From an uncultured Prochlorococcus sp. (GTDB lineage: Bacteria; Cyanobacteriota; Cyanobacteriia; PCC-6307; Cyanobiaceae), in NCBI GenBank assembly GCA_913048245.1, contig CAJWWR010000009.1, forward strand, positions 1-34,655: 34,655 nt of DNA, in the 5' to 3' direction. How positions within the stretch are numbered: position 1 is the first letter of the stretch; each line of letters starts with the position of its first letter. Below are positions 1 to 34,655 of the stretch, one piece after another. The notes beneath the pieces were generated by a model. That model was not told where the DNA came from, did not search any database, and saw only the letters and a list, made by a program, of their open reading frames with translations. The translations under genes were made by a program, and so were the position numbers.

Positions 1-99
1 TTATTTACCCACGATTCATTTAAGTTAACATTAAAATTTCGATTGCGTAATAAACTAATAATCTCTTAATTTTTGGGAGTTTGAATTTTTATTAAATTT

Positions 100-1593
100 C
101 TAAGAATATAATCTCTCTAGAAAATCTGTTGCTAATTTAATATGCATTTCTAACTTTTTAGGTTCCATTTTATCAATAGTTCTTGCCATCATTGATAATC
201 TATATTGATTCCTAAAAAAATCCTTATAATCATAAATAAATTTCCAGAATAATCCATCCCAAATAGTTGCCCATTCACCATTCTTATAATCTGACATTTT
301 TTTTATATAATTCGAACCAGAGATATAAGGTTTTGTCGAAAAAATACCTCCATCGCTAAATTGACTCATCCCATAAACATTAGGAACCATAACCCAATCG
401 AAAGAATCAATAAACATTTCCATAAACCATGTATAAACTTGATCAGGATGAAAACGACATAAGAGCATAAAATTCCCAATAATCATTAATCTTTCTATGT
501 GATGACAATATCCATAATCAAGAATATTTCTTATCACATTATCAATTGGATCGATTCCTGTGGTTCCATCATAAAAGGATTTAGGAATTGTTTTATATTC
601 AAAATCCCAAAAGTTAGTAGTTCGCATTTTTGTTCCATATTTTTCATAGACCAATGACATAAATTCTCTCCAACCGATTATTTGCCTAATGAAACCCTCC
701 AAAGAATTAATTGGGATATTTTTTCTTTCTCCAATCAATAATGCTTTTTTTATTATTTCATCTGGAGTTAACAACCCAATATTTAGCAAAGGAGACAAAA
801 TACTGTGCCATAAGAACTTATGATCCTTACTTATAGAATCCTCGTATTCTCCAAATGAAGAAAATCTCTTTTCTAAGAAATCATCTAACCAATAATTAGC
901 TTCTTCAAAGGTAGTTGGATAATTAAAATGTAGACTTGTGCCTCGATGCTTTAATTTATCTTTTTTGATACTCAACTCTGCCGCAATTACAAAATTATTT
1001 TTGGCTAATTTAATTAATTTCGGAACATGTATGTTTTTTGGTAATTTTTTTCGATTTAATTCGTCGAAACTCCATTTTCCTCCTACAGGAGATTCATCAT
1101 AATTAATCAAGATCTTTTTATCTTTTCTTTGATTCTCATAGAATCTACCCATTAAAGGTTTTTTGGGATTTGAAGTAAATATTTTTCTCATAGCCTTAGA
1201 AGTAAGAAACATTGGAGATTCGAGAAAATTTATTTTAATATTATTTTCTTCGCAAAAATTTTTTAAACGTTTTTTAATCAGATAATCATGGGGATCTATC
1301 ATATTTAATTTTTCATATTTGTTTTTTAAATATTTGGATAAATAATCTATGGTATGAATCGTAAACTTATTTTCTAGATGAACTACTTTAATTCCTTTTT
1401 TAATTAAATAATTTTTGTAAGCATAAATAGATGCCTTCAAAAAAATTAATTTATTTTTATGGTTAATATATTTATAGATTGAATCATTACCAAAGAACAA
1501 ATCATCCTCCAAAAGAATAATATCGCATTTGTATTTAAACAACGGATTTTCTTTAAATAACTGATTAGGTAAAACAATTGAAATTTGCTTCAT
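100..1593 (-). CDS. PhrB-type cryptochrome/photolyase-related flavoprotein lacking the Fe-S cysteines
   Basis: A 497-residue member of the deoxyribodipyrimidine photolyase-related family, whose characterised members (FeS-BCP, PhrB) are FAD proteins that repair (6-4) photoproducts with light. The N-terminal Rossmann-like domain covers about residues 1-130. The helical FAD domain follows, with the HHIERL motif (H364, H365), the [14 protein letters not shown] stretch (403-416) and [16 protein letters not shown] (421-436). The paired histidines match those needed for (6-4) repair in PhrB. The family normally binds a 4Fe-4S cluster with one Cys near residue 349 and three in a loop after MSDY. Here residue 349 is Pro, and the loop is shortened with no Cys. 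The gene is last of a four-gene unit, and its ATG overlaps the stop of the DUF2256 gene as ATGA. Family is certain; repair versus signalling function is inferred. Confidence 0.9.
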
Positions 1594-1721
1594 AATTTTG
1601 ACTTTCTCTTACGACACCTATTGGAACAGTAAATAACTTCGTTCCAACAATTCTTCCATTTTTTTCTCCATTCAAAAGCTCTTAGACAAACTGGACAAAT
1701 TTTTATAGGTAGATTTTTCAA
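1590..1721 (-). CDS. DUF2256 small zinc-ribbon protein (43 aa, TTG start)
   Basis: This short gene reads [20 protein letters not shown] followed by [14 protein letters not shown], the signature of the DUF2256 family. Cysteine pairs at residues 9/12 and 32/36 form a likely zinc ribbon, and the tail is very basic. No ATG or GTG exists upstream in this frame before it runs deep into the preceding gene, so I place the start at the TTG, giving a length normal for the family. It begins 7 nt after the DUF2805 stop, and its TGA overlaps the photolyase ATG, which suggests translational coupling. DUF2256 genes are known to neighbour cryptochrome/photolyase genes in many bacteria. A role as a partner of the photolyase is inference; the molecular function is unknown. 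Confidence 0.85.
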
Positions 1722-1728
1722 ATTAAAT

Positions 1729-1959
1729 TTATTTCTTGTGAAGTGACTTGAATCGATCTGATGGTAAAAATTGCATATGTTTGGTTTTACGCCCAGAAAC
1801 CCTTTTTCTCCAGGCTTTAAAAGACTTAATTTTAAGGTGTTTACGCATAATTTTAATGACTTCCTTTTCCTTTAAACCAAATTGATATTCAATAGCTTCA
1901 AATGGCGTTCTATCCTCCCAACCCATTTCAATAATTCTATCTATATCTTTAAATTCCAT
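1729..1959 (-). CDS. DUF2805 / TIGR03643 family protein (76 aa)
   Basis: A 76-residue protein starting [20 protein letters not shown], which matches my memory of the TIGR03643/DUF2805 family. It has an acidic helical first half containing a helix-turn-helix-like segment (roughly residues 18-44), then a very basic Trp-containing region ([12 protein letters not shown], about 50-61). That composition suggests nucleic-acid binding, but no activity is known to me. It lies 3 nt downstream of the DCC gene and 7 nt upstream of the DUF2256 gene, in the photolyase unit. This family recurs next to photolyase/cryptochrome genes, so a role in the same light-related process is plausible but unproven. Confidence 0.8.
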
Positions 1960-1962
1960 TTT

Positions 1963-2361
1963 TTAACTTCTATTTGAAAAATCGTTATTACATAATTTTA
2001 AAGAATTTGCTCGGCCAGTTATCTTTAAACGGTTCCTCGCCCACAAGTTGTATGCAAATCTAGAAAGTGAATTAATATAAGGGATTTTTGCAGGGTAATA
2101 TAGCCAACCCATGCCAATTAATTCATAGGAAAATATCAAGACATCAAGTCCTTTAATTATTGTTTGATCATCCATAATTCCATGGAGGTTTAGCATCGCT
2201 TGACTATAACTAATATTCATGAAATCCTGAGGTAAGTAACTTTCAGATGAAATATCAACAAATCTAATAAGTTTATATTTATCTTTATTCCTAAGGAAAT
2301 TTACTTCTTTTAAACATAATGGGCATTTTCCATCAAAAAGGAATGTAAGTCTATTTTTCAT
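1963..2361 (-). CDS. DCC family (DUF393) thioredoxin-fold protein
   Basis: A 132-residue protein beginning with the hallmark FDGKCPLCLKEVNFL. The DGxCxxC motif (D10, C13, C16) defines the DCC/DUF393 family of predicted thiol-disulfide oxidoreductases with a thioredoxin-like fold. Typical family features follow: an aromatic and basic middle segment (IRFVDIS) and a hydrophobic C-terminal half (GMGWLYYPAKIP). The length is usual for the family. It is first of the four-gene minus-strand unit that ends with the photolyase. Substrate and partner are unknown; a redox role is inferred from the CxxC alone. Confidence 0.85.
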   Translation of the reverse strand: MKNRLTFLFDGKCPLCLKEVNFLRNKDKYKLIRFVDISSESYLPQDFMNISYSQAMLNLHGIMDDQTIIKGLDVLIFSYELIGMGWLYYPAKIPYINSLSRFAYNLWARNRLKITGRANSLKLCNNDFSNRS

Positions 2362-2407
2362 TTTTTTCTTAGCTTAAAAACTTATTTATTTAAGTGTGGA
2401 TTTTTCT

Positions 2408-2437
2408 GAAAGATTATTTTTACTTAAATAATCTTTC
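2408..2437. repeat. Perfect 12-bp inverted repeat (hairpin 1)
   Basis: GAAAGATTATTT (2408-2419) and AAATAATCTTTC (2426-2437) are perfect reverse complements around a 6-nt loop. Neither strand has an immediate T tract, so it is not a typical intrinsic terminator. It lies about 50 nt upstream of the DCC start, so it could be a regulator site, an mRNA leader hairpin or part of a non-coding RNA. Confidence 0.75.
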
Positions 2438-2483
2438 TAGAAATATATATTTAGATAAGCTTTATAAAGCCTTAATATTTCTA
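2438..2483. repeat. Nested inverted repeat (hairpin 2) with central 12-bp palindrome
   Basis: TAGAAATAT (2438-2446) pairs with ATATTTCTA (2475-2483). Inside lies the perfect palindrome GCTTTATAAAGC (2459-2470). It abuts hairpin 1 with no spacer. On the plus strand a short T run (CAGTTTTTAC) follows within about 10 nt. Confidence 0.65.
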
Positions 2484-2523
2484 AATCAGTTTTTACAAAA
2501 AATGATTTATCTTATATTCAATG

Positions 2524-2551
2524 ACCATTGATCTAGGGATACGTCAATGGT
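2524..2551. repeat. 8-bp inverted repeat (hairpin 3), possible terminator
   Basis: ACCATTGA (2524-2531) pairs with TCAATGGT (2544-2551) around a 12-nt loop. On the plus strand T-rich sequence follows directly (TTTTAATATTTT). It sits 10 nt downstream of the stop of the 67-residue minus-strand gene, where it could end that transcript or a plus-strand RNA from the 2400-2550 region. Confidence 0.5.
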
Positions 2552-2560
2552 TTTAATATT

Positions 2561-2764
2561 TTATTCATCTAAAAGATGAACGCCCTCACCAACATCTGAC
2601 TTGAAATCACAGTATTTTTCAAAAACTATTCCAACTTTTCTCATTGATTCCCCAAGTTCATCATTAAACTGGAGCCATTCTTCTGAATCTCTTTCTGGTA
2701 ACAACCACCCTTGATTCTCTACCATACTAGTTATCAAAGTATAATCCCACTCTATGTAAGCCAT
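2561..2764 (-). CDS. Small conserved-looking hypothetical protein (67 aa)
   Basis: A 67-residue acidic protein starting MAYIEWDYTLITSMVENQGW. I do not recognise a family. It is soluble, with no membrane segment or signal peptide, has three Trp in the first half, and has a single Cys in the stretch FEKYCDFKSDVGEGVHLLDE. A canonical TATAAT at 2790-2795 on the minus strand lies about 26 nt before the ATG, and an inverted repeat follows the stop. These support a real single-gene transcription unit. It may be a picocyanobacterial orphan gene. Confidence 0.65.
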   Translation of the reverse strand: MAYIEWDYTLITSMVENQGWLLPERDSEEWLQFNDELGESMRKVGIVFEKYCDFKSDVGEGVHLLDE

Positions 2765-2789
2765 TTAAATTTAGAACATTAATATATTT

Positions 2790-2795
2790 ATTATA
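2790..2795 (-). promoter_or_regulatory. -10 element upstream of the 67-aa gene
   Basis: A perfect TATAAT on the minus strand ends 26 nt from the start codon at 2764, giving a predicted leader of about 20 nt. No convincing -35 box is seen, which is common in AT-rich picocyanobacteria. Confidence 0.45.
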
Positions 2796-2900
2796 AACAA
2801 TTTCAATCAAGAAAAATTTTTCGCATTCATTTTTCTTTAGATAATCATCTTATTTATAATTTTTTTGATTGAATACTACTTTTATGAATCGATTTGATCT

Positions 2901-2906
2901 TATAAT
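2901..2906 (+). promoter_or_regulatory. -10 element upstream of trmH
   Basis: A perfect TATAAT lies 24 nt before the trmH ATG, giving a predicted leader of roughly 17 nt. No clear -35 element is visible. Confidence 0.45.
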
Positions 2907-2929
2907 TATTTACATAAAAGACTTTCTAA

Positions 2930-3589
2930 ATGTCAGTTTTACCCAAAAGATTTAAGCGTATAAAAAAGGTTTTAGATCAAAGGATGGAAAACCTTACTGT
3001 GCTTGTTGAAGCTGTTAATAAACCTCATAATCTTTCAGCAATTTTAAGAACTTGCGATGCGGCTGGCGTACTCGAAGCAAATTTTATATGTGAAGGCAAA
3101 GAGGTGAAAACATTTAACAGCACTGCTCAAGGCAGTCAAAAATGGGTAAAGCTCAGGAACCATTCAACAACAAATTCTGCAATCAATTCATTGAAAGGAA
3201 AAGGTTTTAAATTATTTGGAACAACCCTAAATGAGAAGTCAATTGACTATCGCGACTTAGATTTTACTAGTAAAACTTGTTTTATCCTTGGGGCAGAAAA
3301 ATGGGGTTTAAGCCAAGAAATTATTTCAAAAGTTGACGAATGTATATTTATTCCCATGAATGGAATGGTTCAATCTCTAAACGTCTCTGTTGCAGCATCA
3401 ATTCTATTATTTGAAGCAGTTAGGCAAAGAAAGGAAAAAGGATTAATCCCTATTAAGGGCGAGGGATTAAATAAAGATTTATATAAAGAAACTTTATTTG
3501 AGTGGTGTTATCCAGAACTAATTAATCATTATAAAAAATCGGCAATGAATTATCCAAGCTTAAAGGAAAATGGAGAAATTGAAAGTTAG
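2930..3589 (+). CDS. trmH: tRNA (guanosine-2'-O-)-methyltransferase TrmH
   Basis: A 219-residue SpoU/TrmH-family methyltransferase predicted to methylate the 2'-O of G18 in the tRNA D-loop using SAM. The three family motifs are present: NLSAILRTCDAAGV (34-47, with catalytic-type R40), FILGAEKWGLSQE (118-130) and IPMNGMVQSLNVSVAASILL (141-160), which form the trefoil-knot SAM site. The C-terminal KETLFEWCYPEL segment matches the extension that separates TrmH from other SpoU enzymes, and the length fits the E. coli protein. It is transcribed alone and converges on the permease gene with a 12-nt gap. Confidence 0.93.
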   Translation: MSVLPKRFKRIKKVLDQRMENLTVLVEAVNKPHNLSAILRTCDAAGVLEANFICEGKEVKTFNSTAQGSQKWVKLRNHSTTNSAINSLKGKGFKLFGTTLNEKSIDYRDLDFTSKTCFILGAEKWGLSQEIISKVDECIFIPMNGMVQSLNVSVAASILLFEAVRQRKEKGLIPIKGEGLNKDLYKETLFEWCYPELINHYKKSAMNYPSLKENGEIES

Positions 3590-3601
3590 AAAAAATTTGA
3601 T

Positions 3602-4429
3602 CTAATTTTTTTCAAGCCCCTCTCCAACAAATGATAATCCCAAGACTAGAAAAAACATAGCTAATCCCGGGAAAAGAGCCGTCCACCAAATTCCCGTAGG
3701 TAAAGCTGATAAAGCAAGATTAAGATCGCCGCCCCACTCTGGCACATCTGCAGGTACACCTAAGCCTAAAAATCCTAAACTTCCCAATACTAAAACAGCA
3801 TCTGCCGCATTGAGAGTTAGTAGGATTGGTAAAGGAGTTAAAACATTAGGTAAAATATATTTAAGCAAAATTCTCAAAAAATTTGCTCCAGATATAGTGG
3901 CCGCCTCTATATATGTTTCAGATTTAACTAAAATTGTCTGATTTCTGAATAGCCTGAAGTATTGAGGAGAATAAACAATACATAAGGCAAATGCTGCATT
4001 AACAATTCCTTTCCCAAAAACAAATGCCATTACAACTGATAAAAGAATGACAGGTATCGCAAAAATAGTATCCATTAATAGAGATAATGATTTATCTAAA
4101 ATGCCACCAAAGTAGCCACTTACCAGTCCAAGAGGGAGACCAATTATTAAAGCAAAAGAAATTGACAAAAATACTACTTCCAAAGCGATGCTAGCTCCTC
4201 TTATTGTCCTTTGACATACATCTCTTCCTAACCGATCTGTACCACAAAAGTGTTTCAAAGAAGGTGGTGCATATATTTGATTATTTAATGATGTGTCAGA
4301 GAAATCAATGAGATTAAAGAAATCTATAACTTGTAGCACTATTACAAATAAGATATAAATTATTAAAATCAAGAATCCAACTTTTCTTATATTTTTAGTT
4401 ACTGAGAAGGAGGAGTTTAAGAAAAACAA
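3602..4429 (-). CDS. DppC/OppC-type ABC transporter permease
   Basis: A 275-residue inner-membrane permease of the peptide/nickel ABC transporter class. One N-terminal membrane helix (about residues 17-37) is followed by a periplasmic segment with HFCGTDRLGRDVCQRTIRGA, the classic GTDxLGRDxxxR motif of DppC-type proteins. Five further hydrophobic helices follow. The EAA loop that contacts the ATPase is visible as EAATISGANFLRILLKYILP. No partner permease, ATPase or binding protein is in the window, so the transporter would have to assemble with subunits encoded elsewhere. It lies 75 nt downstream of lepA on the same strand. The substrate is not determinable. Confidence 0.9.
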   Translation of the reverse strand: MFFLNSSFSVTKNIRKVGFLILIIYILFVIVLQVIDFFNLIDFSDTSLNNQIYAPPSLKHFCGTDRLGRDVCQRTIRGASIALEVVFLSISFALIIGLPLGLVSGYFGGILDKSLSLLMDTIFAIPVILLSVVMAFVFGKGIVNAAFALCIVYSPQYFRLFRNQTILVKSETYIEAATISGANFLRILLKYILPNVLTPLPILLTLNAADAVLVLGSLGFLGLGVPADVPEWGGDLNLALSALPTGIWWTALFPGLAMFFLVLGLSFVGEGLEKN

Positions 4430-4504
4430 ATTAATCTAATTATTTAAATAAAATATAACCAATGTTCCTAAAACAATGTAAGGTCTTATTTATAATTTAA
4501 ACTA

Positions 4505-6313
4505 TTACTGGTTTAACTTCAGCACTGCCATAAAAGCTTCTTGCGGAACATCAACCTTTCCCATGGCTTTCATTCTCTTTTTACCTTTAGCCTGTTTCTT
4601 TAATAATTTCTTTTTTCTTGAAATATCTCCACCGTAACACTTAGATAAAACATCTTTTCTTAAAGCACTGATACTTTCACTAGCTATTATTCTACTGCCT
4701 ATTGAGGCCTGAATAGGTATTTTAAATTGTTGTTTTGGTATTAAATCTTTTAACTTCTCAACTAAACCTCTTCCTATAGAATATGCTTTTTCTTTATGAA
4801 CAATTGATGTCAGTGGATCAGCTCTCTCTGAATTGATAAGAACATCCAGGCGGACTAAATCATTTTTTTTATATCCGATAAGTTGATATTCCATAGATGC
4901 ATAACCTTGTGTTCTACTTTTCATTTGATCAAAAAAGTCTGTGACAACTTCCGCTAAGGGAATCTCATATATCAAAGTAACCCTATCCGTTGTGATGTAC
5001 TTCATATCAATAAAAACACCTCTTCTTTCTTGACATAAACCCATTAAAGTTCCATTAAATTCATTAGGTGCATAAATTTCCATTTTTACGTAAGGTTCTT
5101 CAATTGATTCTCTTAATTGAGGATCAGGAATTGTAGAAGGATTGTCAATTAGATTTTCTGTTCCATCATTAAGATTAACTTTATAAATCACTGAAGGTGC
5201 CGTAACTATTAAATCTAAATCATATTCTCTTTCCAATCTTTCTTGAACAATTTCCATATGCAACAATCCTAAAAAGCCACATCTAAAGCCAAATCCCATC
5301 GCGCTACTTGTTTCAGGCTCGTACTTTAAGGCGGCATCTGATAACTGTAATTTCTGGAGAGATTCTCGCAAGTCTGGGTACTGATCAGCATCCGTTGGGA
5401 ATAGTCCACAAAATACCATCGGATTTGCTTCTTTGTATCCAGGCAAGGGTTCTTTAGCGGGTGAACTAAAAAGCGTTATGGTATCACCAACTCTTGCATC
5501 TGCAACTGATTTAATTGACGCAGCTAAATAGCCAACTTCTCCAGCATGTAAGTTTTTGACTTTCTTCTCATCAGGAGCCATTATCCCTATTTCATCTAAC
5601 TCATAATATTTATTACTTGCCATTAGTAGAATCTTATCTTTGGAATTTATCTCCCCAGAGATAACTCTAAAATAAACAATAACGCCTCTATAGGGATCAT
5701 AATATGAGTCGAAAATTAAAGCTTTTGTTAATTGCTCTATATTATCTTGAGGAGCAGGAATCGTCTTAACAACTGCTTCCAGAATTTCGTTAATACCCTC
5801 TCCAGTTTTGGCGGAACAATTTATGGCATTGGAAGTATCTAAACCTATTATTTCTTCAATTTCCTTTTTTATTTTCTCGGGATCAGATCCAGGAAGATCA
5901 ACTTTATTTAGTACAGGAATAATCTCTAAATTATTCTCAATTGCCAAATAAACATTAGCTAAAGTTTGTGCTTCAACACCTTGACTTGCATCAACAACTA
6001 ACAACGCGCCTTCACATGCCTGTAAAGATCTGCTAACTTCATAAGAAAAATCTACATGTCCAGGCGTATCAATTAAATTTAAAATATATTCTTGAGAATC
6101 TTTTGCTCTATATTTCATTCTGGCTGCTTGCAGTTTTATGGTTATACCCCTCTCTCTTTCAAGATCCATATTATCCAAAAACTGTTCCTGCATATCTCTA
6201 GTAGATACAGTTCCAGTATCCTGAAGTAATCTATCAGCGAGTGTTGATTTACCATGGTCGATATGAGCTATTATGCAAAAATTCCTTATTTTTGAAACTG
6301 CAATATCAGTCAT
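4505..6313 (-). CDS. lepA: Elongation factor 4 (LepA) GTPase
   Basis: A 602-residue translational GTPase of LepA/EF4 length that acts on stalled or mistranslocated ribosomes. The G domain shows G1 AHIDHGKST (16-24), the switch region RERGITIK, G3 DTPGHVDF and G4 NKVD. The LepA-specific C-terminal domain is complete, with [20 protein letters not shown] near the end, a basic signature unique to LepA compared with EF-G. Minus strand, 47 nt from the mqo stop, so it may be cotranscribed with mqo. No anomaly seen. Confidence 0.97.
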
Positions 6314-6360
6314 ATTATTTTTAATTTACCCTTGATACAATTAACTATAACCAATCAATA

Positions 6361-7842
6361 TTATTTGTGGAAACCTAATATTGCATTATTTTTAGACACT
6401 GTATTCTTGTAATCATCAATGTTTGATTTCAAACCAAAGGAAACTAGATGTCTTAATTTCTTTTCCAATTTGGCTTTGTCTTCTCTAAAAAATAATGATT
6501 TGATTAAAACCTTTATCATTATTTTTACAGCAGTGCTAGCTCCTGGCGAGGCACCTAAAAGTGCAGATAAAGATCCATCAGCAGAGTTTACAACTTCTGT
6601 TCCAAACTGCAACTTACCTCCATTATTGATTTTCTTTATAATTTGCACTCTTTGTCCTGCATTCTGCAAAAACCAATCATTTACATTTGCTGTTGGCATC
6701 ATAAGCTTTAAATTTTCTATCCTTTCATTATGCGATTGTAAAGACTGAGAAAAGAGATAGTTGACCAAGCTAGAATTTTTGAGTCCGACATCAAAAATTG
6801 CGAATATATTATCCTTTTTAATAGAACTAAACAAATCAAAATAGGATCCCTGCTTAAGAAACTTAGTTGTAAATCCTGCAAATGGCCCAAATAATAGTGA
6901 TTTTTTTCCATTAATCCACCTTGTATCTAAATGAGGAACAGACATTGGCGGTGCACCTATGTTTGCTTTTCCATAAACTTTTGCATTATGTCTTTCACTT
7001 AGTTCTTTGTTATCGCATATAAGCCATTTTCCACTGACTGGAAATCCTCCATATATTTTAGCTTCTGGGATTTTTGATTTTTGAAGTAAGTTAATGGTCT
7101 TGCCACCTGCGCCAAGAAAAACATATCTTGTAAATAACGATAATCTTCTTCCAGACTTAATTATTTCTAATTCCCAATTATTACAATCAGTTTTGTTTAA
7201 ATTAATTAGTTCTGAACTATAGTGGATCGTCAAATTATTATTTGCAGTTAGATATGATAAATATTCTTTTGTAAGAGCTTCAAAATTTATATCAGTTCCT
7301 CTTGAAATTTTTGTTGCCGCAATAATTTCATTTCTTGGCCTGCCATCTGTAATCAAAGGAGTCCATTCCGAAATCTCTTTAAAAGAATCTGTATACATCA
7401 TCTCTTTAAATTCTTTAACTTCAGACATTGCTTTAAACCTTTCTAATAAAAATAAACAATTATTCTCACCACTTACGAAACTAATGTGAGGAACAAATCT
7501 TAAGAAATTTTCAATATTTATATTTCCCTTTTCATAAAGTGAAGCCCATAATTCAAGAGAAGTTTCAAAGGCATTATTAATCGAAAGTGCTTTTGTTAAA
7601 TCAAAAGTACGATTTTTAACTAAAGGGGTATAGTTTAATTCACAATTAGCCGCATGTCCTGTCCCAGCATTGCTCAAAACACCCGTACTTTCTTTGCCTG
7701 GAGAATCTAACTTTTCAATTATCAATATGTTAACTTCAGGCATCGCTTCTTTTAGCAAAAGTGCAAGAGTTGTACTCATTATCCCCGCACCTATTAAAAC
7801 TGCGTCGTAATCAATTTTATCTTTAAATGAATTGGTGCTCAC
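6361..7842 (-). CDS. mqo: Malate:quinone oxidoreductase
   Basis: A 493-residue FAD-dependent peripheral membrane enzyme oxidising malate to oxaloacetate with electron transfer to quinone. The N-terminal FAD-binding motif [15 protein letters not shown] (18-32) and the Mqo-specific [20 protein letters not shown] are intact. The C-terminal half carries [11 protein letters not shown] and GASPGAST, also typical of Mqo. The length matches the family. In a picocyanobacterium with an atypical TCA cycle this enzyme would feed malate electrons to the membrane quinone pool. It is divergent from the nfu gene with a 74-nt shared upstream region. Confidence 0.95.
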
Positions 7843-7916
7843 TTTGAATAAGAAATTTATCTTTTTTGCAAAGAATCAAATTATTCTCTAGGCTAATTAT
7901 AAGTTAATTTAAAATT

Positions 7917-8162
7917 ATGAGTACAGAAACTTTTGCTTTAACAAATGAAAACGTTGAAAAAGTTCTAGATGAACTTAGGCCATTTTTGATATCTGATGGA
8001 GGAAATGTAGAAGTTGCTGAAATTGATGGACCAATAGTTAAAGTAAGGCTTCAGGGAGCATGTGGAAGTTGCCCTAGTAGCACTATGACTTTAAAAATGG
8101 GAATTGAAAGGAAATTAAAAGAAATGATCCCTGAGATTAGCGAAGTTGTTCAAGTACTCTAA
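7917..8162 (+). CDS. nfu: NFU-domain iron-sulfur cluster scaffold protein
   Basis: An 81-residue stand-alone NifU C-terminal (NFU) domain that assembles and transfers Fe-S clusters. The cluster-ligating CGSC motif is at residues 49-52, in the stretch [20 protein letters not shown]. Upstream residues [13 protein letters not shown] are also typical. Cyanobacterial NFU proteins of this size are the main scaffold for photosystem I clusters, which is known for the family and inferred here. It is a single gene, divergent from mqo and convergent with a small membrane-protein gene. Confidence 0.95.
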
Positions 8163-8178
8163 GAAAAAAATTTATATA

Positions 8179-8436
8179 TTATTGATTACCTTTTTCCTTA
8201 AGTAATGCAGTTTTATAGTCTAAACAATCAACTGGAAGTCCTCTGCCTATTGATATTAGTAATGGAGTTAGAATGCCAAGGGTAAAAATTAAATTAGCTT
8301 GATTCACATTATTCTTACTTAAAACAAAAGTGAGAATGTATATTACAGAAAAATATCCATGCAACGATAAAAATTCTCTTGGTTTAAGGGCAGGCCATCT
8401 TAGAGTATTGCCCAGAAAATACAAAAAACCAGTCAT
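8179..8436 (-). CDS. Small membrane protein of unknown function (85 aa)
   Basis: An 85-residue protein with two likely membrane helices (about residues 24-40 and 47-64) and charged ends. It begins MTGFLYFLGNTLRWPALKPR and contains GRGLPVDCLDYKTALLKEKG near the C-terminus. I do not recognise a named family. It is convergent with the nfu gene with a 16-nt gap. Its bases seem typical of the neighbourhood and the longest competing frame on the other strand has no recognisable content, so I favour this frame. Confidence 0.65.
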   Translation of the reverse strand: MTGFLYFLGNTLRWPALKPREFLSLHGYFSVIYILTFVLSKNNVNQANLIFTLGILTPLLISIGRGLPVDCLDYKTALLKEKGNQ

Positions 8437-8567
8437 CCTAAAAATAAAAAACCATCAAATTCTAAGATTAGGATTCAGATTAAGAATTAAGATCAATAAT
8501 CAAAAAAAATTTACTTTAAATAATAATTAAGGAAAAATTAAATTATTCTTAGTCAACTATAAAAAAC

Positions 8568-8596
8568 TAGACATGCAAACAAAAAACATATAAAAT
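8568..8596 (+). promoter_or_regulatory. Sigma-70 type promoter of the riboswitch/DUF4278 transcript
   Basis: TAGACA (8568-8573, five of six matches to TTGACA) and TAAAAT (8591-8596) are separated by exactly 17 nt. Predicted transcription would begin near 8603-8604, just before the NtcA-like box and about 20 nt upstream of the riboswitch stem. Confidence 0.6.
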
Positions 8597-8603
8597 CAAT
8601 AAT

Positions 8604-8617
8604 GTAGCAAATGCTAC
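8604..8617 (+). promoter_or_regulatory. NtcA-type box GTAN8TAC at the predicted transcription start
   Basis: The sequence GTAGCAAATGCTAC is a perfect match to the NtcA consensus GTA-N8-TAC and is itself dyad-symmetric (TGTAGCA-AA-TGCTACA, 8603-8618). Activating NtcA sites usually sit about 40 nt upstream of the start. Here the box falls at about +1 to +14 of the predicted promoter, a position expected for repression. The same palindrome could simply form an RNA hairpin at the 5' end of the transcript. Confidence 0.6.
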
Positions 8618-8620
8618 AAT

Positions 8621-8676
8621 TTCGTTCACCCATTTTGGGCGCAGTTCGAGCTATACCAGGGAACGGGGGATAGCCG
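8621..8676 (+). ncRNA. Glutamine-II (downstream-peptide) riboswitch
   Basis: A compact RNA matching my knowledge of the downstream-peptide glutamine riboswitch. P1 is CGUUC (8623-8627) with GAACG (8661-8665). An internal hairpin is CCC (8629-8631) with GGG (8637-8639), followed by CGCAG. The pseudoknot GCUAU (8650-8654) with AUAGC (8670-8674) is perfect. The conserved stretches CGUUCACCC, GGGCGCAGU and CCAGGGAACGGGGGAUAGC are all there. It ends 17 nt before the start codon of a 57-residue gene, the arrangement that gave the motif its name. Glutamine would stabilise the pseudoknot next to the ribosome-binding region and probably lower translation. Confidence 0.88.
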
Positions 8677-8692
8677 TTTTGTTAACAGAATC

Positions 8693-8866
8693 ATGACAAC
8701 ACTAACTTACAGAGGAAAAGCCTACACTCAAAACAAAGAAGCCTCTAAAAAGAAACTAGTTGAGCTTACATATAGGTCAAGCGTTTACAAATCGAGGCAA
8801 AATGCTGCTTCTTCAAACAATGAAACAGCAAATCTAAGCTACAGAGGTATTAATTACAAAAAGTAG
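8693..8866 (+). CDS. DUF4278-type small repeat protein (57 aa), riboswitch-controlled
   Basis: A 57-residue basic protein built on three copies of a short motif: LTYRGKAYT (4-12), LTYRSSVYK (25-33) and LSYRGINYK (48-56). The (L)xYRGxxY repeat is the signature of the cyanobacterial DUF4278 family, whose function is unknown. The ATG follows the riboswitch pseudoknot by 18 nt, without a strong Shine-Dalgarno closer to the start. The intervening sequence is rich in Lys, Ser and Asn and looks disordered. Promoter, NtcA-like box, riboswitch and terminator make it a self-contained unit responding to nitrogen status. The role is unknown; a small regulator or binding protein in nitrogen metabolism is conjecture. 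Confidence 0.88.
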   Translation: MTTLTYRGKAYTQNKEASKKKLVELTYRSSVYKSRQNAASSNNETANLSYRGINYKK

Positions 8867-8890
8867 TTTAAGAACAAATAGACTTTCTCT

Positions 8891-8923
8891 CCCCCTTCCA
8901 ATTTATTGGTAGGGGTTTTTTTT
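8891..8923 (+). terminator. Rho-independent terminator after the DUF4278 gene
   Basis: CCCCT-T-CCAAT (8892-8902) pairs with ATTGG-T-AGGGG (8905-8915) with one T/T mismatch, followed by eight T residues (8916-8923). It ends the riboswitch transcript 25 nt after the stop codon and insulates the downstream methyltransferase gene. Confidence 0.92.
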
Positions 8924-8927
8924 GAGG

Positions 8928-8933
8928 TATATT
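8928..8933 (+). promoter_or_regulatory. Possible -10 element for the ArsM-like gene
   Basis: TATATT lies 24 nt before the ATG at 8958. A weak -35 (TTGGTA, 8906-8911) would overlap the terminator stem with a 16-nt spacer. Only 34 nt separate the terminator T tract from the start codon, so any promoter must be here or overlap the terminator. Confidence 0.35.
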
Positions 8934-8957
8934 TATTAATGTTCGAGCAAATCTATC

Positions 8958-9752
8958 ATGAATAATAATTGTTGCGATGATTCCTCAGTAAACGAAAATC
9001 CCCAAAAACTAGACCATAAAACAGCAATACAGAAAAGATATGGTTCAGCTGCTATAGAATTAGAAACTTGTTTATGCACACCTGTTTCATTTGATCCAAA
9101 GTTTTTAGATGCTATTCCAAGTGAAGTTGTAGATAAAGACTATGGTTGCGGAGACCCTACAAAATGGGTCAGAAAAAACGACTATGTTCTAGATTTGGGA
9201 AGTGGGAGCGGAAAAAATGCTTTTATATGTGCACAAGTGGTAGGTAAATCAGGAAAAGTCATTGGAGTGGACCAGAACTTAAATATGCTTAATCTTGCAA
9301 AGAAATCAATCAAATACGTAGCAGATAAAATTGGCTACGAAAATACAGAATTCTTCCAAGGTTCGATCGAAAAACTTGATGCACTTGATGAAAAAAACAA
9401 TAAATTAATTGAGGATTCATCAATAGATATCGTTTTAAGCAATTGCGTATTAAATCTAGTAAAACCAAGTTCCAGATCCAATCTCCTCGAAAACATCAAG
9501 AGAGTTTTAAGAAAAGATGGGAGAATTGCTATTAGCGATATCGTATCAAGCAAAAAAGTACCTCTACGTTTGCAAAATAATCCTGATCTATGGAGTGGCT
9601 GTATTAGTGGAGCATGGTATGAGCCAGAACTTATAAGTGATTTTAAAAATCTTGGTTTTAAAAATTTAAGATTTGCTGATAGGAGTTCCAAGCCTTGGCA
9701 AGTAATTGAGGATATTGAATTTAGAACAGTTACTTTAGTTGGCAACATATAA
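8958..9752 (+). CDS. ArsM-like SAM-dependent methyltransferase
   Basis: A 264-residue class I methyltransferase. The SAM-binding motif VLDLGSGSGKNAFICA lies at 77-92 and the acidic post-motif GVDQNLNML at 103-111. Three cysteines fall in contexts known from arsenite methyltransferases: YGCGDP (C64), LSNCVLNLV (C163) and SGCISGA (C215). The N-terminus also has CC (5-6) and CLC (38-40). This pattern supports arsenite S-adenosylmethionine methyltransferase or a close relative acting on a thiol-bound metalloid. The next gene, 35 nt downstream, is a PLP-dependent C-S lyase/desulfurase-like enzyme, so the pair is probably cotranscribed. Arsenic as substrate is inferred; selenium or another thiophilic substrate is possible. 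Confidence 0.78.
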   Translation: MNNNCCDDSSVNENPQKLDHKTAIQKRYGSAAIELETCLCTPVSFDPKFLDAIPSEVVDKDYGCGDPTKWVRKNDYVLDLGSGSGKNAFICAQVVGKSGKVIGVDQNLNMLNLAKKSIKYVADKIGYENTEFFQGSIEKLDALDEKNNKLIEDSSIDIVLSNCVLNLVKPSSRSNLLENIKRVLRKDGRIAISDIVSSKKVPLRLQNNPDLWSGCISGAWYEPELISDFKNLGFKNLRFADRSSKPWQVIEDIEFRTVTLVGNI

Positions 9753-9787
9753 GTACATAATAAATTAAAGAAAATATTTCTAGATTA

Positions 9788-10966
9788 ATGAGCAAACATC
9801 TCAAATTATCCATACCAAGTTTAGAAAACAAGATCTACTTTAATTATGGAGGGCAGGGGCCTCTTCCAAAAACATCTTTGGATGCAATGGTTGAAAGTTG
9901 GAATAAGATCCAAGAATTAGGACCCTTTACTGAAAATGTATGGCCTTATATTTCTAGAGAAATAATTTCTACAAAACAAAAACTATCAGACATTTTAGGT
10001 GTCTCTATCAGTAATATTGCATTATCAGAGAATATCACTTCAGGCATGGTATTACCAATGTGGGGTATGAGATTTGATGATAATGATGAATTATTAATCA
10101 GTGACTGTGAACATCCTGGTATAGTTGCCGCGGCCAGAGAATTTTGTAGAAGAAATAATATCGAATTGAAAATTTTTCCCATCCAAAAGATAAGAAATTT
10201 AAATGATAAAACTTTTCTCGATTCCATTAGAGAATATATAACAATTAATACTAAAGCTTTTATAATTTCCCATGTTTTATGGAACTTCGGATTTAAGATA
10301 CCTCTAAAAAAACTATATGAGGAATTAAAAAGATTAAAAAATGATAATTACCTGCTAATTGATGGTGCACAAAGCTTTGGGCATATAGGCATCGCTGATG
10401 AAGTTAAGTATTCGGACTTATATGCCGTAACCTCACATAAATGGGCTTGCGGCCCAGAAGGATTGGGCGCTGTATATGTTTCTGATAGATTTTTAGATTT
10501 TTCAGATCCTACAATAATAGGATGGAAATCACTAAAAAAAGAGCAAGGTATTTATGAGCCCCATCAAAATATATTGCATAAAGATGCAAGAAAATTTGAA
10601 ATTGCCACTTCATGTACACCTTTACTCGCAGGCTTAAGAGAATCAATTAATTTATTAGAAAAAGATTGTAGCGAAGAGAAAAAAAATGCACATATATGCA
10701 AACTTAGTAATTATTTATCAGAGCAACTAAAGCAACTTAAAAATATCGATTTAGTCCTAAAAAATCCTCTTAAAAATGGGATTGTAAGTTTTGACATACA
10801 AGATCTGACTTATAAAAAGCAAGAAATCGTAAAAGAGTTAAGTAAAAAGAGGATTTTCATTCGAATAGTTGAAGACCCAGATTGGTTTCGAGTATGCATA
10901 CATCAGATGACAACTTTAGAAGAGGTTGATCTACTAATTAAAGAAATTCAAGAATTAATTATGTAG
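9788..10966 (+). CDS. Class V aminotransferase-fold PLP enzyme, cysteine/cystine C-S lyase or desulfurase-like
   Basis: A 392-residue fold-type I PLP enzyme. The Schiff-base lysine is K218 in AVTSHKWACGPEG, the cofactor aspartate is D192 in LIDGAQSFGH, and H161 lies in the position stacking on PLP. The opening YFNYGGQGPLPKTS is typical of the cysteine desulfurase/isopenicillin epimerase branch. Length and features resemble the cyanobacterial cysteine/cystine C-S lyase (C-DES) rather than IscS or SufS, and I do not see the mobile catalytic-Cys loop of IscS. It would release a sulfane or persulfide from cysteine or cystine. Pairing with the upstream ArsM-like gene suggests a shared pathway. It converges on the SDR gene with an 8-nt gap. 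Confidence 0.78.
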   Translation: MSKHLKLSIPSLENKIYFNYGGQGPLPKTSLDAMVESWNKIQELGPFTENVWPYISREIISTKQKLSDILGVSISNIALSENITSGMVLPMWGMRFDDNDELLISDCEHPGIVAAAREFCRRNNIELKIFPIQKIRNLNDKTFLDSIREYITINTKAFIISHVLWNFGFKIPLKKLYEELKRLKNDNYLLIDGAQSFGHIGIADEVKYSDLYAVTSHKWACGPEGLGAVYVSDRFLDFSDPTIIGWKSLKKEQGIYEPHQNILHKDARKFEIATSCTPLLAGLRESINLLEKDCSEEKKNAHICKLSNYLSEQLKQLKNIDLVLKNPLKNGIVSFDIQDLTYKKQEIVKELSKKRIFIRIVEDPDWFRVCIHQMTTLEEVDLLIKEIQELIM

Positions 10967-10974
10967 AAATTTAT

Positions 10975-11682
10975 CTACCATGGAATCTCAGATCCATCCC
11001 ATGCAAGGAAGCAACCACTTTTTGATGGATCTTGATCACGAATAAGCTCTATCATATATTTGGAAGCAGTTTTAACATTAAATATTTTTTTTGATTGTAC
11101 GAACTTCTGAAATGGTTTTGATAAAGAGGTATCTACGGTTCCAGGATGCAACAAAGTTATAGTGGCTTTTGGAAATTTCCGAGCCCATTCAATGCTTAAT
11201 GATTTAAAAAATTGATTCTGAGCTGCCTTTGCAGCTCTATAGGCATACCAACCCCCAGTCCTATTATCTCCAATACTTCCAACGCGCGCACTAATCGTCG
11301 CAAAGTTAAACTCTAAATTTCTAGGAATAAATTCCTCAATAGTCTTTGCAAGTAATATTGGCGCAAAAGCATTTATTGAGAAACTTTCAATTAGATTATT
11401 TTTTTCAATATGCTGTAATCTTTTTTCCGGTTTTAGATTTGAGCTATGTAATCTACCAGTGGCATTAATAATTAATCTTAAATCTAAGGGATTTTCTCTA
11501 ATATTATTTTTAAAGATTTGGAGAGAATCTTCATTCTCAATATCTAATTCCCAAAAAGGTGTAAAGTCTATTTCCTTTCTTCCACATAAAACGACCTTCA
11601 AATTATTCTCTGATGAAGAAAGATCTTCAGCTATTTGTTTACCGATACCCCCTGAACCAATAATTAAAGCTAACCCTTTCAT
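10975..11682 (-). CDS. Short-chain dehydrogenase/reductase (SDR)
   Basis: A 235-residue classical-size SDR oxidoreductase. The nucleotide-binding motif is GSGGIGKQ (9-16), the NAG-type motif appears as INATGRLH (72-79), and the catalytic YxxxK is Y148-R-A-A-K152 with a serine at 131. The context FATISARVGSIGDNRTGGWY and LHPGTVDTSLSKPF resembles CsgA-like SDRs. Substrate is not deducible. It lies 66 nt downstream of murE on the same strand, so read-through is possible. Confidence 0.88.
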   Translation of the reverse strand: MKGLALIIGSGGIGKQIAEDLSSSENNLKVVLCGRKEIDFTPFWELDIENEDSLQIFKNNIRENPLDLRLIINATGRLHSSNLKPEKRLQHIEKNNLIESFSINAFAPILLAKTIEEFIPRNLEFNFATISARVGSIGDNRTGGWYAYRAAKAAQNQFFKSLSIEWARKFPKATITLLHPGTVDTSLSKPFQKFVQSKKIFNVKTASKYMIELIRDQDPSKSGCFLAWDGSEIPW

Positions 11683-11748
11683 TTTAATTGTCTCAAAAAT
11701 AATAATTTATTCTAAAATCAATTTTTTATGAATCGCGAAAAATCCTTT

Positions 11749-13287
11749 TTATTTTTTTTTATTGATTTTCTGAAGCAGTAATTCATAAGCAACTTTTCTA
11801 TCGTCAAATGATAATTTTTTGTCTTTTATAATCTGATAATTTTCATGACCTTTTCCAGCAATTAAAACAATATCTTTTGGTTCTGCTAAGTTGATTGCCT
11901 CTTTTATAGCTTCGAATCTATCAAGATATATTTTAACTTTTTCCTTATTGTTTATTCCGCACAAAATATCATCAATAATATCTTCTGGTTCTTCCATTCT
12001 TGGGTTATCAGAAGTAATAAAAATAAAGTCAGATAGTTCTTCTGCGATCGAACCCATCATAGATCTTTTGGTTGAATCTCTATTACCACCGCATCCAAAA
12101 ACAGTAATTATTCTTCCAAGAGCAATTTGCTTAATTGTTGCTAATACCTTTTTTAAGCCATCTGGTGTATGAGCATAATCAACAATAACTTCTGGATAAT
12201 TAATACTTAAATTTGAACCAGAAAATTTTATAAGCTCCATCCTACCTGGTACACCAGGGAAACTTTTAATGGCATTACAAATATCCTTTAACAAGAAACC
12301 GAATTGATTTAATACGGCAATCGATTGAATTGCATTCATCAGATTAAATTCACCAATTAATGGAATGAATAAATCTATTTTTTCTAAATTGTTATGTAAA
12401 ACACAATATGTACCATCTTTAGTAAATCTTTTTTCTGAAACGAAAAACTTTTTTTCATTAGCGAGACCTTTATAAGAATCCTTTGTAGAAATAATCACAG
12501 ATTTATTAGATAAATTCTGATTTAATTTTCTACCCCATTGATCATCAATATTAATTACTGAATATCCTTTAATAGAGTCTAAGAAAGGAGGGTTAAAGAG
12601 TTCCATTTTTGTTTCGAAATATGATTTCATATTTTTGTGATAATCAAGATGATCCTGAGTGAGATTTGTAAATATTGCAGCATCAAATGAACATCCAGAA
12701 ATTCTTTTTTGATCAATAGCATGAGAACTAACTTCCATAACTACGTAATTAACATTAGCTTCATAGGCTAAATTTAGTTTAGGCTGAAGTTTATCTGCAA
12801 AATCTGTTGTATGAGTGGATGACTCATAATAACCCGGCCACCTATTAAATAAAGTTCCAAATAGAGCTACATCTTTTCCTAAATTTTTTAAAATATGCTC
12901 CAACAGAAAGGCAATTGTTGTTTTTCCATTAGTTCCTGTTATGCCTATTATTTTTAATTTATTTGATGGTCTATTCCAAAATTCTGAGATTATTCTTCCA
13001 AATAAATTATGCAAAGGTTTTGATAATACTAATACCTTCGTGTTTTTTATTTTTCCTAAAGCTAAATAAGCTTCTTCGCTAATAATTGCCGCTTCTGCCC
13101 CATTCTTAAAGGCATCTAAACAGTAAACTCCTCCATCTACTTTTGTACCTGGTAATCCCAAAAACAAATATCCTTTTGTTACATCACTAGAGTTAAAACT
13201 AATTCCTTTTATTATTGGATTAACTAATTCATGTTGATAATCGATATTAACTAAATTTAATAAATCATGAAGCCTCATAGATCTCAT
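11749..13287 (-). CDS. murE: UDP-MurNAc-tripeptide synthetase MurE
   Basis: A 512-residue Mur ligase that adds the third amino acid to the peptidoglycan stem peptide in the cytoplasm. The ATP P-loop is GITGTNGKTT (115-124). The MurE-type motif THTTDFAD and the histidine stretch TNLTQDHLDYH follow. The DNPR motif at 427-430, diagnostic for the meso-diaminopimelate-adding MurE, is intact. Two in-frame ATGs (residues 1 and 4) are possible. It follows a glutaredoxin-like gene by 9 nt on the same strand. No anomaly. Confidence 0.96.
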   Translation of the reverse strand: MRSMRLHDLLNLVNIDYQHELVNPIIKGISFNSSDVTKGYLFLGLPGTKVDGGVYCLDAFKNGAEAAIISEEAYLALGKIKNTKVLVLSKPLHNLFGRIISEFWNRPSNKLKIIGITGTNGKTTIAFLLEHILKNLGKDVALFGTLFNRWPGYYESSTHTTDFADKLQPKLNLAYEANVNYVVMEVSSHAIDQKRISGCSFDAAIFTNLTQDHLDYHKNMKSYFETKMELFNPPFLDSIKGYSVINIDDQWGRKLNQNLSNKSVIISTKDSYKGLANEKKFFVSEKRFTKDGTYCVLHNNLEKIDLFIPLIGEFNLMNAIQSIAVLNQFGFLLKDICNAIKSFPGVPGRMELIKFSGSNLSINYPEVIVDYAHTPDGLKKVLATIKQIALGRIITVFGCGGNRDSTKRSMMGSIAEELSDFIFITSDNPRMEEPEDIIDDILCGINNKEKVKIYLDRFEAIKEAINLAEPKDIVLIAGKGHENYQIIKDKKLSFDDRKVAYELLLQKINKKK

Positions 13288-13296
13288 TTTCTTGAA

Positions 13297-13596
13297 TTAG
13301 CGCTGAAGAACATTATCAATATTTTTTTTTAACCAATTTTTCAATTGTATTTTTTTCAATCTAGGTGAAACACGTGGTAATTCAATGATCTCATAGGAAT
13401 TTTCATATTTCAAAGCTAAGACCGGCACTAAATAATCATATTTTTTAAATCTCTCCTGATATAAATCAAATCTATCAATATCAATCTCTTCAAGTTTAAG
13501 ATTTTTTATTATGGAACTAATATCAATGTTTACTAGATTTTCCTTTAAATTTTCACAAATACAACATCCTTTACGAACAAAAATAAGTAATTTCAT
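13297..13596 (-). CDS. Glutaredoxin-like (DUF836) thioredoxin-fold protein
   Basis: A 99-residue protein with an N-terminal beta strand followed by KGCCICENLKENL. The redox-type C11-x-x-C14 sits where glutaredoxins have their active site, with an extra Cys at 12. A predicted thioredoxin fold continues through VPVLALKYENSYEIIELPRV, with the cis-Pro-like VPV. It lies between yidD (14 nt) and murE (9 nt) on the minus strand, so it is part of that operon. Partner unknown. Confidence 0.82.
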   Translation of the reverse strand: MKLLIFVRKGCCICENLKENLVNIDISSIIKNLKLEEIDIDRFDLYQERFKKYDYLVPVLALKYENSYEIIELPRVSPRLKKIQLKNWLKKNIDNVLQR

Positions 13597-13610
13597 AATT
13601 ATTCCTAATC

Positions 13611-13847
13611 TTAATCAGGAACAGGGTCACAACCACAAGGAGTAAAAGGATGACATCTAGAAAGTCTTTTAATTGTAAGCCAACCACCCCTCCATGGTCC
13701 ATGTCTCGATATTGCTTCGTATCCATATTCACTGCAAGTAGGAATGAAACGACATTTTGGGCCAAAAAATGGTGATATGAATTTCCTATAAAACGAGATA
13801 AAAAAAAGAAAAACAGAAACTAATAAATTGTTAAAGATTTTAATCAC
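13611..13847 (-). CDS. yidD: Membrane protein insertion efficiency factor YidD
   Basis: A 78-residue YidD-family protein. An N-terminal amphipathic or hydrophobic helix (about 1-20) precedes the family core: [20 protein letters not shown], then [18 protein letters not shown] and [15 protein letters not shown]. All conserved cysteines are present. YidD assists YidC-dependent insertion of inner-membrane proteins. It heads the minus-strand unit yidD, grx-like, murE, and is divergent from rpsD. Confidence 0.95.
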
Positions 13848-13941
13848 TTTGATGATGTAAAATAAAAATTCGGCAATTAACCAATTAATCTGATTCTATC
13901 AGCTAATTCTTAATTGCAATTATCATTCTTAATTTTCAATT

Positions 13942-14550
13942 ATGTCAAGATACCGCGGACCAAGGTTAAGGGTTACGCGTCGCTTGGGAGAATTACCAGG
14001 TCTCACCAGGAAGGCTTCAAAAAAGTCTAATCCACCCGGTCAGCACGGCCAAGCCCGTCGCAAGCGATCAGAATATGCTATACGCCTTGAAGAAAAGCAG
14101 AAGCTTCGATTCAATTATGGAGTTTCTGAAAGGCAACTAGTACGCTATGTAAAAAAAGCTCGTGCTCAAGAAGGCTCTACCGGAACCAATCTTTTAAGAC
14201 TGCTAGAGAACAGATTAGATAACGTATGCTTTAGGTTAGGCTTTGGTCCAACTATTCCAGGTTCTCGCCAACTTGTTAATCACGGGCATATTACTGTAAA
14301 TGGAAAAGTTCTTGATATTGCAGGTTACCAATGTAAATCTGGAGATGTTATTGGAATCAAAGAGAACAAAGCTAGTAAAAAAATTGTAGAAGGAAATATA
14401 GAATTTCCTGGTCTAGCAAATGTTCCTCCTCATTTAGAACTGGACAAGCCTAAGTTATCAGGAAAAATTAGCGGAAAGTGTGATCGAGAATGGGTCGCTC
14501 TTGAGATAAATGAATTACTAGTTGTTGAATATTATTCAAGAAAGGTTTAA
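13942..14550 (+). CDS. rpsD: 30S ribosomal protein S4
   Basis: A 202-residue S4 protein, a primary 16S rRNA-binding protein in early 30S assembly. The start [20 protein letters not shown] is typical of cyanobacterial and plastid S4. The S4 RNA-binding domain is visible in [20 protein letters not shown] and [19 protein letters not shown]. The gene stands alone rather than in a large ribosomal operon, as is usual in cyanobacteria. GC content looks higher at its 5' end, as expected for a highly expressed gene. Confidence 0.97.
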
Positions 14551-14569
14551 TGGACTGTGCTTTGAGGCA

Positions 14570-14575
14570 TATAAT
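14570..14575 (+). promoter_or_regulatory. -10 element upstream of the cystathionine synthase/lyase gene
   Basis: A perfect TATAAT lies 20 nt after the rpsD stop. It predicts a start near 14582, at the base of a small hairpin, and a 5' leader of about 30 nt. Confidence 0.45.
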
Positions 14576-14580
14576 AGACG

Positions 14581-14595
14581 CTCAATTATATTGAG
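14581..14595 (+). repeat. Perfect 6-bp hairpin in the rpsD/metB spacer
   Basis: CTCAAT and ATTGAG pair around a 3-nt loop, followed within a few bases by ATAATTTTTATATG. It may be the weak terminator of rpsD or the 5'-end hairpin of the downstream mRNA, since the predicted transcription start coincides with it. Confidence 0.45.
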
Positions 14596-14610
14596 AGTTA
14601 TAATTTTTAT

Positions 14611-15789
14611 ATGCCTTTTGAACGAATGGAAGTAAATAAAAAACAAAGAAAAGATCCTGGGGAAAAAACCATTTCTATTCACCATGGAGAATCTTTTTCT
14701 AAGGAGACTGGTTGCATTATGCCTCCAATATTTGCCACATCAACATTTAAACATGGCAATATAAATAACTTTGACTATACGAGATCAGGTAATCCAAACT
14801 TTCTTATTCTTGAAAGAATATTAAAAGCTCTTGAAAAAGCTGATTTCTGCACTTCTTTTAATTCAGGAATCAGCGCTGTTACTGCGATTGCGTCAAGCCT
14901 GAAGCAAGGAGATAAGGTTCTGTGTGAGAGAAACTTATATGGTTGCACAACTAGGCTCTTTGAAAAAGTTTTCAAAAAATTTGGAATAAATGTTTTCTAT
15001 ACAGATTTCACTAATCCTGAATATAAGTCAACAATATCAAAAATAAAGCCAGATTTAATATGGTTAGAAAGCCCAACTAATCCACTCCTCAAGATATTAG
15101 ATTTAAATGAAATATGCTCGGTTGCGCAAGAAAAAGAAATAACTATTGTTGTTGATAATACTTTCAGCACATCACTTATTCAAAAACCACTCAGTCTTGG
15201 GGCTACAATCTCACTTATTAGTACAACAAAATTTATCAATGGACATAGTGATGCTTTGGGTGGGGCAGTACTTACTAACGACCTAGAATGGCATGAGAAA
15301 ATGGTTTTTGCACAAAAATCTTTAGGACTTAATCCCTCTCCTTTCGATTCTTGGTTGATAACTAGAGGACTAAAAACTCTTCCTCTGAGAATCAAAGAAC
15401 AGAGTAAAAATGCAGAATTATTAGCCCAACAACTAACTTCTTGCCCTTTAATTTCAGAATTAATTTACCCGTTTAATACTGATCACCCGCAATATATGTT
15501 GGCTAAGTCTCAAATGAATATGGGTGGTTCAATAATTACAATTCGTTTAAAATTAAATAAAGAAAAGACTTTTGAATTCTGCAAGAGACTTAATTATTTT
15601 TCATTGGCAGAGAGTCTTGGAGGAGTAGAAAGCTTAATTTGTCATCCCGCCACAATGACTCACGCTTCAGTTGATCCAGGCACAAAAAAAGAATTAGGTA
15701 TAAATGATTCATTGATTCGGTTATCAGTAGGATGTGAGGATATAGAGGATCTTTCATCCGATCTCTTTATGGCATTTGAGGATATTTGA
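14611..15789 (+). CDS. Cystathionine gamma-synthase/gamma-lyase family PLP enzyme
   Basis: A 392-residue Cys/Met-metabolism PLP enzyme. The Schiff-base lysine is K207 in LISTTKFINGHSD, the PLP aspartate is D182 in VVDNTFSTSLIQKPL, and the entry motif YTRSGNPN lies at 56-63. The C-terminal SLGGVESLICHPATMTHA is typical. The family includes cystathionine gamma-synthase, gamma-lyase and beta-lyase, and sequence inspection alone does not decide which. Position before a cystathionine gamma-synthase-like gene and cysK places it in transsulfuration. A second ATG at residue 6 is possible. Its 3' end overlaps the next gene if that gene uses its TTG start. Confidence 0.88.
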   Translation: MPFERMEVNKKQRKDPGEKTISIHHGESFSKETGCIMPPIFATSTFKHGNINNFDYTRSGNPNFLILERILKALEKADFCTSFNSGISAVTAIASSLKQGDKVLCERNLYGCTTRLFEKVFKKFGINVFYTDFTNPEYKSTISKIKPDLIWLESPTNPLLKILDLNEICSVAQEKEITIVVDNTFSTSLIQKPLSLGATISLISTTKFINGHSDALGGAVLTNDLEWHEKMVFAQKSLGLNPSPFDSWLITRGLKTLPLRIKEQSKNAELLAQQLTSCPLISELIYPFNTDHPQYMLAKSQMNMGGSIITIRLKLNKEKTFEFCKRLNYFSLAESLGGVESLICHPATMTHASVDPGTKKELGINDSLIRLSVGCEDIEDLSSDLFMAFEDI

Positions 15790-17266
15790 GGTGAGAGACA
15801 TAGTTGAAAGACCAGTCTGGAGGAAATCTGAGTTAGGTTTACCATTGCCAGACAGCAAACATGCTGTGTCGGTTGCTTTACCTACCTGGCAAGATGTTAT
15901 CGATTATGAGGAAAAAGAACCTAGATGCATTAAAACATTAAAATCAATTTATCCTCGGTTTGGACTAAATCCAATACTAAAAAAACTATCGGAAGAAATA
16001 ATTTCCGATAATGGCTTTATCAACTGCAATGCATGGCCTTACTCAAATGATTATTTAGCAATGAAAGCTAAAATTTTTTGTGATAAGAAAACGAATCGAA
16101 ATAATTCCTTCATTACAAAAAAAAGGGGTGTTGTCTTTTTAATCACAAAAAATGAAGCTTGTGATTGTGCTAAAACTTTCTGGCAACACTCTGGACTTGG
16201 TGCATCATCTAGAGAGGGTGCGATTAGCTTAGGAATTGAAGATGCTCCACCCAAAACACTAGTAGATAATTCGTACTCAAAAATAATAAACAGAATCTCT
16301 AAATTCACACAAACAGGAGCAGAATTTATTAATTTAACCTCCTCCGGGATGTCTGCTTTTCATACAGCATTAGAAATAATTTATACAATATTCCCCAAAA
16401 AACCAACTCTTCAGATTGGATTTCCATACGTTGACGTTCTTAAATTACCTATGAAAATATTCTATGGAGCCCATTTAATTACAGAAGAAATTTCTGAAGA
16501 TCTTGAAAGTACAATAAAAAGAATTGATCCTTCTGCATTAATAATAGAATTGCCAAGCAATCCTATGCTGAAGTGTGCAAATATCAAAAAGATAGCAAAG
16601 ATAGCAAATAAATTAAATGTTCCAATTATTACAGATGACACTATTGGATCAAATCTGAATATCAATTCACTTCTCAATTCGGACATGGTATTTACATCTC
16701 TCACTAAAATTTTTTCCGGTAGTGGCGATATCCTTGCTGGCTCACTTATTTTAAATCCCAAAAGCAAATGGATTGGGCAATTCAAAAAAGCAATAGAAAA
16801 AATTTACATCCCAAAATTGTCAGATAGTGATATCGTCGCCTTAGAAAAGTCAAGCAGAGATATTATCTGGAGAGTTTCGAAGCAAAATATAGCTTGTTTA
16901 AATCTAAAAAGAAAACTAGAGAATCACGCATCCATAAAACAAGTTTTTCATCCTGAGAATTGCCCTAATTTCAATTCCATACTCAAAAAGGAAGGCGGAT
17001 ACGGTTGTTTATTTTCATTTGAGCTAAAAGGTGGTTTAAAGAAAGCTAAACTTTTTTATGATTCTTTAAACATCTCAAAAGGTCCTAGCTTGGGAACACG
17101 ATTCACACTGGTTTGTCCTTATGTACAACTCGCCCACTACAATGAATTGGAATGGGCAGAAAGTTTTGGAATCCCTTCACATTTAATAAGAGTATCAGTA
17201 GGTTTAGAGGATACAAAAAATCTATGGCAAATATTTTCAACAGCGCTCGATAAAATGAATTTATAG
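15776..17266 (+). CDS. Long cystathionine gamma-synthase homologue (fungal STR2/MET7-like N-terminus)
   Basis: A 491-496-residue PLP enzyme about 100 residues longer than ordinary family members. The N-terminal part reads DSKHAVSVALPTWQDVIDYE and then YPRFG, which I recall as the signature of fungal-type cystathionine gamma-synthases. The C-terminal part is the catalytic domain, with D287 in IITDDTIGSN and the Schiff-base lysine K311 in TSLTKIFSGSGD. The 496-residue form uses a TTG at 15776 overlapping the previous gene by 14 nt. A GTG at 15791, 2 nt after that gene's TGA, gives 491 residues and is equally likely. It is translationally close to the previous gene, so the two products probably act together. 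Substrate specificity is not certain. Confidence 0.85.
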   Translation: MRIFEVRDIVERPVWRKSELGLPLPDSKHAVSVALPTWQDVIDYEEKEPRCIKTLKSIYPRFGLNPILKKLSEEIISDNGFINCNAWPYSNDYLAMKAKIFCDKKTNRNNSFITKKRGVVFLITKNEACDCAKTFWQHSGLGASSREGAISLGIEDAPPKTLVDNSYSKIINRISKFTQTGAEFINLTSSGMSAFHTALEIIYTIFPKKPTLQIGFPYVDVLKLPMKIFYGAHLITEEISEDLESTIKRIDPSALIIELPSNPMLKCANIKKIAKIANKLNVPIITDDTIGSNLNINSLLNSDMVFTSLTKIFSGSGDILAGSLILNPKSKWIGQFKKAIEKIYIPKLSDSDIVALEKSSRDIIWRVSKQNIACLNLKRKLENHASIKQVFHPENCPNFNSILKKEGGYGCLFSFELKGGLKKAKLFYDSLNISKGPSLGTRFTLVCPYVQLAHYNELEWAESFGIPSHLIRVSVGLEDTKNLWQIFSTALDKMNL

Positions 17267-17306
17267 TTCAACGTTTATAGAAAACCGTATACTTTTTTCA
17301 TCAATA

Positions 17307-17312
17307 TATAGT
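17307..17312 (+). promoter_or_regulatory. Possible -10 element for cysK
   Basis: TATAGT lies 34 nt before the cysK ATG, giving a predicted leader of about 27 nt. No clear -35 box. The 80-nt spacer after the upstream gene makes an own promoter plausible. Confidence 0.35.
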
Positions 17313-17346
17313 TAAGATTGAATAAACATATTCATTTATTTAAGTA

Positions 17347-18333
17347 ATGGCAAAAATCTACGAAGACAACAGCTTCGCTATTGGTAACACACCCTTAGTT
17401 AAATTAAAATCAGTAACCAAGAATGCTAAAGCTACCGTATTAGCCAAAATTGAGGGGAGAAATCCAGCTTACAGCGTTAAATGTCGCATTGGTGCAAATA
17501 TGATTTGGGATGCAGAAAAAAGCGGTAAATTAACTAAAGAAAAAATCATTGTTGAACCAACTTCAGGCAACACAGGCATAGCACTAGCATTCACCGCTTC
17601 AGCTAGGGGTTATAAACTGATCCTTACAATGCCAGAATCTATGTCTATTGAAAGGAGAAGAGTAATGGCAGTACTTGGAGCAGAAATTATCCTAACAGAA
17701 GCCTCTAAAGGAATGCCAGGTGCAATTGCAAGAGCCAAAGAAATTGCAGATAGCGATCCTAATAAATATTTTATGCCTGGACAATTTGATAATCCAGCCA
17801 ATCCTGAAATTCACTTTAAAACTACTGGACCGGAAATTTGGGAAGATTCTGATGGGGCAATTGATGTTTTAGTAGCAGGAGTTGGAACCGGCGGAACTAT
17901 CACAGGCGTTTCCAGATACATCAAAAATAATAAAGGAAAAAATATAACTTCTGTAGCAGTAGAGCCTTCTCATAGTCCAGTTATTACACAAACTCTAAAT
18001 GGCGAGGAAGTGAAATCTGGCCCACATAAAATACAAGGTATTGGAGCAGGATTTATTCCAAAGAACTTAGATTTATCTATTGTTGATAAGGTAGAACAAG
18101 TTACTAATGAAGAATCAATTGAAATGGCATTAAGGCTTGCTAAAGAAGAAGGCTTACTTGTGGGTATTTCATGCGGTGCTGCTGCTGCTGCTGCTGTTCG
18201 ACTAGCAGAAAAGGATGAATATGCTGGTAAAACAATTGTTGTAGTTCTTCCCGATCTAGCGGAACGATATTTATCCTCAGTTATGTTTACAGAAGTTCCA
18301 ACTGGTATTATAAATGATCCAGTTAAAGCCTAA
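17347..18333 (+). CDS. cysK: Cysteine synthase A (O-acetylserine sulfhydrylase)
   Basis: A 328-residue fold-type II PLP enzyme making cysteine from O-acetylserine and sulfide. The PLP lysine is K45 in [14 protein letters not shown]. The substrate loop [11 protein letters not shown] and the phosphate-binding [14 protein letters not shown] are intact. The C-terminal part has [16 protein letters not shown], where six alanines are all encoded by GCT. It follows two transsulfuration-type genes on the same strand. Its 3' end overlaps the 3' end of convergent queA by 11 nt. Confidence 0.96.
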
Positions 18334-19459
18334 TTTTAGATTCTTTTAAAAAAGCATCCGGAGTAATAAACATAGCATCGCCATAAGAGAAAAACCTAAA
18401 TTTTTCTTTTATGGCTATGTCATATAATTTCAGTAATCTTACCCTTCCGATCATCGCACTTACAAGAAGCAATAATGAACTTTTGGGTAAGTGAAAATTA
18501 GTTAATAAACCGTCAACTACTTTAAACTTATATCCTGGCTTTATCACTAGATCTACATTTTTATCAATTGGAAAGATATCTTTCTCTTTCAGAGAAAAAC
18601 AACTCTCTAGAGCTCTAACGCTAGTGGTACCTATTGCAATAATTTTATTACCTGAAGCTTTAGTCTTTTTTATTTCCTCTATTACTGAATTTGATACACT
18701 TGCAAATTCTCTATGCAATTTTAATTCTTTAAGATTATTAGTATCTATTGGCTTAAAAGTTCCATAGCCAACATGAAGAGTTATTGGCATTATTTTAACA
18801 CCTTTATTTTTTAATAAGTCAATAATTTCATCACTCAAATGTAATCCTGCCGTTGGAGCGGCTACTGCGCCTGGATTCTTTGCATATTTAGTTTGATAAA
18901 CTTTTTCATGAAAAGATGAATCCTCGTTAGTCTTAATATATGGAGGTAGAGGTATCTCGCCACAAGAATCGAGTAAATTATTCATGGATATTAGGTTGTC
19001 AATAGCTGATGGAAATTCGATTAATCGTCCACCAGTCTCTTCATCAATGTCGACAACCCGAAGATGAATATACTTTCCATGAATTAAGTTAAGCTTCATC
19101 AATGTATTAATCTTTAACTTCTTAGCTGGTTTAGCCAAGCATAACCATATTGAATTTTCTTTTTTTTCTAAGACTAACAATTCAATCTGAACACCATTTA
19201 ATAATTGAATTTTTAACCTTGCTTTCATTACTTTAGTATCATTTACGACAACTAAATCACCTTTATCAATTTCATCAACAAGATTTATAGTCAATTTATT
19301 AATAGAAAATTCTTGTGAGGATGATAGCTCCCTTACTATCATCATCCTTGAATTATGACGTTCTTTTTTAGGTATGTTGGCTATTAATGAAGATTCAAGA
19401 TGATAATTATAGGAATCAAGACAAAAATCTAATTCATCCTGGCGTTTTTCAAAATCCAA
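18323..19459 (-). CDS. queA: SAM:tRNA ribosyltransferase-isomerase QueA
   Basis: A 378-residue QueA enzyme that transfers and isomerises the ribosyl part of SAM onto 7-aminomethyl-7-deazaguanine in tRNA to give epoxyqueuosine. Recognisable segments are [16 protein letters not shown], the core [20 protein letters not shown] and VGYGTFKPI. The C-terminal part contains [17 protein letters not shown] and FFSYGDAM, all typical of the family. It starts 9 nt after the pdhC stop, so the two are probably cotranscribed. It overlaps cysK tail to tail. Confidence 0.95.
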
Positions 19460-19468
19460 GAAAGTTAA

Positions 19469-20839
19469 TTATGCTATTAGCGACTCTGGTGAATTTTCAA
19501 TTAAGCTTGCAAGATCCTTGAGAAAAGATGCTCCATCAGCACCATAGATAACTCTATGATCAGCAGTTAAATTAACTTGCATAACCTTTTTTACTGATAT
19601 TGATCCATTTTCATTTCCAACTACAGTAGGTTTTGATGCGGCTATTGCAAGAATTGCTCCTGTTCCTGGAGGTAATATTGCATCAAAACGATCAACTCCA
19701 AACATACCAAGATTCGATAAAGTAAAAGTTCCTGTCGAGTACTCGTCAGGTTCTAATTGCTTTAACCTAGATCTCTTAACTAAGTCCTTCCATTCTCTTG
19801 ATAATTCAAACAAATCTGTTTGACAAGGGTTCTTCAATACTGGTGTTATTAATCCTCCATCCTCCATAGCCACTGCAACGGCTATATTTACCGTTTCGGG
19901 ATATGATATGCCATCAGTTGTAAAGCAGGAATTAACTTGTGGATGATTTTTAAGGGTTTTTGCAACTGCTTTAACTAATAATGCAGTCATAGTGACCCCA
20001 TTTTGTTTGACTGTTTTGTAAAAAGCGTCTAATTTGTCTGTTTGAATAGAATATCCAACCCTAAAACATGGGACATTCAAGCTTGATTCCATATTGCTAT
20101 TAACTGCCTTCTGCAAAGTATTAAACTTAACTGTTTCTCCAGGACTGCCAAAGCTATTTCCTATATCAGAGGATATTTGCTTATTAATTGGTTGTATATT
20201 ATTCAAACCAACGGAAGAATTTCCTTCCCCAATCCAAGGAATTGCAGTAGGTTGTCCTTTTGCCGAGAGCACATCATCAGCTTGGATTCTGCCATTCGGT
20301 CCTGAACCCTGCAACTTGGATAGATCTACCCCCATTTGAGAGGCAATTTTTTTTGCTTTAGGAGAGGCAATAACTCTTGAAGAGTTGTTAGCTAAAGCCG
20401 CATTGATTTCTGTTTTAACCTGAACAGTGGCTTTTTGCTTTTCAACCTTTGAAACATTAGGAGTTTTACTTATGTTTTTAACATTCTCATTATTAGTTTT
20501 TTCACTTGAAGCATGATTTTGTAAACCGTCATTATGAACTTTCTCTTCTTGAGAAATAGTCTTAGTATTATGTTTTTCTTGAATACCAGCAATTTCTTCT
20601 TGACTTTCGACAATCAGTCCGATTGTTTCTCCAACTGGAGCAGTACTTCCTGCAGGCATTAGGACAGCTGCTAAGTATCCATCTTGAAATGACTCGACAT
20701 CCATATCAGCCTTGTCAGATTCAACTACTAATACCGACTCACCTCTTTCAACTTTATCTCCAGGGTTTTTTAACCATTCAACAATTTTCCCTTCAGTCAT
20801 AGTAGAACTTAAGGCTGGCATGAATATTTCGTGAGACAT
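19469..20839 (-). CDS. pdhC: Pyruvate dehydrogenase E2 (dihydrolipoamide acetyltransferase)
   Basis: A 456-residue 2-oxo-acid dehydrogenase E2. The N-terminal lipoyl domain (1-80) carries lipoyl-lysine K43 in VVESDKADMDVESF. A Gln/Asn/Lys-rich linker follows, then the E3-binding domain at about 155-190 (RVIASPKAKKIASQMGVD). The catalytic acetyltransferase domain ends with the active-site motif ADHRVIYGADGA (H428). One lipoyl domain is usual for cyanobacteria. It lies in the same strand run as lipB, which provides the octanoyl group for lipoylation. Confidence 0.94.
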   Translation of the reverse strand: MSHEIFMPALSSTMTEGKIVEWLKNPGDKVERGESVLVVESDKADMDVESFQDGYLAAVLMPAGSTAPVGETIGLIVESQEEIAGIQEKHNTKTISQEEKVHNDGLQNHASSEKTNNENVKNISKTPNVSKVEKQKATVQVKTEINAALANNSSRVIASPKAKKIASQMGVDLSKLQGSGPNGRIQADDVLSAKGQPTAIPWIGEGNSSVGLNNIQPINKQISSDIGNSFGSPGETVKFNTLQKAVNSNMESSLNVPCFRVGYSIQTDKLDAFYKTVKQNGVTMTALLVKAVAKTLKNHPQVNSCFTTDGISYPETVNIAVAVAMEDGGLITPVLKNPCQTDLFELSREWKDLVKRSRLKQLEPDEYSTGTFTLSNLGMFGVDRFDAILPPGTGAILAIAASKPTVVGNENGSISVKKVMQVNLTADHRVIYGADGASFLKDLASLIENSPESLIA

Positions 20840-20871
20840 CTTTAAAAATCCGGCAAGGAGACTAACTATAG

Positions 20872-20888
20872 AAGTTGATAATCAACTT
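20872..20888. repeat. 7-bp inverted repeat upstream of pdhC
   Basis: AAGTTGA and TCAACTT flank TAA 33 nt upstream of the pdhC start, between ylqD and pdhC. On the plus strand a T run follows (AGTTTTT). For the minus-strand operon it could be an operator or leader hairpin; no transcript on the plus strand needs terminating here. Confidence 0.5.
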
Positions 20889-20961
20889 AGTTTTTACATT
20901 TATATTTTACAAAAGAATGGGTAAAAAAAAATATGTATTACATAAGGGAAATGAAGTTTTC

Positions 20962-21405
20962 TTAAAGATTATCGATAGATTGTACTATTCCATCTTTTAC
21001 AGTTATTGATACTTGCATCTTTTTTATTAAATTATCTCCAACTGATACATCACAAAAACTATCTACTTGTCCTTGATCTACAACCTGGTCCATTTCAAAT
21101 TCCCTAACTTGTGTTTGTTGTTTTAAGAGATTTCTTTTTTGTTCCTCTAATTCATTTCTTTTTGCAACTAACTGTTGCTGGATTTTACCTATTTGTTCCT
21201 GGACTCTAGGATCTAATGGATTGACAGATTGGGTTCTTATATTACTAATAACTTGTTGACCATCCTGTTCAAGTTTTGCCAATTGTTTATCCATTGCAGA
21301 TATTGCTTTGCTGAGCTCTGTTTCAGCATCTTGTTTCCAAGTAGGAGTAACTATGGCCTTTATTGCTATTGGTCTTTTAATTGAAACAGTGTCTTTGGTT
21401 GTCAT
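20962..21405 (-). CDS. YlqD family protein
   Basis: A 147-residue protein matching the YlqD family. An N-terminal beta segment (SIKRPIAIKAIVTPTWKQ) precedes a long Gln/Glu/Lys-rich coiled coil (about residues 27-105, with QEQIGKIQQQLVAKRNELEE). A C-terminal beta domain (VSVGDNLIKKMQVSITVKDG) follows. There is no signal peptide. Function is unknown in all organisms I know of. It lies 34 nt downstream of the acyl-ACP synthetase gene. Confidence 0.85.
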   Translation of the reverse strand: MTTKDTVSIKRPIAIKAIVTPTWKQDAETELSKAISAMDKQLAKLEQDGQQVISNIRTQSVNPLDPRVQEQIGKIQQQLVAKRNELEEQKRNLLKQQTQVREFEMDQVVDQGQVDSFCDVSVGDNLIKKMQVSITVKDGIVQSIDNL

Positions 21406-21439
21406 AGAAAATTAGACTCTTTTTTTTATAATAGAGCCA

Positions 21440-23383
21440 TCAAAACAATTTTTCTTTTTTAATTTGTTTTTTATATATTTCATTTATCTGATTTTTATAC
21501 AGCCCTTCAATCTCTCTTCTTTTCTGCTTCAAAGTTTGAGTAAGCAATCCATTCTCTATAGTGAATTGTTCTACGAAATAACAATCAATAATTTGCTCTT
21601 CATTTCTTGCTAGTTGCCTTTTTCTAAGCATAGTATTGACATGTGATTTAAAGAATTTTCTAATTTTCCCATCTTTATTCATGGAATTGAGGTCCATCAA
21701 AGGATAATGCCTTTCAGAAGCATCAAAATTAGGAACAATGAGGGCCGCTAGATTCTTCTGATCTTGACCTATTAATTGTATTTGTTCAATAAACTCTGAA
21801 CTTAATATCTCCGTTTCTAGTGGGCCTGGCTCGATATTCTCTCCGCTCAATAGCACTATGGTATCTTTCGCTCTTCCAGTTATGACGAGGCATCCATTTG
21901 GTATTAGAAAGCCTAAATCTCCCGTATCAAACCAACCATCTTGAGAAAGGACTTTTTCAGTTGCCGATTCATTATTAAGATAGCCTGACATAACTTGAGG
22001 TCCTCTCACTAATATTTTTCCTATTTCATGAAATCTAATAAGTTTTTCTTTTTCATCAACGATTTTAACCTCTGTCGATGGAAGAGGTTGACCTGATGTC
22101 CCTCTAACATTTGACGAAGTTCTGCGACAGGTTAATACAGGGCTTGTTTCAGTTAAACCATAACCTACTAAAACATTTATCCCTAAAGATTCAAAGAACA
22201 AATCAACATGCTCTGGTAATGCTCCACCACCATTAATAGGAAATTTTAGTCTATCTCCACATAATTGCTTGAGAAGCATAGGCCACAAAAATAATGCAGA
22301 TATCTTATGGAGAGGAAATCTCTTAAGAACTGAAAAGAATGAAGAGATTTTCTTAGCCGGAGAAACTTTGTATATTTGTAAGTTTTTAATATTACGCCAA
22401 TTTTTTTTATAGATTGAACTATTTTTTAAAAGCAGACTTATTATCTTTCGTTTATTTCTAGGCATCTTTTGTAAAGCAAGATAAAAACCATCATGTATTG
22501 CTTCCCATAGTCTAGGAACAGTTGCCATAACTACAGGTCGGACAATCTTTATATCATCTTTCAGGTATTTAGGAGAAGTATAATATTGAGTACATGCACA
22601 GGAAAAGAAAAAATACTCAGCGCTTCTTTCATACGAATGCCAAATCGGTAAAACACTCAAAACAGTTGTTCCAGGCTTAGGATCAGCGATACAAGCCAGA
22701 TTAATTACTTGATGCAACAAATTTGAATGTGTTAGAGGTACACCTTTTGGCTTTCCTGTAGTTCCTGATGTATAAAGTATAGTGGCAATATCATTTATAC
22801 TTCTTGATTTGACTTGATTTTGGTAACTTGCCGCATCAGTGTTCTTAGCAAAATCTAAAAATCTATTCCAACTAATCAAACCATCAATTTCATCTTGCAA
22901 ACTAATAATAAATTTCATTTTTTTCTTTAGATCATCTCTATTCTCCAATTTTTCCCATACTTCTTTTGACTGAACTATTAAACCTTGGGATTGTGAATGC
23001 TTGATAATGTAATCCAATTCAACAGATGGTGTATTGCATCCCCTTACAGCATCTACTGCACCAATCCTCATTAATGCTTGATCAACTATTAACCATCTAG
23101 GAGAATTTTCGGAAATTAATGTCACCACTTCTCCTTTTTTAAGTCCCAGAGAAAAAAATGCCTTTGATGCTTTTTCAATATTTCCTGCAAGTTCTAAGTA
23201 AGAGAATTTGATTTTTGTTTTACCTCTAAGATCTCTCACTGCTAAAACATGACCATAATTTTTCTGTAAAATTTCCCACATTTGATCTACATGACTAAAT
23301 TGCTCAATGAATTTTCTACTACTCAGAAATTTGTCCTGCAATGATATATCCCTTTGCGATTTCCAGTAAGCCAGATTTTTCAT
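21440..23383 (-). CDS. Long-chain acyl-CoA/acyl-ACP synthetase (AMP-forming)
   Basis: A 647-residue ANL-superfamily adenylating enzyme. The AMP-binding P-loop is YTSGTTGKPKGVPLTHSN (204-221), the adenine motif is GYGLTETSPVL, and the hinge region is DGWFDTGDLGFLIPNGCLVI with TGRAKDTIVLLSGENIEP. In cyanobacteria this gene is the single acyl-ACP synthetase (Aas) that reactivates free fatty acids released from membrane lipids, so that role is favoured over FadD. It lies 38 nt downstream of lipB. Confidence 0.9.
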   Translation of the reverse strand: MKNLAYWKSQRDISLQDKFLSSRKFIEQFSHVDQMWEILQKNYGHVLAVRDLRGKTKIKFSYLELAGNIEKASKAFFSLGLKKGEVVTLISENSPRWLIVDQALMRIGAVDAVRGCNTPSVELDYIIKHSQSQGLIVQSKEVWEKLENRDDLKKKMKFIISLQDEIDGLISWNRFLDFAKNTDAASYQNQVKSRSINDIATILYTSGTTGKPKGVPLTHSNLLHQVINLACIADPKPGTTVLSVLPIWHSYERSAEYFFFSCACTQYYTSPKYLKDDIKIVRPVVMATVPRLWEAIHDGFYLALQKMPRNKRKIISLLLKNSSIYKKNWRNIKNLQIYKVSPAKKISSFFSVLKRFPLHKISALFLWPMLLKQLCGDRLKFPINGGGALPEHVDLFFESLGINVLVGYGLTETSPVLTCRRTSSNVRGTSGQPLPSTEVKIVDEKEKLIRFHEIGKILVRGPQVMSGYLNNESATEKVLSQDGWFDTGDLGFLIPNGCLVITGRAKDTIVLLSGENIEPGPLETEILSSEFIEQIQLIGQDQKNLAALIVPNFDASERHYPLMDLNSMNKDGKIRKFFKSHVNTMLRKRQLARNEEQIIDCYFVEQFTIENGLLTQTLKQKRREIEGLYKNQINEIYKKQIKKEKLF

Positions 23384-23421
23384 GATTAATTGATCAGTTC
23401 TAAATAATTTTCTTTATATTT

Positions 23422-24063
23422 TTATTGTGAAACAAATTTCAAGTTAAATTCTTTTTGGATCATTTTTTTAACAATATTTTTTACTTCTTTGATAGTTACA
23501 TCCTTCTTGAAATCTCTAATCTTGGTCATTTCACATTCTTTAATTCCGCAAGGAATAATTTGAGTAAAATTCTCAAGATTACAATCAACGTTAATTGAGA
23601 ATCCATGCAAAGTAACCCATCTCTTACAACCAATTCCAATTGAAGCGATTTTCTTGTTTTCACACCAAACCCCAGTAAAACCAGTTTTTCTTGAACACTT
23701 AATATTAAATTCAGTGAGAGTGTTTATAATAATAAATTCTAGTTTTCTGAGATACCAATTAAGGTCTTTTTTATAGTTAACCAAATCTAAAATTAAATAG
23801 ACTACTAATTGTCCAGGCATGTGACATGTAACCTCACCTCCTCGATTAATCAAATAAACATTTTCTGGGCAAACATCCAGGAGATTATCTAGATTACTTC
23901 CTCTACCTATGGTATATGAAAGCATATGTTCACCAATCCAAATAAATTGATAATTTGAATTTGTTTGAATCAAATCTCTTTGGTATTTTTCTTGTAATTT
24001 ACAAATTTCTTTAAAATCAGAAATTTCTCTAGGTTCATTAAGTATTGCTGTTCTATTAATCAT
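23422..24063 (-). CDS. lipB: Octanoyl-(ACP):protein N-octanoyltransferase LipB
   Basis: A 213-residue LipB that moves octanoyl from ACP to lipoyl domains such as that of the E2 encoded further downstream. The [16 protein letters not shown] motif lies at 74-89, the catalytic lysine is K138 in [11 protein letters not shown], and the nucleophilic Cys is C172 in [12 protein letters not shown]. Complete in length. Divergent from lrtA with only 48 nt between start codons. It is first of the minus-strand run lipB, aas, ylqD, pdhC, queA. Confidence 0.95.
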
Positions 24064-24111
24064 ATTTATGTAAATTTAAAAAAGGCAGAATAAATCTACT
24101 GAGGTTCAATT

Positions 24112-24696
24112 ATGAAAATTCTAATTCATGGAAGGAATCTAGAATTAACAAGTTCTTTAAAGGAATATACACAATCAAAAATAGCTAAGGCTATAAATCA
24201 TTATAAAGATTTAGTAAACAAAGCTGATGTTAATCTTTCAATTGATAAAAATTCTAAACTTGCTTATCAAAGCGCAGAAGTTACTATTTTTGCAAATGGA
24301 ACAATAATTAGAGCTCAAGAAAAAACAAATAATCTTTATTCAAGTATTGATTTAGTTTCAAACAAAATTTGTAGACAGTTGCGCAAATACAAAGAAAAAA
24401 ATGCTTCATCCATAAATCATACAAAAACAAGTAAAAAAACAAAATATATGCCAGAAGATGATATAAATAGTTTAAAAATTGAAAGTTTGTTAAAAGATGG
24501 ACTTAAAAGTGATCTTCTTGAGCCTTCAATAAAAAATAAATATTTTGATATGGCACCAATTTCAATAAATGAAGCCAGGATTCAATTAGATCTGATTGAT
24601 CATGATTTTTATTTATTTAAAAACAAAATCGATAATCAATTACAGGTGATTTACAAAAGAAATAGTGGCGGCTACGGTTTAATACAATCTAAATAA
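24112..24696 (+). CDS. lrtA: Long-form ribosome hibernation promoting factor (LrtA)
   Basis: A 194-residue long-form HPF. The N-terminal S30AE beta-alpha domain (1-100) starts MKILIHGRNLELTSSLKEYT. A Lys/Ser-rich linker (about 100-120) leads to the C-terminal dimerisation domain (137-190), which has YFDMAPISINEARIQLDLID and the end IYKRNSGGYGLIQ. Long HPF stores ribosomes as 100S dimers at rest; cyanobacterial LrtA is known as a light-repressed transcript product. The 5' spacer here is only 48 nt, so any regulation must be compact. The DeoC-like gene follows after 7 nt. Confidence 0.95.
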   Translation: MKILIHGRNLELTSSLKEYTQSKIAKAINHYKDLVNKADVNLSIDKNSKLAYQSAEVTIFANGTIIRAQEKTNNLYSSIDLVSNKICRQLRKYKEKNASSINHTKTSKKTKYMPEDDINSLKIESLLKDGLKSDLLEPSIKNKYFDMAPISINEARIQLDLIDHDFYLFKNKIDNQLQVIYKRNSGGYGLIQSK

Positions 24697-24703
24697 TTTT
24701 CTT

Positions 24704-25363
24704 ATGTCAACAAAAGAATATGAATATAACGAAAAAATTCATGCAACAATAATTAATCCTTATCTATCAAAAGATAATTTTTATAATAATTGTGAATTAA
24801 TAAAAAACTATAATATAAAGAACATATCAACTAGTCTTTTATTTCTCAAAGATTTGAAAGAGTATTTTCACAACTCTCAAGTCAATTTAAAAACTTATGT
24901 TTCATATCCACTTGCTGACATACCAACTAATTTCCTAAATAAGTTAATTATTTATGCTGAAGATTCGGGTGCCGATGAAATTGAATATGTTCCAAAATTT
25001 AATTTACTGACCCGAGGAGAGGATGAAAGTTTTGCGAGGGATATTGAAGCTGTTTTATCTACAAAATTGCCTCTTACTTTAATTTTTAATAAAGAGCGGC
25101 TTGAAAAAGAATATTTTGATAAAGCTTTAATTATTTCATTGGAACTGGGAATACAAAACTTTCAATTTGGCGACGGTTTTAGTTCTAAATTTTTTGCTGA
25201 TGATTTAAAAGAAATTATAGATTTCTCTAGTCAATTTCGTCAGATAAAAATAGGTAGTAGTATAGATAACTTAGAACAAGTCAATCAATTGTTAAATGCT
25301 GGAGCAGATTGTATAGGATCACCATATTTTCATAAAATCTTCAGGGAAATAAAGTCTAGTTAA
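24704..25363 (+). CDS. DeoC (deoxyribose-phosphate aldolase) homologue with altered active site
   Basis: A 219-residue TIM-barrel protein of the DeoC family, recognised from GADEIEYVPKFN (89-100), the barrel strands, and the end NAGADCIGSPYFHKIFREI. By hand alignment with E. coli DeoC the Schiff-base lysine (KTSTGF) becomes Q154 in QFGDGF, and the catalytic aspartate (EVDVV) becomes E94. The second lysine of the relay may remain as K182 (QIKIGSS). The N-terminal DHTLL motif reads HATII. This suggests loss or change of aldolase activity. The gene is tightly packed, 7 nt after lrtA and directly abutting recO. If neighbouring Prochlorococcus share these changes, it has been retained for another role. 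Confidence 0.8.
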   Translation: MSTKEYEYNEKIHATIINPYLSKDNFYNNCELIKNYNIKNISTSLLFLKDLKEYFHNSQVNLKTYVSYPLADIPTNFLNKLIIYAEDSGADEIEYVPKFNLLTRGEDESFARDIEAVLSTKLPLTLIFNKERLEKEYFDKALIISLELGIQNFQFGDGFSSKFFADDLKEIIDFSSQFRQIKIGSSIDNLEQVNQLLNAGADCIGSPYFHKIFREIKSS

Positions 25364-26143
25364 ATGGCTAATGAAAATCGACTAATTGGGCTATGTATAA
25401 AATCAAGCCCGCTTGGCGAATATGATCGTTTAGTAACAATACTATCGGAAGAAGAAGGCATAAGCAGATTTGCCGTCCCAGGAGCAAGAAAACCAAAAAG
25501 TAAACTAGCTAGTGCATTGCCACTTACTTATTTAAATCTTCAAGTTGTTGGGAAAAAAAGTCTAAAGTCAGTTCGTCAATTAAAAATTATAAAAAGCTAC
25601 TGCGACTTGGGCAAAAGTATTGAAAGTCTCGCAACTGCTCAAGCAATAACAGAATTAACTTTTCTATTAGTAGGAAATAATGATGCACAAAATAATTATC
25701 TATCTACTGTATTAATTCATTTAGATAGAATTCATGAACACAAAAATAACACTAGTAATGATCTAAAAATTCTCGCTATGTGCGTTCAATCAATAATACA
25801 TCTTTTAGCGATAGGAGGATTAAGCTTACCAGTTCATTTTTGCTTTATTACTGGAAAAAGAATACAGCCGCCATTAGGAAATTGGGATTGGAATTGTTAC
25901 TTTGTACCAGATGAGGGTTTCTCGCTAATAGAGAATAATAGAACAGTAATTGAAATAAACCCATCAGAAATGGCTCTTTTGCAAAGACTACTCTTCTCAG
26001 AATTACCAATCAAATCAGATGGAGTACTACTTGGGCCTCAGAAAGCTTGGATTAAAATATTATCAATTATTCAGTATTGGATTAGTACTCAATTAGGAAA
26101 AGAATTATCATCCTTAAAAATACTTAGAGAGCTTTACACGTAA
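25364..26143 (+). CDS. recO: DNA repair protein RecO
   Basis: A 259-residue RecO, which loads RecA on gapped DNA with RecR and anneals single strands. The N-terminal OB fold is clear: IKSSPLGEYDRLVTILSEEE, then ISRFAVPGARKPKSKLASAL. The C-terminal helical domain has the usual zinc-finger region reduced to single cysteines (FCFITGKR and NWNCYFVPDEGF) rather than two CxxC pairs, a variation that occurs in the family. The ATG follows the DeoC-like stop with no spacer (TAAATG), implying coupling. Confidence 0.93.
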   Translation: MANENRLIGLCIKSSPLGEYDRLVTILSEEEGISRFAVPGARKPKSKLASALPLTYLNLQVVGKKSLKSVRQLKIIKSYCDLGKSIESLATAQAITELTFLLVGNNDAQNNYLSTVLIHLDRIHEHKNNTSNDLKILAMCVQSIIHLLAIGGLSLPVHFCFITGKRIQPPLGNWDWNCYFVPDEGFSLIENNRTVIEINPSEMALLQRLLFSELPIKSDGVLLGPQKAWIKILSIIQYWISTQLGKELSSLKILRELYT

Positions 26144-26209
26144 CAATTACAAAATTATTTTGAAAATTCCTCTTATAAAGTAAATTTAATATTAGATTTA
26201 AGATTTGTT

Positions 26210-27376
26210 TTGTTTCACATAGCATGGCTTGGGAAAAAATCTCCATTTTGTGGAAACGTAAGTTATGGAAATACGACAACTCAACAACTAAAGAAAAGAG
26301 GTCATAAAGTAAGTTTTATTCATTTCGATAATTCAACAAATAAAGACTTTAAGTCCTACAGTTTTTCTGAAAATTATCAAGAGGTCAATCTTCCATATCT
26401 AATAAAATCCCAAATTTATACCATACCATCGCTGAGAGCAGAAAGAGTGCTAAAAGAATCACTAAAAAAACTAAAGCCAGATATAGTTCACGCTAGTCTA
26501 ACTTTATCACCCTTGGATTTCAGATTACCTAAATTATGCAAAGAATTAAAAGTACCTTTAGTAGCCACATTTCATCCTGCATTTGATTCAAAGATGATCT
26601 CTCTAACTGCAAGTGCACAGCAAGTCACATATCAAATATATGCACGTTCGTTAGCTAAATATGACAAAGTAATTGTTTTCTCTGACGTTCAAAAAGAATT
26701 ACTTAGAAAATTTGGAATTCATGAAAAAAAATTAATTATTATTCCAAATGGAGTAGACCAAAATATATGGAAGCCACTAACTTCATCATGCAATGAACAC
26801 AAAAATATCAAACAAAAGATTGGCCTAGATAGAATTTTTCTATACATGGGAAGAATCGTAAACGAAAAGAATGTTGCAGCATTGATAAAAGCTTGGAAAC
26901 AAATAAAAAAAACTAATTGTAAATTACTAATAGTTGGTGATGGCCCCAAAAAAACAACCTTAGAAAATAATTTCTTCGATACCACTCAAGATGACATTAT
27001 TTGGTGGGGAGAAGAGGTTGATCTAAAAACGAGAATAGCAATTATGCAATTATCAGAAGTTTTCATCTTACCTAGTCTCATTGAAGGTTTATCAATTGGA
27101 CTACTTGAAGCAATGTCCACCGGAGTTGCTTGTGTGGCAACTGATGCAGGAGCTGATGGAGAAGTTTTAGAAAATGGTGCTGGGATTATAATTTCTACAG
27201 ATAAAGTTTCAACTCAGCTCAAAACTATTATTCCTATTCTGTTAGACCAGCCATCATTAACAAAAACTTTAGGTGCTAAGGCTAGGGAGAGGATTATTGA
27301 AAGATACACTATTGAACAAAATATTGACAAGATTGAGAAAGTATACTGTGAATTGAAGAGTTCTAAAACTAATTAA
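26210..27376 (+). CDS. GT4-type glycosyltransferase (TTG start)
   Basis: A 388-residue GT-B glycosyltransferase. The N-terminal acceptor domain starts FHIAWLGKKSPFCGNVSYGN. The C-terminal nucleotide-sugar domain has YMGRIVNEKN (212-221) and the EX7E motif E292-E300 (IEGLSIGLLEAMSTG). The start is TTG at 26210, which gives the N-terminus I remember for marine Synechococcus homologues; no in-frame ATG occurs for more than 100 codons. Donor and acceptor are unknown; lipid or envelope sugars are likely. Its stop overlaps the proC stop on the other strand by 8 nt. Confidence 0.88.
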   Translation: MFHIAWLGKKSPFCGNVSYGNTTTQQLKKRGHKVSFIHFDNSTNKDFKSYSFSENYQEVNLPYLIKSQIYTIPSLRAERVLKESLKKLKPDIVHASLTLSPLDFRLPKLCKELKVPLVATFHPAFDSKMISLTASAQQVTYQIYARSLAKYDKVIVFSDVQKELLRKFGIHEKKLIIIPNGVDQNIWKPLTSSCNEHKNIKQKIGLDRIFLYMGRIVNEKNVAALIKAWKQIKKTNCKLLIVGDGPKKTTLENNFFDTTQDDIIWWGEEVDLKTRIAIMQLSEVFILPSLIEGLSIGLLEAMSTGVACVATDAGADGEVLENGAGIIISTDKVSTQLKTIIPILLDQPSLTKTLGAKARERIIERYTIEQNIDKIEKVYCELKSSKTN

Positions 27377-28184
27377 ATTGCTTGCTTCTATTTGTTGCGG
27401 CAATAATTGACTCAATCAAAGCAGATCTGAAACTTCTCTTTTCTAATACTCTTAAAGCGGATATTGTAGTTCCTGCAGGGGAAGTAACCATATTTTTTAA
27501 ATCCATAGTACTAAAATTCTCCTCCTTCAAAAGCAAAATTGTCCCTAACATCATCTCAAGAACAAGTTCTTCAGAAAGTTTTTTATGTAAACCACCACTT
27601 AAACCACCATCGGATAAAGCTTCGACTATGAGACTGATAATGGCAGGAGCTGAAGAAGTTAACGCCAAAAATATATCAAGATAATTTTCTTCAAATTCAT
27701 AAACCTTTCCTGAACGTTCAAAAATATTTTTAATAAACTCTTTTTGTTCTTTATCAATACTTGAAGTATAAGAAATACCCGTTATCCCCCTACCAATTGT
27801 TATGGGTATATTAGTAACTGCCCGAACGCAAAAATGATTAGGAAAACTTTTTTCTAATTTCTGAATTGATACTCCAGCCAAAATTGATATGAGAATTTGA
27901 TTATTTTGATTAGGCAGAGGATTTAATTCTTTAACAGATTCCAACTGTTGAGGTTTTACAGATAAAATTTTTACTGGGCATTCCCAAACTAAAGAAGCAT
28001 CTTCAGAATTAATGTAATGAATGTTGATATTATATTTGTAGTTTTTTTTTATGTTTTCGTAACTTTCTCTTGTTTTTACCAAGCAATGAATCTGCTCAGG
28101 TTCTAGCAAGGTTTTATCTAATAATGGGGTAACAATAGCCTTAGCAATATTTCCAAACCCTATAACTCCAAGACTTTCAAACAC
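27369..28184 (-). CDS. proC: Pyrroline-5-carboxylate reductase
   Basis: A 271-residue NAD(P)H-dependent enzyme, last step of proline synthesis. The Rossmann motif GFGNIAKAIV lies at 9-18. The family signature near the C-terminus is intact (SPAGTTISALRVLE, then RSALIESIIAATNRS), and ALTSSAPAIISLIVEALSDG is typical of the dimer domain. It follows sepF by 6 nt in the conserved order pipX, pipY, sepF, proC. Tail-to-tail overlap with the glycosyltransferase gene. Confidence 0.95.
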   Translation of the reverse strand: MFESLGVIGFGNIAKAIVTPLLDKTLLEPEQIHCLVKTRESYENIKKNYKYNINIHYINSEDASLVWECPVKILSVKPQQLESVKELNPLPNQNNQILISILAGVSIQKLEKSFPNHFCVRAVTNIPITIGRGITGISYTSSIDKEQKEFIKNIFERSGKVYEFEENYLDIFLALTSSAPAIISLIVEALSDGGLSGGLHKKLSEELVLEMMLGTILLLKEENFSTMDLKNMVTSPAGTTISALRVLEKRSFRSALIESIIAATNRSKQFN

Positions 28185-28190
28185 AATATA

Positions 28191-28763
28191 CTAAGAGAAA
28201 GCAGACAGTCTTGAATCTCCCCAAGCTGGGCGAGGTGCTTTATTAGGACTCAACTCCTCATCAACTTCCTCTTTATGTTGAATATTAGACGGGGATGCTT
28301 CCTCTTGAAAATAACTTCTAACATTTACGCAACTAGGTGCAAATAAGAAAATACTTTCACCTATCCTCTCTTGATGGCCATCTATAGCGTAAGTGCCTCC
28401 AGCTACAAAATCTACAGCCCTTTGAGCTTGGTCAGGATCCATCATCGTTAAGTTAAGAATAACTGTCTTTCTCTCTCTCAAGGCCTGAATGGCTTGGGGC
28501 ATCTCATCGAAACTTCTTGGTTCCATTAGAGTAACTTCAGATGTACCATTTGCTATTCCTGGCATACCAATTACTTTAGAGTTTCTATTATTCATAAAAT
28601 CAAAGGGATTACCATTAGTCAATAAATTGGGGTTTTTATTATTTTGCTTATGCAAATGCAACGAATTTAATTCATCCTCGGTAGTATAGTCCAAATCATC
28701 AAAGTCATCCTCCAGGTAATCATCGCCTGCTACGACAGCTTTTAATCTTGAAATAAGTGACAC
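28191..28763 (-). CDS. sepF: Cell division protein SepF
   Basis: A 190-residue SepF, which links FtsZ to the membrane and aligns the Z ring. An N-terminal amphipathic helix ([13 protein letters not shown]) is followed by an acidic linker ([17 protein letters not shown]). The core domain spans about residues 77-150: [20 protein letters not shown], then [20 protein letters not shown], then [20 protein letters not shown]. The gene lies 154 nt after pipY, the largest spacer of this run, and has hairpins in that spacer. Confidence 0.94.
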
Positions 28764-28783
28764 CTTTTAATCCCCATTAATTT

Positions 28784-28805
28784 AAAAAAATGAGTCAAAA
28801 CTCAT
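28784..28805 (-). terminator. Terminator-like hairpin in the pipY-sepF spacer
   Basis: On the minus strand ATGAGT-TTTG-ACTCAT (28805-28790) is followed by six more T residues (28789-28784). It sits 21 nt before the sepF start codon, so it could terminate the pipXY transcript or attenuate one entering sepF. Confidence 0.5.
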
Positions 28806-28815
28806 AAGCAACAAA

Positions 28816-28833
28816 CCTATACGATTTTATAGG
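28816..28833. repeat. 6-bp inverted repeat CCTATA/TATAGG upstream of sepF
   Basis: CCTATA (28816-28821) pairs with TATAGG (28828-28833). A third related copy, CCTATAC, lies at 28841-28847. On the minus strand the region contains a -10-like TATAAA (28831-28826), so the repeats overlap a possible sepF promoter. Confidence 0.45.
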
Positions 28834-28917
28834 AAAACTACCTATACTTAAATAACGCTTGTTATTGATAACTGCAAGTATATGTCTAGATTTCTTATCT
28901 AATATTATAAATTATTA

Positions 28918-29547
28918 CTAAATTATTCTCTCCCCAAATATCAACGATCCAATCCTTATCCATGTTGAACCAGCATGGACAGCTTCCCTCCAATCTTGAC
29001 TCATTCCCATTGAACAATCAGTTAAATTAAGTTCGTCAGCAAGTTCTCGGCATTTATTAAATAGAAAATAATTTTGATTTGAACTTAAACCTTTAGGATT
29101 TATGGTCATTAATCCTTTAATCCTTATATTTTCTAAATTTTCAAAATCATCCCAGAGTTGAATCAATTTACTTCCCTCTAATCCACCTTTATTAGGGTCT
29201 TCCTCAAATTTAACCTGAATCATCAAATTTAAAATCTTATCAAATTCTTGAGCCATCTTTGAAATCTTTATTAATTTATTAAATGAATCAACTGAGTGGA
29301 TGTAATCAAAATTTTGAACTATTTTCTTTATTTTATTACTTTGAATTCTGCCGATAAAATGCCAAACAATATCCTTACAATCTTTCAGGTATTCCTTCTT
29401 ATATAGAGTCTCTTGTACTCTGCTTTCACCAAAATGCTTTTGACCAAGGGCATATATCGTCTTTATATCTTCTGCTTTAAATCCTTTACTTACTGCTAAG
29501 AGATTAACTCCTCTAGGCAAATCTTGTTTTAATGTTAGGAAATTCAA
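28918..29547 (-). CDS. pipY: YggS/PipY family PLP-binding protein
   Basis: A 209-residue fold-type III PLP protein without known enzymatic activity, involved in PLP and amino/keto acid homeostasis. The PLP lysine is K21 in NLLAVSKGF, and HFGESRVQE and WHFIGRIQSNK are classic. The C-terminal SMGMSQDWREAVHAGSTWIR and GSLIFGER, which bind the phosphate, are complete. It follows pipX by 12 nt; in cyanobacteria this pairing defines it as PipY. Confidence 0.95.
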   Translation of the reverse strand: MNFLTLKQDLPRGVNLLAVSKGFKAEDIKTIYALGQKHFGESRVQETLYKKEYLKDCKDIVWHFIGRIQSNKIKKIVQNFDYIHSVDSFNKLIKISKMAQEFDKILNLMIQVKFEEDPNKGGLEGSKLIQLWDDFENLENIRIKGLMTINPKGLSSNQNYFLFNKCRELADELNLTDCSMGMSQDWREAVHAGSTWIRIGSLIFGERII

Positions 29548-29559
29548 ATTTGTGACTTC

Positions 29560-29826
29560 CTATAAAAATGTTTGTTTGAATAAATTTTCCCATTTTGGTA
29601 AATCTACAGAACCAATTCTCCTCTCTTTCTGCAAATTAAACTCAGCCTGATTTCGAGCATCCAAGTAAGGTATGACCTCAAAAAGGATTTCTCTCTGTTT
29701 TATTGTTACTAAAAAAAACATTTTCTGTGCGTACAAAGTTGCATAGATATCTTTCCCCTCATTAGCAGGAGATACCTGATATAACATTCCAAATGTTGGA
29801 TGATTTAAGTAACGCTCTGAACTCAA
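29560..29826 (-). CDS. pipX: PII-interacting protein X (PipX), NtcA coactivator
   Basis: An 88-residue protein with the Tudor-like beta domain SERYLNHPTFGMLYQV followed by ATLYAQKMFFLVT, and two C-terminal helices ending WENLFKQTFL, matching PipX of Synechococcus. PipX swaps between PII (GlnB) and NtcA according to 2-oxoglutarate and activates NtcA-dependent genes in nitrogen limitation. It lies 17 nt downstream of cbiQ and 12 nt before pipY. Confidence 0.95.
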   Translation of the reverse strand: MSSERYLNHPTFGMLYQVSPANEGKDIYATLYAQKMFFLVTIKQREILFEVIPYLDARNQAEFNLQKERRIGSVDLPKWENLFKQTFL

Positions 29827-29843
29827 CTGTAATTAAATATTAT

Positions 29844-30758
29844 TTATAATGCACCATACTGTTTTCTAAGAAAAATTGCTAGGAAAATAAAACATATAGA
29901 TAATGAATTGAAAATAAGTGAAGATAAATTAGGTCTTTTAATTGGATTATACCTATCAATTTTTAAACTAAAAGATCTTTTAGCTAACAGAGTTTCAGCA
30001 CCTTGGTCGATTCTAAGAAATATATTTAAAAACAACCTTTCGACAATATCAAATAAAGTATTTATTGATTTCTTCAATCCTAACTTGCGAAGATTTATTG
30101 ATCGTACTGATGCTGATTTAAGAATATTTTGAAACTCTTCTTGTACCAAAGGGATAAATCTTAAAGAGAGGAGCAATTGAAACAACCACTTATCAATTGG
30201 CAAATTCAACTTCCTTAAAGGTTTCATATACCAACTCAATGCCCAAATCAAATCCTCTTTTAATGTCGTTATTAAAATCAAATTGACACTTTGAATAACA
30301 GTAAAAATTAAAGTTGAGGTCTTTATTCCTAATTCGAATGCTTTATAAGACAAGCTGTATGATCCAAGTTTTAGAAACCCAAATCTAAAGCTATCCAACT
30401 CAATTAGATTCCAATTGTTTTTGTTAATCACAAATACATCTAATTCATTTGGATCTCTAATGGGAATTTCAAGAGAAGGAGGGTTGGTCGCTACAAAAGT
30501 AGAGAGCATACCCACAAACAATGCTAGTAAACTTACTAAAACAAAAGTTCTCCACCAGACTTTAATCGGAATGAGGCTGGTAAAAGTAATTACTACCAGG
30601 CAAATAACTAGATTCAATCTCCATAAAGGTCCTGCCCATATGGGTGTAACCAGAAAGATTGAAAGAAGTATGATCTTCAGTCGACTATCTATTATTCTTA
30701 ACCAACTTTTATCACCATGAACATACTGGCCAATAGGAAATTTCGTAAGGAAATTCAT
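29844..30758 (-). CDS. CbiQ/EcfT-type transporter transmembrane protein
   Basis: A 304-residue integral membrane protein of the CbiQ/EcfT family. The start [20 protein letters not shown] is the usual amphipathic opening, followed by about five membrane helices. The cytoplasmic coupling helices carry Ala-Arg-Gly-like motifs that here read SVRS (after NILKSA) and AKRS, with Ser for Gly. It overlaps der by 4 nt (ATGA). No EcfA ATPases or S component are adjacent, as in other cyanobacteria where this gene is conserved next to pipX. Substrate unknown. Confidence 0.88.
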
Positions 30759-32131
30759 GTATCTTTATCGATTAACTTAATTTCATTTCTAGAAACTTCC
30801 CTATCAATGGTCCTTTGCTGTTTACCTCTCCAGAGTAAAACTAAAGGAGTTCCTTCAAAACCAAGATTTGTTCTGATTTGTTTTTCAATATACCTTCTGT
30901 AAGTCATGCCGAATAATTTAGGATCATTAACAAAAAGTGTAAATGTTGGTGGCTTATTTCTAACTTGTGTCCCATAATAAATTTTTCCTTGTTTTCCACT
31001 TCTTTTGGTGGGCGGGCTCCTCCAGCTAATAGCCTCTTTGATGACTTCATTAACTACAGAAGTTGTAACTCTTCGCCTATGTTGATCAACAGCATCAATA
31101 GCATGTTGAAAAATATTCTGAACTCTTTGGCCATTCAATGCCGAAATAAAAATCATTCTTGACCAATCAAGAAAGTATAATTTTGCTCTAATTGCCTTCT
31201 CTGCTTCATATATTGTAGAACTATTTTTTTCAACAAGATCCCATTTATTAACAGCGATCAAACAAGCTCTCCCCTGCTCTTCAATCCTTCCTGCTAATTT
31301 TTGATCTTGTTCTGTTACACCATCTATAGCATCTAATACTAAAACACAAACATCACTCCTATCAATGGACTTAAAAGATCTATTTATTCCAAAGAACTCT
31401 GTACCATATTTAACATTCTTCTTTCTTCTAATTCCAGCAGTATCAACAATCTTCCAGGTAATACCATCTTTCTCATATGTTGTATCTATCGAATCAGTGG
31501 TAGTCCCACTCACCGCACTAACTATTGCCCTTTTACTTCCACATATTGAATTAAGTAAACTTGACTTACCCACATTTGGTCTACCTATTATTGACATAAG
31601 AATCTTATCTTCAATCTTTACTGCATCAATTGGAGGAAGTTCTTCAATTAAGAGATCCAAAAGATCACCTGTGCCTGAACCATGAATAGCAGAAACTGGT
31701 AGTGGCTCTCCTAATCCTAATTTCCAGAATTCAGAAGCATAAGAGGCTCCAAGAGAAGTAGATTCACATTTGTTAACAGCAACCAATACCTTTCTGCCTG
31801 AATTCCTTAACCATTTTGCAATTGAAAGATCCCCATCTGTTACTCCATTAGTACCATCAACCAAAAAAACTGCTAAACATGCTTCTTCCAAGGCTAAAAA
31901 TGTTTGAGCTTTTATTTCATTAATAAATTCTGTATCATCATCAAAAATTAATCCCCCAGTATCAACGACCTGAAATTCTCTTCCAGCCCATTCTGCATTT
32001 TGATAAGTTCTATCTCTCGTGACTCCAGGGGTATCAAAAACAATCGCATCATTGCTCTGGCAAATTCGATTAACTAATGTAGATTTTCCTACATTAGGTC
32101 TTCCAATAATAGCGATTGTGGGTAAAGACAA
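30755..32131 (-). CDS. der: Ribosome-assembly GTPase Der (EngA)
   Basis: A 458-residue protein with two tandem G domains, P-loops [10 protein letters not shown] (10-19) and [10 protein letters not shown] (183-192), with DTGG and DTAG G3 motifs and two NK.. G4 motifs (VNKCES, VNKWDL). The C-terminal KH-like domain ends with [20 protein letters not shown] and LVLLWRGK. Der is needed for 50S subunit maturation. The stop overlaps the cbiQ start, so translation is coupled. Confidence 0.97.
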
Positions 32132-32206
32132 TTAAATTAGTCTCAACAAGTTCTATTACAACTATAACAATCAATATGATTCTGTATTTCGCAAAAACTA
32201 ATAAAT

Positions 32207-32671
32207 TCAATTTATAGGCAAATCACCGGGATGTCCAACATCAGGATTTGTTGGAGGTTCGAGAAGTATTGGGGATTTACTATTTTCCGGAATAAGAGAG
32301 TTAGAATTTCTAGCCCAAGAAATCAACCAATTGACAGCCGTAGCTCTTCTAGTTCTTCTTGGATAAAGTTCAGAAATCTTATACCCTTTAAACCCAAGAA
32401 TTTCTTTCAATCCTTGCTTACTATTCTTTTCAATAGAACGAGTCAAATGAATAGAGGCTTTTCTCTCTGAAATAATTAAAGGTGCTTTTGGGAATACAGA
32501 AGACCAATAAGAAGGAGTTTCAAGGCTAGCGAACCAACCTTCGTTTTTCTGATAATAAAAAAGTCTTTCCCAAATTAATTCACAAACAAATCTATCTGTG
32601 ACTTTATCTTCAAGAATAGAAAATAACAATTGCCTGCTAATTTCCCAAGAAAAAATGTTTGAAGTACTCAT
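32207..32671 (-). CDS. DUF1823 family protein
   Basis: A 154-residue protein of the plant/cyanobacterial DUF1823 family. It is Trp-rich and includes ERLFYYQKNEGWFASLETPS, then YWSSVFPKAPLIISERKASI, then SIEKNSKQGLKEILGFKGYK and RRTRRATAVNWLISWA. There is no membrane segment or signal peptide and the tail is Pro-rich. Function unknown; homologues occur in plastid-bearing organisms. It lies 15 nt after cobI and 75 nt before der on the minus strand. Confidence 0.85.
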   Translation of the reverse strand: MSTSNIFSWEISRQLLFSILEDKVTDRFVCELIWERLFYYQKNEGWFASLETPSYWSSVFPKAPLIISERKASIHLTRSIEKNSKQGLKEILGFKGYKISELYPRRTRRATAVNWLISWARNSNSLIPENSKSPILLEPPTNPDVGHPGDLPIN

Positions 32672-32686
32672 AAAATAAACTAATCT

Positions 32687-33439
32687 TCAATTACGAAAAA
32701 AAAGTAATGAAAAATAAGGTAAATTTTCTGAGCTAATTTTGTAAGCCTTTTCAATTAATTGATCTTTCATCCCAACATTGACTGCTACAAAACTTTTGTC
32801 AATTATACCTTTTTGAATCATTTTTTCTTTAAGCCATGGCCATCTTTTGCCTACCTTCATAAGTACAATAACGGTATTATTATTAAATTCCTTTGCATAA
32901 AAATTTTCGAATGTATTTGGATCATCTGGGCATTCTAATATCTTTAGGATTTCTCCTTTTTTCAATAGATCCCAATTATAAATTGCCGCAGCTGCAGAGA
33001 TAGAAGAAATACCAGGCAATATTTTCACCAAAACCTCCGGATGATTTTTACGAATTACTTTTGATATATATGAGGAACTTCCGTAAATTAATGGATCTCC
33101 CAAGCATAAGAGCACGGCAGAATTACCCTCTTGAATTGAACTAATAATTAACCTTGAAGCTTTTTCCCATACTTCTTCGGCATTAAACTGTTGCCTAGCC
33201 ATAGGAAAAACAATGGGAAATTTCTTCTTAAAAGTCACATATTTTTCGACTACTTCAGCGGCATAACTTTTTTGTTTATCTCCAGATATTGGATAAAAAA
33301 TAATATTAGCTTTTTTAATTGCTTTAATTGCTGCTGAGGTTAATAGTGAAGAATCACCAGGACCAACTCCTACGATTGTTAAACTATTATTTTTTCGCTT
33401 TAATAGATTTTGTTTTAAGTGAATAATTAATTTTTGCAT
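32687..33439 (-). CDS. cobI: Precorrin-2 C20-methyltransferase
   Basis: A 250-residue SAM-dependent tetrapyrrole methyltransferase for cobalamin synthesis. The N-terminal VGVGPGDSSLLTSAAIKAIK is the family signature, and the second motif LLCLGDPLIYGSSSYI and the third region VKILPGISSISAAAA are intact. The 20 residues before the signature are basic and may be non-essential. It supports B12 (pseudocobalamin) synthesis. It lies between miaE-like and DUF1823 genes on the same strand. Confidence 0.92.
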   Translation of the reverse strand: MQKLIIHLKQNLLKRKNNSLTIVGVGPGDSSLLTSAAIKAIKKANIIFYPISGDKQKSYAAEVVEKYVTFKKKFPIVFPMARQQFNAEEVWEKASRLIISSIQEGNSAVLLCLGDPLIYGSSSYISKVIRKNHPEVLVKILPGISSISAAAAIYNWDLLKKGEILKILECPDDPNTFENFYAKEFNNNTVIVLMKVGKRWPWLKEKMIQKGIIDKSFVAVNVGMKDQLIEKAYKISSENLPYFSLLFFRN

Positions 33440-33459
33440 AAAGCCTTAAATACTTCTAA

Positions 33460-34065
33460 TTAGCTGTGAACTCGTGGCAAAGAAAACATATCTGATAAGA
33501 TCTTTGCCTCAATGTGTGATAGTTGATTTAATCTATTGGAAGTTTCAATTTGATTAAATCTACTATTGGCTAAGTTCCAATAAACGCCAAAATGCCTCGC
33601 CTCACTTTCAAGAAGAGATTTATAAAGTTCTTTTAATTGTTCATCTCTAGAGTTAAGTGCTAATAGAGCTAGTCTTTCATGACTTCTAGCTTCTATTAAT
33701 CCTGCCACTAAAAAACTATCTAACATTCTCATCGGCTCATCTTTTTGAATATTTTTTGAAAGTTCATTTCCATAAGGCGGGGGCTTCAGTGCTTTTAGTT
33801 CGTATCCTCTTGAGCTTAAAAAATGAAATATTTTCTCAAAATGCTCTAATTCTTCCCTAGCAATAGGGCTTAGCACCTTAGCGAGATCATTATCAGATGG
33901 ATATCTGAACATCAATTGAACTGCAAAGCCTGCTGCTTTCCTCTCGCAATGAGCATGATCAATAAGTATCTCTATAGGATTATCTAGGGCTAACTTAAGC
34001 CACTTAAAAGAAGATACTTCTTTTAAGTGTCTTATATGAAAGTGTGGTCTTTGATAATCTGGCAC
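33460..34065 (-). CDS. miaE: tRNA-(ms2io6A)-hydroxylase (MiaE-like) diiron protein
   Basis: A 201-residue ferritin-like four-helix protein. Diiron ligands are visible as E33 with LIDHAHCE (34-41), EELEHF (71-76), EARSHE (125-130) and EARHFG (155-160). The MiaE family hydroxylates the isopentenyl group of ms2i6A37 in tRNA using O2. Length and the HAHCERKAAGFAVQLMFRYP stretch support this. It lies 20 nt upstream of cobI and 5 nt downstream of aroQ, in an apparent operon. Confidence 0.9.
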   Translation of the reverse strand: MPDYQRPHFHIRHLKEVSSFKWLKLALDNPIEILIDHAHCERKAAGFAVQLMFRYPSDNDLAKVLSPIAREELEHFEKIFHFLSSRGYELKALKPPPYGNELSKNIQKDEPMRMLDSFLVAGLIEARSHERLALLALNSRDEQLKELYKSLLESEARHFGVYWNLANSRFNQIETSNRLNQLSHIEAKILSDMFSLPRVHS

Positions 34066-34070
34066 TTTAT

Positions 34071-34505
34071 CTATTTCTGCAGATAATTAATAATTCCATC
34101 AAGAGCCAGAAAATAACTGGCAATACCAAATCCACTAATTATTCCTATCGCCTTATCAGTAAGATAAGACTCCTTACGAAATTCCTCTCTTTTAAAAATA
34201 TTAGAAATATGTAACTCTACAAAAGGAATCTTTGATCCTACAAGAGCATCTCTTATCGCAACAGAAGTATGAGTAAAACCCCCAGCATTTATTAATATTC
34301 CTTGAAAATTATTAACAGAATCTTGTATCTTATCGACAATCTCTCCTTCGTGATTACTTTGAAAGCAGTCAAGATTAATTTGTTTTTTATTTGCAACTTC
34401 TGACATCTGTAATTCAATCTGAGCTAAGCTTTGATTACCATATATTTCTGGTTCTCTGGTTCCCAAAAGATTCAGGTTGGGACCATTTATTAACAAAATA
34501 TTCAT
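34071..34505 (-). CDS. aroQ: Type II 3-dehydroquinate dehydratase
   Basis: A 144-residue type II dehydroquinase of the shikimate pathway. I start at the ATG giving [20 protein letters not shown], where the family normally begins. Catalytic residues R17 and Y22 are in TREPEIYG; other motifs are [29 protein letters not shown] and [15 protein letters not shown]. An in-frame upstream ATG would add 22 hydrophobic, Phe-rich residues with no counterpart in the family. It heads the minus-strand run down to proC. Confidence 0.94.
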
Positions 34506-34605
34506 CAGAAATAAGTTTTTTTCTTTAACAATATCGTATCTATAAAGAAAAAAAAAACAAAAATTTAGCACAAAGTGACCATTAACTGATAAGTTTTATA
34601 AGTGG

Positions 34606-34655
34606 GGGTCGGTGCCCGAGTGGTTAAAGGGGGCGGACTGTAAATCCGCTGGCTC
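34606..34655 (+). tRNA. tRNA-Tyr (GTA), partial at window end
   Basis: The acceptor 5' strand GGGTCGG (34606-34612), T8, the D arm CCCGAGTGGTTAAAGGGG and the anticodon stem-loop GCGGA-CTGTAAA-TCCGC (34633-34649) fit a tRNA. The anticodon is GTA (34640-34642), so it decodes tyrosine. The long variable arm begins with TGGCTC and the window ends there, so the T arm and 3' acceptor strand are not seen. Confidence 0.95.

Follow-up and report, generated by a model that had tools for sequence, protein, structure and literature searches.

A predicted NtcA-type operator at the putative transcription start of a Glutamine-II riboswitch and DUF4278 gene in an uncultured Prochlorococcus

The window (the whole 34,655-nt stretch of DNA analysed here) carries at positions 8568-8923 of the forward strand a compact locus comprising a putative promoter, a palindromic box, a riboswitch, a small-protein gene and a terminator-like structure. 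The Glutamine-II model RF01704 matches positions 8620-8674, scoring 60.1 bits where the gathering score is 33, and the match extends over the full model (positions 1-60); it is the sole Rfam match in the window at gathering thresholds. The conserved core is present, and the covariance-model alignment contains the strands CGTTC (8623-8627) and GAACG (8661-8665), which we take to be the pseudoknot partners, as in the known Glutamine-II structure. The complete glutamine-II riboswitch described in the initial annotation is thus confirmed by the Rfam check proposed there. The 57-residue DUF4278 gene downstream of it is confirmed as well: the ORF at 8693-8866 encodes a protein matching PF14105 at residues 2-55 of 57 with 46.3 bits (cut-off 25.3) and no other Pfam family. 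Ahead of the aptamer, the sequence GTAGCAAATGCTAC at 8604-8617 is, as annotated, a perfect GTAN8TAC box, and is regarded below as a predicted NtcA-type operator; in RNA form it could pair into a hairpin of 5 bp.

A promoter scan placed a -35-like hexamer TAGACA at 8568-8573 and a -10-like hexamer TAAAAT at 8591-8596, the latter starting 13 nt before the box. The pair TAGACA-17-TAAAAT has 10/12 consensus matches; two such sites were found in the window and 2.2 in shuffles, so that the annotated promoter is not supported by number, and it is credited because its spacing is kept in relatives. Several relatives also show TAGACA or TGGACA at a similar position, as judged by eye and without counting. 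Downstream of the gene, a stem with one mismatch at 8892-8915 is followed by a T-run up to 8923 (-12.6 kcal/mol, z -2.3), which is compatible with an intrinsic terminator; the stem and T-run agree with the strong terminator annotated here, although the stem is imperfect and the element at 8892-8923 was absent from the output of a rule-based terminator scan. That scan flagged the box itself as terminator-like. An early terminator at this place was rejected, since many relatives have CAAAAC instead of the T-run and the feature is unconserved.

RF01704 is widespread in the group, being present in 148 of the 151 genomes sampled from the genus and in 92 of the 151 sampled from the family, the latter including a few genus members. 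The genome to which the window belongs (1.1 Mb, about 78% completeness) has two Glutamine-II copies, and its two DUF4278 matches lie just downstream of them; one or two DUF4278 matches were found in each of 41 sampled genus genomes. The second copy in this genome (G000:C39:620-680, L001) is Yfr6-like, with a box identical to GTAGCAAATGCTAC and a shorter DUF4278 match. At L400 and L401, two Prochlorococcus loci lacking the box, the riboswitch stands ahead of a different small protein, one example of which has no Pfam match, and the aptamer of L401 is identical to the wild-type aptamer printed in a crystal structure paper (PMC6698751). In five other genera, a variant Glutamine-II element (L393, L395-L399, L402-L405, L409) has CGTTG for CGTTC and GGCAACGG for GGAACGG, and several of these loci lead into a peptide with AYRGVxYVDAHHD, one example again having no Pfam match.

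Is the box more than a chance match, or does the riboswitch alone control the gene? GTAN8TAC occurs four times in the window against a mean of 3.76 in shuffles, so a lone copy is, by number, no more than chance. The extended palindrome GTAGCN4GCTAC has three sites in the 1.1 Mb of the own genome (reversed control, 0), two at the Glutamine-II loci and one upstream of amt1; across 61 genus genomes its count is 0-4 per genome, and that of the reversed control 0-2. These motif counts give weak support, and the position and conservation of the box are decisive. By using the window protein as query in genome contigs, 80 same-locus relatives were found, sharing as neighbours a nifU-like gene (79/80), a small reverse ORF (79/80) and a methyltransferase gene (80/80). 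GTAN8TAC is kept in all 80, starting 19-20 nt before GTTCA, which bears out the conservation in related strains on which the initial annotation had made its case depend; these relatives are close, with an identical protein in 71 of the 80. We then considered 262 picocyanobacterial Glutamine-II loci, namely the window, the second own-genome copy, the 80 relatives and, for the most part, top-scoring riboswitch matches of the genus and family. A box lies 18-24 nt before the aptamer GTTC in 254 of them. As the set contains duplicates (e.g. L112 and L259), counts are also given on distinct 45-base upstream stretches, 234 of 242 of which have the box; the set is biased to strong riboswitch matches, and loci with weak matches were sampled separately (17 loci, see below). 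Conservation at such narrow spacing indicates that the box is more than a chance match, an explanation that is refuted as far as sequence can do so and that we consider extremely improbable.

The box is missing in eight of the 262 loci. Five of these (L176, L203, L214, L216 and L220) seem to form a single paralogue group, in which the riboswitch may act in nature without the operator. L179 has GCAGC...GCTGC instead of GTAN8TAC, and L156 and L257 are degenerate.

The place of the box relative to the transcription start can be approached through a published paralogue. The MED4 yfr6 RNA was reported as complement(627729..627972), with its first G mapped (Axmann et al. 2005, PMC1242208). Reading these coordinates on genome G015, a single 1,657,990-bp contig, gives an RNA that starts with GTAGCAACCGCTAC and continues into a Glutamine-II leader. 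The published coordinates of yfr1, yfr2 and yfr4 also give plausible RNAs on G015, those of yfr2 and yfr4 carrying the GGAAACA repeat mentioned in the same paper, and the ATG of the yfr6 peptide falls at nt 98 by our count against 97 in PMC1242208. The 5' end reported for yfr6 coincides with the first box G, so that the box occupies +1 to +14 in this paralogue. Among the 234 distinct boxed stretches, the best -10-like hexamer (at least 4/6 matches) begins 12 nt ahead of the box in 179 cases and 13 nt ahead in 23, and only weak -10-like hexamers are found in 11. This spacing is consistent with a start at the first box G in general. For the gene in the window, transcription is predicted from the yfr6 paralogue and the hexamers to start at or next to 8604, which would place the box at +1 to +14 of the transcript.

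Such a position bears on the sign of control, which the initial annotation had left out. At NtcA-activated promoters the site lies near -41.5, and at repressed ones over the -35, the -10 or the start (PMC6166021); NtcA sites are at -30.5 in gifA and -7.5 in gifB (PMC6316151), and that of nirP1 lies over the transcription start (PMC10907346). In the window, GTAN8TAC overlaps the start predicted for this strain, and NtcA should thus repress; the box is likely in a repressing, not an activating, place. Activation by NtcA, as at ordinary nitrogen-stress promoters, would fit the perfect GTAN8TAC, which is the classical activator site. However, it needs a -10 about 22 nt after the box, and in the window no -10-like hexamer starts 20-24 nt past the box (best 2/6 matches); a hexamer with at least four matches to TATAAT occurs at that distance in just 3 of the 234 relatives' stretches, and 221 of the 234 have one just before the box instead. 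Moreover, Yfr6 RNA drops on nitrogen depletion (PMC1242208), and we hold activation to be very unlikely. Repression by NtcA agrees with this lower Yfr6 RNA and with a glutamine-activated riboswitch, a Prochlorococcus Glutamine-II element being reported to activate on glutamine (PMC6316151, citing Klahn 2018).

That NtcA is the protein that binds the box is suggested by the half-sites, which fit its consensus. All 31 Prochlorococcus amt1 loci examined have GTAN8TAC, and Amt1 transcripts go up on nitrogen deprivation in Prochlorococcus (PMC5607370). The own-genome amt1 box (L144), GTAGCAACGGCTAC, is the only one of the 31 in which both inner pairs are complementary. Two controls count against NtcA as the putative binder: a strict box lies within 260 bp upstream of glnA in only 3 of 30 Prochlorococcus loci, and at amt genes outside the genus in 7 of 30, the latter figure being affected by uncertain start codons and paralogues and by the choice of the first box. 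The boxes at Glutamine-II loci are thus stricter than NtcA sites need be, and this strictness could reflect another binder or a second constraint. Another dimeric regulator, such as a different CRP-family protein preferring GTAGC half-sites, would explain why the inner bases vary much less than those of the amt1 boxes and why conservation of the box greatly exceeds that at glnA, and the authors of the NsrR1 study raised the idea that a CRP-like regulator accounts for part of its repression (PMC6166021). On the other hand, the third own-genome GTAGCN4GCTAC site lies upstream of amt1, and ChIP-bound NtcA sites of Nostoc include GTAGC half-sites (PMC3898017). We regard a regulator other than NtcA as unlikely.

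In a rival reading, the palindrome is mainly an RNA element. If transcription starts at the first G, the palindrome would form a hairpin capping the mRNA, which might protect the transcript or help the riboswitch, the NtcA match being secondary or accidental. Consistently, a 5-bp stem forms on folding in 238 of the 254 boxes (median -4.9 kcal/mol). Complementarity at both inner pairs, 4-11 and 5-10, with G-U counted, is seen in 238 of the 254 Glutamine-II boxes, against the single amt1 box mentioned above; this excess of symmetry could be due to RNA pairing. In addition, pair 4-11 shows double changes without single ones (2 loci), and pair 2-13 a double change in L179. However, L179 is the only locus with a matched change within GTA/TAC, the invariance of GTA and TAC in all 234 boxed stretches being given by the search definition; pair 5-10 is a C-A mismatch in 16 of the 254 boxes, and its association does not reach significance when distinct 14-mers are counted (Fisher p 0.13), the p of 8e-5 on 45-mers being inflated by relatedness.

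The weak-match loci provide a natural test of this point. They comprise 17 low-scoring Glutamine-II loci from 15 genomes chosen for weak best matches, with GTAN8TAC in 14, GTG for GTA in one and no box in two. At 11 of these loci, from five genera (g6, g24, g30, g47 and g54), a distance of 27.5-31.5 nt separates the centre of the box from the aptamer. The best -10-like hexamer downstream of the box starts 13 nt ahead of the aptamer at 10 loci and 14 nt ahead at the remaining one. A post-box hexamer with at least four matches is present in 9 of the 11, and one before the box in 1 of the 11; these -10 assignments are predictions. The box should be untranscribed there, yet 10 of the 11 keep GTAGC...GCTAC. 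The arrangement at these 11 loci resembles that of Nostoc gifA, in which a ChIP-bound box lies 11 nt before the -10, followed by the start (PMC3898017). Two further loci of the low-scoring set, L406 and L407, have GTAN8TAC but lack the inner symmetry. A palindrome kept outside the predicted transcript in five genera speaks for a DNA operator rather than an RNA hairpin, and a strong DNA operator with two placements relative to the start would be the simplest reading. Examined with amt1 as a control, with the pair changes and with the likely untranscribed boxes, the hairpin was rejected as the main reason for the palindrome, a role in which it appears distinctly improbable, and is retained as a minor rival or a second role.

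The product of the gene is less easily placed. The 57-aa protein has 12 K or R, three E and no D, and contains three YR-containing repeats (LTYRGKAY, LTYRSSVY and LSYRGINY). A search of solved structures with it gave three matches, none significant (best E 0.014); among them, the coding segment 8693-8863 shows non-significant similarity (E 0.014 and 0.27) to Gloeobacter Glr1262 and Glr2806 in PDB 9k9w. An AlphaFold model built from 10 similar sequences is weak (mean pLDDT 67.7, pTM 0.33). In IF17, the N-terminal part is a DUF4278 domain that is reported to be dispensable for function and good for stability (PMC6316151), which makes it doubtful that the 57-aa protein directly copies the action of IF17, even though the same review calls the MED4 protein IF-like. 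Judging from its regulation and family, this small basic protein most likely brakes nitrogen assimilation or serves as an adaptor in its control, and this is the least certain step of our reading. As for the translation switch, folding nine leaders with the pseudoknot strands blocked, in a crude model, gave no consistent opening of the start region: its mean unpaired share changed by +0.22 in one leader and by +0.00-0.08 in seven, and was lower in one, so that such folding reveals no switch in translation.

The closest published counterpart is MED4 PMM1846 (Bolay et al. 2018, PMC6316151), which encodes a DUF4278 small protein and has a glutamine riboswitch in its 5' UTR and, in the promoter region, an NtcA consensus motif. 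It shares all three of these with the window gene and belongs to a different strain. Dual control is thus not new, having been proposed for this related gene in that review. The joint use of an NtcA box and a glutamine riboswitch suggested by the initial annotation therefore gains support from the conservation and position of the box, while the idea itself had already been published. The portion of the review consulted says nothing of a box lying over the start, of how well it is conserved or of the second arrangement found in other genera. A box and leader of the same kind were found at about 395.6-395.9 kb in MED4, and this locus may be PMM1846. Synechocystis gifB, encoding IF17, is similar in having an NtcA repressor site near the start (-7.5), a glutamine riboswitch in the leader and an N-terminal DUF4278 (PMC6316151). 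Unlike the window gene, gifB has a type 1 (glnA-motif) aptamer, and IF17 has a C-terminal IF7-like part, for which the 57-aa protein leaves no room beside DUF4278. Yfr6 of MED4 and SS120 has a paralogous Glutamine-II leader, and the MED4 RNA starts with a box of this kind and is lower on nitrogen depletion (PMC1242208); it differs in its 33-aa reading frame, and neighbours of the window gene, looked for at 30 Yfr6-type loci, were found at none. NirP1 and PirA are likewise small inhibitor proteins that are NtcA-repressed via sites near the start. PirA, which is characterised by binding PII and competing with NAGK, is reported absent from marine picocyanobacteria, and in the part of the PirA paper available a riboswitch is named in the reference list only.

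Taken together, the whole locus is probably a gifB-like nitrogen-excess switch combining NtcA repression at +1 with a glutamine riboswitch. The analysis shows the riboswitch, the family of the gene and the box, together with how the box is conserved and where it sits with respect to the -10-like hexamers and one published paralogue 5' end; from these we infer NtcA as the binder, the repressing sign, the on-direction of this riboswitch copy and the role of the protein. Transcription would begin at position 8604, the first box G, or beside it. Under nitrogen shortage, with 2-oxoglutarate high, NtcA would occupy the box over the start and block transcription. When nitrogen is ample, NtcA would leave and the leader would be transcribed, and glutamine would then stabilise the Glutamine-II pseudoknot, allowing the DUF4278 protein to be translated. 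The two controls would form an AND gate of low 2-oxoglutarate and high glutamine, the protein being made only when both signal nitrogen plenty. More tentatively, and with considerable doubt, the same gate may operate across nearly all picocyanobacterial Glutamine-II/DUF4278 genes, with the operator at +1 in the main group and, its palindrome preserved, at about -28 in some other genera, and the 14 bp of the main group may double as a 5' hairpin of the mRNA under their control.

As far as we searched, three features appear to be new, namely a nearly universal box fixed at +1, its palindromic arms, and the palindrome about 28 bp before the aptamer in five genera. The literature searched, mainly open-access papers, contained no mention of a box fixed at +1, of how nearly universal it is or of a second placement, which is weak evidence of absence. 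The +1-fixed operator offers exact mutants, and the arrangement in the other genera offers a natural control. Marine picocyanobacteria appear to be without full-length classical glutamine-synthetase inhibitors, and the regulation of the enzyme has been called unclear (PMC6316151). Glutamine-II/DUF4278 genes, predicted to respond to 2-oxoglutarate via NtcA and to glutamine via the RNA, and present in nearly every sampled genome of the genus, would be a strong candidate for the glutamine-synthetase brake.
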